Shown here in pieces: positions 1-64,000 of a stretch of 64,000 nucleotides of DNA. The notes under the pieces were generated by a model. That model was not told the origin of the DNA and made no database searches. It saw only the letters and a program-made list of their open reading frames with translations. Within the stretch, counting starts at the first letter, position 1. Every line of letters begins with the position of its first letter. The DNA lies in the NCBI GenBank assembly GCA_018267285.1, contig JAFDYU010000014.1:62001-126000 (forward strand), given 5' to 3'. The translations under genes were made by a program, and so were the position numbers. Origin of the DNA: Bacteroidota bacterium. Lineage in GTDB: Bacteria; Bacteroidota; Bacteroidia; Cytophagales; Cyclobacteriaceae.

Positions 1-655
1 CGGCCTCTGGATCGAACCCATTCAGGGAGAGGCGGGTGTGTATGTGCCGCACGAAGGTTATTTGAAAGCGGCTGAAAAACTTTGCCGACAACATAACGTG
101 CTTTTGATGATGGACGAAATCCAAACCGGCATTGCACGCACCGGCAAAATGTTGGCCAGCGACCACGAAAATGTTAAACCCGATTTACTGATTTTAGGCA
201 AAGCGTTAAGTGGCGGCATCCTGCCAATCTCTTTGGTGTTGACCAATGACGAAATTATGTTGGTAATTAAACCCGGTGAGCACGGCTCTACGTTTGGCGG
301 CAATCCGTTGGCGGCAGTGGTTTGCATGGAAGCCTTGCAGGTAATTCAAGATGAAAAGCTGGCCGAAAATGCCGAACGGCTGGGAAAAATATTTCGCGAA
401 CGGCTGAATGCCCTGATCAAAAAAACAAAACTGATTGCGCTGGTACGTGGCAAAGGTTTGCTCAATGCAATTGTTATCAACGATTCGCCCGAGAGCGAAA
501 CAGCCTGGAACTTGTGTGTTAAATTTGCCGAGCATGGATTGCTTGCCAAACCAACCCACGGAAATATTATACGCCTTGCCCCTCCGTTGGTAATTACAGA
601 AGAACAGATTCACGAGAGCTGCGATATTATTGAAAAGTGTGTACTGAGTTTTTAA
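1..655 (+). CDS. rocD: Ornithine--oxo-acid aminotransferase, C-terminal part (cut by window edge)
   Basis: PLP-dependent enzyme that moves the delta-amino group of ornithine to 2-oxoglutarate, giving glutamate semialdehyde; cytoplasmic, arginine/proline metabolism. The open frame already runs at the window edge (first whole codon at base 2), so the start lies outside. Visible class III aminotransferase landmarks are EPIQGEAG, the DEIQTG cofactor-aspartate motif, the LGKALSGG motif whose lysine (codon 200-202) should bind PLP, and [13 protein letters not shown]. The stretch GKMLASDHE and the overall order fit ornithine aminotransferase better than acetylornithine or GABA aminotransferases. About 217 codons remain of a family usually near 400. 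The next gene starts 17 bases after the stop. Confidence 0.93.
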
Positions 656-672
656 TCTATAAATCTATAATC

Positions 673-1257
673 ATGAAAATAAAATTTATTTGCCTCCTTA
701 TTTTCATTGCTGGGAATTGTTTTTCTCAAACTATTCCACCGCCAGAAGTTCAGATCAAAACTGCTTTGCTCGCAGCCTCGGAGGATGCCAAAGACAAAGC
801 CATGGTGTATGGCTATTCTCCAAATGGAGATTTCATAGTGCTGCGCAAGGGCGAAAACGAAATGGTTTGCCTGGCCGATGATCCCGGCACACCCGGATTA
901 AACGTATCGTGTTATCACAAAAGTCTTGATCCGTTTATGGCCCGAGGGCGCGAATTAAAAAAAGCAGGAAAAAAATTTCAGGAAATATTCGATATACGCG
1001 AGCAAGAAGTAAAGAGTGGAAAATTAATGATGCCCAAACAACCCACTACCTTATTTGTGTACACAGCCGACAAGGAAAATTACAATGCAGCTACCGGTGA
1101 AGTAAAAGATGGATATTTGCGATCGGTCATCTACATTCCTTATGCCACCGCAGAAAGCACCGGATTGCCAACCAAGCCCATCGCACCGGGCATTCCGTGG
1201 ATTATGGATCCCGGCACGCACCGCGCTCACGTCATGATTAACCCGCCTAAGAAATAA
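673..1257 (+). CDS. Exported protein of unknown function
   Basis: Not recognised. The 194-residue product starts with a clear signal peptide (MKIKFICLLIFIAGNCFSQ) with likely cleavage near residue 19, so it is probably periplasmic or secreted. The frame is open upstream to a GTG at 637, inside the preceding rocD gene, but the ATG at 673 places the hydrophobic segment at the N-terminus and is preferred. The mature part is mixed alpha/beta with two cysteines, no transmembrane helix and no sorting domain. A histidine- and proline-containing C-terminus (GTHRAHVMINPP) is notable but not diagnostic. It lies 17 bases after rocD on the same strand and may be co-transcribed; function cannot be inferred. 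Confidence 0.75.
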   Translation: MKIKFICLLIFIAGNCFSQTIPPPEVQIKTALLAASEDAKDKAMVYGYSPNGDFIVLRKGENEMVCLADDPGTPGLNVSCYHKSLDPFMARGRELKKAGKKFQEIFDIREQEVKSGKLMMPKQPTTLFVYTADKENYNAATGEVKDGYLRSVIYIPYATAESTGLPTKPIAPGIPWIMDPGTHRAHVMINPPKK

Positions 1258-1328
1258 AGTTGTCGGTGTTTAAAAATTTTTGAGGCTAACTAAGCTTTTT
1301 TTACTTTGGTATAATTATCAGAAGTAAA

Positions 1329-1997
1329 ATGCTAACATCTCCCTCGCTCGCAACTGTAAAAAGTTTATCCCAGCACTTATTTATCTTGTGCTCCATTACG
1401 ATTTTTAGCACAAGCTGCGGAACCATTGTGGGCGGCTCAAAATATTATGCGCACGTGTTGGTGAACGGCCATCCCAAAGCAGAAATCGTTTATCAAGGAG
1501 TGAGCCGGGGCAACGGCAATGCCTCCATGCTCGTTAACAGAAATCAAGCGAATAATTTTTTGATTGTGGTTAAAGAGAAGGGATGTGACGAACAGACGTT
1601 CAGCTACACCTCAAGAACTTTCAGAGGGTGGGCTTTGGTGGGGTCGCTACTTTTTTGGAGTGCCAATATCGATGGGTTTCCTATACCATACGGTTTGGCC
1701 GTTGACCTCATCGATGGCTCTTTATGGAAACCGAACGTGAGCGAAAACGGTGTAGAAAAAAGTAATTATAAAAATTTTCAGTATACCCTTAACTACAACG
1801 GCTGCGACTCCAAAATCCAAGAAACGACTCCTCTGCGACAAGATAAACTGGTAGATGTGGTCTATTTAAAAAACGGGAGCATCATCCGCGGTACGTTGAT
1901 GGAACAAGACCCCATCACCCATGTAAAAATCCAAACTCAAGACGGAAGTATTTTCGTGTTTAAAATTGATGAGATTCTAAAAGTGACCCGAGAGTAG
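1329..1997 (+). CDS. Putative lipoprotein of unknown function
   Basis: The 222-residue product has an N-terminal hydrophobic stretch ending in a lipobox-like FSTSC-GTIVGG near residue 30, suggesting a lipid-anchored envelope protein. A hydrophobic segment around residues 100-120 (RGWALVGSLLFWSANIDG) follows a predicted beta-rich part. The last ~50 residues (VVYLKNGSIIRGTLMEQD onward) read as short beta-strands typical of small barrel modules found at the end of Bacteroidota envelope proteins. No catalytic motif is visible. The N-terminus before the hydrophobic core is rather long for a lipoprotein signal, so a later start is possible, but no better-placed ATG is evident. It is transcribed alone or with its neighbours. 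Confidence 0.7.
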   Translation: MLTSPSLATVKSLSQHLFILCSITIFSTSCGTIVGGSKYYAHVLVNGHPKAEIVYQGVSRGNGNASMLVNRNQANNFLIVVKEKGCDEQTFSYTSRTFRGWALVGSLLFWSANIDGFPIPYGLAVDLIDGSLWKPNVSENGVEKSNYKNFQYTLNYNGCDSKIQETTPLRQDKLVDVVYLKNGSIIRGTLMEQDPITHVKIQTQDGSIFVFKIDEILKVTRE

Positions 1998-2049
1998 AAT
2001 TTCATTTTGTTTTTTTAACTAGTCATTATATTTTCAGGATACGGTTTTT

Positions 2050-2472
2050 ATGCATATCCTCGGACGCTCTGATTTAGTAGATTTACCCGGTTTAGGCCTT
2101 GAAAATATTCAAGCAAAAATTGATACCGGGGCTTACACCTGCAGTCTGCACTGCTCCAGAACGGAAGTAGTAAATGGAAAGCTCGAGTTTGTATTGTTGG
2201 ATGAAGCTCACCCGGAGTTTACCGGAAAAACCTATTCTTTTAAAAAATTTGAGCAACGCGAAATTAAAAATTCGTTTGGCGAAGCCGAGCTGCGTTACGT
2301 TATTAAAACAAAAATTAAAATTTTTGATCATTTAATACGGGCAGAGTTTTCGTTGAGCTATCGGGGTAATTTAAAGTTTCCGGTATTGCTGGGCCGGAAA
2401 ATACTTCGCAACCGTTTTCTTATCGATGTAACAAAAAAAGATTTATCGTACCTTGAGAAAATTAATCGTTAA
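2050..2472 (+). CDS. Retropepsin-like (ATP-dependent zinc protease family) protein of the RimK cassette
   Basis: A 140-residue member of the family long annotated as putative ATP-dependent zinc protease (Pfam Zn_protease, RimB/RloA-like). The segment AKIDTGAYTCSLH near residues 22-34 carries the D-T-G-A signature of a retropepsin-like aspartic protease, and FPVLLGRKILRNRFLIDV is the second conserved block. Homologues occur beside rimK and are thought to act on RimK-type poly-glutamate tails; that role is inferred here from context. The gene is 52 bases upstream of rimK. Its stop codon lies inside an AT-rich repeat (2464-2522). Whether the enzyme is metal- or aspartate-dependent cannot be decided from sequence. 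Confidence 0.85.
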   Translation: MHILGRSDLVDLPGLGLENIQAKIDTGAYTCSLHCSRTEVVNGKLEFVLLDEAHPEFTGKTYSFKKFEQREIKNSFGEAELRYVIKTKIKIFDHLIRAEFSLSYRGNLKFPVLLGRKILRNRFLIDVTKKDLSYLEKINR

Positions 2473-2522
2473 TCGTTAATAGTGATCTATACCAATAACG
2501 ATTAACCAACAACTATTAACGA
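2464..2522. repeat. AT-rich inverted/direct repeat (TTAATCG family) before rimK
   Basis: The 59 bases contain a tandem TTAATCG-TTAATCG-TTAATAG block and two possible stems. In the first, TCGTTAATAGT (2473-2483) pairs with ACTATTAACGA (2512-2522). In the second, GTTAATCGTTA (2468-2478) pairs with TAACGATTAAC (2497-2507). The stems overlap and so exclude each other. The repeat starts at the stop codon of the protease gene and ends 3 bases before the rimK ATG. A related element sits between radC and prfB. Confidence 0.7.
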
Positions 2523-2524
2523 AT

Positions 2525-3433
2525 ATGAACATCGCCATCCTTTCGCGCGATCCCAAACTTTACTCCACGCGTAGGCTCAAGGAGGCGGGCGAAAAACGAG
2601 GTCACAACGTGGAAATCATCGACCACATGAAGTGCGTGCTCCTCATTGAAAAGCAAAACCCAATGGTGTGGTACAACGGCCGTAAGCTCGATTATTTCGA
2701 TGCGGTAATTCCTCGCATCGGTGCTTCGGTAACTTTTTATGGGGCCGCTGTGGTTCGTCAGTTTGAAATGATGAAAGTGTTTACGGCCATCGAATCGCAG
2801 GCCCTCATCCGCTCGCGCGACAAACTGCGCAGCATGCAAATTCTTTCGCGTGCCGGATTGGGAATGCCCAAAACGGTTTTCATGGATTACACCAAAGACA
2901 CCGAGGGCATTATCGAAGCAGTGGGCGGGGCACCTGTTGTTATCAAACTGTTGGAAGGCACGCAAGGTCTGGGTGTAGTGCTTGCCGAAAACAAAAAAGC
3001 AGCTCAATCGGTAATCGAAGCTTTTCACGGTGTGAAGGCAAGGATCATTGTGCAAGAATTTATCAAGGAAGCAAAAGGGGCAGACATACGTGCATTTGTG
3101 GTTAATGGCGAAGTAGTGGGCGCCATGAAACGCCAAGCCCGCGATGGCGAGTTTCGATCTAACCTCCATCGCGGTGGACACGCGTCTGTGGTGAAATTAG
3201 ACCGTCATCAAAAACATTCTGCTGTAACGGCTGCTAAAAAGCTGGGACTATCGGTGGCCGGTGTGGATATGCTCCCTTCCAAACGCGGCCCGCTCATCAT
3301 CGAAGTAAACTCCTCACCAGGCCTGGAGGGGATTGAAGGTGCAACCCAGGTAGACATTGCCGGAAAAATTTATCTGTATCTCGAAAAACACGCAGGCCAA
3401 AAGAAAATTCAAAAAGATAAAGTGAACGCCTGA
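2525..3433 (+). CDS. rimK: RimK-type alpha-L-glutamate ligase (ribosomal protein S6 modification)
   Basis: ATP-grasp enzyme that adds glutamate residues to a protein C-terminus, in E. coli ribosomal protein S6. The 302-residue product has the N-terminal pre-ATP-grasp fold ([18 protein letters not shown]), the [20 protein letters not shown] block near residues 98-117, the nucleotide-binding [14 protein letters not shown], the [17 protein letters not shown] block, and the Mg-binding [15 protein letters not shown] near residue 260-274. Length matches the family. It lies between the retropepsin-like gene and an AstE-like gene, overlapping the latter by one base (TGATG), which indicates translational coupling. 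The true substrate here could be S6 or another acceptor. Confidence 0.93.
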
Positions 3434-4404
3434 TGAAAGAAGTTTCAATCGTAGGCCACGGAATCCGCTCCGGTGAATTTAAGGAAATCAATATCAACAT
3501 TGCGCGCCTTCCTTCGCGCACTTTAATCGAAACTCCAATTTATGTTTACCGGGGAGTTGAAGACGGCCCTGTGCTCGCCCTCACGGCAGGGATGCACGGT
3601 GACGAAATCAACGGGATGGAAATTGTGCGCAGAATTATTGATCAAGGTCTCAATCGGGTAACGCGAGGCACTGTGCTTTGCATGCCGGTAATTAACGTGT
3701 ACGGATTTTTAAATTACTCGCGCGAAGTGCCCGATGGCAAAGACATCAACCGCTCTTTTCCGGGCAGCAAGCACGGGTCGCTTGCCGCACGGGTTGCCTA
3801 CCACATGACCCACGATATCCTGCCTTTTATCGACTACGGAATTGATTTTCATACCGGTGGCGCAAGCCGCACAAATTATCCGCAGGTACGCTGTATGATG
3901 AAGGAAGAAATTAATGTGGAGTTGGCTCAGGCATTTCACGCTCCCTTCACCATCGACTCCCCGTTTCGGCCTCATTCCCTTCGGCTAACGGCTTCAAAAA
4001 AAAACAAACACATTATTGTGTACGAAGGAGGCGAATCGCTGCGCTTCGATCAGTACGCCATTCAAGAAGGCATCAACGGCACGTTGCGGTTGATGAAACA
4101 TTTGAATATGATTGACGAAGCCCCGAAGCCTCGGGAAGAAAATAAAATCATCTGGAGTTCTACGTGGGCGCGGGCTCACACCGCGGGATTGTTTCAGTCC
4201 GAAGTAGAATGCGGTGCGCTGATAAAAAAAAATCAATTGGTGGGCACGCTTACCGATCCGTTTGGAGAATTCAAGGAGCAAGTTAAATCGCCCTCAACGG
4301 GTTATGTTGTTGGTCTAAACAACAACCCGGTAGTAAATGCGGGCGATGCATTGCTGCATATTGGCTTGGATAATGTTTGTAAGATTGACGCGCAAGACGA
4401 TTAA
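3433..4404 (+). CDS. Succinylglutamate desuccinylase/aspartoacylase family protein
   Basis: A 323-residue zinc-dependent M14-like deacylase of the AstE/AspA superfamily. Metal-ligand motifs are visible: MHGDEINGMEIVR (H-x-x-E, about residues 54-66) and DFHTGG (about residues 138-143). A C-terminal beta domain (GTLTDPFGEFKEQV onward) completes the fold. The start overlaps the rimK stop by one base, so it is the third gene of the RimK cassette. This order (protease, RimK, AstE-like) recurs in bacteria, and the enzyme probably removes or processes RimK-added amino acids; this is inference. It converges with the porP/sprF-like gene, overlapping it by 4 bases at the stop codons. Confidence 0.88.
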   Translation: MKEVSIVGHGIRSGEFKEININIARLPSRTLIETPIYVYRGVEDGPVLALTAGMHGDEINGMEIVRRIIDQGLNRVTRGTVLCMPVINVYGFLNYSREVPDGKDINRSFPGSKHGSLAARVAYHMTHDILPFIDYGIDFHTGGASRTNYPQVRCMMKEEINVELAQAFHAPFTIDSPFRPHSLRLTASKKNKHIIVYEGGESLRFDQYAIQEGINGTLRLMKHLNMIDEAPKPREENKIIWSSTWARAHTAGLFQSEVECGALIKKNQLVGTLTDPFGEFKEQVKSPSTGYVVGLNNNPVVNAGDALLHIGLDNVCKIDAQDD

Positions 4405-5441
4405 AAATCCGGGCAGGGAATAATCAATTTATCTTTGGGTGGCTTGCGTGGGTCGCGCGTGCTCCACGAATAAACAATACTGAATTCATGTGCTCCTCCG
4501 CTGGATGGCCCAAGTTTTGAAATGGTGTAATCGTAGCTGTAACCAATATTCAAAATGTCTTTGTCACCTTTTTTAGTGAAACCGATCAACAACACGATCG
4601 ATTCGTTGTTGACTATTCCGTTCACCTTTTTAAAAGGCACACCCCGATACCACGTTCCTATAATCAGTGGTTCGAAAGTATAGTACACACCTAAATCCAT
4701 TTGATCGAACCTGCCCTGATGTCGATATTGAAAGGTAGGAGTGATGCTGCGCTCGCGTGGTTTTGAATAAAACCCTTGTCCCATCGAACCGGGTCGCAAA
4801 TAAAATTTCCAACCACCGTGGCCACTTATTTTCATCGGCAACCGATCGGGCGAGCCCACGAGCGATTGATCGGGCTGGGTGATGTGCGATGCCGTGCCGC
4901 CAAACCAACCGTTCTTCGAATAAAACAAACCGCCCATGGTGAGGTCGGGAAAAAATTTCGATTGCCCCGTGTTGAGTCCATCAACGGACGATCGGTTTAC
5001 AACCAAGCCTGTGTTGGGATCGAACTGATCGCCAAACGTAAGCCTATCGAAATTGATGGACCGATTGTAAACACCCGCCTGAAAGCCCGGGCGAAACGAA
5101 AGATTTTTTACAATCTTCAATTCGTACGAATATTGCAGTGCAACCATCAACGACTGAAGACCGAGCAATCCTTCGCGGTCTTTGTTGATAATCATACCCA
5201 CGCCACTGTTTTTGCTTTCGATGTAAAAATCTGCGAAAGCAGAAATGGTGTTAAAATTGGCATCGATGGCCGGCCATTGATTTCTGTAATTGGTTCCAAC
5301 TCTTGCCTGGCCGGTGCTGCCTGCGAAAGCAGGATTTAAATAAAGTGGCGCTGCATAAAATTGCGAGAATTGCGGATCCTGAGCAGTTACGGTTCCGTAC
5401 CCAACAAGCATTAACACAGAAACAACCACAGATTTATACAT
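4401..5441 (-). CDS. Type IX secretion system membrane protein, PorP/SprF family
   Basis: A 346-residue outer-membrane protein with a signal peptide (about residues 1-20, ending VTAQ) followed by the hallmark DPQFSQFYAAPLYLNPAFAG. The remainder is beta-rich with repeated aromatic strands, as in PorP/SprF barrels. Members of this family are encoded next to giant adhesins with type B sorting domains and are needed for their surface attachment, as SprF is for SprB in Flavobacterium johnsoniae. Here the divergent neighbour, 203 bases away, is exactly such an adhesin. The product ends DKLIIPCPDF. No promoter matching TAnnTTTG was found in the intergenic region. Confidence 0.93.
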   Translation of the reverse strand: MYKSVVVSVLMLVGYGTVTAQDPQFSQFYAAPLYLNPAFAGSTGQARVGTNYRNQWPAIDANFNTISAFADFYIESKNSGVGMIINKDREGLLGLQSLMVALQYSYELKIVKNLSFRPGFQAGVYNRSINFDRLTFGDQFDPNTGLVVNRSSVDGLNTGQSKFFPDLTMGGLFYSKNGWFGGTASHITQPDQSLVGSPDRLPMKISGHGGWKFYLRPGSMGQGFYSKPRERSITPTFQYRHQGRFDQMDLGVYYTFEPLIIGTWYRGVPFKKVNGIVNNESIVLLIGFTKKGDKDILNIGYSYDYTISKLGPSSGGAHEFSIVYSWSTRDPRKPPKDKLIIPCPDF

Positions 5442-5644
5442 CCATTCGGGGGATTTACCGTCACTTATCCAAGCAAATTAAGGCGATTATATGATATTAA
5501 AAAAAACATTTACCGACAATTCAATGGCATTCGTCTTACTAACGATATTTTTCGTCATATTGTATATTTTAAGAGTGAACAAAGCGTTTTAACTTCGTAA
5601 AGTTTATCTCATTAAAATGTTGTTAGCCACAAACTGTTGATACG

Positions 5645-8600
5645 ATGCCGGAACGGATTATTTTGCAAATGCCTTTGTTGAAGAGGGTTTTAACATTTTT
5701 TTTGTGTGTGTCTGTTGCCATCATCGCTAATGCACAAAACCTGGCGCAACATAATTGGTATTTTGGAAATTCTTCAAGTGCCATCCTATTCAACCGCTCC
5801 ACCAACAAGGCATCTACCATCGCCAACAAAGCAGCCCTCGGCACGGGCGGAAGTGCAGTGGCTACCGACCCCGACACGGGCGATCTTTTATTTTACACCG
5901 ATGGGTCAACCCTTTACGACATCACCAACACGGCTATGCCTCTGGGCACGGGGCTGCTGGCAAATACATCGGCAAACCAACCCGTTGTTATTTGCCCAAT
6001 GCCCGGAGACTCTACAAAGTTTTTTGTGTTCGCCAATACCGCAAATTATACAACCGGAGGAACCATAACGATGAGCGTTGTGGACATGACCAGCTTTGGC
6101 AATGCAACTACGATTATCGGTGCCCCACCTTTTGGAGATATTTTGCTTGGCGGCCCCACGAGCACCGTACCACAACTAAATTTAGCCACAGGTTTAACGG
6201 GCCGGTCCGAAGGTATGATCGTTGTGCCCAATGCCAACCAAAGAGATTTTTGGTTGGTAACTCACCAAAACGGATCAACCACCTACACCGCTTCGCTCAT
6301 TACACCGGGCAGTTACAATAGAACTACCTCAACCTTTGCGTTTAGTAAAACACAAACATCGGGAGGCATTGCGCTGCCCACTTCGGTAGCGAACTTTTCC
6401 ATCGATAAAAAAAATACGCGGCTGGCGGTTTCGGCACAAGACCCCAACACCGATGCAATTATTTTAAGAATGGACACCACTGGCATGTTGGCGTTCGACC
6501 GTACAATCTACAACTCCGGAAAAGCCACCACGCAACCGCAATCAATTTACGATATGCAGTGGGACAATAAAGGCCAATACCTTTACCTCTCGCGCGTGGG
6601 AGAAACCGGCATCAATGCGGATGTGTTGCAATACGATTACATGGGTTCAACCGGAACTACCGTAATACTCTCCAGTGTTTTGCAAAATCCCATCTATCGA
6701 AGCTGGGGTTTGCAACTTGCACCCGACAGTGCCATCTATCATATTTATCAGGCACTAACCGGAGGGCCCTTTCTGGTAGAAAAATTTACCAAAACAGATA
6801 CCGTTGCTTCGTCCGTTATACAAACTGCCTTGCCCCTTGGCGCACTTGATTTTAACGGAACTCAATTCCCTTCGTTCGTTCCAAAAATAAATATCAAGTT
6901 GTCTATTTCTTTTGCTGCTTCGGGCGTATGCCAAAACAGCAACATCACTTTTTTTCCAACGGTGCTACCCAATGCCGACAGCCTGCGGTGGGATCTTGGC
7001 GATACCACCATCACTGCATGGAGTCCCATTCATAAATATAAAAATGCAGGCACCTACAATGTAAAACTAACGGCTTACTATCAGGGAAAAGCAGACTCGG
7101 TTGTACAATCGATCACTATCAACCCGTTTACGCTTACGCTTCAATTGGTTTCCGATACCACTGCCTGTCATTGCCAATTGCCCGTAAACAAAACTGCCTG
7201 CACCATGCCACTTTTTTCGGTTACCGCAAAAACCAATGGCGCCACGGGGTCAACCACTTTTCTTTGGTCGGATGGAATTACCACAACCGCTAAATTCTCT
7301 CCCGACTCTGCCGGGTATTATTATGTGGTGGCGAAAGACGGCTCGGGCTGCTCAACCTATGCCGGTGTAAACATCAAAGAATATGGGAAGACCGATCAGC
7401 GCTCGAATGTTTGGTATTTTGGAAACAAGGCCGGCATTAATTTTACTACCAGAAAAGCACTAAGCAACAGTGCCATGGATGCGCCTGCCGGATGTGCGAT
7501 TGCCTGCGACCGCAACGGCCAAGCCATCATTTACACCGATGGCTATAATCTCTACGACAAAAAAGATGTACTGATTGCTACGGGCATTGGTGGAAACCCG
7601 AACTCCTCTCAGTCGTCTATGATTGTACCTGTGCCGGGCGATGAAACATTGTACTATATTTTCACCACCAATACAATTGCTTACAGCGGAGCAACCTCCA
7701 ACGAATTGCGTTACTCGCTTTATGATTTGAAGAAAGACAGCCTGCTGAAAAAAAATATACTACTGTTTTCTAAAAGTACCGAGCGTGTTACGGCCAGTGC
7801 CGATTGGCTGGTAGCCCACGAATATGGAACCAACACATTTCGCGCGTACCGAATTACACCCGGAGGCCTTGGCAACCCCGTGTATTCCTCTATCGGGTCG
7901 GTACACTCTTTTCAATATAAAGAAAACGGCCAGGGCTACATGAAGCTTGGCCCAAAAAACAATTTGGCTGTAGCCCTTTCTACACCAGCCCCGGCTGCCA
8001 GCAATGTAGTAGAATTGTTTCACCTCAACGACACCACGGGGGTGATTACAAATTACAGAAAAATAGATTTGGGCCAGCCCGCAGGCCAGGTGTACGGCAT
8101 TGAATTTTCGCCCGGTGGCAACAAGTTGTTTGCTTCCATTATCGGAACACCGACATCCAATATTTTTGAATACTCCATCGACTCGCTCGGGCGAACAAGC
8201 CTGCTCATCAACAACGTAATGAACGCCATGGTGGGGGCCTTGCAAATAGCTCCCGATAACCAAATCTATTTTGCCATTAACAACAGCCCGGCCAACGCAC
8301 AACTCGGTGTGATCTCCGCTGTTGATACGCCTCTCACTGCAACCTCACCCGTAAGCTTAACCGGTTTTGCACTTGCTGCCGGCACCAACAGCAACCTTGG
8401 ATTGCCCAACTTCAGGCAACAAGTAGGTAGCGGTTTTGGAGGCCCCGGCTTTACGGTAGCCGGACTTTGCTTAGGCGACAGCACAGCTTTTGTTGGGACC
8501 ACCACCGACCCGATTGACAAGTTTACCTGGAATTTTGGCGATGGCTCAAGCAATACCAAAGACCTAGCTCCTAAACATTTGTATGCAAGTGCTGGAACTT

Positions 8601-10942
8601 ACACGGTCACATTTCATTTAACTAATCGTTGTGGACTTGACACTACTATAGCTCACACTATAAAAATATCAGCCTCACCTCCCACACCATCACTGCCTGC
8701 TGTTACATTCATTTGTTCAGGGCAGGTTACCCTCCATGCCAACACACCTGCTAACCCGCCTTCAGCACTATACAAATATCTTTGGTCCACCTCCGATACC
8801 ACAGAAAGTATAGTTGTATCAAAACGATCTATTATTTCTGTAACCAATACCGATCTGGCAACCGGGTGTACTGCCACAGCAACCAGTATTGTAAATGACA
8901 ACCGCCCAAAAGTAACGCTGGGATCGGATCAAACTTTATGTCAGAATAGTGTAGTTGCGAACCTTGATGCTCAGAACCCCGGTGATACGTTCAGTTGGTC
9001 AATCACCGATGTAAATGCAGGCACAACATCTCCAGGAGGCACCATTCAGTTTCAGGCCGTGGATACTTCAACACCCGGCATTTTTCTTTACAAAGTTTCG
9101 GTAACAGATCCGTCAACAACGTGTACTACCTCGGCACAACAACAGTTTACAATCATAGCATCGCCCACGTTTACCATGACAGCCCTCAACCCAACGGCTT
9201 GCAATTCAACGGATGGAAAAGTTACGTTGAGTTCGATTACTTCACCCAACCTCTATTCGTATTCCATTACCGGGCCTTCGTTCAACCAACAGGATATTGA
9301 CCAAACAGCAGCCACACAAGTAACACCCGCCACGCTCGGCCAAGGCACGTACACGGCCATGGTTACCGATCAGGTTTCGGGGTGCTACACGTTCAACACC
9401 ATCGGATTGTCTGCCGGCACATTTACCATCACTCCTTCGGTAGCCGACCCTTGCGATGCACCTTCCATGAAAGTAAGCAACAACATTCCGGCTGCAGGCT
9501 TCCCCATCAATTATACCATAACCGGATCAAACACCACCACGGTCACGGGTACTATCAACGCACAGGCAGCGAGCTTCAATGTTCAGTTGCTGCCACAAGG
9601 TGCCAACACATCGGTAACGTACACCGTTCAGGTTGCTGATGCGAGTGGCTGTATTGTCGCACCCAATTTCACCTTAACAACGAGCAACCCTACTCCACTT
9701 TCAATCGTTTCCAATTTATGTTCTAACCCGGCCACACTTCAGGCTTCGGGAGGATCCAATTATGTATGGACCAGCACTTCCTTTCCGGGAAATGTTTCGG
9801 GCAGCACGTTAAATATCACATCAAGTGGAACCTACAAGGTTACCGGCAAATCAGGGGCTTGTACCGTTGCCGACAGCATCAGCGTTATTTACAATGGCCC
9901 GTTCGTACCCAATTTTGTGCAATCGGATACGTGCAGTGCGCAAGTAATATTGAACGCTACACCTGTGGGGAATAATTTCACCTATCGTTGGTATCAAAAT
10001 ATAACACCACCTGTACCTCCGGCTGTTGTTCCGCCTCCTACGCAACTGGGGCAGCAAGTTGTTATCACACCCACAGACGATGGCAGCACCTTTACTCTTG
10101 TTGTAGTCGATGCTCAAAGCGGTTGTTCCCTTGCATCGGCACCCAAAAAAGTTTCGGTGGTGGGGCAGGTAACAGCAGCCCTCACTTCTACCCTTGCCTG
10201 CGATGACGGCAAACCATTTACCTTGACTGCCACCACCAATGTAACCGGTGCTACCTATCAGTGGTTGCTAAACGGCACAACCATCGCCACAGCAGCAAGC
10301 GATACCCTGCACAATAAATCGGAAGGCACGTATGAAGTGGACATCACTTATCAAACCTGCAAAGCATCGGCAAGTATAGACATTGTCAAAGCACCAATAC
10401 CGATAGGCCTATTGAGATCCGCTTACAAAATTTGCGATGACCCGGATAATCACATCGACAGCACACGAGTGGCTACGCTGTTCCCCGGATTTTTTGCTGC
10501 CTACGATTGGTTTAAAAATGGAATACGGCTCGATTCTACAACAAGTAAAATTATCGCATCCAGTTCGGGGGAATACAGCGTAATGTTAACCAATGCTGTA
10601 GGTTGCACCAATTTGGATAAAACCGAAGTAATAGATGACTGCGAGCCGATCGTTACCGGGCCCAATGCGTTCAAGCCGGGCAGTGCCGTAGTCGAAAATA
10701 AAAATTTCAAGCTGTTTACTTTTTTCATCACCGACAATTTTGAGGTGTTGATTTTCGACCGTTGGGGTGAAATGATTTTTGAATCGAAAGACCGGAACTT
10801 CAATTGGAACGGAGGCTACAAAAACAATTTGAGCCAGCCACTACCCGGTGGCACTTACGTTTACCTGGTTCGCTATGTAAGCAGCTATCACCAGGATCAA
10901 GGTGTACTAGAACAACGCGGTGGCGTGGTGCTTCTGCGTTGA
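5645..10942 (+). CDS. Giant T9SS cargo: duplicated propeller-PKD modules with type B (gliding-associated) C-terminal domain
   Basis: A 1765-residue surface protein. The hydrophobic signal peptide ends near IANAQ; translation may start at the second ATG (5669), which gives a more standard signal. It contains two homologous modules. Each opens with a WYFG motif (about residues 38 and 589), has a propeller-like region with GDxxxYYIFT/STKFFVFAN strands, and ends in a PKD domain (about 446-500 and 960-1012). A long Thr/Ser/Asn-rich region of Ig-like repeats follows. The final ~95 residues (from NAFKPGS, about 1672) match the CHU_C/gliding motility-associated C-terminal domain, with VLIFDRWGEMIFES and PGGTYVYLVRY. 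It is divergently paired with a PorP/SprF gene. The ligand is unknown; a role in adhesion or gliding is inferred. Confidence 0.92.
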   Translation: MPERIILQMPLLKRVLTFFLCVSVAIIANAQNLAQHNWYFGNSSSAILFNRSTNKASTIANKAALGTGGSAVATDPDTGDLLFYTDGSTLYDITNTAMPLGTGLLANTSANQPVVICPMPGDSTKFFVFANTANYTTGGTITMSVVDMTSFGNATTIIGAPPFGDILLGGPTSTVPQLNLATGLTGRSEGMIVVPNANQRDFWLVTHQNGSTTYTASLITPGSYNRTTSTFAFSKTQTSGGIALPTSVANFSIDKKNTRLAVSAQDPNTDAIILRMDTTGMLAFDRTIYNSGKATTQPQSIYDMQWDNKGQYLYLSRVGETGINADVLQYDYMGSTGTTVILSSVLQNPIYRSWGLQLAPDSAIYHIYQALTGGPFLVEKFTKTDTVASSVIQTALPLGALDFNGTQFPSFVPKINIKLSISFAASGVCQNSNITFFPTVLPNADSLRWDLGDTTITAWSPIHKYKNAGTYNVKLTAYYQGKADSVVQSITINPFTLTLQLVSDTTACHCQLPVNKTACTMPLFSVTAKTNGATGSTTFLWSDGITTTAKFSPDSAGYYYVVAKDGSGCSTYAGVNIKEYGKTDQRSNVWYFGNKAGINFTTRKALSNSAMDAPAGCAIACDRNGQAIIYTDGYNLYDKKDVLIATGIGGNPNSSQSSMIVPVPGDETLYYIFTTNTIAYSGATSNELRYSLYDLKKDSLLKKNILLFSKSTERVTASADWLVAHEYGTNTFRAYRITPGGLGNPVYSSIGSVHSFQYKENGQGYMKLGPKNNLAVALSTPAPAASNVVELFHLNDTTGVITNYRKIDLGQPAGQVYGIEFSPGGNKLFASIIGTPTSNIFEYSIDSLGRTSLLINNVMNAMVGALQIAPDNQIYFAINNSPANAQLGVISAVDTPLTATSPVSLTGFALAAGTNSNLGLPNFRQQVGSGFGGPGFTVAGLCLGDSTAFVGTTTDPIDKFTWNFGDGSSNTKDLAPKHLYASAGTYTVTFHLTNRCGLDTTIAHTIKISASPPTPSLPAVTFICSGQVTLHANTPANPPSALYKYLWSTSDTTESIVVSKRSIISVTNTDLATGCTATATSIVNDNRPKVTLGSDQTLCQNSVVANLDAQNPGDTFSWSITDVNAGTTSPGGTIQFQAVDTSTPGIFLYKVSVTDPSTTCTTSAQQQFTIIASPTFTMTALNPTACNSTDGKVTLSSITSPNLYSYSITGPSFNQQDIDQTAATQVTPATLGQGTYTAMVTDQVSGCYTFNTIGLSAGTFTITPSVADPCDAPSMKVSNNIPAAGFPINYTITGSNTTTVTGTINAQAASFNVQLLPQGANTSVTYTVQVADASGCIVAPNFTLTTSNPTPLSIVSNLCSNPATLQASGGSNYVWTSTSFPGNVSGSTLNITSSGTYKVTGKSGACTVADSISVIYNGPFVPNFVQSDTCSAQVILNATPVGNNFTYRWYQNITPPVPPAVVPPPTQLGQQVVITPTDDGSTFTLVVVDAQSGCSLASAPKKVSVVGQVTAALTSTLACDDGKPFTLTATTNVTGATYQWLLNGTTIATAASDTLHNKSEGTYEVDITYQTCKASASIDIVKAPIPIGLLRSAYKICDDPDNHIDSTRVATLFPGFFAAYDWFKNGIRLDSTTSKIIASSSGEYSVMLTNAVGCTNLDKTEVIDDCEPIVTGPNAFKPGSAVVENKNFKLFTFFITDNFEVLIFDRWGEMIFESKDRNFNWNGGYKNNLSQPLPGGTYVYLVRYVSSYHQDQGVLEQRGGVVLLR

Positions 10943-10972
10943 TTATCATTTCATTTTTAAAAATTAAGATTT

Positions 10973-10980
10973 TAGATTTG
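10973..10980 (+). promoter_or_regulatory. Possible Bacteroidota -7 box before the 88-residue helical protein
   Basis: TAGATTTG fits the TAnnTTTG consensus and lies 46 bases upstream of the ATG. No good TTTG/TTG -33 element is present at 17-23 bases, so this is tentative. Confidence 0.35.
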
Positions 10981-11026
10981 TAGCATCTTTGTATCGTCTT
11001 ACCCGTCACTCAAAAAATTTAAAATC

Positions 11027-11293
11027 ATGGAAGAAAAAAACGAAGGTGCTGCCGAAAAATTCTTCAAAGAATTTGGAAAGCGTATGGATACGTTTGCGCA
11101 AGAATTAAAAGATGCAGGAGTTCGTGCCGAATCCGACTTGCAAAAAAAATATGACGAACTCAAAGCAGCCGCTCAAAAATTAAAAACAGAAGCTCAAAAA
11201 AAAGAGCGTTGGCAGGAAGTAGAAGCCAGTTTGAAAAAAGCCGGAGAAGAACTGGAGAACGCGTTCAAGGCCGCTTTCAAAAAAAACAGTTGA
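11027..11293 (+). CDS. Small charged helical protein of unknown function
   Basis: An 88-residue, highly charged protein predicted to be almost entirely amphipathic helix or coiled coil: repeated K/E/A heptads (KKYDELKAAAQKLKTEAQKK) and no signal peptide, cysteine or transmembrane segment. Such small proteins are common in Bacteroidota and resemble apolipoprotein-like or stress-associated helical proteins, but no specific family is claimed. The coding bias (Lys/Glu/Ala, strong start context) and the lack of an alternative frame support it as real. It is followed after 92 bases by htrA on the same strand, which hints at an envelope or protein-quality role. Confidence 0.72.
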   Translation: MEEKNEGAAEKFFKEFGKRMDTFAQELKDAGVRAESDLQKKYDELKAAAQKLKTEAQKKERWQEVEASLKKAGEELENAFKAAFKKNS

Positions 11294-11385
11294 CCGAAAA
11301 AACTTTCTTCACTTTCGTTCCGTTTTAACATCAACCGAATCTTCAAGCGGATTTTGTGTTGATACTCTAATCTTCTTTTAATCGT

Positions 11386-12813
11386 ATGAATCATATTAAA
11401 ACAATTATCATCAGTTTCATCGCAGGCCTTGCCGGAGCTTTTGCTTTTCATAAATATCAAGCAGCCCAACCTCAACCGCAAACCCAAAATATTGCTGTTG
11501 CAGACCACTACACACAGCCCCCCGCTTATCAGTCTATTGCCACTCCGGTGAGCAACCATTTACCTACAGACAATATTGATTTTAGTTTGGCGGCCGCCAA
11601 AGCCACGCCAAGCGTGGTTTACATTAACAGCATTTCGCAAATGGGTGTAAGCTATTCTTATTTTGATCTGCTCTTTGGTGGTGGCGGCCCTCAAACTCGC
11701 ATAAGCTCTGGCTCGGGTGTGATCTTTTCTGCAGACGGATACATTGTTACCAACAACCACGTTATCGATGGTGCCGAAAAAATTCAGGTACTGTACAACA
11801 AAAAATCATACGATGCCGAACTTATCGGAACAGACCCTTCTACCGATCTTGCTGTTTTAAAAATCAAAGAGAGCAACCTGCCTGCCATTGCACTTGGTAG
11901 TTCTAAAAATTTGGCCGTGGGCGAATGGGTAGTAGCCGTAGGAAATCCGTTTTCGCTTTCTTCTACGGTAACGGCAGGTATTGTTAGCGCCAAAGGGAGG
12001 AGAATAAATATTGTGGAAGACAAGTTTCCGATCGAGTCATTCATTCAAACAGATGCAGCCATTAACCCCGGAAACAGTGGTGGAGCCTTGGTCAACAAAA
12101 ATGGCGATTTAGTAGGCATTAACACCGCTATTCTGTCGCGCACCGGGTCGTACACGGGTTATGCCTTTGCTGTGCCTGTTGATATTGCACGCAAAGTGGT
12201 TGAGGATTTGATTAAATATGGCGCCCCACAGAAAGCCATCTTCGGAGGTAATGTAATTGAATACGATTTTCAAAATGCGAAGAAGTACGGTCTTGATGCA
12301 AATGCAAAAGAATTTAGAGGCGTGTTGATCGGAAGTATCGATCGTGAGGGTGCAGCCACGAAGGCAGGCCTTCAAGAAGGTGACATTATCATAAAACTGA
12401 ACAACATCGACATCAACAGCGAGAGTGCGTTTGAAGAAGAATTAAGCTATCGCAAGCCGGGCGACAAAATCTCAATTACGTATGTGCGCAACGGAAAAAC
12501 CTCAACGGTTGATGTAACCCTGCTGAACAAACTTGGCGACAACAGCATTGTTAAAAGAAAAATAGTGAGCGATGCTACTACCGGAGCAAATTTGGAAGCA
12601 GTAGACTATGGCGTAAAAATTAATAAAATACGAGATGGCATTTTTAAGAGTATCGGCCTCCCCGAAAATTACACACTTACCCACATCAACCGTCAGCGCG
12701 TGAAAGACCCGCAAGATGTAATTGATTTCTTTGGGAAGTACAAGGGGCGTGTTTTGCTTTATGGCTTCACCAACACGAAACAAGAGTTGCCGCTCTCGTT
12801 TTATCTGAGGTAA
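11386..12813 (+). CDS. degQ: Do/DegQ (HtrA) family periplasmic serine protease
   Basis: A 475-residue S1C protease/chaperone of envelope protein quality control. An N-terminal hydrophobic segment (residues 4-21) acts as signal or anchor. The catalytic triad is visible: His125 in TNNHVIDGA, Asp154 in STDLAVLKI and Ser231 in GNSGGALV. A first PDZ domain follows (about 275-375, GAATKAGLQEGDIIIKLNN). A second, degenerate PDZ-like region covers about 395-475 with INRQRVKDPQDVIDF. Length and order fit Bacteroidota Do proteases. The final residues end SFYLR. It converges with the SET gene, with 19 bases between the stops, and no hairpin is evident there. The symbol is by family; degP and degQ cannot be separated. 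Confidence 0.93.
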   Translation: MNHIKTIIISFIAGLAGAFAFHKYQAAQPQPQTQNIAVADHYTQPPAYQSIATPVSNHLPTDNIDFSLAAAKATPSVVYINSISQMGVSYSYFDLLFGGGGPQTRISSGSGVIFSADGYIVTNNHVIDGAEKIQVLYNKKSYDAELIGTDPSTDLAVLKIKESNLPAIALGSSKNLAVGEWVVAVGNPFSLSSTVTAGIVSAKGRRINIVEDKFPIESFIQTDAAINPGNSGGALVNKNGDLVGINTAILSRTGSYTGYAFAVPVDIARKVVEDLIKYGAPQKAIFGGNVIEYDFQNAKKYGLDANAKEFRGVLIGSIDREGAATKAGLQEGDIIIKLNNIDINSESAFEEELSYRKPGDKISITYVRNGKTSTVDVTLLNKLGDNSIVKRKIVSDATTGANLEAVDYGVKINKIRDGIFKSIGLPENYTLTHINRQRVKDPQDVIDFFGKYKGRVLLYGFTNTKQELPLSFYLR

Positions 12814-12832
12814 AGCCAGCTCAACAACTTTA

Positions 12833-13336
12833 TCAATGATGCAGCTTGGTTCTTTTCGCAGCTTTGTGGTGAGGAAGTTCTAGGGGTGAATCTCCTTTGC
12901 CCTCCTTCTCTTTATTCTTTTGTTCAAGGCGAATGTTGTAACGGATCACTTGCCAGTACTCTGCCCCATAACCAACAAAAATTTCTGAGCCTGCCGGAAT
13001 ATCTTTCACAGCTTCAATAAAGCAGCGTCTCTTCACAGTAACGTATTCGCAATTATTTTTTAAGCCCTCAATGCGCGTAATCCCCTTTGCATCGTTGGCA
13101 TAATGCGCTACTGACTTGGTCGTTTTCCAGGCATCGACACAATATTTCTGACTGAAGTAGAAAACATAACCGTTGCGGTCGTCTGCCATTTTCTCCACTT
13201 CTTTCCAAGTCACCACTTCGCCTTTGTACTCCACAATGCGTGTGCCTTTCTTGATATCTACTTTTGTAAATAAGCCTTTACCAGCATTGGGTATAAGCGA
13301 CTTTTTTACGATCAACTGTTTTTCTAATAATGCCAT
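12833..13336 (-). CDS. SET domain-containing protein (putative protein-lysine methyltransferase)
   Basis: A 167-residue protein made of one SET domain. Near residues 15-45 it has IPNAGKGLFTKVDIKKGTRI and EYKGEV. Then come VAHYANDAKG, corresponding to the NHSC/N-x-x-N region, NCEY, and the terminal FVGYGAEYW, which supplies the catalytic tyrosine region. The C-terminal 35 residues are lysine/glutamate rich. SET enzymes transfer methyl from S-adenosylmethionine to lysine; bacterial targets are mostly unknown. There is no pre- or post-SET cysteine cluster. It lies downstream of the str operon on the same strand but is separated from it by a terminator hairpin. A ribosomal or translation-factor target is only a guess from position. 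Confidence 0.85.
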   Translation of the reverse strand: MALLEKQLIVKKSLIPNAGKGLFTKVDIKKGTRIVEYKGEVVTWKEVEKMADDRNGYVFYFSQKYCVDAWKTTKSVAHYANDAKGITRIEGLKNNCEYVTVKRRCFIEAVKDIPAGSEIFVGYGAEYWQVIRYNIRLEQKNKEKEGKGDSPLELPHHKAAKRTKLHH

Positions 13337-13398
13337 CGGAGGGATAAGGTTAATCGAAAATAATTCGGCACTTGGCCATTATTTTTCGAAGACAAAAT

Positions 13399-13428
13399 AA
13401 AAAGCATCCCGGAATCGAGATGCTTTTT
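13399..13428 (-). terminator. Terminator hairpin after rpsJ (str operon)
   Basis: AAAAAGCATC (13399-13408) pairs with GATGCTTTTT (13419-13428), a 10-bp stem closed by a short CG-containing loop. Read on the minus strand the stem ends in a T-run (TTTTTATTTTG). It lies 20 bases past the rpsJ stop and could also act on the plus strand. Confidence 0.75.
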
Positions 13429-13447
13429 CAATTTTTTGATCAGGGTA

Positions 13448-13753
13448 CTACACTTTGATTTCAACATCAACTCCGCTGGGGAGTTCGAGTTTCATCAGGG
13501 CATCAACTGTTTTGGGACTGCCCGAGTAGATATCAACCAAGCGCTTGTAAGTGCAAAGTTGAAATTGCTCGCGCGATTTTTTGTTCACGTGGGGTGAACG
13601 CAGTACCGTAAATTTTTCTTTTTCAGTAGGCAACGGAATGGGCCCGCTCACTACGGCTCCTGTTGCTTTTACAGCGCGTACGATTTTCTCCGATGATTTA
13701 TCAACGAGGTTGTGATCGTACGATTTGAGTTTGATTCTGATTTTTTGGTTCAT
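13448..13753 (-). CDS. rpsJ: 30S ribosomal protein S10
   Basis: The 101-residue product is full-length uS10: [20 protein letters not shown] at the start, [20 protein letters not shown] in the middle and the C-terminal [11 protein letters not shown]. It is part of the 30S head and, as NusE, of transcription antitermination complexes. It is the last gene of the str operon, 39 bases after fusA, and is directly followed by a terminator. The usual downstream rplC/S10-spc genes are not here; the next gene is an unrelated SET protein. Confidence 0.97.
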
Positions 13754-13792
13754 CTTATTTGTATTTACTCCCCGCCTGGGAATTTTTAATTC

Positions 13793-15907
13793 TTATTTAG
13801 CAGCTACTGCCCCTTTTACTTCTTCAATTACTTTTTCGGCCAAGTTACGCGGCACCGGTGAATAGTGCGAGAACGTGAGCGATGCCGAAGCGCGGCCAGA
13901 CGTAATCGTACGCAGGTCGGTTACGTAACCAAACAATTCAGACAACGGCACATCTGCTTTGATGACCTGAGCACCACCGCGGGTGTCCATGCCTTTCATC
14001 AAACCTCTTCTTCTGTTCAGGTCACCGGTTACAGAACCTGTGTACTCATCGGGTGAGATGACTTCCACAGCCATAATTGGTTCGAGCAACTGAGGCGCAC
14101 ATTTTGCTGCCGCTTCTTTAAAGCCAATACGAGCGGCCAATTCAAATGACAATGAATCAGAGTCCACATCGTGGTAAGAGCCATGGAACAAACGCACTTT
14201 CATGGAGTCGATCGGATAACCGGCCAACGGTCCATTCACCATCGATTGTTCAAAACCTTTTTGTACGGCAGGAATAAATTCGCGGGGGATAACACCGCCC
14301 ACAATGTCGTTCTCAAATTCAAGGCCCGGCTTATCTTCAGGGCCCAGTTCGCGCGGCCCGATTTCGAATACGATATCGGCAAACTTACCACGACCACCGG
14401 TCTGCTTTTTGTAAACTTCTTTATGTTCAACCGATTTGGTGAGTGCTTCTTTGTAGGCAACCTGAGGAGCACCTTGGTTAATCTCTACTTTAAACTCGCG
14501 CTTCAAACGGTCGATAATGATTTCAAGGTGAAGTTCACCCATTCCACGAAGGATCGTTTGGCCGGTTTCCTGATCTGTGTTCACACGAAGAGTAGGATCT
14601 TCTTCCACCAGTTTAGAAATTGCCATACCGAGTTTATCGGCATCGGCTTGTTTCTTGGGTTCGATCGCATAACCAATCACAGGCTCGGGGAAGATCATCG
14701 ATTCGAGAACCACCGGGCGTTTTTCGTCACAAAGGGTATCTCCGGTTTTGATATCTTTAAAACCTACCACTGCACCAATATCACCGCACTGTAGTCTTTC
14801 AATTTGGTTTTGCTTGTTAGCGTGCATTTGGAATACACGTGAGATACGTTCTTTCTGGCCGGAACGAGTATTTTGAATGTACGAACCAGATTCAAGCACA
14901 CCCGAGTAAGCACGTACAAAGCAAAGACGACCTACGAACGGATCGGTTGCAATTTTAAAAGCTAGGCCAACGAATGGTTCGCTTTCACTCGGGCGAATTT
15001 CAACTTCACCTTCGGTGTCGGGGTTTGTTCCGATAATTACATCCTTATCCAGTGGAGAGGGGAGCAATTCCATCACATAATCCAACATCGTTTGCACCCC
15101 TTTGTTCTTGAATGAAGAACCGCACACCATTGGTACAATCTTCATGTCGATAACCGCTTTACGAAGAGCGGTTAAAATTTCTTCTTCGGTGATAGAGTTC
15201 GGATCGTTGAAGAACTTCTCGATCAACGTCTCATCGTATTCAGCTACGGCTTCAAGAAGTTTTTCGCGGTACTCGTTCGCTTCGTCTACCATGTCAGCGG
15301 GGACTGGAATAACTTCGTAAGTCATCCCTTTATCGCTCTCATTCCAGATCATACCACGGTTGTTGATTAAGTCAACAACACCTTTGAAATTGTCTTCCGC
15401 ACCAATAGGCAACTGCAACGCAACGGCTTTGCTGCCTAGCTTTTCTTTTACCTGCTTGCAAACACCAAGGAAATCGGCACCAGAGCGGTCCATCTTATTA
15501 ACAAAACCGATGCGGGCTACTTTATAGTTGTCGGCAAGGCGCCAGTTCGTTTCCGATTGAGGCTCAACTCCATCAACCGCGCTAAATAAGAAAACGAGAC
15601 CATCCAACACACGCAACGAGCGGTTCACCTCAACGGTGAAGTCAACGTGGCCTGGAGTATCTATAATGTTTACGTGATAATCATTTTTTCTGTACTTCCA
15701 GAAAACCGTAGTGGCAGCAGAGGTAATCGTGATACCGCGCTCCTGCTCTTGTGCCATCCAGTCCATGGTGGCGGCACCATCGTGCACTTCACCGATCTTG
15801 TGGTTAACACCGGCATAATACAGGATGCGCTCGGTAGTAGTAGTTTTTCCTGCGTCAATGTGAGCAGCAATACCGATGTTGCGGGTGAATTTTAAATCTC
15901 TTGCCAT
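13793..15907 (-). CDS. fusA: Elongation factor G
   Basis: A 704-residue translational GTPase that drives ribosomal translocation. The G domain shows P-loop [15 protein letters not shown] (about residues 15-29), switch-region [14 protein letters not shown], and NKMD. Domains II-V are complete to the C-terminus ([12 protein letters not shown]). Full length and intact motifs, including [17 protein letters not shown], indicate canonical EF-G1 rather than a mitochondrial-type EF-G2 or a TetM-like protein. It lies 5 bases after rpsG and 39 before rpsJ within the str operon. Confidence 0.98.
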
Positions 15908-15912
15908 TTATT

Positions 15913-16383
15913 TTAGAATCTGAAATGAGAGAATGCTTTGTTGGCTTCGGCCATACGGTGGGTGTCATCTTTCTTTTTGATGGCGGCACCTTCTCCTTTG
16001 GAGGCAGCGAAAATTTCAGCAGCCAATTTATCCATCATAGTTTTTTCACCACGTGCACGGGCATAGTCAATCAACCATTTAATAGAAAGGTTGATTTTGC
16101 GCTCCGGGCGGATTTCAACGGGCACTTGAAAAGTTGCCCCGCCAACCCTGCGGCTTTTAACCTCTACCGATGGCATTACGTTGTTCATGGCGCGTTTCCA
16201 AACTTCAAGGCCTGGCTCACCGGCCGATTTTTTCTCGATTTGCTCAATGGCATCGTAGAAGATTCCGTAAGCAACACTTTTCTTTCCGCGCTCCATCATA
16301 TAGTTCACGAACTTGGTTACCAAGGTGTCGTTAAACTTGGGGTCTGGAAGAAGATATCTTTTCTTTGGTTTAGCTTTTCTCAT
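15913..16383 (-). CDS. rpsG: 30S ribosomal protein S7
   Basis: The 156-residue product is full-length uS7, the primary 16S rRNA-binding protein of the 30S head. Characteristic segments are [50 protein letters not shown] and the C-terminal [14 protein letters not shown]. It sits 16 bases after rpsL and 5 bases before fusA, an arrangement typical for co-transcribed str operon genes. Confidence 0.98.
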
Positions 16384-16399
16384 GATTCAAAATGCGTTA

Positions 16400-16819
16400 T
16401 TATTTTTTGCCTTTTGCGGGAGCGGCTTTCGCGGCAGCGGCAGCACCAGCCTTCGGACGTTTTGCTCCATATTTAGAACGGCCTTGTTGGCGTCCATTTA
16501 CACCGGCAGTATCCAATGCACCGCGGATGATGTGGTAACGCACACCGGGTAAATCTTTTACACGACCACCACGAATCAACACAATAGAGTGTTCTTGCAG
16601 GTTATGGCCTTCGCCCGGAATATAGGCGTTCACTTCCTTGCCGTTTGTCAAACGGACACGAGCTACTTTGCGCATGGCCGAGTTTGGTTTTTTAGGCGTG
16701 GTGGTGTACACACGGGTACATACACCCCTGCGTTGAGGTGAAGAATCAAGCGCGGGAGACTTTGATTTGAAAGTCAGTTTTACCCGTCCTTTTCTCACAA
16801 GTTGCTGAATGGTAGGCAT
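16400..16819 (-). CDS. rpsL: 30S ribosomal protein S12
   Basis: A 139-residue uS12 of the decoding centre. The conserved [18 protein letters not shown] and [13 protein letters not shown] loops are intact, with lysines at the classical streptomycin-resistance positions, so the protein looks drug-sensitive in type. After SKYGAKRPK the protein carries an Ala/Lys/Gly-rich tail of about 15 residues that shorter orthologues lack; such tails occur in Bacteroidota. It is the first gene of the str operon and has a good promoter upstream. Confidence 0.98.
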
Positions 16820-16857
16820 TTATATTATTTTTTTATACCTTTCAAAAATAAGGACTG

Positions 16858-16887
16858 CAAAGGTATTCAAATAAAGGGAGTTCGCAA
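16858..16887 (-). promoter_or_regulatory. Bacteroidota-type promoter of the str operon
   Basis: On the minus strand a TTG (-33 element, 16885-16887) is followed after 19 bases by TACCTTTG (16858-16865), matching TAnnTTTG. The -7 box runs straight into CAGTCCTT, and the same 12-base string TTTGCAGTCCTT is found at the rpsT promoter. A second possible box (TATTTTTG, 16843-16850) lies closer to the gene. Confidence 0.7.
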
Positions 16888-16990
16888 TACCCACCCTCAG
16901 GGATTTTTTTAGGTTAAATCACCCTTCTCAAGCTGAACAGACGGGCTAAATTGCACCTAAAATATCGGATTCTCCATTAATCAAATCATT

Positions 16991-17434
16991 ATGAAACCAT
17001 CAGCTATTCTTTTCCTGAGCCTTTTAAGTATCCTTTCTTGTTCAAAACCAAAAAACAATGAGGCGCAGGAAGCATCCACTACCGATAATCCTAATCAGGC
17101 ACTTTACGACCGCGTGATGGACATCCATAATGAAGTTATGCCCCTCATGGATGAAATCTATAACCTGAAAAACAAACTCAACGAAAAGATGGGGCGTGCT
17201 TCGGTTATTTCTGAATCTAAAAAAAAAGAACTCCAGCAAATTATTATAGAGCTTGACTCGGCAGACCGCTCTATGATGAACTGGATGCACAAATTCAACC
17301 CCTTACCCGGCTCAGCCAATCAAGAGGCAGCCCGCACCTACCTTGAAGACGAGATGGAAAAAATAAAACAGGTAAAAGAATTGATGAATTCATCTATTCA
17401 AAAAGCAAAAGATGAAGTAGCTAAAAATGATTAA
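16991..17434 (+). CDS. Putative lipoprotein, helical, unknown function
   Basis: The 147-residue product starts with a lipoprotein signal ending in a lipobox (SILSC, cysteine near residue 17). The mature part is nearly all charged helix (about 30-145), with segments such as YDRVMDIHNEVMPLMDEIYNLK and many Lys/Glu pairs, so a coiled-coil periplasmic protein is likely. No enzyme motif is visible. It is followed after 6 bases by nnrDE, so both are probably on one transcript, but no functional link is evident. Confidence 0.75.
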   Translation: MKPSAILFLSLLSILSCSKPKNNEAQEASTTDNPNQALYDRVMDIHNEVMPLMDEIYNLKNKLNEKMGRASVISESKKKELQQIIIELDSADRSMMNWMHKFNPLPGSANQEAARTYLEDEMEKIKQVKELMNSSIQKAKDEVAKND

Positions 17435-17440
17435 TTGCCG

Positions 17441-18943
17441 ATGCTCAAAATTCTTTCGTCAAAACAAATCAGGGAACTCGATCAATTCACAATCGAACAC
17501 GAGCCCGTTGCACCGATTGATTTAATGGAGCGTGCTTGCCTTGCTTTTGTGCAGTGGTTTGTACAGCAGGTAAGGCAAGAAAAAAAAATAGGTGTTGTTT
17601 GCGGCACGGGCAATAATGGCGGTGATGGATTAGGGATTGCCCGATTATTGACCGAGCGCGGCTACTCCGTAAAAGTTTGGATCGTACGTGGCGAAATGAG
17701 CGAGACGGAGAATTTTAGAACAAACCTAAAACAACTGAATGGAAAGATCGAGCGATTCGAAATTTCGAAACCAACCGATCGGGGTTTGTTTAATGGATGT
17801 CATGTTTTGGTCGATGCGGTACTGGGCTCTGGACTATCGCGTAAAGCTGAAGGAATTTACGCCCAGGTGATTTCATGTATTAATCAGACGGATGCGTTGC
17901 GCATTGCCATTGATATTCCTTCGGGCTTGTTTGCCGATATTAAATCGGAAGGAGAAATCGTTCGCGCTCACCAAACCGTTTCTTTTCAGTTACCCAAACT
18001 AAGTTTTCTTTTCCCTGAAAATCACCCGTACGTTGGTCAATGGCAAGTTGTCGATATTGGGTTAAGTCAAAAATTTATTGGAGAAACTTGTGTTCATAAT
18101 TTTTTCGTTACGTCTGAGAGCATCCGAAAAATAATTCGCTCACGCGAAAAATTTTCGCACAAAGGAAATTATGGCCACGCACTTTTGATCTCCGGTTCTC
18201 ACGGAAAAATGGGTGCCTGTGCTTTAGCAGCAAAAGCTTCGCTCCGTGCGGGTGTTGGTTTGTTAACCGTTCTAGTTCCAAAATGTGGATACACCATCGT
18301 TCAAACCGCAGTGCCCGAGGCGATGGCATTGGTTGATGTTTCTGAAAATTATTTTACCGCAGTTCCCGAAGATTTAGTCTACACCTCTATTGGGATTGGC
18401 CCGGGCTTGGGAACCACTTCCGAAACCATAAATGCTTTTTCAAAAGTACTGCGCCAATATAATAAGCCAATGGTGATTGATGCCGATGCTCTTAACCTGT
18501 TGTCGTTGAATAAAGAACTTATACACCACATTCCACAAAACAGCATTCTCACTCCGCATCCAAAAGAATTTGAGCGCTTGGCCGGAAGCTGGCCCGATGA
18601 TTTTGCACGGCTTGAATTACTCCGAAATTTCGCGGTTAATATTAAGTCGGTTGTAGTGTTAAAAGGTGCCAATACTTCAATCGCTTTGCCCGATGGGAAA
18701 ATTTATTTCAACTCAACTGGCAATCCGGGAATGGCTACGGGCGGCAGCGGAGATGTGCTCACCGGAATTTTAACCGGACTACTTGCCCAAGGATATTCAT
18801 CGGCCGAAGCGGCATTGCTTGGGGTTTACTTACACGGCCTAGCCGGAGACCTCGCAGCCTTAGACAAGGGCATGGAATCGCTGATTTCGGGTGATCTGAT
18901 CGATTATTTACCAGCTGCTTTTAGGAAATTGAACTACTCGTAA
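17441..18943 (+). CDS. nnrDE: Bifunctional NAD(P)H-hydrate epimerase / ADP-dependent NAD(P)H-hydrate dehydratase
   Basis: A 500-residue repair enzyme that converts damaged NAD(P)H hydrates back to NAD(P)H. The N-terminal YjeF_N epimerase domain (about 1-210) has GVVCGTGNNGGDGLGIARLL and VDAVLGSGLSR. The C-terminal ribokinase-like dehydratase (about 225-500) has GNYGHALLISGSHGKMGAC, VIDADALNLL, LTPHPKEFERL and GNPGMATGGSGDVLTG, the last with the catalytic aspartate near residue 435. The frame is open to a TTG two codons earlier, but the ATG is preferred. It lies 6 bases after a lipoprotein gene. Confidence 0.95.
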   Translation: MLKILSSKQIRELDQFTIEHEPVAPIDLMERACLAFVQWFVQQVRQEKKIGVVCGTGNNGGDGLGIARLLTERGYSVKVWIVRGEMSETENFRTNLKQLNGKIERFEISKPTDRGLFNGCHVLVDAVLGSGLSRKAEGIYAQVISCINQTDALRIAIDIPSGLFADIKSEGEIVRAHQTVSFQLPKLSFLFPENHPYVGQWQVVDIGLSQKFIGETCVHNFFVTSESIRKIIRSREKFSHKGNYGHALLISGSHGKMGACALAAKASLRAGVGLLTVLVPKCGYTIVQTAVPEAMALVDVSENYFTAVPEDLVYTSIGIGPGLGTTSETINAFSKVLRQYNKPMVIDADALNLLSLNKELIHHIPQNSILTPHPKEFERLAGSWPDDFARLELLRNFAVNIKSVVVLKGANTSIALPDGKIYFNSTGNPGMATGGSGDVLTGILTGLLAQGYSSAEAALLGVYLHGLAGDLAALDKGMESLISGDLIDYLPAAFRKLNYS

Positions 18944-19041
18944 CGGCCTTTGGTCAGGAAAATTGTTATTTGTTTCAACTTTTGGTTCGACATTTGCATC
19001 CAAATACAGACAATGGCCGTAAAAGCAACTAACGAACCTGA

Positions 19042-19386
19042 ATGAAACCTGTTTTACTCTTCGTGCTGGCAATCTTTATGAGCCTACAAGCTTTTGGCCA
19101 AAATGCCGAAGAAGGTATTCGGTCGGCCGATCCGGTAAAGACCGCACAGGTATATCCCAACCCTGCTGTTGATTACCTCTCCATTAAATTTGAGTCTCCT
19201 ATTTCAAAGTCTGTAAAATTCAGTTTTCATTCCATCATCGGCACACCGTTGGAGCTGGAACAAGAAGCCGTAGACAACTTCGAGGTAAAAATCAAAGTAA
19301 AAGATTTAGCGGCGGGTTATTATATCGTAGTGGTGCACGATGCCCAGAGCAACACCCGCGGTGTGTATAAATTTCTGAAAAAATAA
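19042..19386 (+). CDS. Very small T9SS type A sorting domain protein
   Basis: A 114-residue exported protein. A signal peptide (residues 1-19, ending AFGQ) is followed by about 15 polar residues. The rest (about 36-114) is a type A T9SS C-terminal sorting domain: AQVYPNPAVDYLSIKF at its start, KVKDLAAGYYIVVV, then RGVYKFLKK at the end. There is therefore almost no passenger domain. Such domains normally direct much larger cargo through the SprA translocon to the cell surface. The gene lies between nnrDE and rsmG with no obvious T9SS neighbour. It could be a remnant of a larger gene, but start, signal and domain are all intact. Confidence 0.85.
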   Translation: MKPVLLFVLAIFMSLQAFGQNAEEGIRSADPVKTAQVYPNPAVDYLSIKFESPISKSVKFSFHSIIGTPLELEQEAVDNFEVKIKVKDLAAGYYIVVVHDAQSNTRGVYKFLKK

Positions 19387-19402
19387 TATTGCTCATTTCC
19401 AT

Positions 19403-19410
19403 TATTTTTG
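19403..19410 (+). promoter_or_regulatory. Possible -7 box of rsmG
   Basis: TATTTTTG matches TAnnTTTG and lies 22 bases before the TTG start proposed for rsmG. No convincing -33 element is present at the usual distance, so confidence is modest. Confidence 0.35.
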
Positions 19411-19432
19411 AGGTTGACTTAGAAACCCACCC

Positions 19433-20065
19433 TTGAAAGACGCATCCATTTTATATACTTACTTCCCATCGCTCAGTGAAAAACAAAAAAATCAATTTGA
19501 GCAGTTGGGTTCGCTCTACAGAGAATGGAACGAGAAAATCAACGTTATATCACGAAAAGACATTGATAATCTTTATGTAAACCACGTGCTGCATTCGTTG
19601 GGCATTGCCAAAGTGATGGCTTTCAATGTGGGGGCAAAGGTGATGGACGTAGGTACAGGCGGGGGATTGCCCGGAATTCCCCTCGCTATTCTATTTCCGG
19701 AGACGGAGTTTTATTTGGTCGATTCTATTGGGAAAAAGATAACGGTAGTACAAGAAATAACCGGTGCGATAGGCTTGCACAATGTAAAAGCTGAACAGGT
19801 TCGTGCCGAACAAGTGAAAGTTAAATTTGATTTTGTGGTTAGCCGGGCGGTTACGCGCATGAAGGAATTTTATGGTTGGGTGAGAAACCGCATCAGGCCG
19901 GGATCGGCTCATTCGCTCGATAACGGAATACTTTATCTGAAGGGCGGTGATGTGGATGAAGAATTGGACGAACTGAAAATGCCGTATTCGGTCTATGATT
20001 TGACAGATTTTTTTAAAGAAGATTTTTTCGAAACAAAAAAAGTGGTGTACCTGCCCATTCACTAA
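19433..20065 (+). CDS. rsmG: 16S rRNA (guanine(527)-N(7))-methyltransferase
   Basis: A 210-residue Rossmann-fold enzyme that methylates G527 of 16S rRNA using S-adenosylmethionine. Family segments are NEKINVISRKDIDNLYVNHVLHS (split over residues 33-56), the SAM-binding MDVGTGGGLPGIPLAILFP around residues 69-88 and DFVVSRAVTRM near 137-147. The start is a TTG: no ATG precedes the conserved region, and the TTG gives the length expected for the family. A small membrane protein gene follows after 13 bases. Confidence 0.94.
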   Translation: MKDASILYTYFPSLSEKQKNQFEQLGSLYREWNEKINVISRKDIDNLYVNHVLHSLGIAKVMAFNVGAKVMDVGTGGGLPGIPLAILFPETEFYLVDSIGKKITVVQEITGAIGLHNVKAEQVRAEQVKVKFDFVVSRAVTRMKEFYGWVRNRIRPGSAHSLDNGILYLKGGDVDEELDELKMPYSVYDLTDFFKEDFFETKKVVYLPIH

Positions 20066-20078
20066 CCCCAAAAACTCT

Positions 20079-20264
20079 ATGGCCTCTGAACATATTTTGA
20101 AATTTGCTATAGGGCTTATCGGGCTGTCGGTAACGGTATTAATTTTGGTGTGGGGGTTAATCAAAAAAGACAGTCAGAAGATAAAACGAGCCGCGGTTAT
20201 TTTCATCATCACCTGGATTATACTACTGCTCGTTGGGCTGCTCGAATTTTTTGAAACGATTTGA
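20079..20264 (+). CDS. Small two-helix membrane protein, unknown function
   Basis: A 61-residue protein with two predicted transmembrane helices (about 7-27 and 38-57) joined by a basic loop (KKDSQKIKR), so the loop should face the cytoplasm. It starts with ATG 13 bases after rsmG and is likely co-transcribed. No family is recognised, and its small size makes homology calls weak. It converges with plsC, with 21 bases between the stops. Confidence 0.65.
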   Translation: MASEHILKFAIGLIGLSVTVLILVWGLIKKDSQKIKRAAVIFIITWIILLLVGLLEFFETI

Positions 20265-20285
20265 TGGTTGTGCTGCTTACTTCTT

Positions 20286-21023
20286 TCAGGTAAACGAATT
20301 TTTAGCAATCATTTCTTTCATTACCTCAAAAGTTTGTTTTTTCAATTGCGCCACATCCGTCAAACCTTCGGTTGAGAGTTCAGGTGCAACAAAAATTTTT
20401 ACCAAGCCCGGTCGCAGGTTGATGGTACCCGGTGGCATCAACTTACCCGCGCCAATCACTACAATCGGCAATACGGGCATTTGTGTATCGATGGCAAGGC
20501 GGAAAGCTCCGTCTTTAAAAGGTTGCAAAATTTCTTTGGTGCGGTTTTGAGTGCCTTCGGCAAACAGCAGAATAGAAATCCCTTCGTGCAGGATCTGCTT
20601 CAATCGCTCCAGACTTTTTTGTTTGCTCTCGCGATCGGACCGATCAACAATTATTGTGGCGCCCCGGGCGATCCATCCAAACACCGGAATTTTTAAAAGT
20701 TCTTTTTTTGCAAGTGGTTTAAATTCTCCGGGAATCAGTAATCGAATGCCCGGCAGATCAAGGAAAGACGTGTGGTTGCTCACATAAATATAAGATTGCC
20801 CTTTACGAAAATTCTCACGTCCATAAAATTCATACCGGATGCGCGTGAGTAAACTGAAAACCCAAGACCAGATCCATAAAAAACTATAACCAATCCAGCT
20901 CGCCCGGCTTCCAAATAAAAACGGGATGGTGAGCCCGGGCAAAAAGAGCAGCATGAAAAAGGTAAACACCAGGAATACCCAAAAAATATATAGTCCGTGA
21001 ATTATTTTGGAAATGATTTTCAA
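20286..21023 (-). CDS. plsC: 1-acyl-sn-glycerol-3-phosphate acyltransferase
   Basis: A 245-residue membrane acyltransferase that makes phosphatidic acid from lysophosphatidate. Two hydrophobic segments cover residues 1-60. The catalytic H-x4-D motif is NHTSFLD (His84, Asp89), and the glycerophosphate-binding motif is FAEGTQ (about 155-159). The order and spacing match LPLAT-family PlsC. The gene follows the TonB-receptor operon on the same strand after 67 bases and may or may not share its transcript. A related lyso-lipid acyltransferase specificity cannot be excluded. Confidence 0.92.
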   Translation of the reverse strand: MKIISKIIHGLYIFWVFLVFTFFMLLFLPGLTIPFLFGSRASWIGYSFLWIWSWVFSLLTRIRYEFYGRENFRKGQSYIYVSNHTSFLDLPGIRLLIPGEFKPLAKKELLKIPVFGWIARGATIIVDRSDRESKQKSLERLKQILHEGISILLFAEGTQNRTKEILQPFKDGAFRLAIDTQMPVLPIVVIGAGKLMPPGTINLRPGLVKIFVAPELSTEGLTDVAQLKKQTFEVMKEMIAKNSFT

Positions 21024-21090
21024 GTTCGGAATTTTTCGGCCTGCAATATCTTAAAGTTTCACCAACGCACAAGCAACTTCTTTACTGTCG

Positions 21091-23493
21091 TCAAGGCCAC
21101 AAATGAAACTGCAGTGTTCCGTAAAATGCCCGACCCTGCGAAGGTATTATGCCCGGTCCGGGAAAGCCGGTGGTTCGCCTCGTGAAGTACATTTCGTTTG
21201 TAAGATTGTTCACGGACAAGGAAAGCCTCCATCGGTTGAGTGTGTAACCCATCGTAAAATCAATTACATGATAAGCCGGAATAATACCCACAATACCATT
21301 ATTGGAGGAACGCGCGTTGGTCGCGTCCGAAAATTCGGGATCGGTATAAGAATATTGCAAGGATCCACTCCAACGGTTGAACGAAAAAACGATGCCGAAA
21401 CGATCGATCCATTGTGCGGCATACTCCACACGTTTCCCTGCAAATTGAGTTCGACCGGGTGTGTTGATGTAGCGGGCATTAGTGTAGGCGATGGATGTGT
21501 ACAACGAAAGCTTGTCGGTTTTGTATTTGTAATGCGGCAACAAATGCAAAAAATTTATTTCTCCGTACGCCTCTGCCCCAACGCTGCGCGAATCGCTGAT
21601 GTTGGTTTTATATTGATAGACGTTGTCTCCGCCATCGGTCTGCAGTAAATTGCCTACGCGGTTTTTATACAGAAGATAAAAGCTGCTTACATCAAAATTG
21701 AATATCCTTTTATATTGACCTCGGTAACCCAGATCAAAATTATAGCCTTTAACATCTTTCAAATTCGGATCTACTTTCATGCCCGGCTGAAGAATTACAA
21801 TATCGCCAAAACTGATCGGGCTATAGTTTTGCGAAAAATTTGCGTACGCATCTGTTTTATTTGAAATTTTATAGTCGAGACCAACGCCCAACAACGGGAA
21901 TTTGCGGGTGTGAGTTTCGTTTCCAAAAGTCTTCGTATTCGTGGTGGTGTCTGCAATGGTGTAACCAATGGCGTTGGTTTGGATGTATTCTAACCGCGCG
22001 CCCGGAGTAACAGAAAATTTTTCCGTCAGCTGAAAAACATTTTCGAAAAAAACTGCCGCGTTGTACGAAGGAAACCGGTAATCAATCTGAAAATTAGTAT
22101 TGTCGACTACTGAAAAATCTGCATTCGATCCGCTATAGTTATAGCCCTGCGTGCGATGTGTCTCTCCGTGATAAAAACGCATACCGGCTAAAAAAGAAGA
22201 TTGAATGTGATGAATCAACTCGTAATGATGGATGTACCTCGACTCCATGTAAACGTTTCGATACTGGTCGTTCATTACCGTTCGCGGAGAAGTTGCATCG
22301 TCCGGATAATTGATTGGCGAAAGGTTACCCACATTTTTCCGGTCGGCCAATAACGAATATATTTTTACCGATAGTATATTATCTGTATCGATGGCATAGT
22401 CTAACGTTAAGGCGGGAATATTCCACGAAGCATCGAACCAATTTCGGTTACGAAGCGACTGGCGGGGGTTTAGTTTAAACTGTTGATCGGTGAGTCCGCC
22501 CGGCTGCTTCATTTGGTACTGCATCAAGGTATAATCGAATCCCAAGGTAAGTTTGGGTGTAAGCGAATACTTTAACGAGCTGAAGGCGTTGTGAATTTCA
22601 AAACCCGTGTTGGCACGCCATCCATCGCTACGTTTGTAATTGTGAAACACATAATAGTTAAGTTTTTTATGTTGACCGCCAATACTGTTGAACGAATTGA
22701 AAAACCCATAACTACCCACAGTTTGTTTGCTCATCAGGTCAAACGTTTTATCTTCAGGTCCTTTCTTAAATCTAAAATTCAACAGACCGCCAAATTGCGT
22801 ACCGTATTGAAGTGACGCAGCTCCGCGAATAATTTCAATATTATCCAACGCATCGGTGGGAGGCGAATAATACGTTTCCGGATAGCCGATAGGATCTGCG
22901 CTGATATCGTAGCCATTTTGCCTTGCGTTAAATTCAGTAGTTCGATTGGGGTTGAGCCCGCGCGTTGCAATGCTGAGCTGAACACCCGCCTGATCGTTTT
23001 CAATGATGTTTATCCCTGGCACTTTGGCATACAACTGGCGGGCGTTGTTGATGGCCGTGTTAAATGCCATTGAATTTAAATCAATCAGTTCATTTTTTTT
23101 TCCGGCATAGATGGTAGTGCCCACCGTTTGTAATTGCGACCGCACATCCCAGGGTTTCTCAACCCCGATAACGGTTACTTCCGAAAGTTGACGTGCCGTC
23201 ATCGGTTGAAGAAAAAAATCTTTCACTGTTGAAGTTTCATTCACCTGCCAGGCAAATGGCTTACTGTCGTAATTTTCTGCATCAACAACTACTACGTAAT
23301 CTCCCTTGGGGGCAGTGCATGAATAAAAACCGATTGTATCGCAAAGGCATACGATGTTTTTAGAAAAAATTAGCAGTGCGTGAGGAATACCTTTTTGGGT
23401 TGTTTCGTCTTTCACAAATCCGGAAACAACAATTTGTTGGGCTTGGCTTGTGTACGCTAATACAAAAAACAAAAACTGCAGTATTTTTTTCAT
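21091..23493 (-). CDS. TonB-dependent outer-membrane receptor
   Basis: An 800-residue receptor. A signal peptide (MKKILQFLFFVLAYTSQAQ) precedes a carboxypeptidase-regulatory-like domain (about 20-100), a plug domain (about 115-230, with NIEIIRGAASLQYGTQFGG) and a 22-stranded barrel ending in an aromatic strand (GTLQFHLWP). It resembles ferric-citrate (FecA-like) receptors, but the substrate is not proven. The ATG at 23493 overlaps the stop of the HTTM gene (ATGA), so the two are coupled. The frame is open for nine more codons upstream, inside the HTTM gene, but the signal peptide fixes the start. It is the last gene of the imelysin/di-haem/HTTM operon. Confidence 0.93.
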   Translation of the reverse strand: MKKILQFLFFVLAYTSQAQQIVVSGFVKDETTQKGIPHALLIFSKNIVCLCDTIGFYSCTAPKGDYVVVVDAENYDSKPFAWQVNETSTVKDFFLQPMTARQLSEVTVIGVEKPWDVRSQLQTVGTTIYAGKKNELIDLNSMAFNTAINNARQLYAKVPGINIIENDQAGVQLSIATRGLNPNRTTEFNARQNGYDISADPIGYPETYYSPPTDALDNIEIIRGAASLQYGTQFGGLLNFRFKKGPEDKTFDLMSKQTVGSYGFFNSFNSIGGQHKKLNYYVFHNYKRSDGWRANTGFEIHNAFSSLKYSLTPKLTLGFDYTLMQYQMKQPGGLTDQQFKLNPRQSLRNRNWFDASWNIPALTLDYAIDTDNILSVKIYSLLADRKNVGNLSPINYPDDATSPRTVMNDQYRNVYMESRYIHHYELIHHIQSSFLAGMRFYHGETHRTQGYNYSGSNADFSVVDNTNFQIDYRFPSYNAAVFFENVFQLTEKFSVTPGARLEYIQTNAIGYTIADTTTNTKTFGNETHTRKFPLLGVGLDYKISNKTDAYANFSQNYSPISFGDIVILQPGMKVDPNLKDVKGYNFDLGYRGQYKRIFNFDVSSFYLLYKNRVGNLLQTDGGDNVYQYKTNISDSRSVGAEAYGEINFLHLLPHYKYKTDKLSLYTSIAYTNARYINTPGRTQFAGKRVEYAAQWIDRFGIVFSFNRWSGSLQYSYTDPEFSDATNARSSNNGIVGIIPAYHVIDFTMGYTLNRWRLSLSVNNLTNEMYFTRRTTGFPGPGIIPSQGRAFYGTLQFHLWP

Positions 23494-24836
23494 TGCAAAC
23501 TCCCTTCCGGCAGTATCCATTTTTTTGAATAAAGATTTTCTTGCTCTCTCGCCAAATCCGTCTTGGGGTTTATGAAAGGCTGACTCGATTTTCCGTTAAG
23601 CGAGATATATGCATCGGCATACACGGCAACCTCACGATGGAGTTTACTTCTATATTTCTGTGCCAGGAAATGTGCATATTGCAAAATCATATCGGGTTGA
23701 GTACTCATCATTTTTTCCTGAAGGGGTGTCAGGTATTTTTTGGGATATTCAATAAATCGCTCACCGGTTGTTTTGTCTTCTATATAGAATTCGACATAGC
23801 CGTCTTTTTCCATCAACATAACATTCCACGAATAACGAAATCCCTGTTCGGTCCACATCACGTTGCCTTCATACAATATATATCTCAGCGGCATTAAAGT
23901 TTGCCACAAAAAATAAAGTCCAAAAAAGGCAAAAAAGATTTTTTCTTTTCTAAAATATGAAACTTGAATACTTCCATTTTCGCCTGTAAGCCAGAAGAAA
24001 AATTTTTCAAGCACGTGCCTATGAAACTGGGGCGAAAAAAAAATCAGCGCCACACCAATCATTACAACCGGAAAAATTCCGATGTAAAAAAGCCAAAGGG
24101 TAATTAAATGAAAAATTACAATCAGCGTATATTCAAAAGGTCTGGTTCTTTGGTTCAGCAATAGAAAGGGTGCGGTGAGATCGAACAACATGCCGCCCCA
24201 ACTAAATAAATAGGCCGTGATGGGCATAGCCAGCCAATCTCCAATAACCGGAACATTCTGGCAAGTACCCAACCAAATCTTCAACGGCTCGGCTTCAATG
24301 AGCCAATCGTATTTTATTTTAGATATGCCCGCAAAAAAATACACCAACCCCACTTGTAAACGCAACACAGAAAGTGTCCACCGTGGAACGGTTGCAGGTT
24401 GCTGCCAATTTTTTGCATCGAGGCTGAAACAGGCGTTCATCGGCAAAAAAATCATGATGAACGAAAGCAGGGTAATCAGGTAATAATGATTGAGGTAATT
24501 GGTGAGGTCAAGCAGTTCGGTGTAGGAAAACAAAATAAAGAAGATGATGATGGCGAGCCGGTAATATTTACCAATGATTACGAAGACCAAACTAACTATC
24601 ATCATTAGCCAGGGCAAGTACATCCATTTGCCGGGCAACGGCTGCACCCACTCGAAGCCATAATATTTAAAAAAGAAAGTGGGTTTTAGGTAGAGTTCTT
24701 CCACCCAGCCTTTCCACAAAAAACGCAGTTGGCTAAACAACATCAGCAACCCAAATAATATTCTAAAAAAAGCAAGAGAGGTTGCGCCTACCGGCTCCAG
24801 CAGTTTTTCGTAAATTTTGTTCGTTGCTTTTTTCAC
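23490..24836 (-). CDS. HTTM domain protein (vitamin K-dependent gamma-carboxylase-like membrane protein)
   Basis: A 448-residue integral membrane protein with roughly seven helices in the first 330 residues, then a soluble C-terminal part. The segment VYFFAGISKIKYDWL (about 165-179, Lys173) corresponds to the region holding the catalytic lysine of animal vitamin K-dependent gamma-glutamyl carboxylase, and the family is named HTTM after horizontally transferred transmembrane domain. A carboxylase activity is not established for bacterial members. It lies 22 bases after the second imelysin gene and overlaps the TonB receptor by 4 bases, which ties it to an outer-membrane uptake system. Confidence 0.88.
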   Translation of the reverse strand: MKKATNKIYEKLLEPVGATSLAFFRILFGLLMLFSQLRFLWKGWVEELYLKPTFFFKYYGFEWVQPLPGKWMYLPWLMMIVSLVFVIIGKYYRLAIIIFFILFSYTELLDLTNYLNHYYLITLLSFIMIFLPMNACFSLDAKNWQQPATVPRWTLSVLRLQVGLVYFFAGISKIKYDWLIEAEPLKIWLGTCQNVPVIGDWLAMPITAYLFSWGGMLFDLTAPFLLLNQRTRPFEYTLIVIFHLITLWLFYIGIFPVVMIGVALIFFSPQFHRHVLEKFFFWLTGENGSIQVSYFRKEKIFFAFFGLYFLWQTLMPLRYILYEGNVMWTEQGFRYSWNVMLMEKDGYVEFYIEDKTTGERFIEYPKKYLTPLQEKMMSTQPDMILQYAHFLAQKYRSKLHREVAVYADAYISLNGKSSQPFINPKTDLAREQENLYSKKWILPEGSLQ

Positions 24837-24858
24837 GTTTCCTCCGGTTCAAAAAAAC

Positions 24859-25968
24859 TCAATCTCCATCGGTATCGGAAAATGTAATGGTAACTCCCAG
24901 ATTATTGGCTACATCTACTTTAAAATAGACAATCAATGTTTTTAGTGAATCGAAAACTTCGCGTACATCGTTGGTTTGTGCGCTTACTGCATTTGAGTAG
25001 GGTGGATTAATCGCATTAATTTTAGTAATCACCAAATCGAACTGGTCATTAATTACATCCGAAAGATCAAGTCCGTTTTTTTTTGCTTTAACGTAATCGA
25101 GCAAATCATCAAAGCCTTGTGCCGAGCCGCCATTAAAAGCATCTTTCATTGCCTGTATGTTTGCCTTCATCACCCCGAGTGATTCCTCGGTAAGTGTATA
25201 TTCAATTTTATCCGGGTGAGGTTGGTTGTCGTTCACTTTCACGCCCAAGCCGATCGGGTTTCCAACCTTTACATTTTTAATTTGGTCCATTGTTAGTGCC
25301 ACAGCATTCACCAGTTGGCTCACGGAGCTACTGACATCATTTCCTTTCGATGTTACAAATGAATTAAGATGGCCGTCATTCCAATGATTCTGCAAGTCTG
25401 TTATCTGCAAACTAAGATTTTGTGCAACCGAATTGAGAAATGCTTTTCTGTTATCGCTACTGGCTTCCGTATATTTTGACAGGACGGCTGTATTTCCATT
25501 TTTATCAAATAATAAATACTCAAGAGTTTTCAATCCTTTTGTATCGGCTCCTACGGTTGCTGCATTGGATTGAGCACTTATGGCATTTTCAATTTTTGTA
25601 GCACTGATCGGCCAGGTGTCTATGTTCACCAAAATCAAATTGTCATTCATGGGACCGAAATTAAAAGGCGAAACGAACGCCCAACTTTCTACCATTGTGT
25701 TAAAGGCCGACTGTGCTTTTATTAATGTACTGTCGTTTGGGTTGGCCGTAAATGCGTTTATTGCCTCATCTGCTTCTTCAAACTTCGACACAACTTCATT
25801 GATATGTCCCATCAAGATATTGTTGCCTATGTTGTTGAGCATCGTTGCCTGGTCGTAATTTCCAAACAGAGAATTATTGGTATCGGGTATAGTGGAGCAG
25901 CCTGCCAATATCAGCAACGCAAAAAACACAAATGCCTTCAACAACCTTTTCGTTTGTACGCTTTTCAT
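24859..25968 (-). CDS. Imelysin-family lipoprotein lacking the GxHxxE histidine
   Basis: A 369-residue lipoprotein (lipobox LAGC, Cys24) with the helical imelysin (M75/EfeO-related) fold. The helix that usually carries G-x-H-x-x-E reads GLKTLEYLLFD (Gly145, Lys147, Glu150), so the histidine is replaced by lysine and the canonical metal site looks altered. The upstream paralogue in the same operon keeps the histidine. It lies 3 bases after the di-haem gene and 22 before the HTTM gene. Peptidase activity has been reported for few imelysins, and iron-related binding is the more common proposal; the role here is open. Confidence 0.87.
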   Translation of the reverse strand: MKSVQTKRLLKAFVFFALLILAGCSTIPDTNNSLFGNYDQATMLNNIGNNILMGHINEVVSKFEEADEAINAFTANPNDSTLIKAQSAFNTMVESWAFVSPFNFGPMNDNLILVNIDTWPISATKIENAISAQSNAATVGADTKGLKTLEYLLFDKNGNTAVLSKYTEASSDNRKAFLNSVAQNLSLQITDLQNHWNDGHLNSFVTSKGNDVSSSVSQLVNAVALTMDQIKNVKVGNPIGLGVKVNDNQPHPDKIEYTLTEESLGVMKANIQAMKDAFNGGSAQGFDDLLDYVKAKKNGLDLSDVINDQFDLVITKINAINPPYSNAVSAQTNDVREVFDSLKTLIVYFKVDVANNLGVTITFSDTDGD

Positions 25969-25971
25969 CCT

Positions 25972-27426
25972 CTATAAATCTTTAATAAACTTGATCAACG
26001 CATCAATGTCTGGTTTGGAAAGTTTCATAAACGCCTCTTTCGATTTTTGAGCTTCGCCCCCATGCCATAGAATCGCTTCTTTGATGGTGCGTGCACGGCC
26101 ATCGTGCAATAAAAACATTCCATTGTTGTTGTTAACTAAACTCACCAACCCAATGCCCCAGAGTGGTGGTGTCCGCCATTCGGTGCCTGTTGCCAGGTAA
26201 TCATCGCGGTTATCGGCAAGACCGGGGCCCATGTCGTGAAGCAGCAGATCGGTATAGGGATGAATGGTTTGATTGGATAATAACGGAACATCGGAATAAT
26301 TTCCGGTTTGCGTTTGAGGGATGTGGCACTTCGCACACGAAATTTGATAAAATAAAGTTTTGCCCCGCTTCACTGTTACATCTGTCCAATTTCTTCGTTG
26401 CGGAACCGCCAAGGCTTGTGTGTAAAAAACGGTATTTGTAAAAAATGGATCGGGCAGTTCGGTAGAGCCCGGGCTCTCGTTTCCGTTGGGCAAGTTGCCG
26501 TACAGCGTCTGCTCTATGCCGTGCAAATTTGGATTTGGAAAAACAGGTGTAGTGATGCCCATATCGCCACTAAAAGCTCCCGCTACTTGTTGCCGAACAG
26601 TAGAAACGTTTGCTTTCCACCCAAAACGCCCCAACACGGTTTGCTGTTTTTCTTCGTCCCACACATAATTTGCTCTGCCAGAAATGCCATCACCATCATT
26701 ATCCTCCGGATCTGCGAAAGCAAGAAGTGCATGTTCGGGGATAGCTTCCAGCAAACCCATGCCCACGATCTGAGGAGCAATCCGTGGGGAGTACATGAAA
26801 TTTAACGGATGACCGTTTCTAAGATTCTTGAATTGATATTCGGGCACACGCAACGTGTCTGTGGAACCATCGGGGTAGGTAACGATACGATTTGTATACA
26901 CCACATACACCTGGCCATCGGGGGCAGCTTGCAGCGTTGAGTTATTTCTAAACTGCAGGCCGAGGTCGGGATCGGGGTTTGGGCCACCGTGTAAATCTTG
27001 TCCCGCAATACTTAATCGCATCAGCAAAGAAGTAAGTTGTTCGGCAGACGAAAACGGTGTTCGCCCCCGCCCATCTTCAATGTGGCAGCTGTTGCATGAG
27101 ATCGCATTAAACAACGGCCCCACACCATCTACCGCTTGGGTGGAAGCCGGTGCCATTACCCAACTGGTATGAAAAAAAGAACGGCCTACTTTAAAATTGA
27201 TAACATCCGAGGTGTTCATCGGAGGGATGGGCTGCGCAAATGAGGCATTTGTTGAGAGGTTGATCGTGCCGTTCTTCCCGCCTTGTAGTGCTTCGTCCGT
27301 AAGCGGGTTTGAGTCTGTGGAGTCAAGGTCATGCTGGCATCTTTGAAAAAAGAATAGGCACAGGCATGGAACAATCGCAACCAAAATTTTTTTCCCGATC
27401 CAACTCACACAACAAATTTTATTCAT
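25972..27426 (-). CDS. Di-haem oxidoreductase-family (DUF1111) lipoprotein
   Basis: A 484-residue c-type cytochrome. An N-terminal hydrophobic segment ends with a possible lipobox cysteine (near residue 30, FFFQRC). Two haem c attachment sites are visible: CNSCH (111-115) and CAKCH (about 364-368). The family resembles bacterial di-haem peroxidases and is usually annotated as di-heme oxidoredictase/thiol oxidoreductase, with substrate unknown. Its C-terminal LWGIGLVSLVNNNNGMFLLHDGRA is typical. It sits between two imelysin genes, 3 bases before the second, indicating co-translation. Confidence 0.9.
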   Translation of the reverse strand: MNKICCVSWIGKKILVAIVPCLCLFFFQRCQHDLDSTDSNPLTDEALQGGKNGTINLSTNASFAQPIPPMNTSDVINFKVGRSFFHTSWVMAPASTQAVDGVGPLFNAISCNSCHIEDGRGRTPFSSAEQLTSLLMRLSIAGQDLHGGPNPDPDLGLQFRNNSTLQAAPDGQVYVVYTNRIVTYPDGSTDTLRVPEYQFKNLRNGHPLNFMYSPRIAPQIVGMGLLEAIPEHALLAFADPEDNDGDGISGRANYVWDEEKQQTVLGRFGWKANVSTVRQQVAGAFSGDMGITTPVFPNPNLHGIEQTLYGNLPNGNESPGSTELPDPFFTNTVFYTQALAVPQRRNWTDVTVKRGKTLFYQISCAKCHIPQTQTGNYSDVPLLSNQTIHPYTDLLLHDMGPGLADNRDDYLATGTEWRTPPLWGIGLVSLVNNNNGMFLLHDGRARTIKEAILWHGGEAQKSKEAFMKLSKPDIDALIKFIKDL

Positions 27427-27453
27427 TCAACAACATTGACTCATCCTGTAGAA

Positions 27454-28707
27454 TCAGGGATTTGATTCGGGGATATTTACCTGGCTCAACTTGAGGTCAT
27501 GAGCAATCTGCGAAATCCAATCGGCCACAGCACTCACATCGGTTACAGCTTTTTGCACCATTTCATTGCCCGAAGCGTTGTTGCCATCAATCAGCCAATC
27601 AAAAGGTTTATGATCTTCGATGGTTTTTAAACTTGACTGTGCGTTGGACAATAATGTTTTCATTTGGGTATCGTCCGATGCATTCAGCGCTTTTACAAAA
27701 TCACTAAGGCCAAGTCCGCTAACTACAGTTTTATCTGTGCGCGTATAGGTACCGTAATAACTATTTACAATGCCTTGCATATCCAGAATCAAATCGCGGT
27801 GTGTATTATCGCTGAAACAGGAATGTTCTTGTTCTTGTGCATGAAGCACTAACGGAACACCCATTCGTTCTCCGGCCAATTCGCCTTTTGCCAAACGACC
27901 TATACCGTTGAACATATTTGCAATGGCCGTTGTGGGGTTTGCTTCAAATGTCTTTCTATAATTATTAGAGTTGGGCGCCCATGCGTCAACCAACTCTTTG
28001 AGGTTGTCAATTACTAATTGAGTAACGGTTTGGAGATACACCGCCCTTCGGCTGCCGTTGGGGGCAGTGGCTTCGGCAGTATTGATATAATCTTTGTAAG
28101 CACGTTGACCCGGGATTTTGTCGATGGCCGGGGTATCGTCCTGGCCCCACAACAAAAATTCGATGGCGTGATAACCAACAGAAACAGAAACGTTATCTCC
28201 ATTTTGATTGGTTGTTCCTCCATCGGGCTGATTGTTATTAACTAAAATATCGGTAGTTATTTCCGGGAACTGAACGGGCATATTGATGATGCCCACCGAA
28301 AAATCGGGGTTGGGGTAGCGGGAGTGTCCGTGAGAATCGCCCGACAGATAATCTATATAGCCTTCGTCTAACGGCCAAGAATTGATCAGGCCATCTCCGT
28401 TGTTGCCATCAATGGGGCCGCCATAAAAACGTGACATCTCGGTTTGCATGTAGGGTTCACGCGCAGCAAGCCACGCATTTTGGGCTTCCCTAAGATTTTC
28501 TGCCGAAGGGCTTGAAATGAAGGCGTTAATTTTTGATTGCATGGTAAGGGCTGAGTTGTATGCATCCTCGTAACCGGCTTCAAGAATATTTGAGTAGTTG
28601 TTCACCAACTGAAATTGTTGGTTTGATGAGAGCCCGGGGGACTCTGAGTCTTTACAAGAAGTTACAAGGATGGAGATTGCCAACAAGGATAGTATATGCT
28701 TATTCAT
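27454..28707 (-). CDS. Imelysin-family lipoprotein with intact GxHxxE motif
   Basis: A 417-residue lipoprotein starting at the ATG that gives a short signal and lipobox (ILVTSC, Cys18); the frame is open ten codons further upstream, with a less suitable start. The imelysin motif GYHAIEF (Gly178, His180, Glu183) is present, and helical segments cover most of the chain. The conserved WPLDEGYIDYL and YLQTVTQLVIDNLKELV segments fit the family. It is the first gene of the five-gene operon. Imelysins are tied to iron uptake or periplasmic metal handling in other bacteria; substrate unproven here. Confidence 0.9.
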   Translation of the reverse strand: MNKHILSLLAISILVTSCKDSESPGLSSNQQFQLVNNYSNILEAGYEDAYNSALTMQSKINAFISSPSAENLREAQNAWLAAREPYMQTEMSRFYGGPIDGNNGDGLINSWPLDEGYIDYLSGDSHGHSRYPNPDFSVGIINMPVQFPEITTDILVNNNQPDGGTTNQNGDNVSVSVGYHAIEFLLWGQDDTPAIDKIPGQRAYKDYINTAEATAPNGSRRAVYLQTVTQLVIDNLKELVDAWAPNSNNYRKTFEANPTTAIANMFNGIGRLAKGELAGERMGVPLVLHAQEQEHSCFSDNTHRDLILDMQGIVNSYYGTYTRTDKTVVSGLGLSDFVKALNASDDTQMKTLLSNAQSSLKTIEDHKPFDWLIDGNNASGNEMVQKAVTDVSAVADWISQIAHDLKLSQVNIPESNP

Positions 28708-28740
28708 AATATTGAGCTTGGTTTTAAAACAATGCAAAAG

Positions 28741-28774
28741 AATATTTTATTTAGAATTAATCCAAATAAATATT
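28741..28774. promoter_or_regulatory. AT-rich imperfect inverted repeat upstream of the imelysin operon
   Basis: AATATTT-T-ATTT (28741-28752) faces AAAT-AAATATT (28764-28774) with an 11-base spacer and a single bulged base. It lies 33 bases upstream of the operon's first ATG, where an operator would be expected. AT-rich sequence makes such repeats common by chance, so this is tentative. Confidence 0.3.
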
Positions 28775-28845
28775 AAAAAATGCGAATTTTTAACTTTTTA
28801 AGCGAATAGTATGCATTGTAGGGAGCAACCTTAAAACGGAAGAAG

Positions 28846-28920
28846 TGGGACCTGTGGGATTCGAACCCACGACCCCTACCCTGTCAAGGTAGTGCTCTAA
28901 ACCAGCTGAGCTAAGGACCC
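28846..28920 (-). tRNA. tRNA-Val, anticodon GAC
   Basis: A 75-base cloverleaf reads cleanly on the minus strand: D arm GCTC/GAGC with a 10-base loop, anticodon stem CTACC/GGTAG with loop TTGACAG (anticodon GAC, valine codon GUC), 5-base variable loop, and T arm GTGGG-TTCGAAT-CCCAC. The acceptor strands are GGGTCCT and AGGTCCC, which pair except for one U-U opposition at position 4:69. The discriminator is A, and CCA is not encoded. The adjacent 138 bases before and 81 bases after hold no gene. Confidence 0.93.
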
Positions 28921-29001
28921 CCTCGAGGAGAATTTTCTCAAAAGTATTAAACAAGTAATTTTTATTTTGGCCTGAGGCTCAATTATTATTTAATTGTAGA
29001 T

Positions 29002-30795
29002 ATGAAGGCAGCTTTAATCATTTTTTGCCTAGGGTTCTTTGCTTCTCTCCAGGCACAAAATCTATTGGATAGTGCGGCAATCAACAACCTCAACCTCAAC
29101 GCCTACAATTATTTTTTATACAAACCCGATTCCTCAATTGCGTTGGCGAATTTGGCTGTTATAGCCGCAGAAAAAGGTAAGTTCAAATATTTGGCTGCAC
29201 GCAGCTACTTTGTTTTATCTAAGGCAAACTGGACAAAGGCCAATTACCTGTTAAGTATCCACTACGGCTACAAAGCGTTAAAGGTGTACGAAAATACCCA
29301 ATACATTCTTGCTTGGGGCAAATGCCTAATCACTTTGGCACGAACATTCATTGATTTGAAAAACCTGGAGCAAGCTAACGTTTACATTCATAAGGCACAT
29401 CAATTAGCATTGCAAAATCAAAACGAAGAGTTGCTGGCAGATGTTTACCGGGAGCAATCTATGCTTTTGCAAGAAAAAAAATTATTCGACTCGGCTCTTA
29501 TCGTCAGCAAGAAAGGAATTTCACTCTATCAGAAGAAACAAGATACCCTTGACATCAGCATTTTGTATGGACGAATCGCTCGAATTTATCTCCTTCAAAA
29601 AAAATATGCAGAAAGTCATTTCTACAACAAAAAGGCTTTGCTTATGGACAGCCTTTCTAACAATTGGAGGGCACTTGGAATTTCGTATGGTGTGGAGGGG
29701 GAACTTCTTTATGGATTAAATAAAAAAGACAGCACATTATACTTTCTTAAAAAGAGTACAGCGGTGGATAAACGCATTCGAAATCTGACCAACATGATCA
29801 GAACACATCAGCTCATGTCACGGGTTTATGAAGACCAAGGAGATATGCTTACCTCCCTTAATGAGCTTAGATTGGTAAATCAATTCAAAGACAGTTTGTA
29901 TGATCGCGAAAAAAACGGGCAAATCCAGGAAATGCTGGCGCATTATGAGCTATCAGACAAAGAAAGTGCTATAAAGAAACTTCAGTTGGAAAATGTACTT
30001 GAACAGCAGAAAGTGAGTAACCAAAAGTTTATGACAATTTTTTTTGGTATTGCTTTTTTGCTAGTGGCTACCTTGTCCATTCAATTCTGGCATGCCCGGC
30101 AGCAACAGGTTAAGTCAAACCAATTGAAATCAAAATTGTTTTCGGTAATTGGTCATGATTTGCGTGGCCCGGTCAATAGCCTTCAATCGTTGCTGGGTTT
30201 GTTGACAAAAGAGTTTATTTCGCCCGAAGAATTCAAAGAAGTTTTAATTAAGCTCAAATCAAATTTAAATGCATCGCAAAACACGCTTGAAAACTTGCTG
30301 AATTGGTCGTTAAGCCAAATGCGAAATCTTCGAACTGTAAAAACGGTTTTTAAGGTTGAGAATGCAATTCGCGAGGTGGTATTGTTGCTTGAGGAAACGG
30401 CTTTGCGAAAGAAAATCTCGATTGAATTTAAGAATGAAAAATCAATAGAAGTGAAAGCAGACGTTAATCAGGTGAATTTGATTTTGCGGAATATTATTAA
30501 CAACGCCATAAAATTTTCGCAACCCAATACATCGATACTCATTGGCTTGCAGACGCACAACAAGTATTGTACAATTACTATTTCCGATACCGGTATAGGC
30601 ATGACATCCGAAGAAATTTCAATGGTACTTAATTCAAACGAGTACTTTACAAAACCCGGAACTGAAAATGAGAAAGGAACCGGCCTTGGTTTTCAATTAT
30701 GTAAAGATTTCATCAAACTCAACAAGGGCAAGCTAAATATTGAAAGCGAAGTGGGCAAAGGTACGCGCGTCAGCATCTCTCTGCCGATTTCGTAG
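29002..30795 (+). CDS. TPR-containing membrane sensor histidine kinase
   Basis: A 597-residue sensor. A signal peptide (ending LQAQ, about residue 19) leads to an exported region of tetratricopeptide-like helical repeats (about 30-310). A coiled coil and one transmembrane helix (about 344-365) follow. The cytoplasmic kinase core has the phospho-acceptor FSVIGHDLRGPVNSL (His385), the N box NIINNAIKF, and glycine motifs DTGIGM and KGTGLGFQL. No receiver domain or adjacent response regulator is present. The TPR-TM-kinase design is common in Bacteroidota; the signal is unknown. It converges with lipA, 15 bases apart. Confidence 0.92.
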   Translation: MKAALIIFCLGFFASLQAQNLLDSAAINNLNLNAYNYFLYKPDSSIALANLAVIAAEKGKFKYLAARSYFVLSKANWTKANYLLSIHYGYKALKVYENTQYILAWGKCLITLARTFIDLKNLEQANVYIHKAHQLALQNQNEELLADVYREQSMLLQEKKLFDSALIVSKKGISLYQKKQDTLDISILYGRIARIYLLQKKYAESHFYNKKALLMDSLSNNWRALGISYGVEGELLYGLNKKDSTLYFLKKSTAVDKRIRNLTNMIRTHQLMSRVYEDQGDMLTSLNELRLVNQFKDSLYDREKNGQIQEMLAHYELSDKESAIKKLQLENVLEQQKVSNQKFMTIFFGIAFLLVATLSIQFWHARQQQVKSNQLKSKLFSVIGHDLRGPVNSLQSLLGLLTKEFISPEEFKEVLIKLKSNLNASQNTLENLLNWSLSQMRNLRTVKTVFKVENAIREVVLLLEETALRKKISIEFKNEKSIEVKADVNQVNLILRNIINNAIKFSQPNTSILIGLQTHNKYCTITISDTGIGMTSEEISMVLNSNEYFTKPGTENEKGTGLGFQLCKDFIKLNKGKLNIESEVGKGTRVSISLPIS

Positions 30796-30810
30796 CGTTT
30801 CGAAAAAAAA

Positions 30811-31704
30811 TTAATGCATCGGGACGTTGACGTGGCGCTCGGCATGATAGGATGAACGCACCAATGGTCCGGCTTCCACATAGTTGAGCCCGCGCTTCAG
30901 CCCTTCTTCTTTATACATGGCAAACGTATCCGGATGAATAAACTCGGCTACTTCTAAATGCATTTTAGTGGGTTGCAGATATTGGCCCAGAGTAAGAATC
31001 ATCAGTCCGTGTGCAGCCAGATCATCCATGGCTTTAAAAACTTCTTCTTGGGTTTCGCCAACGCCCAGCATAATTCCGCTCTTTGTTCTCTTGCCCGCCT
31101 CGCGTATGCGTTTAATCTGTTCAAGGCTTCGATCGTATTTTGCCTGCGGCCGCACCATGCGGTACAAGCGCCCTACCGTTTCCATATTATGGCTCACTAC
31201 TTCTTGTCCACCCTCAATCATCCGGTACAGGGCATCCCAATTTCCTTTTGTATCGGGAATTAAGGTTTCTATTGTAGTACCTGGACTTTGTTGTTTTGTT
31301 TGCACCACGGTTTGGTACCAGACTTCTGCGCCACGGTCTTTCAGTTCATCGCGGTTTACGGAAGTTATCACGGCATGCTTTACACCCATCCGCTTAATTG
31401 CTTCGGCTACTCGCTTGGGTTCATCCAAATCGTATTCGGTGGGTCTGCCTGTTGCTACCGCGCAAAAAGTACAACTGCGCGTGCATATATTTCCGAGAAT
31501 CATAAATGTTGCTGTGCCTGCGCCCCAACACTCGCCCATATTCGGGCAGTTGCCGCTTTCGCAAATGGTATGCAATTTATTTTCATCTACCAATTTGCGC
31601 ACCTTGGCATACTCCGGGCCCACGGGCAATTTTACCCGAAGCCATTCGGGCTTTCTTTTTTTATTTTCGCTTGATACGATGGGCAGCTCTATCATATAAA
31701 TCAA
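30811..31704 (-). CDS. lipA: Lipoyl synthase
   Basis: A 297-residue radical-SAM enzyme that inserts two sulfurs into protein-bound octanoate. The auxiliary cluster cysteines (Cys48, Cys53, Cys59 in [12 protein letters not shown]) and the radical-SAM CTRSCTFC (Cys74, 78, 81) are intact, followed by [24 protein letters not shown] and the C-terminal serine-bearing [11 protein letters not shown] second ATG lies three codons inside and could be the true start. It is 52 bases downstream of gcvH, whose product is a lipoylated protein, so the pair makes biochemical sense. No lipB is in the window. Confidence 0.96.
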
Positions 31705-31756
31705 AAGTGGTAATCGCTATCAAAAAGTTCCCGACATAAATACAGATAACGATAAA

Positions 31757-32137
31757 CTATTTACCGATAAGTTCCTTGTATTGATCGGCAGACAACAAGT
31801 CGCCAACTTCGGAAGAATTTTTGATCTGAAGCTTAATCATCCATCCGTCACCATACGGATCGCTGTTTACTTTATCGGGTGCAGTTTCCAACGATTTATT
31901 GAACTCTAAAATTTTTCCACTCAGCGGCAAATACAGATCAGAAACTGTTTTTACTGCCTCTACGGTTCCAAACACGCTGTGCTGCGTAAGTTCCTGACCA
32001 ACCGTTGATATATCAACATAAACAATGTCGCCAAGTTCGCCTTGGGCAAATTCAGTTATGCCTACGGTGGCTGTCGATCCTTCAACCTTTATCCATTCGT
32101 GATCTTTGGTGTACTTGAGTTCTGCAGGGATATTCAT
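31757..32137 (-). CDS. gcvH: Glycine cleavage system H protein
   Basis: A 126-residue lipoyl-carrier protein of the glycine cleavage system that shuttles the aminomethyl group between the P, T and L proteins. The lipoylated lysine is Lys63 in [16 protein letters not shown], and [18 protein letters not shown] and [11 protein letters not shown] are family blocks. Length is typical. It lies between sprA (68 bases upstream) and lipA on the minus strand. The association sprA-gcvH is found in other Bacteroidota; its functional meaning is unknown. Confidence 0.96.
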
Positions 32138-32205
32138 AAAGTAATGTCGTTAGTTTTTTTTGAGCACCAAAAATACGGGTTACATCACAATAGTCAAACG
32201 AAGAC

Positions 32206-35200
32206 TTACTGAGTTAAATTAAAAATAAGTTTCACGCCTCCCTTGGTGGTTGCCCTGCGAAACGAGTTTGAAACAAGGGGGTCGTTGGTAGTGCGTTCTA
32301 CATAGATCTGCACCGTTAGCTTTTTATTAGCCACATAACTGATATTTGGCCTGAGTTGGAAATTAATATTACCGTTGGTAACGGTACTTCCTTCGTCAAG
32401 CCTTCGCTGAATGGTTTGATTGCTTGTTACGCCCATGGTCATCCGGAAAGTGACATCGTTTTTCAGTGTGATGATCCGCCCCTGATCGCGAATGGGGAGG
32501 CGCATATTGCTTTTGGTAAACCCTACTTCAAAAGACCACTCTTTACCGTTCATCTCGGTAACTTGGGCATTGGGTACGTTAAGCGAAATCTCACGCTTGG
32601 TGTTGTACTTGAACGACAAGCTCATTTTCTTTTTGGTTTTTATGCTAAAGCCGATAAGCGGGGCGAAGGTTTCGCTAATCAGAACTTGGCTGATTATGTA
32701 AACAGGTATCAAATGTTGGGCGGAATCGGTTTGCGAATATCGCGAGGCAAAATAACCGGAATTGTAATTTTCTATTGAGTTATTGATGGCCAGTTGGCTG
32801 GTGTTATTGTATTGCAGTGAATTAGAATAGTTGAGCACCTTATAGGACGAACTGTAGGCGTGGTTTACAATAACGGACGAAAAAATATCTTTAAACGGCT
32901 GCATTTTTGTCAATCCCGAATAGTCCAATCGCCAGTTGGGCAACGGTATTTTTGGAAATGGCGAGAGTGACTGCGTTTTGGCCGAACTACCGGAGTAGGC
33001 AGCTATAAAAGCAGGGATAAGTACATCTTGCGATTGTTTGTCGTAGTCGTTGCCTTTGTTGGCCAAGGCTAATTTATCGTGAATGATCGACAGGTTCTCC
33101 TTAAACTGATTGAACACATCGGAGTTTAATGATCCGTTGTTTTTAAACGTTGTACCGATCGCAATAAAGGAAACACTATAATTACCACTTCGCGAAGGGC
33201 TAAAGTCCATAAAGCCGGTATTCGTTGCGTTGGTGGAGTCTATATTATACCTGAATATTTCGTTAAAAGAATTGTTGGATGTCTTCCGGGCATTGAAGGT
33301 AAGCTTTACATCGTTGGCGGGTTCCACAAGTGCAGTTAAATTCAAATCCTTGGTCAAATTTTGACTGAATTGTGTTGTTAGATTCGGGTTCTTTGTGATC
33401 CATCCTTGGGCGGCAGCCTCATGGGCAATCATCGGGTCCTGCTTACCTAAAACAAAGCCCAGGCCGGGAGCCATCCACGAAGGATCGAGCCCAAAGAATT
33501 TAGGAGATTTGGTAAAGCCCGGCAAAATAGTGCCATCCGATTCGGTGTACGTGCCGTTGATGCTTCGCACCGACATCACCAGCCGCGCCAAAGCTTTTAC
33601 AAACCGGAGTTCGGGAGGATGCGGCAGTGTGTCGGCCTTAGCGAGGCGAGCTCGTTCGGCAGCGTTTTTTGGTGGCTTGGGTGGTGGCTTGGGCGTATTA
33701 ATGTTTTTGAAAAATTTTACCTTATTGTAAAACTTTACAATATCAAGCTTACCGCTAAAGGTTTGAGTACGGTTGTTTTGTATAACATTACCGATTTGTT
33801 TTTTGGGGTCGGTCTCTAATGGGTTTGCCCGCCAGTTGTAGCCCACGTTGTAGCGGTAATCTCCGCTTATCCAATTCGTAACAGGAAATTTATCAAAAGG
33901 AAGTGCATAGGTGGTTGTTATATTTTGTTCAAAATATTTCATGCGGCCCATCCGTTTTAAATTACCGATTACGGAATCTCGTTTTTGCTGGGTGTTGATG
34001 TCACCGACAGGCTCGTCTATGATAGCATTGGCGGTTGCGTTGTAATCTAACTTCAACGACTTTGTAAGTGACCATGTGAAATTATAGTACCGGTTAAACA
34101 CAAAAAATTTTTGAAAGTTGGGCGTGTTAGACGAAGGCAGCACCGTGCTGGAGCCGGTAGATGTACTCGAATTTCGGTAAGCAATTTTGGTAAACGAGCG
34201 ATGCAGCTCGCCACGCACCGATATGCTTGACGGTATTGGATTGAAATTAAAATCTTTAATCAACTGAAAATATTTTGACGAAACCAACTCTACTTTTTTG
34301 AAAGGCTGAATACCTCCAAATTTGCTTTGGTATTGCCAGGCCACCGCCCCCTTCACATCTTTTCGTGTGTTCTGTTGATAATTGAAATTGGTTTGGTTGG
34401 CTTCGGTGAAGGAATAAGTAAAAGCAAAATTTTCGATATCGTAAATATGACTTCGGGCATCTTTGCTTAGCTTGGTTTTTCGCACGTTGGTAAAATTGAT
34501 ACTTCGCCTGTACGATCGGTCGCGTATTAAATTGAGGTAATCATGCCTGTCTTTTTCACTACTAAACGACTGCAGCGCTGCGTTTATACGCAAATCGGGA
34601 TTAGCGGGGTCGTACTTTGGGTCGATCAAAATACTTTCATAACTAAAAAACATGGGGATTTTCAGACCTGTGTTTCGCGGCAGCAGTTTATCCAGATTTA
34701 AGTTCATGGAGATGTCGAACTGATCGGTGTTGCTGCGCGCACGAGCCGAGATTTTCGATTGCACATCGCCATACCCAAAACCAATGTGGCGATACGATGT
34801 GTTCACCGTTCCCAGGTCGGCAAGTTTTGCATTTAACACAACGTTGGCAGCCCACCCAGCCGTCTGGTCGAAATCGGTCAGGCGCAGTTCATCTGCCCAA
34901 ATACAAACATCGAAGGCTTTGCCATCGGTAGATTTGGGGTTGCGCACACCAATCATCATTAACTTTACCTGGCTGATATCGGGCCTCCCCATTATGCGTA
35001 TGCTGTGCTTGCCATCGCCAACAGGTTTGGGTGCTCCGAGTGGGTAGGGTGTGGTGAGCGGAAACCCTTCGCGGTCGCGCTGCACCTTTAACGCATACAG
35101 TTGATCCAATGCCAAATCAATTTGGTTCTGTTCCGGCCAGACTTGCGAAGCATCTCTTTCATTAGGTGGAGAGACTTTCAGCGGCAATTCAATCTCGTAA

Positions 35201-38200
35201 TAGTTTTGATCAAAGTCAGTACCCAGCCTCAGGAAACCTTTCACTTGATTATCTTTTACCAAAGGGCCATGTACGCTCATAAACATCTTAATGCGTCCGT
35301 AATAGAAAAAGTCCATTGAAACCGTCTTGTACATCGCACGCGCATCTCCATCGGGCAAACCGGTCACGCAAAGTTGAGCCGATTGTTCGTTTAATCTCCG
35401 CTGCACTACCGAGGTTACATCTTTGTCGCGAACGATGGGTTCAACATACCCGGGTTTGTTGGCATCCGGCTGTCCGTTTTCTTCGATGTTAACAGTGGAT
35501 ACCGTAAAATTATCGAGGTTGGGTTCCACCACTTGTGTGAGTGCCGACTCTTGCAGGTTGCCCGCATACTGCCGCCAGCGTTGACCCACGGTACGAAAAT
35601 TTGCCAGGCGCAACACAACCGGGTTTTGAAAACCCGACATAATCATTCGGATATATTTAATTGTTTTAAATCCGTTGATGTCGCCCACCTGCGAATCGAA
35701 ATTGCGAATCGGTATGCGAAAGAGATACCAAGTTACTTCTCCGTTGAAAGCTGCCGGTGCAATTTTGTCAACAATATATTTATTGCCCACAACCAGGTTA
35801 TTTGGGTTTAGGTCTATGTTGTAGCTGTAATATTCTTCCAGGTCGGTAAGTGTGTTGTCGCCATTCAAATCTTCATTATCGGGAATGGTTGTTCCGGAAG
35901 CCGAGTAAGGCGATGCCCCCGAGATGATAGGGGAATTGTTTTCCATGCCATTAAAATTTTTGTAGCGTTCCAGAATCTGCGCTTTCCGGTTGTCGTAGTC
36001 GGGGCCCAAATAGTATTTAAAATCATCTGAAGAGGCATCTTTCTGAATGGCATCGAGGGCGGCAGGATTTAATCCAAGACTGCTGACGGAAGTTTTGAAA
36101 TTTTGAAATTTAGGATCATCGAATTCTTTTGTGCTGTTAAGGCCATCTATGCCCACATCTTGATTAACACGCGAGGACGGAGAGTTGTCGAATGCATTAT
36201 TAAGATATTGTTTGTTAGTAACATAACCCCAAGCACTGGTTTGGTACACGCCATCGCCCGTGGTGTTTCCATCAATCGGAAGTCCATTTTCAAACGCCTG
36301 AAGTCCATCGTGCCCCATGTCTTCCGACACACTACCCACATGAAAAATAAGTTTGCCACCCAGGTCGGCATTGTTTGCAGCTGTAGTGCCATCGTTTACA
36401 ATTCCGTTCTTGCCTTTGATAAAGGGGTCCATCATCCAAAATTCGATATACTCCACATTGGCCGCATCGAAATCTACGTTGGTGCGAATAGCCGTAGTAA
36501 TACCGGCCCAGTTGCTGGCAGGTGAGCGAAATGTGCCATCGGGGTTAATGTCGGTTGCGCGTGCATTGTAATTGTACTGGCCTCGCTCGGCCGGATAATA
36601 GGCCAAGTTTAATACGGGCTGGTAAAAATTTCCGATGTAGGGATCGAAGTAAGGAAAAATTTCATTAGGTGCTACCGGCCGCGTATAGTGGTTGCTTAAA
36701 TCAATATTAGCCGGTGCGTAGCTGCGGGCCCCATTAACGTAAAAAATATTATCAATTTGAAACCACGAGAGTTTGGCGCGTCTGTAGCCTGCCCTCAAAT
36801 CGTTGGTAGCTCCGCTGCTTAAATCAAAGTCGGGGCTGCGCGGGGCAGAGGAGAGTTTCCAGGCCAAGGGTGAAAGTAAACTGTACGGTGTGGCCGCATT
36901 TTCAAAATCATCGATGAACGATGTTCCTTGGCCGTTTACTTTGTTTGATGTGCCCGGAAAAAGCTGTGCAAACTCTGCATTGACCGACACGGTGGAAACT
37001 TCTTTGGTTTGCAAAAAAGGAAGCGCATCGACAATTTTTGTAAGCACACGCGAATTTTTCTTCATGTTAAAGTCTAAGCCATATTGAAAATTGCGGGCGG
37101 GTTCGTTACCAATTAAGTTACGTCTGATCAAGGGCCGTTCGTTGTAATACAAAAGCGTAGCACCAAAATTTACATCATTGCTAAGTTTGTAATCCATTCG
37201 TGTACCGAGCAACGAGCGTGTTTGAAATGCGAAAGGGTCTTGTTGTTCGTAGGTGATATCCAAGTCTTTACCGGAATTGAGAATACCTTCGTTTAGGATT
37301 GTTACTTTTCCAAAATTGTAATCTACGGTATAATCAACCCCTTCGCGCAAGGGTGTGCCTCCGGCATAAACTTTTACAGATCCTTGTGTAATGTTAAACG
37401 ATTGTATTATGATATCGCGTCCTGTGCCTGCCTTAAACGAGCCGACTATGAAGAACTTATTTTTAGTAGTAACCAGTACCGCTTCGGCTTGTGTGGTGTG
37501 GTACAGTGTGTCGTACAAATATTTATTCATCAAAAATGCACGTGTATCGGGGTTCGGTTCGAACTTGTTAAACAAATTTTTGAAGGGATCGTTGAATGGC
37601 TCCACGTAAGGCAGGATGATCATTCCGGTAGAAGAGTTGATGGTGATACCCTCCACATAATCGAAGTTACCATCGGGTTGCACATCGTTGTAAGGATTGA
37701 GTCGGTCTAGGCCGATAACACTGATTAACTGTTGCGAACGTACGCCCGGGCTGCCATCCTGCAACTGCGGATTGTCTTTACCGGTTCGGTCATCGCGATA
37801 AATTACCCGCAACTGGAAACCGTCACGCGTAAGTTGGCTCACGCCCAGGTTGTAAATATTTTTCATCATCAGATTCCACGTAGGGACGATGCGCCCCGAA
37901 ATATCTTTAATGTTGATGGAGCGTGGCCTGAGCATTTTTAAGTAAATAACTTCGGTAGTCTGTTTATTCGAGTAATCTTCCGTCAGCTCGCCTACTTTAT
38001 AAACTTGACCATTGTACGTATATTCAAAAGCAACTGCCAACGCTTCATCGTTTTGAAGTTTGCGTTGCAGCGTGATGTACCCGAGTTGCTGGTTGATGGT
38101 GTACTCGGTGGGTGCCAGTTTGCGTGCGCTGTTCAGCTTTTCATAATCCGTACCAAGCGATAGCCCCCAACTCTGAAGTTCGGCATCAACGTCAACAGAT

Positions 38201-39456
38201 TGTGACGAAAACCCCGAGGCCCTGATTTTTGCAAAAAGATTGTTGGCATCGTTGCGCGAAGGATTGTTGGCTATCGGTGCGCTGGGCGTAAAAACATTGG
38301 TGCGGTATATTTTGTCGGACTCGCCCATGTCCATAAACGCAACAACATCGCGCAGTGTCTGCGTGTCGTTCTGTCGGTTGATCGAGTACACTTCGATGCG
38401 GGTTATGTTCACACCCGAAGTAACCTGTCCAGGAATATCGCTCAGCCATTTTTCAAAATTGTCGCGAAAAAACTGCGAAAGAAAAAAGTGGCGGTTGTCA
38501 TCGTAACTTGAGGCGATGATTTCAAAGGGCTTGCCTTGCGAAACGCCATTACCACTGCCCGATACATGCAACGTAGATTGCTTGCCACGCTGTGTGCTGG
38601 CAATGATGGTGGTAGTAAGCTTTCCAAATTGTAATTGTGCCTTTACACCAAACAAGTTTTGCGAGCCCTTGATCAAACTGTTATTCAATGGCAAACTCAC
38701 ATTTCCGATTTCTATTTTTTTAAGCAGATCTTCTTTCAGACCGGAGAAATCTACTTTCATGCTGTTTTGAAAATCGAACGAGTTGTTGGTGTCGAAGTTG
38801 GTATTGATTTTTAATTTTTCTCCCACTTTTCCGGCTACGCTTAACTGAATTTGCTGACCGAAATCAAGCCCACCGTTGCGTTGCTGGCGAATAGGGATGG
38901 CGGGGTTTTGTATTTTTTGAAACGACCCGCCCAAATCAAGCGTGACTAAGCCTTTGGGGTTTAGTTCGATATAACTTCCGCCAAAGATGCGGTCAAGCAC
39001 CGGGCTCAAATATATTTTTGGCAACAGATTTCTGCCGCTCACTGCACTCTCGCCATCCAGAGCCAAACTTTTATCTTGATAATAATTTTTTTGAAAAAAT
39101 CTTCCCTGTTGCCGGCTGTAATCGCTAAACGACATGCCTGAATTCGGGCGAAATCTCAGCTTTCCCATCTTTTCAGAGATGTTATAATTCATACCCGAAT
39201 CAAGGCTGATTTCTGTTTTTAAATTTTTGGGATCTTTTAAGGAGAAGGGCGAGGCCGTGGTGTAATTAGAAAATGGGTCGCCATGGCGATCGCGGAAGCG
39301 GAAATTGGGCAGATAAGGATTTACAATCTTGTACTTAAGCGAGTCAGTACGTTTGGTTTTTGCAGAGTCTTGCGCGCGGACAACAGATGGCCAACCTATT
39401 GCCAAGCAAATGCCCAGTCCAGCCAGGGCCTTCACTGTCCGTGTCAATTCTCTCAA
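32206..39456 (-). CDS. sprA: Type IX secretion outer-membrane translocon SprA (cell surface protein SprA)
   Basis: A 2416-residue protein, the size expected for the single-chain giant barrel through which T9SS cargo crosses the outer membrane. The N-terminal signal peptide ends near SVVRAQ. Recognisable SprA segments are YRDDRTGKDNPQLQDGSPG, FQYGLDFNMKKNSR, GTSFIDDFENAATPYSL, IEFWMMDPF and DVCIWADELRLTDFD. The C-terminal barrel ends TTKGGVKLIFNLTQ. It should work with the other core components (GldK-N and SprE/T), which are not in this window. It follows ruvA by 6 bases, and gcvH follows after 68. Confidence 0.97.
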   Translation of the reverse strand: MRELTRTVKALAGLGICLAIGWPSVVRAQDSAKTKRTDSLKYKIVNPYLPNFRFRDRHGDPFSNYTTASPFSLKDPKNLKTEISLDSGMNYNISEKMGKLRFRPNSGMSFSDYSRQQGRFFQKNYYQDKSLALDGESAVSGRNLLPKIYLSPVLDRIFGGSYIELNPKGLVTLDLGGSFQKIQNPAIPIRQQRNGGLDFGQQIQLSVAGKVGEKLKINTNFDTNNSFDFQNSMKVDFSGLKEDLLKKIEIGNVSLPLNNSLIKGSQNLFGVKAQLQFGKLTTTIIASTQRGKQSTLHVSGSGNGVSQGKPFEIIASSYDDNRHFFLSQFFRDNFEKWLSDIPGQVTSGVNITRIEVYSINRQNDTQTLRDVVAFMDMGESDKIYRTNVFTPSAPIANNPSRNDANNLFAKIRASGFSSQSVDVDAELQSWGLSLGTDYEKLNSARKLAPTEYTINQQLGYITLQRKLQNDEALAVAFEYTYNGQVYKVGELTEDYSNKQTTEVIYLKMLRPRSINIKDISGRIVPTWNLMMKNIYNLGVSQLTRDGFQLRVIYRDDRTGKDNPQLQDGSPGVRSQQLISVIGLDRLNPYNDVQPDGNFDYVEGITINSSTGMIILPYVEPFNDPFKNLFNKFEPNPDTRAFLMNKYLYDTLYHTTQAEAVLVTTKNKFFIVGSFKAGTGRDIIIQSFNITQGSVKVYAGGTPLREGVDYTVDYNFGKVTILNEGILNSGKDLDITYEQQDPFAFQTRSLLGTRMDYKLSNDVNFGATLLYYNERPLIRRNLIGNEPARNFQYGLDFNMKKNSRVLTKIVDALPFLQTKEVSTVSVNAEFAQLFPGTSNKVNGQGTSFIDDFENAATPYSLLSPLAWKLSSAPRSPDFDLSSGATNDLRAGYRRAKLSWFQIDNIFYVNGARSYAPANIDLSNHYTRPVAPNEIFPYFDPYIGNFYQPVLNLAYYPAERGQYNYNARATDINPDGTFRSPASNWAGITTAIRTNVDFDAANVEYIEFWMMDPFIKGKNGIVNDGTTAANNADLGGKLIFHVGSVSEDMGHDGLQAFENGLPIDGNTTGDGVYQTSAWGYVTNKQYLNNAFDNSPSSRVNQDVGIDGLNSTKEFDDPKFQNFKTSVSSLGLNPAALDAIQKDASSDDFKYYLGPDYDNRKAQILERYKNFNGMENNSPIISGASPYSASGTTIPDNEDLNGDNTLTDLEEYYSYNIDLNPNNLVVGNKYIVDKIAPAAFNGEVTWYLFRIPIRNFDSQVGDINGFKTIKYIRMIMSGFQNPVVLRLANFRTVGQRWRQYAGNLQESALTQVVEPNLDNFTVSTVNIEENGQPDANKPGYVEPIVRDKDVTSVVQRRLNEQSAQLCVTGLPDGDARAMYKTVSMDFFYYGRIKMFMSVHGPLVKDNQVKGFLRLGTDFDQNYYEIELPLKVSPPNERDASQVWPEQNQIDLALDQLYALKVQRDREGFPLTTPYPLGAPKPVGDGKHSIRIMGRPDISQVKLMMIGVRNPKSTDGKAFDVCIWADELRLTDFDQTAGWAANVVLNAKLADLGTVNTSYRHIGFGYGDVQSKISARARSNTDQFDISMNLNLDKLLPRNTGLKIPMFFSYESILIDPKYDPANPDLRINAALQSFSSEKDRHDYLNLIRDRSYRRSINFTNVRKTKLSKDARSHIYDIENFAFTYSFTEANQTNFNYQQNTRKDVKGAVAWQYQSKFGGIQPFKKVELVSSKYFQLIKDFNFNPIPSSISVRGELHRSFTKIAYRNSSTSTGSSTVLPSSNTPNFQKFFVFNRYYNFTWSLTKSLKLDYNATANAIIDEPVGDINTQQKRDSVIGNLKRMGRMKYFEQNITTTYALPFDKFPVTNWISGDYRYNVGYNWRANPLETDPKKQIGNVIQNNRTQTFSGKLDIVKFYNKVKFFKNINTPKPPPKPPKNAAERARLAKADTLPHPPELRFVKALARLVMSVRSINGTYTESDGTILPGFTKSPKFFGLDPSWMAPGLGFVLGKQDPMIAHEAAAQGWITKNPNLTTQFSQNLTKDLNLTALVEPANDVKLTFNARKTSNNSFNEIFRYNIDSTNATNTGFMDFSPSRSGNYSVSFIAIGTTFKNNGSLNSDVFNQFKENLSIIHDKLALANKGNDYDKQSQDVLIPAFIAAYSGSSAKTQSLSPFPKIPLPNWRLDYSGLTKMQPFKDIFSSVIVNHAYSSSYKVLNYSNSLQYNNTSQLAINNSIENYNSGYFASRYSQTDSAQHLIPVYIISQVLISETFAPLIGFSIKTKKKMSLSFKYNTKREISLNVPNAQVTEMNGKEWSFEVGFTKSNMRLPIRDQGRIITLKNDVTFRMTMGVTSNQTIQRRLDEGSTVTNGNINFQLRPNISYVANKKLTVQIYVERTTNDPLVSNSFRRATTKGGVKLIFNLTQ

Positions 39457-39462
39457 ACGTAT

Positions 39463-40053
39463 TTAGGCGGTTTTTAATGCTTGTTTCACCAGCTCTTCCA
39501 AGCTCACCGATCCACCCGTTTGTTTCAGAATGGAGTCGATGCTCTTCTCAGCTGCCAACCTGCCGATGCCAAGCGTAACTAAGGCAGTTAACGCTTCAGA
39601 ACGCATGGTATTGCGTGTTTTTCCTTGATTTAACACATTTTCTTCCAGCGATTCCTTCTTCATTTTGTCGCGCAATTCAAGAATCAGACGTTGGGCTGTT
39701 TTACCCCCAATACCTTTCACAGCCTGCAGGGTGGCGGCATCTTCGTGCACAATGGCTGATTTTAGCTCATCGGGCGACAGGTAGCTCAGCACAACAAGGG
39801 CAGTGCTGGGACCTACGCCATTAACAGAAATCAGCGACTGGAACATCCATTTTTCGGCTTCTGTAGCAAAACCGTAGAGTATGTGGGCATCTTCGCGCAC
39901 ATGCAGGTACGTAGCCAGCCGAATATCTTCGCGGTCTTTGATTTCTGAAAATGTATGGAGCGATATGCCCACCTGATACCCCACACCATTCACTTCAATT
40001 ACAACATGGGTGGGTTCTTTATGAACAAGCTTTCCTTTTAGATACGCTATCAT
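39463..40053 (-). CDS. ruvA: Holliday junction branch migration protein RuvA
   Basis: A 196-residue Holliday-junction-binding subunit of RuvAB. The ATG at 40053 begins MIAYLKGKLVHKEPTHVVIE, the normal N-terminus of the family; the frame is open ten more codons upstream but these are not conserved-looking. The OB-fold (1-65), helix-hairpin-helix segments (VNGVGPSTALVVLSYLS and VKGIGGKTAQRLILELRDK) and the C-terminal domain (about 140-196) are all visible. sprA starts 6 bases after the stop, and the pair is divergent from the M61 peptidase gene. Confidence 0.95.
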   Translation of the reverse strand: MIAYLKGKLVHKEPTHVVIEVNGVGYQVGISLHTFSEIKDREDIRLATYLHVREDAHILYGFATEAEKWMFQSLISVNGVGPSTALVVLSYLSPDELKSAIVHEDAATLQAVKGIGGKTAQRLILELRDKMKKESLEENVLNQGKTRNTMRSEALTALVTLGIGRLAAEKSIDSILKQTGGSVSLEELVKQALKTA

Positions 40054-40058
40054 GAAAC

Positions 40059-40097
40059 AAAGTGAAACCTGAAAATTAATCATTCTGGGTTCACTTT
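40059..40097. promoter_or_regulatory. Inverted repeat between ruvA and the M61 peptidase gene
   Basis: AAAGTGAA (40059-40066) faces TTCACTTT (40090-40097) across 23 bases, and the pairing extends to 11 bp with one mismatch (ACC/GGGT side). It sits just upstream of the ruvA start and about 100 bases before the M61 start. Role unknown; possibly an operator for a divergent promoter. Confidence 0.35.
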
Positions 40098-40193
40098 TGA
40101 AAGCACATTAGAAAAATATTAAAGGTTTACTATTGGGCAATGAAACTTCGTATTCATTTCACCGTTGAAATCATTTTTAAAATAACCCCATTT

Positions 40194-42098
40194 ATGCGAT
40201 TTATCTTCCTCGTTTTGCTGTGCGGTAGCACGCCTTTTGTTTTAGCTCAGGCTAAGCCGGGCCTGTATCATTATGCCGTTGACCTGACCCAGGTAAAAGA
40301 CGATAAGCTTTTTGTGCAACTGGAAACTCCTTCCATTTCGCAAGACGAAATCGTTTTTTACTTACCCAAAATTATTCCGGGCACTTATGCCATTGAAGAC
40401 TATGGCCGCTTTGTTTCTGATTTCAAAGCATTGGATAAAAAAGGAAAAGAGTTGAAAGTAGATAAAGTTGGCGACAACGGCTGGAAAATTCGCGGAGCCA
40501 AAAAGCTTAAAAAAATATCGTATTGGATAGAAGACACCTTCGATACTAAACTAAAAGAGCCTAATGTGTTTTGGCCGGCAGGCACAAACTTTGAAGAAAA
40601 GAAAAACTTCATTATCAACAATGCGGGCTTCTTCGGATACTTTGAAGGCATGAAAGAAGTGCCCTTTCAATTCAGCATTATCCGTGAGAAAGATTTTTAC
40701 GGATCCACCGGTTTAATTGCCACACAAACAGGCGTTCCAATGCCTAACGTAAATGTTGAAAAGCAGGAAAACACGAACAAACGCATGGATGTTTATAGCG
40801 TGGAAAACTACGACCGTTTGATCGACTCGCCCCTGATGTACGCCAAAGCCGATACGGCCATCATCAAAGTGGGAAATACAGAAGTATTGATCGGGTCGTA
40901 CTCACCCAATAAAAAAATATCGGCCAAAGAAATCGCTGCCAGTGTAAAAGAAGTGCTGATGGCACAAAAAGAATTTTTGGGTGGCGAGCTTCCGGTTGAT
41001 AAATACGCATTCATTTTTTATTGGACCGACCAACCCGTCACCAGTTACGGTGCGCTTGAACACTCCTACTCATCCGTTTACTACATGCCTGAACAAACCC
41101 TTGATGAAACCCGGCAGCAGCTACGTGATTTTGCAGCACACGAATTTTTCCACATTGTTACGCCACTCACCATCCACTCGGAAGAAATTCAGTCTTTCGA
41201 TTTCAATGACCCGAAAATGTCGAAGCATTTGTGGTTGTACGAAGGCGTAACAGAATATTTTGCGGGCAACTGCCAGGTGAAATATGGATTGATCACACCG
41301 CAGCGTTATTTAAAAGTACTTCAGCAAAAAATGCAAACAGCCGATGATTATAAGGACGATGTACCATTTACAGAGATCAGCAAATACACGCTCGATAAAT
41401 ACCCCGATCAATATAACAACGTCTATCAGAAAGGCGCACTAATTGGCATGTGCCTCGACATCAAGCTGAGAAAACTTTCGAACGGAAAATACGGGTTGCA
41501 AAATCTGATCTCCGATTTATCGAAGAAATACGGAAAGACTCACGCTTTTAAAGACGAAGAATTATTTGATGCCATAACGAAACTTACATATCCGGAAATA
41601 GGGAAATTTTTTAGTGCCTCCGTTGGCGGCAGCGAAAAATTGCCTTTTGAAGAAGTGTTCGGTTCGGTGGGGCTTACGTATGTGCGCGAAGAAAAGATTT
41701 TTGAAACCAGCCTCGGGTTGGATAACAAAGCCATCACAGTAGTGACAAAAGATAACAACCCAATGATTGCCATTAAAGACACGGCCGCTTTAAATAAACA
41801 GGGCAAGATGCTCGGCTTCAAACCGGGCGACATCCTCGCAAAAATCAATGGAGAAAAATTACCTGACTTAGGCCCTACCTTTGGCTCGTTTATTGAAAAG
41901 CAAAAGAAATCGCTCGTTGAAGGTGGCTCGATTTCTTACACGGTATATCGTAAAAGCGAGAACACCGAACAGGAAGTTGAATTGAAAGCCCCGGTTATCA
42001 AAGTAGAGAAAACAAAAAAACATTTGCTCGACTTCGACACAGCGGCTACTCCCGAACAACTGGCCTTGCAAAAAGCCTGGCTCACGCCCGGTCAATAA
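40194..42098 (+). CDS. M61 family metallopeptidase (glycyl aminopeptidase-like) with PDZ domain
   Basis: A 634-residue exported zinc peptidase. The preferred ATG starts a signal peptide (MRFIFLVLLCGSTPFVLAQ); an in-frame ATG at 40140 would add 18 residues before it. The N-terminal beta domain is followed by the HEFFH zinc motif (about 316-320) and the third ligand in LWLYEGVTEYFAG. A C-terminal PDZ domain (about 530-605) has MLGFKPGDILAKINGEKL. This order is standard for M61 peptidases, which release N-terminal glycine or alanine in a few tested cases. It is followed by a YncE/phosphoesterase gene on the same strand after 67 bases. Confidence 0.92.
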   Translation: MRFIFLVLLCGSTPFVLAQAKPGLYHYAVDLTQVKDDKLFVQLETPSISQDEIVFYLPKIIPGTYAIEDYGRFVSDFKALDKKGKELKVDKVGDNGWKIRGAKKLKKISYWIEDTFDTKLKEPNVFWPAGTNFEEKKNFIINNAGFFGYFEGMKEVPFQFSIIREKDFYGSTGLIATQTGVPMPNVNVEKQENTNKRMDVYSVENYDRLIDSPLMYAKADTAIIKVGNTEVLIGSYSPNKKISAKEIAASVKEVLMAQKEFLGGELPVDKYAFIFYWTDQPVTSYGALEHSYSSVYYMPEQTLDETRQQLRDFAAHEFFHIVTPLTIHSEEIQSFDFNDPKMSKHLWLYEGVTEYFAGNCQVKYGLITPQRYLKVLQQKMQTADDYKDDVPFTEISKYTLDKYPDQYNNVYQKGALIGMCLDIKLRKLSNGKYGLQNLISDLSKKYGKTHAFKDEELFDAITKLTYPEIGKFFSASVGGSEKLPFEEVFGSVGLTYVREEKIFETSLGLDNKAITVVTKDNNPMIAIKDTAALNKQGKMLGFKPGDILAKINGEKLPDLGPTFGSFIEKQKKSLVEGGSISYTVYRKSENTEQEVELKAPVIKVEKTKKHLLDFDTAATPEQLALQKAWLTPGQ

Positions 42099-42115
42099 TT
42101 CCAGTAAAAAAATAC

Positions 42116-42164
42116 AAACATCAGGCGATTCCTTTGCAACTTTGTAAAGAGTCACCTGATGTTT
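42116..42164 (+). promoter_or_regulatory. 10-bp perfect inverted repeat at the start of the YncE/phosphoesterase gene
   Basis: AAACATCAGG (42116-42125) is the exact reverse complement of CCTGATGTTT (42155-42164), with a 29-base loop and the ATG beginning one base after the second arm. The loop contains TTCCTTTG (42129-42136), one base off the TAnnTTTG box. It could be an operator around a promoter, or an RNA hairpin near the start codon. Confidence 0.5.
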
Positions 42165-42165
42165 T

Positions 42166-44874
42166 ATGAAAAAATTTCTCTCCGCGATTATTCTTATCGC
42201 TGCGGTTTCGTGCCAGCAAAAAACAAAACACACAACATGGGAAATCACCGCGCCTGCCGGAAATCAGTACACACAAATTAATTATCAGGGAACCACTGTT
42301 ATACCCAATGGCCGGTTGCTCACTCCGCACGGCAAGCAGGTAATCGTTGCGCCACACCCGTTCGGGCTTACGCTTAGCCCAGACGGAAAATTTGCAATCA
42401 CCTCCAACTCGGGAGTTGGTCCTTTTTCAATATCCATTATAGATGTAGAAAAAAATTTCGAGGTAACTCAGATACCGGAGACAGGAGCAAAAGAAAGCCC
42501 GTTTAAATCCGTATTCATGGGGTTGGCCGTTTCGCCCGACAATTCAAAAATCTATGTGGCCGGAGGACAGGACAATGCAGTCTATGTGTTTGATCTCAAG
42601 ACAAAAAAAATCGTCAACAAAATCACTTGCAACAAATCGTTTGACGAAAGCGATTATTCCGATGGTTATTTGGGCGACCTGGCGCTTACTGCGGATGGCT
42701 CCACACTTTACGTGGTAGACCAAATCGGATTCAGGATTGTTGTGATCGATACAAAAACAGAAAAAGTAACAAGCAATGTGCGCACAGGGCGCTATCCTTT
42801 TTGCCTGGCCTTATCGCCCGATGAAAAAAGACTTTTTGTTTCGAACGTGGGTATGTTTGAGTACGCCTACGTGAAGTCGCTGGACAGAAAGCGACTGAAA
42901 GAAACCGCCTTAAAATTTCCGGCATTCGGATATCAGACGAAAGAAATGAAAGAAGGCATCAAAAATGATTCGGTGGAAGTTGCCGGCCTTGGCGACCCCA
43001 ACACCTCCGAGTCTTTTTCAATTTGGTCGTATCAGCGAAATCAAAATCAATTAAAGCTCGAATCAAAAATTAAAACCGGAGTTTTGGTGGGCGAAATGGA
43101 AAAAAATATTTCGGCCGTGGGTGGCTCAAGCCCCAATTCTATTGTAGCCACCAACGATTTCATTTTTGTATCCAACGGCAACAACGACAATATTTCTGTT
43201 ATCGATGCACACGAAATGAAAATAGTACACACCATAGATTTGCAGCCAGATCCCAGGCTTGGAAATAAAAAGGGAGTGATTCCGTTTGGGCTCGCGCTTT
43301 CGCCCGACAACAAAAGATTGTTTGTTTGCGAAGCCGGAATCAATGCGCTGGCCGTAATTGACACCAAGACTTTTTCTGTCTTGGGGCACATCCCCACAGG
43401 CTGGTTTCCTTCAAGAGTGTCTGTAACTAAGGATGGGAAAAAATTATTTGTTACAAACGCCAAAGGTTTTGGCAGCGGGCCCAATGGCGGAAAAAATTTT
43501 CAGGAAGGCCTTGAAGGAAGTTATATCGGTGCGCTTATGAAGGGAACGGTGTCGATTATAGATATTCCGGCCGATGAAGAAATGGATTCGCTCACCCAAA
43601 AAACAATCGACAATAATTTTATTTTCACGCAGTCGGATAAAACCGAAGTTCCGCCCATCAAATACATTGTCTTTATTTCTAAAGAGAACCGGACGTACGA
43701 TGAAATTTTTGGGCAGCTTGAACAGGCAAACGGTGATCCGACACTCGCCCGTTACGGAAAAAATGTGCGGGTTGAAAGCAAAGACAAAAAAAGAATTGTT
43801 GAGAATGCCACCATCATGCCGAACCATTTGGCACTGGCCAATCGGTTCTCCATCTCCGATAATTTTTATGTAGATGCCGATGTTTCGGCCGATGGGCACA
43901 AGTGGTTGGCCAACACCTACCCCAACGAGTGGATCGAAACACAACACCCGGCCTCGTACGGTGGTGGCAGAAGATTAAAAGAAGAATCTAAAGCTCCTGG
44001 AAAGTTTGCCATGACGGGTGCCTCGGGTGCGATTTATCCCGAAGACTATAATCAATACGGTTCGTTGTGGGACCATCTGTACCGAAATAAAAAAGAGTTT
44101 TACAATTTCGGTTTTGGAGTTGAGTTCGATGCGGGCAGTTTTGCCGATTCGTCTTTCAAGTACGGTGGCGTAAGGTACCTGGTGAACTATCCGTTGCCGG
44201 GACCGCTGTACGATCGTACCTCCAGGTTGTTTCCAACATTCAATATGGCCATACCCGATCAGTTTCGGGCGGATATTTTCATTAAAGAAATAAAAGAAAG
44301 ATACCTCGACAAAAATAGTGAGTTGCCTTCCATGCTCACGCTGCAATTGCTTAACGACCACGGTGCCGGTGAGCGGCTACACGCAGGTTTTGGTTTTCAT
44401 CACAGCTACATGGCCGACAACGACCTTGCCCTGGGAAGGGTAGTAGAGTTTTTGTCGCATACTACGTATTGGAAAAACATGCTCATTGTTGTTACCGAAG
44501 ACGATGCCCAAGGCGGGCGCGATCATGTGGATGCACACCGCAGCATGTTGATGCTGATCTCTCCGTTTGTAAAACGAAATTACGTAGATCACACGCACGT
44601 GAGCTTTGGAAGTATTTTTAAAACGTTTTGGAAAATTCTGGGCATCCCGAGTTTAAACCATTTCGATGCCGGTGCCACATCGCTCTTCTCGTGCTTCAAC
44701 CCTAAACCCGACTTTACTCCTTACCGCGCACTTCCGGTTGACCAACGAATTTTCGATCCGGTAAAAGCGCTTACTCCTCTCAACGAAAAGTTTGATTGGG
44801 AAGCTGTGCTGCATTCGCCTAAACTGGACGATCCCGAAGACATGAGGGCAGACATGGATGACGATGACGATTAA
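42166..44874 (+). CDS. YncE-like beta-propeller / phosphoesterase fusion lipoprotein
   Basis: A 902-residue two-domain protein. A lipoprotein signal (AVSC, cysteine near residue 17) precedes a seven-bladed YncE/40-residue YVTN-type propeller (about 40-490), shown by repeats such as GLAVSPDNSKIYVAG, ALTADGSTLYVVD and GLALSPDNKRLFVCE. The second half is a phosphoesterase/AcpA-like phosphatase domain (about 500-860), with ENRTYDEIFG, DNFYVDADVSADGHKW and TEDDAQGGRDHVDAHRS metal-ligand-type motifs. The C-terminus is very acidic (ADMDDDDD). It is normally annotated as bifunctional YncE family protein/alkaline phosphatase family protein; the substrate is unknown. Confidence 0.9.
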   Translation: MKKFLSAIILIAAVSCQQKTKHTTWEITAPAGNQYTQINYQGTTVIPNGRLLTPHGKQVIVAPHPFGLTLSPDGKFAITSNSGVGPFSISIIDVEKNFEVTQIPETGAKESPFKSVFMGLAVSPDNSKIYVAGGQDNAVYVFDLKTKKIVNKITCNKSFDESDYSDGYLGDLALTADGSTLYVVDQIGFRIVVIDTKTEKVTSNVRTGRYPFCLALSPDEKRLFVSNVGMFEYAYVKSLDRKRLKETALKFPAFGYQTKEMKEGIKNDSVEVAGLGDPNTSESFSIWSYQRNQNQLKLESKIKTGVLVGEMEKNISAVGGSSPNSIVATNDFIFVSNGNNDNISVIDAHEMKIVHTIDLQPDPRLGNKKGVIPFGLALSPDNKRLFVCEAGINALAVIDTKTFSVLGHIPTGWFPSRVSVTKDGKKLFVTNAKGFGSGPNGGKNFQEGLEGSYIGALMKGTVSIIDIPADEEMDSLTQKTIDNNFIFTQSDKTEVPPIKYIVFISKENRTYDEIFGQLEQANGDPTLARYGKNVRVESKDKKRIVENATIMPNHLALANRFSISDNFYVDADVSADGHKWLANTYPNEWIETQHPASYGGGRRLKEESKAPGKFAMTGASGAIYPEDYNQYGSLWDHLYRNKKEFYNFGFGVEFDAGSFADSSFKYGGVRYLVNYPLPGPLYDRTSRLFPTFNMAIPDQFRADIFIKEIKERYLDKNSELPSMLTLQLLNDHGAGERLHAGFGFHHSYMADNDLALGRVVEFLSHTTYWKNMLIVVTEDDAQGGRDHVDAHRSMLMLISPFVKRNYVDHTHVSFGSIFKTFWKILGIPSLNHFDAGATSLFSCFNPKPDFTPYRALPVDQRIFDPVKALTPLNEKFDWEAVLHSPKLDDPEDMRADMDDDDD

Positions 44875-44940
44875 TCTGTCCTCATCCGTGTTGTCGATGT
44901 AAAAAATATCTCTGAAAAATCTTACACACTCACTCAAGAT

Positions 44941-47220
44941 TTACAGATGTTCATTCCGCTCATGCAGCTGGGCATCTACAACCGCAATAGCTGCCATGGT
45001 TACAATTTGCCGGATGGAACTGCCGAGCTGCAAAATGTGCACCGGCTTTTTCATGCCAAGTAAAATCGGGCCAATCGCTTCGGCTCCACCAATTTCCATC
45101 AATAATTTGTAAGCAATGTTAGCCGATGCCAGGTTGGGGAAAATCAATGTATTGGCACCCTGTTTGGCCAGCGCGCTGAACGGATAGATTTCCTGTTGCA
45201 GTTCTACATCAAATGCAACGTTGGCTTGAATGTCGCCATCGATAATTAGGTTCGGGTATTTTATTTTTGCCAACCGAACCGCCTCTCTTGCTTTCTCAGG
45301 AACTTCGCCCTTGCTCGATCCAAAATTTGAATACGAGAGCACGGCAACCCTCGGGTCGTTATCAAAAAACTTAACTCCTCGCGAAGTTAACCCGATGATG
45401 CCGACCAACTCGTCTGCGGTTGGGTCTACATTTACGGTGCAATCGGAGAAAAAGAATGTACCTTTTTTGTTGATGATGATGTACATGCCCGCCACCCGGT
45501 TCACGCTTTTGGCCATGCCTATGATTTGCAAAGAAGGCAGAATCGTTTTCGAATAATCTTTGGTAAGGCCGGATACCAGCGCATCGGCTTCGCCAAACTC
45601 GAGCATCATCGCACCAAAGGCGTTGCGGTCGCGCATCTGGCGAAGCGCATCCTGATACGATACTCCCTTGCGTTGTCTTTTCTCAAAGTACGCCCGTGCA
45701 TATTTTTCGGTTAATTCTTTTTCTTCGCGCGGGTCAATGATTTTGCAATCGCCAATTTCCAAGCTGTGTTCTTTCACCAATCGTTCGATCTCTACCCGGC
45801 TGCCCAATAAAATAGGTTGCGCTATTTTTTCTTCGTATAAGATTTGTGCGGCTTTCAGAATTTTATGATGATCGGCTTCGGCAAAGAGAATGCGTTTTGG
45901 TTTCTTCTTCGCCATATCTATAATACGCGAAGTTAATTTTTGGTCTATGCCAATACGCTTGAGCAGTTCTTCGTTGTACAGCTCCCAATCGGTGATGTGG
46001 TGCGTTGCCTGCCCCGACTCCATGGCTGCTTTGGCCACCGCGGGCGATACGGTGGTAATCAACCGTGGATCAAGCGGTTTGGGTATCAGGTAATCTTTGC
46101 CAAACTGAATTTTTTCTACACCGTAAGCCTGAAATACAATATCCGGCACGGGCTCGCGCGCCAGTTCGGCAAGGGCACGTACGGCAGCAAGTTTCATCGC
46201 TTCGTTGATCTCCGTTGCGCGCACATCGAGCGCTCCACGAAAAATATAAGGAAACCCCAACACATTGTTGATTTGATTGGGGTGATCCGACCGCCCCGTG
46301 CCCATGATAATATCCGGCCGGGTTTTTTTTGCGAGGTCGTAATCAATTTCAGGATTCGGATTGGCGAGCGCAAAAACAATCGGGTCTTTGGCCATAGACA
46401 AAATATCTTCCGGGGTAAGGATATCCGCCACCGACAAGCCCACAAAAGCATCGGCACCTTTGATGGCTTCTTTCAGTGTAGAAATTTTTCTTGTGGTGGC
46501 GAATTCAAGCTTGCTGCCATCGAGCCCGGGCCTGTCTTTGTGAATCACACCCTTGCTGTCGCACATGATGAGGTTTTCTTTTTTTAAACCCAGTGCGAGA
46601 TAGAGTTTGGTGCACGATACAGCAGCCGCGCCAGCACCATTCACCACTAAAACTATTTTTTCAATTTTTTTACCATTAACGGCCAACGCATTAATTAAAG
46701 CCGCACTCGAAATAATGGCCGTGCCGTGCTGATCATCGTGCATAATCGGAATGTTCATCTTCTCGCGCAGCACGGTTTCAATCTTAAAGCACTCGGGGGC
46801 TTTTATGTCTTCCAAATTTACACCGCCAAATGTGGGCTCGAGCGATTTTACAATCTCAATGAATTTGTCGGGGTCTTGCTCATTAATCTCGATATCAAAG
46901 CTGTCGATGCCTGCGTATTTTTTAAACAGCACGGCCTTGCCTTCCATCACCGGCTTGGCGGCCTCGGGGCCAATATTGCCTAGCCCCAACACAGCCGTGC
47001 CGTTCGAAATAACTGCTACGAGGTTTCCCTTGCTGGTATATTTGTAAACATCTTCTTTGTTGGCCGCAATTTCTTTGCACGGCTCCGCCACGCCCGGGGA
47101 ATAGGCCAACGCCAAATCAAGTTGAGAGCTGAGTTGTTTAGTAGGCGTTACCTCTATTTTGCCGGGCTGACCATGTGTATGGTAATCGAGGGCATCTTGC
47201 TTTCGGATTTTAATCGGCAT
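44941..47220 (-). CDS. maeB: NADP-dependent malic enzyme with phosphotransacetylase-like C-terminus
   Basis: A 759-residue cytoplasmic enzyme that decarboxylates malate to pyruvate, providing NADPH. The malic domain (about 1-420) shows LAYSPGVAEPCKEI, the NAD(P)-binding VVNGAGAAAVSCTKLYLALG, and GLGNIGPEAAKPVMEGKA. The C-terminal third (about 430-759) is a phosphate acetyl/butyryltransferase domain that is regulatory in MaeB. No frameshift or missing motif is evident. The 121 bases to the DUF1684 gene on the same strand hold no clear hairpin. Confidence 0.96.
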   Translation of the reverse strand: MPIKIRKQDALDYHTHGQPGKIEVTPTKQLSSQLDLALAYSPGVAEPCKEIAANKEDVYKYTSKGNLVAVISNGTAVLGLGNIGPEAAKPVMEGKAVLFKKYAGIDSFDIEINEQDPDKFIEIVKSLEPTFGGVNLEDIKAPECFKIETVLREKMNIPIMHDDQHGTAIISSAALINALAVNGKKIEKIVLVVNGAGAAAVSCTKLYLALGLKKENLIMCDSKGVIHKDRPGLDGSKLEFATTRKISTLKEAIKGADAFVGLSVADILTPEDILSMAKDPIVFALANPNPEIDYDLAKKTRPDIIMGTGRSDHPNQINNVLGFPYIFRGALDVRATEINEAMKLAAVRALAELAREPVPDIVFQAYGVEKIQFGKDYLIPKPLDPRLITTVSPAVAKAAMESGQATHHITDWELYNEELLKRIGIDQKLTSRIIDMAKKKPKRILFAEADHHKILKAAQILYEEKIAQPILLGSRVEIERLVKEHSLEIGDCKIIDPREEKELTEKYARAYFEKRQRKGVSYQDALRQMRDRNAFGAMMLEFGEADALVSGLTKDYSKTILPSLQIIGMAKSVNRVAGMYIIINKKGTFFFSDCTVNVDPTADELVGIIGLTSRGVKFFDNDPRVAVLSYSNFGSSKGEVPEKAREAVRLAKIKYPNLIIDGDIQANVAFDVELQQEIYPFSALAKQGANTLIFPNLASANIAYKLLMEIGGAEAIGPILLGMKKPVHILQLGSSIRQIVTMAAIAVVDAQLHERNEHL

Positions 47221-47341
47221 AATTAATTTTTTATTGAACTGGTAAGATACAATTTCTTGGTGTATGATCTATGTGCAGGCCGAGCAATTTGATCTTTGAA
47301 ATACTTTCAATATCTAATTGTTGAAAACAATCGTTTGAAAC

Positions 47342-47953
47342 TCATTCGTGGTATTTTTTTTCACCTGCCCGAATGGCCACTTTTAAAAAATTATTTTCGG
47401 GAGGAAACGGGCACGAATAATTTGGCGAGTAGGCACAATACGGATTATATGCTTTGTTAAAATCTAAAAGTATGGATGTTGCGCCCGGTCTTTTTTTCAA
47501 ATCAAGGTAACGGCCAGCACCGTAGGTTTCGAGGGCACTGGTGGAATCGGCAAAAGCCAGAAAGAGTGTGCCTTGATTATCTCCTTCTGCAACTTCAAGA
47601 ATAAGAAGTCTGCATTCTTTTCTATTCATTTCAAATTTTGCAAAGGCATATTCGGTGTATTTCCGTTCGTAACCATCGCTTGTTGCTAACATCACAATTT
47701 TCTTTTCCGGGATATTCTCCAGTTCGGCATAGATGCGATAGCGTTCGTTGGGCGGAAAATAATTCAACCCATGAAAACTGTTTTTTGTTTCGGCAAACGG
47801 TGAATCTTTGCTTGTTTTCATAAACTCATCTTTTTCTTTTCGCTCCCTATCTATTTCGTCAAGATAGCTTTGGTCGGTAGTAAAAAATGAATAGTAAATA
47901 AACCCGGCAACCAGAATCAATAACAGTATTACTAAACTATTTTTCAGTTTCAT
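47342..47953 (-). CDS. DUF1684 domain protein
   Basis: A 203-residue envelope protein with an N-terminal signal anchor (about 7-24). The conserved DUF1684 C-terminal block is clear: GRYLDLKKRPGATSILLDFN, then NPYCAYSPNYSCPFPPENN and VAIRAGEKKY. The family has no established function. Two cysteines in the last block are part of the family pattern. Its start overlaps the upstream serine hydrolase stop by 4 bases, so the two are translationally coupled. No other operon member gives a functional hint. Confidence 0.88.
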   Translation of the reverse strand: MKLKNSLVILLLILVAGFIYYSFFTTDQSYLDEIDRERKEKDEFMKTSKDSPFAETKNSFHGLNYFPPNERYRIYAELENIPEKKIVMLATSDGYERKYTEYAFAKFEMNRKECRLLILEVAEGDNQGTLFLAFADSTSALETYGAGRYLDLKKRPGATSILLDFNKAYNPYCAYSPNYSCPFPPENNFLKVAIRAGEKKYHE

Positions 47954-49209
47954 AACGATTTGTTTTTGAGTTTTTCATTTAACTGAAGATAATATTCATA
48001 CTCTTTAAAAAAATGCGGTATAGCCTGGTCGGCAATCATTCCCGGTGAATTTACCAGTACGGCAATGCCAATTTTTTTCTTGCGGTCGATGGCCACCTCG
48101 CACCTATAATTATTGACATAGCCTCCGTGATAAATTATTGAATCGCCATCGGTGAAGGTGATGACGCGCCAACCCAGTGCATAGAATGATTTGCGCACGG
48201 GTTTCCATTTTCTAAAATAGTAGTTGCGCATTACCGCGTGCACCTGTGGTTCAAAGATTTGATCGAGGTTTTTTTCCGGGAGTACTTTGGGGTTATTACC
48301 CAACAGGGCTTTTAGCCAAAGCGCCATGTCTTGAGCGCTGGCATTGATGCCCCCGGCCGGAGCTACCGAATAATACGTATCGGAAATGGAAAGTGGCCGG
48401 GTTAAAAAATGCGGTTGGGCTACATTTCCGTTCAAGCTGATTTTTTCAAACGAAGCCGAAGCATCTCTCATGCCAAGTGGGCCGAACAAGTTTTTTTGTA
48501 AGAGGTTTTCAAAATGGTCGTTCGATATTTTCTCCATCACTTTTCCAATCAACGAAAAGCCTACGTTTTGATAGCTGTAAATTTTGCCGGGCTCGGCAAT
48601 CAAATCCAAATCTTTTAAGTACTCAATGAGCGTATCCGTTGGGGTTCGTTTTTCCACCATGATGGTGTAGGCGTGGTAAGGAAGCCCTTCGGTATGTGAA
48701 AGTATGTGTCGGAGCTTTAATTTTTTTGTTGCGCTTTCTGTTTTCAATCTGAAATCGGGCAGGTAGTTGATGAGCAGGTCGTCCCACTGAAAAAGGCTGT
48801 CGCGCACCAGGGTAGCCGCGAGCGTGGCCGTCATGCTTTTTGAAACGGAGCCTATCCTAAAAACCGTACGTTCATTCACCGAATCGGGTTTGCCTATTTC
48901 ACGCAAGCCAAACCCTTTTAGAAAAATAATGCTTGTATCTTTTACAATAGCCACGGCAGCACCTGCCGCTTGTCGGTTTTTCAGTCCTGATTTAATGAAC
49001 CCTTCAAAATCGGCCAGTGTTTCTCGGGTGAAGAGATCATGTTTTTGCTCAACGTAGATTTCTTTTTCATGCGATTGGATACGAATTGTATCTATCAGTT
49101 TTAATTTTCCTGCGTTGAAGAGCTGGTCAACATTAAAATTATTGCCCGACAAGCTCAACAGTACAAGGCAGAGGAGAATACCCAGCGCTATCCAAAAAAC
49201 TATTCTCAT
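47950..49209 (-). CDS. Serine hydrolase of the beta-lactamase/penicillin-binding fold
   Basis: A 419-residue exported or membrane-anchored class C-type serine hydrolase (hydrophobic segment about 3-22). The active-site motifs are SVSK (Ser-x-x-Lys, near residue 128), YQN (the Tyr-x-Asn triad, near 208), and YHGG in the place of KTG near residue 362. Such proteins include esterases, D-aminopeptidases and true beta-lactamases, and sequence alone does not separate them. It lies 18 bases after radC and overlaps the DUF1684 gene by 4 bases. Confidence 0.88.
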   Translation of the reverse strand: MRIVFWIALGILLCLVLLSLSGNNFNVDQLFNAGKLKLIDTIRIQSHEKEIYVEQKHDLFTRETLADFEGFIKSGLKNRQAAGAAVAIVKDTSIIFLKGFGLREIGKPDSVNERTVFRIGSVSKSMTATLAATLVRDSLFQWDDLLINYLPDFRLKTESATKKLKLRHILSHTEGLPYHAYTIMVEKRTPTDTLIEYLKDLDLIAEPGKIYSYQNVGFSLIGKVMEKISNDHFENLLQKNLFGPLGMRDASASFEKISLNGNVAQPHFLTRPLSISDTYYSVAPAGGINASAQDMALWLKALLGNNPKVLPEKNLDQIFEPQVHAVMRNYYFRKWKPVRKSFYALGWRVITFTDGDSIIYHGGYVNNYRCEVAIDRKKKIGIAVLVNSPGMIADQAIPHFFKEYEYYLQLNEKLKNKSL

Positions 49210-49227
49210 TCGTAAGCCATTATGAGT

Positions 49228-49905
49228 TTAGATCAAACCTTCATCCGTAAAACTAAAGTATTGCTGATGGCCAATGATGAGATGGTCGAGCACATCTATC
49301 TCCAACACCTTGCCCGCTTCTTTCAGTTTTTTCGTTAAACTGATATCGTTGGCGCTGGGTTTCAAATTTCCGGATGGGTGATTGTGTGCCACAATAATTC
49401 CGCTCGCCAGTTCTTCTAATGCGAGTTTAAAAATAATTTTCGGATCGGCCACAGTTCCACTCACGCCACCTTCGCTCACCCGTTTCTTTTTTATCAACCG
49501 ATGTGCACGATTAAGCAACAGCACCCAAAATTCTTCGTGCGGCAAATCTTGCAAATCTCCTTTAATGATATTAAAGGCAGAGATTGAGCTATCCAGTTTC
49601 GGTTTTTCTTCCGGAAGTTGTTCTTTGCGCCTGCGCCCCAACTCCATGGCCGCCACAATCGTGATTGCGCGGGCTTCGCCAATGCCTTTGGCCTTCATCA
49701 ATTCTTTAACGGAAAGTTTGGCCAGCGCATCTAAATTATTTTCTACATAAGCGAGCACCTTCTTGGCCACATCCACGGCACTTAATTTTGCCGTTCCGGA
49801 TCCCAGAAGAATGGCGATTAATTCCGCATCGCTCAATGCCGTGGTACCCTTCAGCAAAAGTTTTTCCCGAGGGCGATCTTCGGGCGACCAGCTTTTGATG
49901 TTCAT
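49228..49905 (-). CDS. radC: RadC-family protein (JAB/MPN domain)
   Basis: A 225-residue protein named DNA repair protein RadC by homology, although a repair role is doubtful in tested bacteria. The preferred ATG gives MNIKSWSPEDRPREKLLLKG, the usual N-terminus; a GTG 8 codons upstream is also open. The N-terminal helix-hairpin-helix region (KGIGEARAITIVAAMELGRR) and the JAB metalloprotease-like motif (VAHNHPSGNLKPSANDISLTKKL, in two parts, with H-x-H, S and D ligands) are present. It follows prfB, from which it is separated by the TTAATCG repeat. Confidence 0.93.
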   Translation of the reverse strand: MNIKSWSPEDRPREKLLLKGTTALSDAELIAILLGSGTAKLSAVDVAKKVLAYVENNLDALAKLSVKELMKAKGIGEARAITIVAAMELGRRRKEQLPEEKPKLDSSISAFNIIKGDLQDLPHEEFWVLLLNRAHRLIKKKRVSEGGVSGTVADPKIIFKLALEELASGIIVAHNHPSGNLKPSANDISLTKKLKEAGKVLEIDVLDHLIIGHQQYFSFTDEGLI

Positions 49906-49940
49906 CGGGTGGCTGTCTTCTATCTTCACAATAGTTATTT

Positions 49941-50020
49941 GTTAATCGTTATCTGCTAATCGTATTTTAAATATAGCGAATAACGATTTGCCATTAATCT
50001 ATAAACGAATAACGATTAAC
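49941..50020. repeat. AT-rich inverted repeat (TTAATCG family) between prfB and radC
   Basis: GTTAATCGTTAT (49941-49952) is the exact reverse complement of ATAACGATTAAC (50009-50020), a 12-bp perfect pair with a 56-base loop. The second arm overlaps the prfB stop codon. Inner copies of TAACGATT and TAATCGTA are also present. The arm matches the rimK-side element (ATAACGATTAACCA-CAAC pattern). Confidence 0.65.
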
Positions 50021-51114
50021 CATCAACAGCTTTCTCCTGCTGTTCTAGTAAAAATGCTTTAATAAAATCATCGAGGTCGCCATCGAGCACGGTTTGTGCA
50101 TCGGTGCGTTCCACACCTGTACGCGCGTCTTTCACCAGTTTGTACGGATGCAACACATAGTTACGAATCTGTGAGCCAAAATCAATTTTCATTTTGCCGG
50201 CTTCAATCTTATCGCGTTCAGCATTTCGTTTTTCCATTTCACGCTGGTAGAGTTTTGATTTCAGCATTTGCATGGCGCGCTCGCGGTTGGCATGTTGGCT
50301 GCGCTCTACCTGGCAAACAATTACAATACCCGTGGGCTTGTGCGTAAGCTGTACTTTCGTTTCTACTTTGTTTACGTTCTGGCCACCGGCACCGCCCGAG
50401 CGTGAGGTTTGTAATTCAACATCAGCAGGATTCACTTCTATCTCAATAGTGTTGTCCACTTTGGGGTAAACAAAAACAGAGGCAAACGATGTGTGTCTTC
50501 GCTGGTTGGAATCAAACGGTGATATGCGCACGAGGCGGTGCACACCAATTTCCGATTTCAATTTTCCATATGCAAACGGCCCCTCAAACTCAAGTGTTGA
50601 CGATTTTATGCCGGCCACCTCACCGGCCTGGTAATCAATCTGCGAAACTTTGTATCCGTTTTTCTCGCCCCACATAATGTACATGCGGTTGAGCATATCG
50701 GCCCAGTCGTTGCTTTCGGTGCCGCCTGCCCCGGGATTTATTTCCAGTACAGCCCCCAGTTGATCTTCTTCGCGGCTCAGCATCTTTTTAAATTCCAACT
50801 CTTCAACGGCTTTTGCAGTAGAAAAATAGTCTTTGTCGAGTTCTTCTTCGCTTACATCACCAGCTTCGTGAAATTCGTTGAGCACCTCAAGGTCGTCCAC
50901 TTGCTTGGTAACTTTATCGTACGCATCGGTCCACACTTTTTTGGTGCGGATACTTTTCAAAATGGTTTCGGCTTGCTTGGGGTTGTTCCAAAAATCGGCC
51001 TGGTGCGAAATGCGTTCTTCGTCTTCAATCTCTACAATCTTGCGATCGTAGTCAAAGATACCTCCTCAGTGCCACGGTGCGGGCTCTCAAGTCTTTCAAC
51101 TTGTCTATGGTCAT
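50016..51114 (-). CDS. prfB: Peptide chain release factor 2, with programmed +1 frameshift
   Basis: RF2 terminates translation at UGA and UAA. Translation from ATG 51114 reads 20 codons to CTT, then an in-frame TGA (51052-51054); a +1 shift skips base 51054 and continues in the frame ending at 50016. The shift sequence is AGGAGG-TAT-CTT-TGA-C, as in the E. coli site. The joined product is about 365 residues and shows the peptide anticodon SPF (RISPFDS), the catalytic GGQ ([17 protein letters not shown]) and a normal C-terminus. RF2 shortage favours the shift, so the gene should autoregulate. The 314-codon frame alone is truncated at its N-terminus. Confidence 0.96.
51051..51066 (-). promoter_or_regulatory. 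prfB +1 frameshift site
   Basis: AGGAGG (51061-51066) acts as a Shine-Dalgarno-like stimulator, followed by TAT CTT TGA C. TGA is the zero-frame stop, and base 51054 is skipped in the productive reading. The spacing of 3 bases between AGGAGG and CTT matches the known RF2 arrangement. Confidence 0.93.
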
Positions 51115-51194
51115 AATTAAAAAATTTTTGCGAAGGTAAGTTCAAAAAATGATTTTTCTATCATTGGTAGAGAGTAATCCCAGATGCCTACTAC

Positions 51195-51704
51195 TCATTT
51201 CTGAAAGAAAGGCGATTTGTAGTCTATCGTATGGATGAACATGTCGTATTTTATTTTTAGGTACTTCGGCCGTATAAAAACCATCATTGCCCCTACGCCC
51301 GAAATTGCAAGAGGAGTATAGAGTTGCGTTGGTGTGAGGCTTGCCGAGTGTACACCAATGGCGGCATTAAGTTGATCGATACCAAGATAAATCAGCCCAC
51401 CCATAAACAGCAGCCCACCTACGCCCCGGTTCCACGCAGGTGGCCCACGATGGCCCCGAATGTCAATTCTATCAATGTCTTTAAACGCGATGGTATCGCT
51501 GGAGGTGATCATCGAAAAATTGTTGAGTTCTAGAATATGGCCTTCGGTATGACGATGTTTTTTTTTCAGCACACATTTAAAATATTCGCCTTCGGCATAC
51601 TGCGCCACCACATGACCTCGCTTGAGCACGATCAATTCTTTTTGCGAATAGAGAAAAAATGATGTGAGCAGGAAGAGAAATAAAAAAATGAAGCGCATCA
51701 CCAC
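51195..51704 (-). CDS. Membrane protein of unknown function
   Basis: Not recognised. The 169-residue product has an N-terminal signal/anchor (MRFIFLFLFLLTSFFLYSQ, from the second Met), a beta-rich region with a strand pattern like small barrel modules (TSSDTIAFKDIDRIDIRG, about 70-87) and two hydrophobic helices (about 95-112 and 130-145), then a soluble tail. It may start at either of two near-adjacent Met codons (51704 or 51698). It lies 61 bases after cdsA, and prfB begins 80 bases downstream. Confidence 0.68.
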   Translation of the reverse strand: MVMRFIFLFLFLLTSFFLYSQKELIVLKRGHVVAQYAEGEYFKCVLKKKHRHTEGHILELNNFSMITSSDTIAFKDIDRIDIRGHRGPPAWNRGVGGLLFMGGLIYLGIDQLNAAIGVHSASLTPTQLYTPLAISGVGAMMVFIRPKYLKIKYDMFIHTIDYKSPFFQK

Positions 51705-51765
51705 TAAGTTAAAAAGATTTCTCGATAATACTCGGCCACACGAAAAAAGTCAGATGCAAATCGCG

Positions 51766-52590
51766 TTAAACTATTTCTAAAAAAGCCACAATAAACGGAG
51801 CAGAAATAAAAAGTCCATCGAAACGATCGAGAAAACCGCCATGGCCGGGTAAACTGTCGCCACTGTCTTTGATGGAGATGCTTCGCTTCAACAGCGATTC
51901 CACCAAATCTCCATACGTTCCGCCCACAATAATTATCCACCCGATGCACAGCCACTGCCACGGTGCCAGCGAAGTAAAATAAACCGAAGAACCGTACGCG
52001 AAGACCATGGCCAAGATGGCGCCTCCTACAAATCCCTCCCACGATTTCTTGGGCGAGATGCGCTCGAATAATTTGCGCTTGCCAAAAAAAGTACCGGCAA
52101 AGTAGGCGCCTGTATCGGTAGCCCATAAAATGAGGAGGCAACCCAAAATAATTTCGTAGTTGTACCGATGTGCTTCAAACACGGCCATGTTCAGCAGGGC
52201 AAAAGGAACGGCTGTATAGAAAATGCCAAGCACTGTGAAAGCGATATTGGTAAAAGGCTTGCGTTCTAATCGTTTATAAAGTTTGATGATAAACATTATG
52301 CAGACCAGCGGAAAAAAAAGAAAAAAGTACTTTGAGGGCAACGTGCCACGGGCGATGAAAAAAGATAGGGAGAAAATTATCAGGCCACTTACTATTCCAA
52401 ATGTCTTTTGTGGAACCAGGCCATCGATACCCGAAAGTTTGTAAAACTCCAACAACGAAAACAAAACGATAATAAAAAAAATAGCAAAGTAAAACCATTC
52501 ACTCAGCACGATACCCAAAATAATGGCAAACGCACCGAGTAAGCCGGTGGCCAGCCGCGGGAGCAAGTTGCTGAATTTTTTATCGGCCAT
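51766..52590 (-). CDS. cdsA: Phosphatidate cytidylyltransferase
   Basis: A 274-residue multi-pass membrane enzyme that makes CDP-diacylglycerol for phospholipid synthesis. The CDS signature is present near the C-terminus: VESLLKRSISIKDSGDSLPG then HGGFLDRFDG. At least seven hydrophobic helices precede it, and LWATDTGAYFAGTFFGKRKL lies in the middle. The first 10 bases of the gene overlap the CPBP protease gene's end (11-base overlap), which suggests coupled translation. A long minus-strand frame at 51704-52141 is only a shadow of this gene. Confidence 0.94.
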   Translation of the reverse strand: MADKKFSNLLPRLATGLLGAFAIILGIVLSEWFYFAIFFIIVLFSLLEFYKLSGIDGLVPQKTFGIVSGLIIFSLSFFIARGTLPSKYFFLFFPLVCIMFIIKLYKRLERKPFTNIAFTVLGIFYTAVPFALLNMAVFEAHRYNYEIILGCLLILWATDTGAYFAGTFFGKRKLFERISPKKSWEGFVGGAILAMVFAYGSSVYFTSLAPWQWLCIGWIIIVGGTYGDLVESLLKRSISIKDSGDSLPGHGGFLDRFDGLFISAPFIVAFLEIV

Positions 52591-53506
52591 CGGTAATTAT
52601 TTTCTTGTCGAAGAAATTCTTGAAATAATAAATCAATGCAGCGGTAAGTACGGCAAAAATTAAAATTGCAGGCCACGGTGCTGCATCGGCCGACTCAATA
52701 TCCACATCAACTACACCGCGCTGATTTAAATAAACCATAATCACCGAAAACCCATTGTTAACGATATGCGCAAACATGGGTACCAAAATATTTCCCGACC
52801 AATAATACAAATAACCAAAGAGCCCGCCCAGCAACATGCGGGGAACAAATCCAAAAAACTGAAAATGAATGGCACTGAACAAAAATGCGGATGCCCAAAT
52901 GGCTACGTGGATATTGTTTGTTCCTCTGAAAAGCTCGGTCTGTATAATACCCCTAAACAACATTTCTTCGCAAACGCCCGCCAGTACTGCAATCACCGCA
53001 AACGCAATCATAAATTCGCCAACCGATTTAAAGTTGACCAGCAACTTCGTGAGCAGGGCAAGCTCATCTTCTTTTGTGCGCGCCCAGGTTTCGAACGATT
53101 TTAAAAACTCCGGAAAATGAATTTGCTGATTCCATTGGATGATAGCCGAATCTACTACGGAGAATGAAAGCACAATACCCACAACCAGCGGTACGGATAT
53201 CCAATAAAATTTCCGGTCGATAAAAAAACTAATCCGCTTTCTGCGGATCAGATTCCAGGCTAAAAAAGGGAAAACAAAAAAAGTAAAAACAGAAACAACC
53301 CCTTGCATCACCATCATCGGCATGGCAATGTCGGTGTCTCCCAAATTTTGGATTGCCTCGAAAAAATTTCCTTCACCCTGATAAAGCATCGAACCAATTA
53401 ACATTCCAAGAGCAGAGCTAAACACAAGCCCGATGGCTCCACTGAAGAAGACCCCCATTAAGGTAACCCAAACCGGTTTTTCTGATAACTCGTTCATGGC
53501 CATCAA
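52580..53506 (-). CDS. CPBP-family intramembrane metalloprotease (CAAX protease/bacteriocin-processing type)
   Basis: A 308-residue membrane protein with about eight helices. The abortive-infection/CPBP motifs are in order: GVCEEMLFRGIIQ (glutamate pair and arginine), FLFSAIHFQFFGF, and FAHIVNNGFSV. These supply the metal ligands of the intramembrane glutamic protease fold. Substrates in bacteria are mostly unknown; the eukaryotic relatives process CAAX proteins. It overlaps cdsA by 11 bases at its stop. Upstream it is divergent from dusB, with a -7 box for dusB only 17 bases from this start codon. Confidence 0.9.
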   Translation of the reverse strand: MMAMNELSEKPVWVTLMGVFFSGAIGLVFSSALGMLIGSMLYQGEGNFFEAIQNLGDTDIAMPMMVMQGVVSVFTFFVFPFLAWNLIRRKRISFFIDRKFYWISVPLVVGIVLSFSVVDSAIIQWNQQIHFPEFLKSFETWARTKEDELALLTKLLVNFKSVGEFMIAFAVIAVLAGVCEEMLFRGIIQTELFRGTNNIHVAIWASAFLFSAIHFQFFGFVPRMLLGGLFGYLYYWSGNILVPMFAHIVNNGFSVIMVYLNQRGVVDVDIESADAAPWPAILIFAVLTAALIYYFKNFFDKKIITDGR

Positions 53507-53522
53507 ATAAATTGAATAATGC

Positions 53523-53530
53523 TAACTTTG
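53523..53530 (+). promoter_or_regulatory. Putative -7 box of dusB
   Basis: TAACTTTG matches TAnnTTTG and is followed by CAGCC, like the CAG that follows the rpsL and rpsT boxes. It lies 39 bases before the GTG proposed as the dusB start. It falls inside the longest open dusB frame, which argues against the earlier TTG. No TTG sits at the -33 distance. Confidence 0.5.
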
Positions 53531-53568
53531 CAGCCGCAAACAACGCGGTTTTCATTGAATTAACCAAC

Positions 53569-54558
53569 GTGGCAAAGATCGGCAATATAGATTTGGGCGA
53601 TTTCCCGCTTTTGCTCGCACCGATGGAGGATGTGAGCGACCCGCCTTTTCGTGCCGTGTGCAAAGAAGGTGGCGCTGATTTAATGTACACCGAGTTTATC
53701 TCTTCCGAAGGACTGATACGCCACGCAGCCAAAAGCAAACAGAAACTAGACATTTTTGAATACGAACGCCCCATTGGCATCCAGCTATTTGGCGGTGACA
53801 TCGGCAACATGGCCGAGTCGGCAAAAATTGCAACCGAAGTAAACCCGGATTTGATCGACATTAACTACGGCTGCCCGGTAAAAGCCGTGGCCTGCCGCGG
53901 GGCGGGAGCTGCGTTGCTTCAGGATATCCCAAAGATGGTGAAGATGACGGAAGAAGTAGTGAAAGCAACGCACCTTCCGGTTACCGTAAAAACACGTCTG
54001 GGCTGGGATGAGCAGACCAAAAATATTGTGGAGGTAGCCGAACGTCTGCAAGACATAGGCATCCAGGCGCTTACCGTGCACGGACGCACACGCGTGCAGA
54101 TGTACAAGGGCGAAGCCAACTGGGACCTCATTGGCAAGATCAAAGAAAACCCACGCATGCACATTCCCATTTTTGGCAATGGCGATATGGACTCGCCCGA
54201 AAAAGTTGCCGAATATAAAAACCGATATGGCGTAGATGGCGTGATGATCGGCCGTGCCTCAATTGGCTACCCCTGGATTTTCAGGGAGGTGAAAAATTTT
54301 CTATCTACGGGCGAAAAACTTGAGCCCCCCTCGATTAATGAGCGAGTGGATGCCGCAAAAAAACATGTTGAGTTTTCCATCCGGTGGAAGGGACCTCGGC
54401 TGGGTGTATTCGAAATGCGCAGGCACTACTCTAATTATTTTAAATCGCTCCCCGATTTCAAACCCTTCCGTACGCAACTGGTTGAAGCCGCCACAGCTGA
54501 AGAAGTTTATGCGTTGCTCGAACAAGTCAAAGAATTCTACGCCCTGTCGTTGGCCTAA
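53569..54558 (+). CDS. dusB: tRNA-dihydrouridine synthase
   Basis: A 329-residue flavin enzyme that reduces uridine to dihydrouridine in tRNA D loops. The preferred GTG start gives MAKIGNIDLGDFPLLLAPME, the usual N-terminus; a TTG at 53512 would add 19 atypical residues and lies upstream of a -7 box. Motifs are INYGCPVKAV (catalytic Cys102), TVKTRLGWD, LTVHGRTRVQMYKGEANWD, and the FMN-binding GNGDM and MIGRASIGYPWIF. The assignment to DusB rather than another Dus is by closest resemblance and is moderately sure. Confidence 0.93.
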   Translation: MAKIGNIDLGDFPLLLAPMEDVSDPPFRAVCKEGGADLMYTEFISSEGLIRHAAKSKQKLDIFEYERPIGIQLFGGDIGNMAESAKIATEVNPDLIDINYGCPVKAVACRGAGAALLQDIPKMVKMTEEVVKATHLPVTVKTRLGWDEQTKNIVEVAERLQDIGIQALTVHGRTRVQMYKGEANWDLIGKIKENPRMHIPIFGNGDMDSPEKVAEYKNRYGVDGVMIGRASIGYPWIFREVKNFLSTGEKLEPPSINERVDAAKKHVEFSIRWKGPRLGVFEMRRHYSNYFKSLPDFKPFRTQLVEAATAEEVYALLEQVKEFYALSLA

Positions 54559-54629
54559 ACATTTCTCTTGTCTAATTGTATTAGTATTCGATAGAATTAG
54601 TTAGTATATTTCTATGTACTGCTTTTTTC

Positions 54630-56753
54630 ATGAGATACAGCGGTTTCTTTTTAAGTATCATCGGTTTTCTTTCGGCTCATGCTCAGCAGTCCGAGATCGA
54701 TAGTCTTGAAAAAATTATTCCCAACACCCCGGACGATAAAAAGATCGAGGTATATCAGGCCATTATTACAAAACTTTGGCTCAACCAGCCCGACACGGCC
54801 ATGCGATATGCACAAGCTGCTGTACAGTTTACAAAAGATCGTACGGCAGGCGAAAAAGCAATTGCTTTTAGAATGAAGGGTGCCGTATTTTTTTACAAAG
54901 ATCAGTACGACTCCTGCATCAAATACAATTATCTGGCGTTAGCCTACTCCGAAGACAGCCGCGATTCAATTTTAATTGCCAATTCAATGAACAACCTGGG
55001 GCTTGCCTTCATGGAAATAGGAAGCTACCCAAGCGCCCTTGAATATTTATTAAAATCGCTTCTTCTCAAAAATAAATTTAAAACTACGATCGGGCTATCG
55101 CGCACACAAAACAATGTTGGTTTAGTGTACAACGAATTAAAGCAATACAATAAAGCCCGCGAGTTTTTTAAGCTTGCTTTGGACGTGGCCAAAAGCAAAA
55201 ATTATATCGATGGCCAAATATATTCGCTCAACAATATTGGATTGGCCTACTTGGATGAAGGCAAGCCCACCGAGGCGCATCCTTTCTTTAACGAAGCAGA
55301 ACAAGTAGCCCGTGCCACAAACAACTCGGTTGATGAATCCACAACCTATTGTGGATTGGGAAGGGTAGCCATGGAGGCCGGACTTTTTGTCGAGGCCAAA
55401 GATTACTTGCACCGTTCGCTGAAAATCAGAAAACGACTTAATGAAACAGCCGGAATGGCAGAAGTGTATTTTTATTTAGGCACACTTTTTAAAAAAGCAG
55501 GAGCAACAGATTCAACACTTTTTTATTTTAGGCTTAGTCAAAAGCTTGCCGCCTCATCGCATTCGCCAGACATCCAGATTATGAGTTATCAGGCTATCGC
55601 TTCTCTTTTTCAACACCTAAATAACTACGACAGCGCTTATTTCTATCAATCAAAATTCATCGCTTTACGCGACAGTTTGTTTAACGAATCTATGCTGAGG
55701 AGCATGAACAACGTGCAGCTACAAATGAAAGACCAGGAAGCCTCGATTAAATTGCAAGAGAAAGACCGTGAAATAAGTTTCCGTAAAATGATTGCCTACT
55801 TTATCGGGGCCTTCGCGCTGGTTATCATGCTTGCTGCCGTAGGTTTTTATCGAAGCCGAAACCGCGAACGAAAATTAAAGGAAGTTTTGTGGCAAAAAAA
55901 TGATGAAATCGAACAACAGAAAGAAGAGTTGCTGCTGAACAACGAGCAACTGGCCAATGCGCATGAAATCATATCCAAACAAAACACCGAGCTTGAAGAA
56001 TTCAACAGGCAGCTTCAAACTGCGGTGGTTAGCCGCACACAAGAACTAGAACTTGCCAACCGGGAGTTGAACCTCGTTAACCTGGAGCTCGACAATTTCA
56101 TCTATCGGTCTTCGCATGATATTAAAGGCCCGCTCGTTCGGCTAATTGGCTTGTGCCACGTAGCCTTGCTCGATGTTGCTGATACGAAGGCAAGGGATTA
56201 CCTATCCATGTTGAATGAGGCGGCACAAAACCTGAGTGATATTTTCGATCGGCTCCGAACAGTGAGCTATATCAACTCCATTTCATTATCCAGCGAAAAA
56301 ATTGAATTTAATGAGATCATAGAAAAAGTAAAAGACAAACTAAAGTCCTTGGATGGCTTCCATGAAATTTCCTTCAATGAAAATATTGAGCGCATGGAAT
56401 TTAAATCGGACCCCACGGTAATCGAGACTATTTTTTACAACATGATGGAGAATGCGGTCAAGTTTCAAAAGAAATCGGCAGAGTTTATCAAATTCGTTGC
56501 AATTACCATAAAACGCGAGAACGGATCGGTGCATGTAAATTTTATGGATAATGGCATTGGCATTCGCACTGCCAATGAAAACGAAATCTTCAATATGTTC
56601 AACCGTGCCGCACTCGAACACAAAAACATAGGCCTGGGACTGTACATTGTAAAGCAGTGTGCTGCCCGGCTGAATGGAACCATCCGCATTGTACCCAACT
56701 CTCAACGCTACACAGAATTTGAGTTAAGCCTCCCCTTCCGAAGTTCAAATTAA
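54630..56753 (+). CDS. TPR-containing membrane sensor histidine kinase
   Basis: A 707-residue sensor like the one at 29 kb. The signal peptide ends near residue 19 (SAHAQQ). About 30-375 holds TPR repeats, including NNLGLAFMEIGSYPSALEYL and NNIGLAYLDEGKPTEAHPFF. One transmembrane helix (about 388-410) and a coiled coil (about 415-480) follow. The kinase core has SSHDIKGPLVRL (His496), NMMENAVKF, DNGIGI and IGLGLYIVK. No receiver domain or partner regulator is adjacent. It converges with the lysoplasmalogenase gene, overlapping by 4 bases at the stops. Confidence 0.92.
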   Translation: MRYSGFFLSIIGFLSAHAQQSEIDSLEKIIPNTPDDKKIEVYQAIITKLWLNQPDTAMRYAQAAVQFTKDRTAGEKAIAFRMKGAVFFYKDQYDSCIKYNYLALAYSEDSRDSILIANSMNNLGLAFMEIGSYPSALEYLLKSLLLKNKFKTTIGLSRTQNNVGLVYNELKQYNKAREFFKLALDVAKSKNYIDGQIYSLNNIGLAYLDEGKPTEAHPFFNEAEQVARATNNSVDESTTYCGLGRVAMEAGLFVEAKDYLHRSLKIRKRLNETAGMAEVYFYLGTLFKKAGATDSTLFYFRLSQKLAASSHSPDIQIMSYQAIASLFQHLNNYDSAYFYQSKFIALRDSLFNESMLRSMNNVQLQMKDQEASIKLQEKDREISFRKMIAYFIGAFALVIMLAAVGFYRSRNRERKLKEVLWQKNDEIEQQKEELLLNNEQLANAHEIISKQNTELEEFNRQLQTAVVSRTQELELANRELNLVNLELDNFIYRSSHDIKGPLVRLIGLCHVALLDVADTKARDYLSMLNEAAQNLSDIFDRLRTVSYINSISLSSEKIEFNEIIEKVKDKLKSLDGFHEISFNENIERMEFKSDPTVIETIFYNMMENAVKFQKKSAEFIKFVAITIKRENGSVHVNFMDNGIGIRTANENEIFNMFNRAALEHKNIGLGLYIVKQCAARLNGTIRIVPNSQRYTEFELSLPFRSSN

Positions 56754-57421
56754 GTTTTAACGCTTTGGTGTGCCAACACACCTTCCACAATAAAATAAAC
56801 GGCAGCCATATACGTGACAATAATTAGAATTCCGGCATATAAAAACGGATGAAGGAATTTATTGATGGCGAGCATCGAATCGGAGGCCATAAAAAACAGA
56901 GCACCAATCAACACATTCCAAAAACTGGATGTTGTGGTAAAACCATACCGGAAAATTGATTGGAGCACCATGATGGTTAAAACCAACGCGTACACCATCA
57001 CCGGAATTTTTAATGCACTCAACGTAGGGTATAAAATTGTAATGAGGCCTGTACCCATTAACACAATGGGAAATGAGGCGCGCATTTTCTGGGGGCCACT
57101 CAAACCTTCTCCTTGTACCTCGCGCAATTGGTTGTACAGAATTATTAAAAGAATATGGGCAACTAAAAAAGCACCAAGCCCTGCCATAAAATAAAATTCG
57201 TTCAAATGATCGAACAACAAGAACACATCGCCCAACCAGCAAAAGAAAAGCGCTCCGATAAAACCACGGTAAACAAGCGCGGTACTTTTCCAATAGTAAA
57301 TCAACAACGAAAAAACAATCATAGGCTTTGCAATAAAATGTAGCGTAGGCCAATGAAACACTTGCGCTATAATTTCTGCAACAGCAACGGTAACGAATAA
57401 AAAACGAAAGCTTTTATTCAT
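56750..57421 (-). CDS. Lysoplasmalogenase (YhhN family)
   Basis: A 223-residue protein with about eight hydrophobic helices filling the chain, as in the YhhN/TMEM86 family, whose characterised members cleave the vinyl-ether bond of lysoplasmalogens. Visible family segments are FIAKPMIVFSLLIYYW, FFCWLGDVFLLF, FLVAHILLIILYN, and GALFFMASDSMLAINKF. Conserved acidic residues lie in GDVFLLF and ASDSMLA. Function in this organism is predicted only. It lies 26 bases after the MFS transporter, on the same strand. Confidence 0.85.
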   Translation of the reverse strand: MNKSFRFLFVTVAVAEIIAQVFHWPTLHFIAKPMIVFSLLIYYWKSTALVYRGFIGALFFCWLGDVFLLFDHLNEFYFMAGLGAFLVAHILLIILYNQLREVQGEGLSGPQKMRASFPIVLMGTGLITILYPTLSALKIPVMVYALVLTIMVLQSIFRYGFTTTSSFWNVLIGALFFMASDSMLAINKFLHPFLYAGILIIVTYMAAVYFIVEGVLAHQSVKT

Positions 57422-57447
57422 GCGTATTTTTTGTTCAATATAGAAAT

Positions 57448-58641
57448 TTACAATTCAACATCATCGCGGGCGGGCACAACCATCGGCTGCGGTCTCTGCA
57501 TCAGCAGGAAAACAAAAGCTGCCAGCGAAAACGAAGCACAAATTGTAAAGCAGGTTAAAAAATTAGCAGGTGAGTTGTCATACAACAGCCCGGATATAAA
57601 AGCACCCAAGCCAATACCCAATTCCATGGAAATATACAGCGAGGCAATGCCCCTTCCGCGGTGTTCTTCATGGCTCAAATCCGTAGCCCACGCCAGCAGC
57701 GTTGGCGAAGTGGAACCCTGCGCAAGTCCGTATAAACTGATGCCGAGCATCAACACCCATTGCCGGTTTGCAAACCCGATCACCAACATGGAAACCGCAA
57801 TCAAGGCTATTGTTGTTTTCAACACCGGAATCCGGCCGTAGATATCGGATGCCTTCCCCGCGATGAGCCGCACAAGCATGGAAGCCATGGTAAGAAAAGT
57901 AAAAACCAGCCCTTTATTTTGGATGCCGAGATGTTTTCCAAAATCGGGTAGCAAGGTGTAAACTGCACCGTATGCATACGCACCCAAAACCATCACAACG
58001 CAGGGGGCAATCACCCGGGGTTCAAACAGATCTTTCTTATTTATTTTCAGCAACGCAAAAGAAACTTCATGCTTTTCTGATTTTAAAGTTTCGCGCAGTC
58101 CAAGAGTAATTGCTATAGCAACAAAAGCAAAGAACGAAGAGAGGTAAAACATGGCGTTCAGCCCAAACAGGTTGGCAACTGCCCCACCAACAGCCGGCCC
58201 GCTTGCCATACCGATGGCTCCGGCCGTACCGATAAAGCCCATCGCTTCGCCACGCCTGTGGTCGGGGATCACATCCGATACATAAGCCGAAACTCCGGTA
58301 GGTGAAAAGCCGGTGGAGAATCCATGGAAAATCCGAAGCAGGAAAAACCCATAAAGTGTTGTGAGTACTGGATAAAACAGGCTGCAGATCAAACACACCA
58401 CTCCGCCAAAAATAATTACAGGTTTTCGCCCGAGGCGGTCGGCAAGCTTGCCGCTAAAAGGCCTAGAAATCATGGCGGTGAGCGTAAACAAGGAAATGAT
58501 TAAACCTTTGTAATCTGCTCCGCCAAGTCGGGTGAGAAACTCAGGCAATTCCGGAATTATCATGTTGAAGCTGGCAAAGAACAACAGCGCACTGATGCAC
58601 AGCAGCCAGAATTGCGAGGTATAGACCCTTGTTGTAGCCAC
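57448..58641 (-). CDS. Major facilitator superfamily transporter
   Basis: A 397-residue 12-helix transporter. The loop between helices 2 and 3 has the MFS signature GKLADRLGRKP (about 60-70). Further on are GFIGTAGAIGMASGPAVGGA, typical of helix 5 in drug/sugar efflux permeases, and the second-half motif IAGKASDIYGRIP. The long middle loop is polar. Substrate is not predictable; efflux or sugar transport are both possible. It lies between rpsT (past its terminator) and lysoplasmalogenase. Confidence 0.92.
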   Translation of the reverse strand: MATTRVYTSQFWLLCISALLFFASFNMIIPELPEFLTRLGGADYKGLIISLFTLTAMISRPFSGKLADRLGRKPVIIFGGVVCLICSLFYPVLTTLYGFFLLRIFHGFSTGFSPTGVSAYVSDVIPDHRRGEAMGFIGTAGAIGMASGPAVGGAVANLFGLNAMFYLSSFFAFVAIAITLGLRETLKSEKHEVSFALLKINKKDLFEPRVIAPCVVMVLGAYAYGAVYTLLPDFGKHLGIQNKGLVFTFLTMASMLVRLIAGKASDIYGRIPVLKTTIALIAVSMLVIGFANRQWVLMLGISLYGLAQGSTSPTLLAWATDLSHEEHRGRGIASLYISMELGIGLGAFISGLLYDNSPANFLTCFTICASFSLAAFVFLLMQRPQPMVVPARDDVEL

Positions 58642-58651
58642 GTTACTAAAT

Positions 58652-58683
58652 AAAAAAACCCTCCCCTGCGGGGCAAGGAAGGG
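58652..58683 (-). terminator. Rho-independent terminator of rpsT
   Basis: On the minus strand CCCTTCCTTGCCCC-GCA-GGGGAGGG forms a GC-rich hairpin with a short internal bulge, immediately followed by seven Ts. It lies 27 bases past the rpsT stop and 10 bases before the MFS start. Confidence 0.75.
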
Positions 58684-58710
58684 AAAAATGAAAATGGTGG
58701 ATCACCGGAT

Positions 58711-58965
58711 CTACGCCAGAGCGTTAACCTTTTTGGTAAGGCGGCTCTTTTGGTTGGCTGCTTTCTTCCAGTGGATGATGTTTTTCTTTGCTAATTTATC
58801 GAGCATGGAAGTCACTTCGTTGAGGAGCGCCTGAGCCTCGTCTTTCTTAGTGGCTTTCAATAATTTGGTCACTTTGGTGCGCGTAGATTTATGCTGGTAG
58901 CGGTTGCGCTCAGCTTTCTTCTTGTTTGCCCTGATTCTTTTCTCTGCCGACTTGTGATTTGCCAT
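58711..58965 (-). CDS. rpsT: 30S ribosomal protein S20
   Basis: An 84-residue bS20, a helical primary 16S rRNA-binding protein. The N-terminus MANHKSAEKRIRANKKKAER is typical, the basic character is high, and the length is standard. It stands alone as a monocistronic gene with its own promoter and terminator, as in many bacteria. The downstream neighbour on the same strand is an unrelated MFS gene. Confidence 0.96.
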   Translation of the reverse strand: MANHKSAEKRIRANKKKAERNRYQHKSTRTKVTKLLKATKKDEAQALLNEVTSMLDKLAKKNIIHWKKAANQKSRLTKKVNALA

Positions 58966-58990
58966 AATTATGGTTTTCTAAAAAGGACTG

Positions 58991-59021
58991 CAAAATTAGA
59001 AACTTTGATCGACTTTACAAA
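58991..59021 (-). promoter_or_regulatory. Bacteroidota-type promoter of rpsT
   Basis: On the minus strand TTTG (59018-59021), a 19-base spacer, and TAATTTTG (58991-58998) make a full consensus TTTG-N19-TAnnTTTG. The -7 box continues into CAGTCCTT, as at the rpsL promoter. It lies 26 bases before the start codon. Confidence 0.75.
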
Positions 59022-59119
59022 ACATGATCTAAGGAAATCGAAATATGGCCTCATTGGCAGTTAATTCACAAATTAATGTAAAATCAGAAGCCGCTGCTTT
59101 CATAAAACGAAAATCAGTT

Positions 59120-59494
59120 TTAACTGAGCACTATTGCTTCGTAGGCTTCATTCAATTTTCTATCGAATGTCCACAGGGATAAATTGTGTTTCAGTACCGC
59201 TGATAAAATATAACTATCAATCAGCCCAACTCCTTTATTGATCAATTTATACTTACTCGAATTCTTGCCTGCTTCTATAAATAATCCAATTTCATCTACT
59301 TTGGGCAAATGGGCCCAAAATTCAAGAATCAACTTTTCTTCACTTTCATTTTTGATGCCTTGAAGCAATTCCCCAAATACACAACTCAGTGCAATTACTT
59401 CATTATTCTCAATCAAAATTTCAAGTTTGTGAGAAAGTTGACGATCGGATTGGCGAAGGAAATCAATCCATACTGACGTGTCGACCAATAGCAT
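59120..59494 (-). CDS. vapC: VapC-type PIN-domain toxin
   Basis: A 124-residue PIN nuclease, likely an RNase toxin. The four acidic active-site residues are in place: Asp5 (VDTSVW), Glu42 (GELLQG), Asp93 (GLIDSYI) and Asp111 (TFDRKL). Length is typical for VapC. It follows its antitoxin gene by two bases on the same strand, which is the normal type II toxin-antitoxin order. It might be inactive in vivo; sequence shows no disruption. Its RNA target cannot be inferred. Confidence 0.88.
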   Translation of the reverse strand: MLLVDTSVWIDFLRQSDRQLSHKLEILIENNEVIALSCVFGELLQGIKNESEEKLILEFWAHLPKVDEIGLFIEAGKNSSKYKLINKGVGLIDSYILSAVLKHNLSLWTFDRKLNEAYEAIVLS

Positions 59495-59496
59495 TA

Positions 59497-59709
59497 CTAT
59501 TCGCGGTTAGCTTTTCGAATGCCCGTTGCATTAAAACCTTTTGTAAACTCAAATGGATTTCCTTTCAATTTTTTGATTGCTTTTCTTAACCGTTGTCGGT
59601 GAATATAATCGACCAATGCAATTTGCAGGCTTTCGGTAATGTTTTTTCCACCAGACAATTTCCGCACCTCGTTTATCATTTCTTCGGGCAACAGGGCTGT
59701 TACTTTCAT
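59497..59709 (-). CDS. vapB: Ribbon-helix-helix-type antitoxin
   Basis: A 70-residue protein that begins with a ribbon-helix-helix signature (MKVTALLPEEMINEVRKLS, then ITESLQIALVDYIHRQ) and ends in a polar tail that would wrap the PIN toxin. It lies two bases before vapC, so they should be one operon. An inverted repeat covering its promoter region may be its own operator. Naming as vapB is by partnership with the PIN toxin rather than close similarity to a named subfamily. Confidence 0.82.
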   Translation of the reverse strand: MKVTALLPEEMINEVRKLSGGKNITESLQIALVDYIHRQRLRKAIKKLKGNPFEFTKGFNATGIRKANRE

Positions 59710-59723
59710 AAGAATAGTTTATT

Positions 59724-59747
59724 CAAAAATACGATTATCTATCGTAT
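59724..59747 (-). promoter_or_regulatory. Promoter and operator of the toxin-antitoxin pair
   Basis: ATACGAT (59729-59735) and ATCGTAT (59741-59747) form a 7-bp perfect inverted repeat with a 5-base spacer. TATTTTTG on the minus strand (59724-59731) matches the -7 box and overlaps the repeat's near arm. That is the layout expected when a ribbon-helix-helix antitoxin represses its own operon. No consensus -33 element is evident. Confidence 0.55.
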
Positions 59748-59806
59748 AGAAAAATATTAATCAAATCAATTATTCCTTTCGAATAACAAAACATATCTTG
59801 CACCCG

Positions 59807-61482
59807 ATGGACAATTTTGTGGTTTCTGCCCGAAAGTATCGCCCGCTCGGCTTTGACGAAGTGGTTGGGCAAGAACACATCACCACAACACTTAAAAATG
59901 CCATCGACAACAATAAATTAGCTCAAGCACTTTTATTTTGCGGCCCTCGGGGTGTGGGCAAAACTACCTGCGCTCGCATTGTAGCACGATTGATCAATGG
60001 TTTTGAAGAAAGGGCCGAAGTCAATTCGCTCAATATTTTCGAGCTCGATGCGGCTTCCAATAATTCGGTTGAAGATATCCGGAATCTTATCGACCAGGTT
60101 CGTTATCCACCGCAGTTTGGCAAGTTCAAGGTTTATATCATAGACGAGGTACACATGCTTTCGAACGCAGCCTTCAATGCGTTTTTAAAGACGTTGGAAG
60201 AACCGCCCGCGTATGCCATCTTTATTTTGGCAACCACCGAAAAGCACAAAGTTATCCCCACCATTTTGTCGCGCTGCCAGATTTTTGATTTCAACCGTAT
60301 CCAGGTTTCGGATATTGCGCGTCAGCTGAAAAAAATTGCGGAACGCGAAAGCATTCAAACTGAAGACGAAGCCCTGCACCTGATTGCCCAAAAAGCAGAT
60401 GGCGCTCTGCGCGATGGACTTTCCATTTTTGATTTGATGGTGACTTTCTCATCCGGCAACAAAGTCACCTTCACCGATGTGCTCAATAATTTGCACATCC
60501 TCGATTACGATTATTATTTTAAAATGGTAGACGGCCTGCTGGCCGAAAATTCTGCGGGCCCTTTATTGTTGCTTGACGAAATTTTGAAAAAAGGATTTGA
60601 CGGGCAGAACTTTATCACCGGCCTTGGTGAGCACCTGCGCAATCTTTTGGTATCGCAAGACGCCCGCACGGTCAATTTGATGGAAGTACCCGACAACATC
60701 AAGCAAAAATATTTGGCACAGGCGCAAGCGGCACAGCCTTCGCTCCTGCTTTCGTGGTTAAACATTGCCAGCACCTGCGACATCAATTACAAAGCAAGTA
60801 AAAACCAACGTTTGCTCGTTGAACTGGCGCTTATGAAAATGGCTTACCTAAACGCCACGTTAACCGTAAACAGCAACTCTTCTTCAGAAGCAGGATTAAA
60901 AAAAAAATTGAATTAGAACCGGAGCCTTCGATTTCCACTCCTTCTGATCTGCTCAAAACCGAGCCTGTCGATATTCCAAAAAATCAAATCACAGAAGCAA
61001 CAACAGCATCGGTCAAAACCACGCCCTCTTCCAGGCCAAAAGCCACACTCAACCTCAACGCAATTTTAAAAGCAAAAGAGATTGCCCCCGAAGCGCTGCC
61101 GCAAATTGAGGAACCCGTTGATGTGCGGCCGCTGAGCGATGCCCAACTGCGCGAAGCGTGGTCTGATTTTGCAAAACAGCGCAAACATCAGTTGGCAGAA
61201 TTCCATTTATTGAGCCGCACCGTGGAGGTGGATGGCTCGGTGGTTACGGTGGCACTTGCCAATTCTGTTGAAGAACCTTTGCTGCAGTCTATGCTGCCCG
61301 ACTTGCTCACCTATTTGAGAAACCGCCTGAGCAACCCCACCATTCAAGTAGAAAGTATTTTGCAAAAAGAAGAAGTGAACCGAATTGCGTACACCAACAA
61401 AGAAAAGCTTGACCTGCTCGTTTCCAAGAATCCGGTAATCAAAGAATTAAAAGATAGGTTGGGGTTGGACCCGGACTTTTAG
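59807..61482 (+). CDS. dnaX: DNA polymerase III subunit tau/gamma, needing a -1 (or +1 nucleotide) frameshift for full length
   Basis: Clamp-loader ATPase. The ATG at 59807 is preferred over an in-frame TTG three codons earlier. The zero frame runs to TAG at 60914-60916 and gives a 369-residue gamma-like product ending KKKLN. The ATPase has GPRGVGKTT, ELDAASNNSV, IIDEVHMLS and ILSRCQIFDF. A run of ten A (60898-60907) precedes the stop; the tau-specific part continues in the -1 frame from 60907 to 61482 (IELEPEP... to LGLDPDF), about 558 residues in total. The usual four-cysteine zinc module between CARIVARLING and NSLNIFELD is missing. Slippage or frameshifting may be programmed, but a homopolymer error is also possible. 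Confidence 0.9.
60898..60916 (+). promoter_or_regulatory. dnaX A10 slippery run and zero-frame stop
   Basis: TTA AAA AAA AAA TTG AAT TAG: ten A in a row (60898-60907), then the TAG at 60914. The run includes the -1 slippery heptamer A AAA AAA in the right register. It would also suit polymerase slippage adding one A. A weak AGGA lies just upstream (60893-60895 region) and no strong downstream hairpin is obvious. Confidence 0.7.
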
Positions 61483-61540
61483 CTCTATTTTCTTCTTTGC
61501 CTGAAATTCAGTATTTTCAATTTCGAAAAACGCCATACGT

Positions 61541-62137
61541 ATGAAATACACTCCTTTCATTGCTGCGATGTTGTTTTTTTGTACAGTACATGCACAAGAA
61601 TATAATAAGGTTAAAATAGGATTCACCCTCGGCTACTTAAACAGGGACCAACCCTTTACTGCTTCTTTGGAAGGTGGCTACCGAATTAATGACAAGATGC
61701 TGATTGGCTACCGTACAGAATTTGCGGCCGCATCCGATCACAACATTAAATCCAAGAGTCTTTTTTATCAAATTTACTTTAGTGGTTTTACTAAAAAATT
61801 CAGGCCGTTTGTGAGTTTGGGCGTAGGGCAGTACACACCAAGTACCGATATGGCTGGCGGCTGTGGGATGCCTCAAGCTAATCGGAATGTGAATATCGAA
61901 AAGAAAATAGGTGCTTTCTCCAGAATCGGATTCGACTTAGGCCATTTTTCTCTGATGGTTGACGCAAACTTTGTCGCTAAATCAAAATCAATTCTCGAAA
62001 GTAACTTATCGCCAACCGATGGAGCCTACCACACACCTTACGTACAGTATTTGAGCAACAGCTATGTTACTCTGAAATTGGGATTTTATTTTGGTGGTGG
62101 AAAGAAAAAAGTAAAGGCTGAAAAAATCAATCCGTAA
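61541..62137 (+). CDS. Probable outer-membrane beta-barrel protein
   Basis: A 198-residue exported protein with a signal peptide (MKYTPFIAAMLFFCTVHAQ). The rest is a series of amphipathic strands with frequent aromatic residues and glycine turns, for example GFTLGYLNRDQPFTASLEGG and GYRTEFAAASDHNIKSKSLF. This looks like an eight-stranded barrel of the OmpW/PorT type. Two ends of the chain match a barrel: strands start just after the signal, and a terminal aromatic strand (YVTLKLGFYFG) is followed by a short basic tail. No specific family is claimed. It converges with the Fur-family gene, 5 bases apart. Confidence 0.75.
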   Translation: MKYTPFIAAMLFFCTVHAQEYNKVKIGFTLGYLNRDQPFTASLEGGYRINDKMLIGYRTEFAAASDHNIKSKSLFYQIYFSGFTKKFRPFVSLGVGQYTPSTDMAGGCGMPQANRNVNIEKKIGAFSRIGFDLGHFSLMVDANFVAKSKSILESNLSPTDGAYHTPYVQYLSNSYVTLKLGFYFGGGKKKVKAEKINP

Positions 62138-62142
62138 ACTCC

Positions 62143-62604
62143 CTACTTCTTGTTTTCGCAATTTTCTTTCTTGCACGAGGCATATAAGATCAGCGAATGA
62201 TGGAGCACCTTGAAATTTAACAGCTCGCCCGCGGTGTTCTGTATGTTTTGAATGCGTGGATCGCAAAATTCAACTACCTTATTACAATCGGTACAAATCA
62301 AATGATCGTGCTGTTTGTAGCCGTACGATTTTTCGTATTGGGCCAGGTTTTTTCCAAACTGGTGCTTGCTCACCAAGTCGCACTCAACCAACAGGTCTAA
62401 CGTGTTGTAGACCGTAGCGCGGCTCACCCGGTAATTTTTATTCTTCATGTTGATGTACAGCGACTCCACATCAAAATGGCCGTTGAGCGAATAAATTTCT
62501 TCGAGTATGGCATAGCGTTCAGAGGTTTTACGCAATTCTTTCTTTTCAAGATAGGCCGTAAAGATGCGAGTTACCTCATCGTAAAGTTTTTGATTAAGCG
62601 CCAT
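62143..62604 (-). CDS. Fur-family metal-dependent transcriptional regulator
   Basis: A 153-residue winged-helix regulator. The DNA-binding part contains [21 protein letters not shown] and [13 protein letters not shown] (recognition helix region, 59-72). The dimerisation half has metal-type ligands HDH (99-101), C-x-x-C (Cys104, Cys107) and a C-terminal C-x4-C (Cys144, Cys149), the latter two pairs being the structural zinc site of many Fur/PerR/Zur proteins. Which metal or peroxide it senses cannot be said from sequence. An iron-uptake-like operon lies elsewhere in the window, but a direct link is unproven. Confidence 0.92.
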
Positions 62605-62676
62605 GTCTGCAATATCGTTTAAAGAATCAGTTAAGTTAACATTGTGCTACGAGAAGTAGTTCTCGGCTGATAAAGA

Positions 62677-64000
62677 TCATCTCACGGTTTTTTGTTTTGC
62701 CGTTTCCTGTGCGGTTTTAACGGCCTCGTAGGCATTGATCAACCCACCCGAAACGCTGAGCGAACTAAACTCCACGTCTTTTTTATCGCCCGGCTGTTGC
62801 ACTTTTAGCCCATCAAATTTTCGCGATGATCTTAAAAGTATGTCTCTCACCTCGGCAACCGACAGATCCGGAAAATAGCTCATGAGCAATGCCGCCACTC
62901 CGGTGGTTGCCGGGCACGCCATGCTGGTGCCGCTTTCGTTTTTGTATTTATTGCCGGGGTAGGTGGAATAAATCTGAACACCTGGCGCAAACAAGGAAAC
63001 GGACTTTTTGCCATAGTTCGAAAAATCGGCAACAAAATCGGAGCCTGCGCCCCAGGAAGATGCACCCACTTCAATCCAATTTTTTGCGGCCTTGCCGTTG
63101 TGATAAATTTGAGTAGGGAAATTTTTAACCACATCAATATCATCACCGTCATTGCCTGCGGCATGAATTAGCAAAACACCTTTTTGTTCGGCATACTTTA
63201 CGGCACGGTCTACGGCCTCTTTCTCGGGCGAGAATTTTTTTCCAAAACTCATGTTGATGATCTTGGCTCCGTTGTCAACGGCATAAATTATGGCGTTGGC
63301 CACATCTTTGTCGCGCTCGTCACCACTTTTAGGTATAGCCCGCACGGCCATAATTTTTACATGGTTGGCCACACCTTTTATGCCAAGGTCGTTATTCCGG
63401 TTGGCCGCTATAATCCCCGCCACGTGCGTGCCGTGGCCGGCATCGGGGCCGGCAACATCGTTGTTGCCATAATTTTTTTCGAACGGGTCGGAATAATTGT
63501 CGCCAATAATTTTTCGAGAATCAAACTCTACATTGTATCCGTAGTTTACTATCGCGCCAAAATAATCTGCACCTGCTTTCACTTCGCTCAGGTATTCGTC
63601 AAGGTTTGCTTCTTCACCGGCATTGCGATAGATCTGCAGCAAAAACCCTTTGGCAAAAAGTAAGTTGGGATCCTCAGTTTGAAAATTCTTTACCCGTTCG
63701 CTTGTCAGGCTGTCGGTCTTCAGCAGGCTCTTCAGCGTATCAATACTTTGCTTCATGTTGTTGTAGATGCCGGCATAAAGCTTGTATTGTTGTTCGTTCC
63801 TTTCTTTCAGTTTTGTGAATTTGTCTTTGATCTGAAGGTATTGTTGATATTCGGCTTTGTGTTTTTTGCTCACCTTCCCGTCTTTTACATCCTCAAATTT
63901 TTCGTTCAGGCGTATGTATTCGCGGGTAAGGTCATCGGTATCATCGCCTACGTTTCCGTTTTTACCTCCAATAAAATTCCATCCGTAATAATCATCGATG
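62677..64000 (-). CDS. S8 (subtilisin-like) serine protease, C-terminal part (cut by window edge)
   Basis: The frame continues past the right edge of the window (reading DDYYGWNFIGGKNGNV at its visible start), so the start and the catalytic aspartate lie outside. The catalytic histidine is in AGHGTHVAGIIAANRNN and the serine in GTSMACPATTGVAALL. Asparagine of the oxyanion hole is in LIHAAGNDGDD. The product ends shortly after the protease domain without a T9SS sorting domain. A GTG at 63873 is the longest internal candidate start, but the upstream sequence is coherent protease and not intergenic. About 440 codons are visible. Confidence 0.9.
   Translation of the reverse strand, partial: IDDYYGWNFIGGKNGNVGDDTDDLTREYIRLNEKFEDVKDGKVSKKHKAEYQQYLQIKDKFTKLKERNEQQYKLYAGIYNNMKQSIDTLKSLLKTDSLTSERVKNFQTEDPNLLFAKGFLLQIYRNAGEEANLDEYLSEVKAGADYFGAIVNYGYNVEFDSRKIIGDNYSDPFEKNYGNNDVAGPDAGHGTHVAGIIAANRNNDLGIKGVANHVKIMAVRAIPKSGDERDKDVANAIIYAVDNGAKIINMSFGKKFSPEKEAVDRAVKYAEQKGVLLIHAAGNDGDDIDVVKNFPTQIYHNGKAAKNWIEVGASSWGAGSDFVADFSNYGKKSVSLFAPGVQIYSTYPGNKYKNESGTSMACPATTGVAALLMSYFPDLSVAEVRDILLRSSRKFDGLKVQQPGDKKDVEFSSLSVSGGLINAYEAVKTAQETAKQKTVR

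Follow-up and report, generated by a model that had tools for sequence, protein, structure and literature searches.

Organization of the dnaX locus

The window, i.e. the whole 64-kb stretch of DNA analysed here, contains a dnaX gene that is distributed over two open reading frames (ORFs) meeting at a run of ten A's (A10; Table 1). Read from the ATG, the zero frame ends with the codons TTA AAA AAA AAA TTG AAT TAG, and the +1 frame closes one codon after the run. The ATG was picked as start because the match to the profile PRK14971 begins at residue 4 of the ORF opened by TTG. The first part of the gene matched TIGR02397 with 374.2 bits (cut-off 250) as well as positions 1-370 of PRK14971, and Pfam identified the clamp-loader domains in it. 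The second part, located in the -1 frame, matched positions 444-612 of PRK14971 (E = 6e-20), and a Pfam search with this part gave no significant match. As both ORFs match the same PRK14971 model they are pieces of one DnaX, the product combining the clamp-loader ATPase N-terminal part with the PRK14971-type C-terminal part of this family, and arithmetic from the sequence gives a predicted tau of 558 aa. The best solved chains, which we take to be from E. coli, are named DNA polymerase III subunit gamma/tau (E about 7e-58). Frames, stop codon and profile match thus agree with the initial annotation, which had let the A10 end the zero frame of dnaX before the tau part and had the tau C-terminal frame resume from 60907 in the -1 frame and run to 61482.

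Table 1. Features at the dnaX locus and its upstream neighbour (positions in the window)
Feature	Position	Strand	Basis
PIN-domain protein	59120..59709	-	Pfam
dnaX zero frame, gamma-like DnaX, 369 aa	59807..60916	+	ATG to TAG; domain and profile matches
Putative slippery A10 run, just past the clamp-loader domains	60898..60907	+	sequence; kept in relatives
tau C-terminal part, -1 frame	60907..61482	+	open 191 codons, TAG 61480-61482; PRK14971 match; dN < dS
TGA in third (+1) frame, would be met by transcripts with 9 or 12 A's	60909..60911	+	read directly
TAG, zero-frame stop, predicted gamma end	60914..60916	+	sequence

The run in dnaX is the sole run of A or T of at least ten nucleotides in the window; genome-wide, with both strands searched, A10 gave 48 overlapping matches, which by hand count correspond to 34 separate runs in 3.33 Mb. 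Rfam returned two matches for positions 60600-61400, both far under their cut-offs. The gene for a PIN-domain protein adjoins dnaX, and upstream of it lies a gene for a 70-aa partner without Pfam match; the two look like a toxin-antitoxin pair of the VapBC type. The four-cysteine motif C-x6-12-CxxCxxC, which we take to be the zinc module of DnaX, was searched for in the region corresponding to 59807-60200 of the window and was absent in 50 of 50 testable loci of the genus as well as in 66 of 173 loci from other Bacteroidia.

Two-ORF dnaX genes with poly-A were described in 2013 by Antonov et al. (PMC3711429), who found 10 A's in nine of 17 genes and proposed transcriptional realignment. The window gene shares the features of that type, a -1 transition at poly-A at the DNA level with tau in the second ORF, and since the A9 case of Thermus had also been published earlier, it belongs to a kind already described. 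The available passages of PMC3711429 deal with split genes, the text naming three with shorter runs (Chloroherpeton and two Chlorobium) and a figure giving the nine with 10 A's. Beyond these, we observed a run of the same length also in Bacteroidia genes without a split and among relatives that differ in frame, and a search of the open-access literature (titles, abstract openings and passages) retrieved no report of A10 in unsplit Bacteroidia dnaX.

Conservation of the run and mobility of the tau frame

The initial annotation had considered a homopolymer miscall as alternative to a functional run and had suggested comparing the run across close relatives. Our genus sample consisted of 58 genomes (that of the window and 57 others), and 53 loci were analysed; G001, G009, G020 and G049 gave weak matches only and were left out, as was G010, whose dnaX pieces were not included. 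A9 or longer was counted as a run, and the A8 loci L041 (genus), L055 and L089 were scored as being without one. A run of A9-A11 is located at the junction in 52 of the 53 loci and is exactly A10 in 48, all 52 runs having the same phase. The codon at the start of the run is TTA or GTA in each of the 52 loci, the background being 11% for TTA among Leu codons and 26% for GTA among Val codons. The tau part is in the -1 frame in 50 loci, so that the transition is kept in 50 of 53, in the zero frame in L032 (A9) and in the +1 frame in L040 (A9). In the remaining locus, L041, an N precedes A8 and the frame is open; an altered flank is common to L041 and L032, indicating that the return to an open frame is apparently real. 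In comparisons of the tau part with four congeners dN was 0.20-0.33, whereas dS was 2.6 in one case and had reached saturation in the other three, and thus the tau part looks constrained.

The conservation of run, phase and split within the genus makes it very unlikely that the A10 is a sequencing error. Homopolymers are error-prone, the run of L041 contains an N, and L040 and L164 are one A shorter than their near kin, all of which could point to a miscall or a disabling mutation in a gene whose true form is one open frame. However, 48 congeneric loci with exactly A10 and 50 with the same split come from independent assemblies, and the low dN of the tau part argues against a disabled gene, leaving this explanation with next to no probability. 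Assembly errors may nevertheless account for single cases, namely the A9 loci with tau in the +1 frame (L040 and L164) and an inserted base in L186. In the latter an extra base directly precedes an intact A10, as compared to L194 and L205, and tau is in the +1 frame; the insertion is either real or an assembly error.

Across the class, unsplit genes have the same run as well, which widens the picture drawn from the window gene by the initial annotation. Of 173 loci from other Bacteroidia 153 carry A9-A11, 125 of them exactly A10, so that in the whole class the run is found at the junction in 205 of 226 loci, with exactly A10 in 173. Outside the class, where 42 loci were hand-picked to spread over families, 21 have a run (11 A9, 10 A10). 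No run of at least nine A's was present in 20 of the 173 and 21 of the 42 loci, respectively. All 30 class genomes with coordinates that had no locus yet were added, L179 and L180 were removed as duplicates, and metagenome-assembled genomes titled just Bacteroidetes or Bacteroidota were assumed to belong to the class. The loci are related and the counts are non-independent, and hence no p-values are given. Elsewhere in the 226 Bacteroidia dnaX genes at least nine consecutive A's were found three times in the N-terminal part (222,732 nt) and ten times in the tau part (124,155 nt).

Among the named loci, i.e. the best 80 of at least 594, every locus from Sphingobacteriaceae (6), Flavobacteriaceae (18), Weeksellaceae (3), Chitinophagaceae (3), Saprospiraceae (2), Hymenobacteraceae (4) and Cesiribacteraceae (1) has the run, those labelled Bacteroidales are divided into nine with and nine without it (18 in total), and two further loci without run bear no order label. 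High GC content does not abolish the run, which is kept in eight of nine non-genus Bacteroidia loci with a GC of at least 0.55; in the 17 run-bearing loci with such a GC, from the class and outside, AAA constitutes 31% of the Lys codons upstream.

The phase of the run and the frame of tau, in contrast, vary outside the genus. The run is found in three phases in other Bacteroidia (80, 51 and 22 loci), and in these 153 loci tau is in the zero frame in 89, in the -1 frame in 60 and in the +1 frame in three, one being ambiguous. In at least 14 pairs of loci with N-terminal identities of 80.7-98%, two of the 14 listed being from outside the class, the tau frame differs while A9-A11 is kept in both members. 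Seven of the 14 pairs have exactly A10 in both members, indicating that the frame was changed elsewhere than in the run. A quick tree of 223 loci required at least 25 changes between continuous and split genes; its support is low, with 71 of the 220 inner branches being starred and 78 open. In one genus outside the class, L270 and L271 have N-terminal parts that are 95.7% identical and combine A10 with tau frame 0 and A9 with tau frame -1, respectively.

Run length might also vary heritably at the DNA level within a population, toggling tau on and off. Long homopolymers do mutate, and the quick tree shows at least 25 changes of run length, which would fit such phase variation. The length is the same in 48 of 53 genus loci, however, the near pairs with exact A10 in both members differ in frame all the same, and dnaX is expected to be essential. 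We consider phase variation very improbable.

Stop codons, RNA folding and the probable mode of slippage

Directly behind the run both frames that do not encode tau are shut within five codons in all 52 loci of the genus, in 108 of 152 loci from other Bacteroidia and in 12 of 21 loci outside the class, as compared to 9%, 10% and 5%, respectively, at other points of the tau part. The window gene thus shows the Thermus-type arrangement, an A-run of at least nine with near stops in both non-tau frames. When the sequences were redrawn synonymously, double closure was expected in 23.4 of the split genus loci and observed in 50 of 50; in other Bacteroidia it was observed in 60 of 89 (18.7 expected) and 45 of 60 (15.0 expected), and outside the class in 7 of 11 (1.3 expected) and 5 of 10 (1.2 expected). 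The +1 frame alone was closed in 62 of 89 (34.5 expected) and 47 of 60 (31.4 expected) loci from other Bacteroidia, and outside the class in 7 of 11 (3.9 expected) and 8 of 10 (4.1 expected). As a stop in the +1 frame is not needed for -1 ribosomal shifting, this closure favours slippage.

The corresponding stop in the genus was dropped as an argument for slippage: the amino acids of tau alone force it (50 of 50 observed, 48.1 expected) and it is therefore uninformative.

Folding of the 70 nt downstream of the run gave a median z of -0.16 for 50 genus loci, as compared to -0.24 for a control 150 nt further, and of -0.30 for the 153 loci of other Bacteroidia (control -0.53), the z values being derived from mononucleotide shuffles and from structures that leave out pseudoknots. 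These foldings of the genus loci revealed no downstream stimulatory hairpin of the E. coli type. The E. coli-type heptamer A_AAA_AAG is absent as well, since T follows the A10, and an in-frame A_AAA_AAA is present instead.

This heptamer bears on the question whether tau is made by programmed -1 ribosomal frameshifting at A_AAA_AAA within a transcript that keeps its 10 A's. Such shifting is possible as every A10 holds an in-frame A_AAA_AAN heptamer, and the direction is -1 in 50 of the 52 run-bearing genus loci. E. coli dnaX employs A_AAA_AAG, and A_AAA_AAA is also shift-prone, but far less (PMC5009743). In some genus loci a purine stretch resembling GAGGGA is visible by eye ahead of the run; judged likewise by eye, this stretch is unconserved in the genus. 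The heptamer, moreover, does not require ten A's, the same kind of run is combined with tau in the zero frame in 89 and in the +1 frame in three of the 153 other Bacteroidia loci, the +1 frame is shut in excess outside the genus, and downstream folding shows no signal. We thus regard ribosomal frameshifting as unlikely.

The retention of the run despite changes of the tau frame, the double closure, the excess of stops in the +1 frame and the lack of a downstream folding signal favour slippage of RNA polymerase, and programmed slippage at the A10 probably determines the ratio of gamma to tau in the clamp loader. Polymerase slippage, the formation of both proteins and the existence of a set ratio between them are inferred from the sequence comparisons. 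RNA polymerase would slip on the A10, yielding mRNAs that differ in their number of A's. With 10 (or 13) A's an mRNA would be read to the TAG, giving gamma of about 369 aa, and with 9 or 12 A's translation would reach the TGA after the run, giving nearly the same protein with 367 or 368 aa; mRNAs with 11 (or 8 or 14) A's would reach the tau frame and yield tau of about 558 aa. The proposal of the initial annotation that a 369-residue gamma-like form and a tau form arise via a slip at the A-run is supported in this respect, with two qualifications, namely that the slip is likely made by RNA polymerase, not by the ribosome, and that it is tau, not gamma, that would need it here.

The arrangement resembles dnaX of Thermus thermophilus, where gamma and tau stem from one gene with an A9 run, transcriptional slippage and stops in both other frames (PMC5009743, PMC1088944), and where the RNA:DNA hybrid comprises 9-10 bp, which is about the length of the run (PMC5009743). 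In Thermus the zero frame encodes tau and the slip is required for gamma, whereas in the window gene it would be required for tau; at an efficiency near 50% the two products can exchange roles through the change of one nucleotide (PMC5009743, PMC1088944). E. coli dnaX, where -1 ribosomal frameshifting at A6G is stimulated by a Shine-Dalgarno-like element and a hairpin (PMC5009743, PMC3711429), likewise gives two proteins per gene, as predicted here, with the short one being the clamp-loader part. The window gene differs from it in having no folding signal, an A10 followed by T instead of A6G, and the short form in the zero frame.

The importance of the short gamma form was controversial in E. 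coli (PMC5009743). The run in 205 of 226 Bacteroidia loci, maintained through frame changes and high GC, argues that two DnaX forms are under selection. Split dnaX genes in Bacteroidia should not be dismissed as frameshifted pseudogenes, and unsplit ones may conceal a second product.

An in-frame UAG in a Bacteroidales clade

A protein search among the relatives of G338 identified a Bacteroidales clade without A-run. In all 24 loci (L129, L169 and L276-L297) an in-frame TAG is located right after the clamp-loader domains, at position 2788 in L129 and 3599 in L169. The frame beyond it is open for 186-254 codons in 23 of 24 loci; in L296 it has 29 codons and the +1 frame 187. The tau part of the window matched the post-TAG frame of the two loci searched by tblastn, L129 (E = 2e-7) and L169 (E = 3e-5), and dN was lower than dS for the post-TAG part in eight of eight pairs tried.

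The TAG is followed by ATW GCN AGR (ATWGCNAGR) in 23 of 24 loci; an alignment comprised 22 of the 24. The 12-mer TAGATWGCAAGR occurs almost exclusively at dnaX, with 26 matches in 23 genomes, 22 at dnaX and four elsewhere (positions compared by hand), as compared to 11 matches for its reversed control; in dnaX of G338 it differs by one base. By eye, a short GC-rich inverted repeat follows the TAG in many loci, but folding of individual sequences gave structures that vary from locus to locus. None of 395 class genomes yielded a match to a 27-nt pattern of the element at up to three mismatches, and Rfam detected nothing at the gathering cut-off in L129, L130 and L169.

TAG ends 55 of 235 ORFs of at least 150 codons in this clade, a list that includes chance ORFs and in which up to 20 cases are dnaX itself, and TAG thus seems to terminate other genes still. 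ARAGORN detected only tRNA-Met genes and no suppressor tRNA in 20 stretches of about 8-20 kb from the clade. Taken from the sequences, these features suggest programmed UAG readthrough at the gamma/tau junction as a candidate mechanism in this clade, termination with re-initiation being a possible alternative. A search of the open-access literature found no case of stop-codon readthrough making gamma and tau.

Taken together, the A10 may be an ancient switch that works by polymerase slippage and is shared by the Bacteroidia and part of the phylum. Because slippage scrambles the frame anyway, the tau frame would drift almost freely (0, -1, +1) while run and stops stay; in one Bacteroidales clade, programmed readthrough of an in-frame UAG followed by a conserved element would have taken the place of the switch. 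We give this evolutionary reading an even chance.

Two further loci without A-run, L130 (at about 3650) and L303, have a dnaX that ends early and a long open +1 frame of 259 and 207 codons, respectively, and share a AGGCAATC stretch shortly ahead of the stop.
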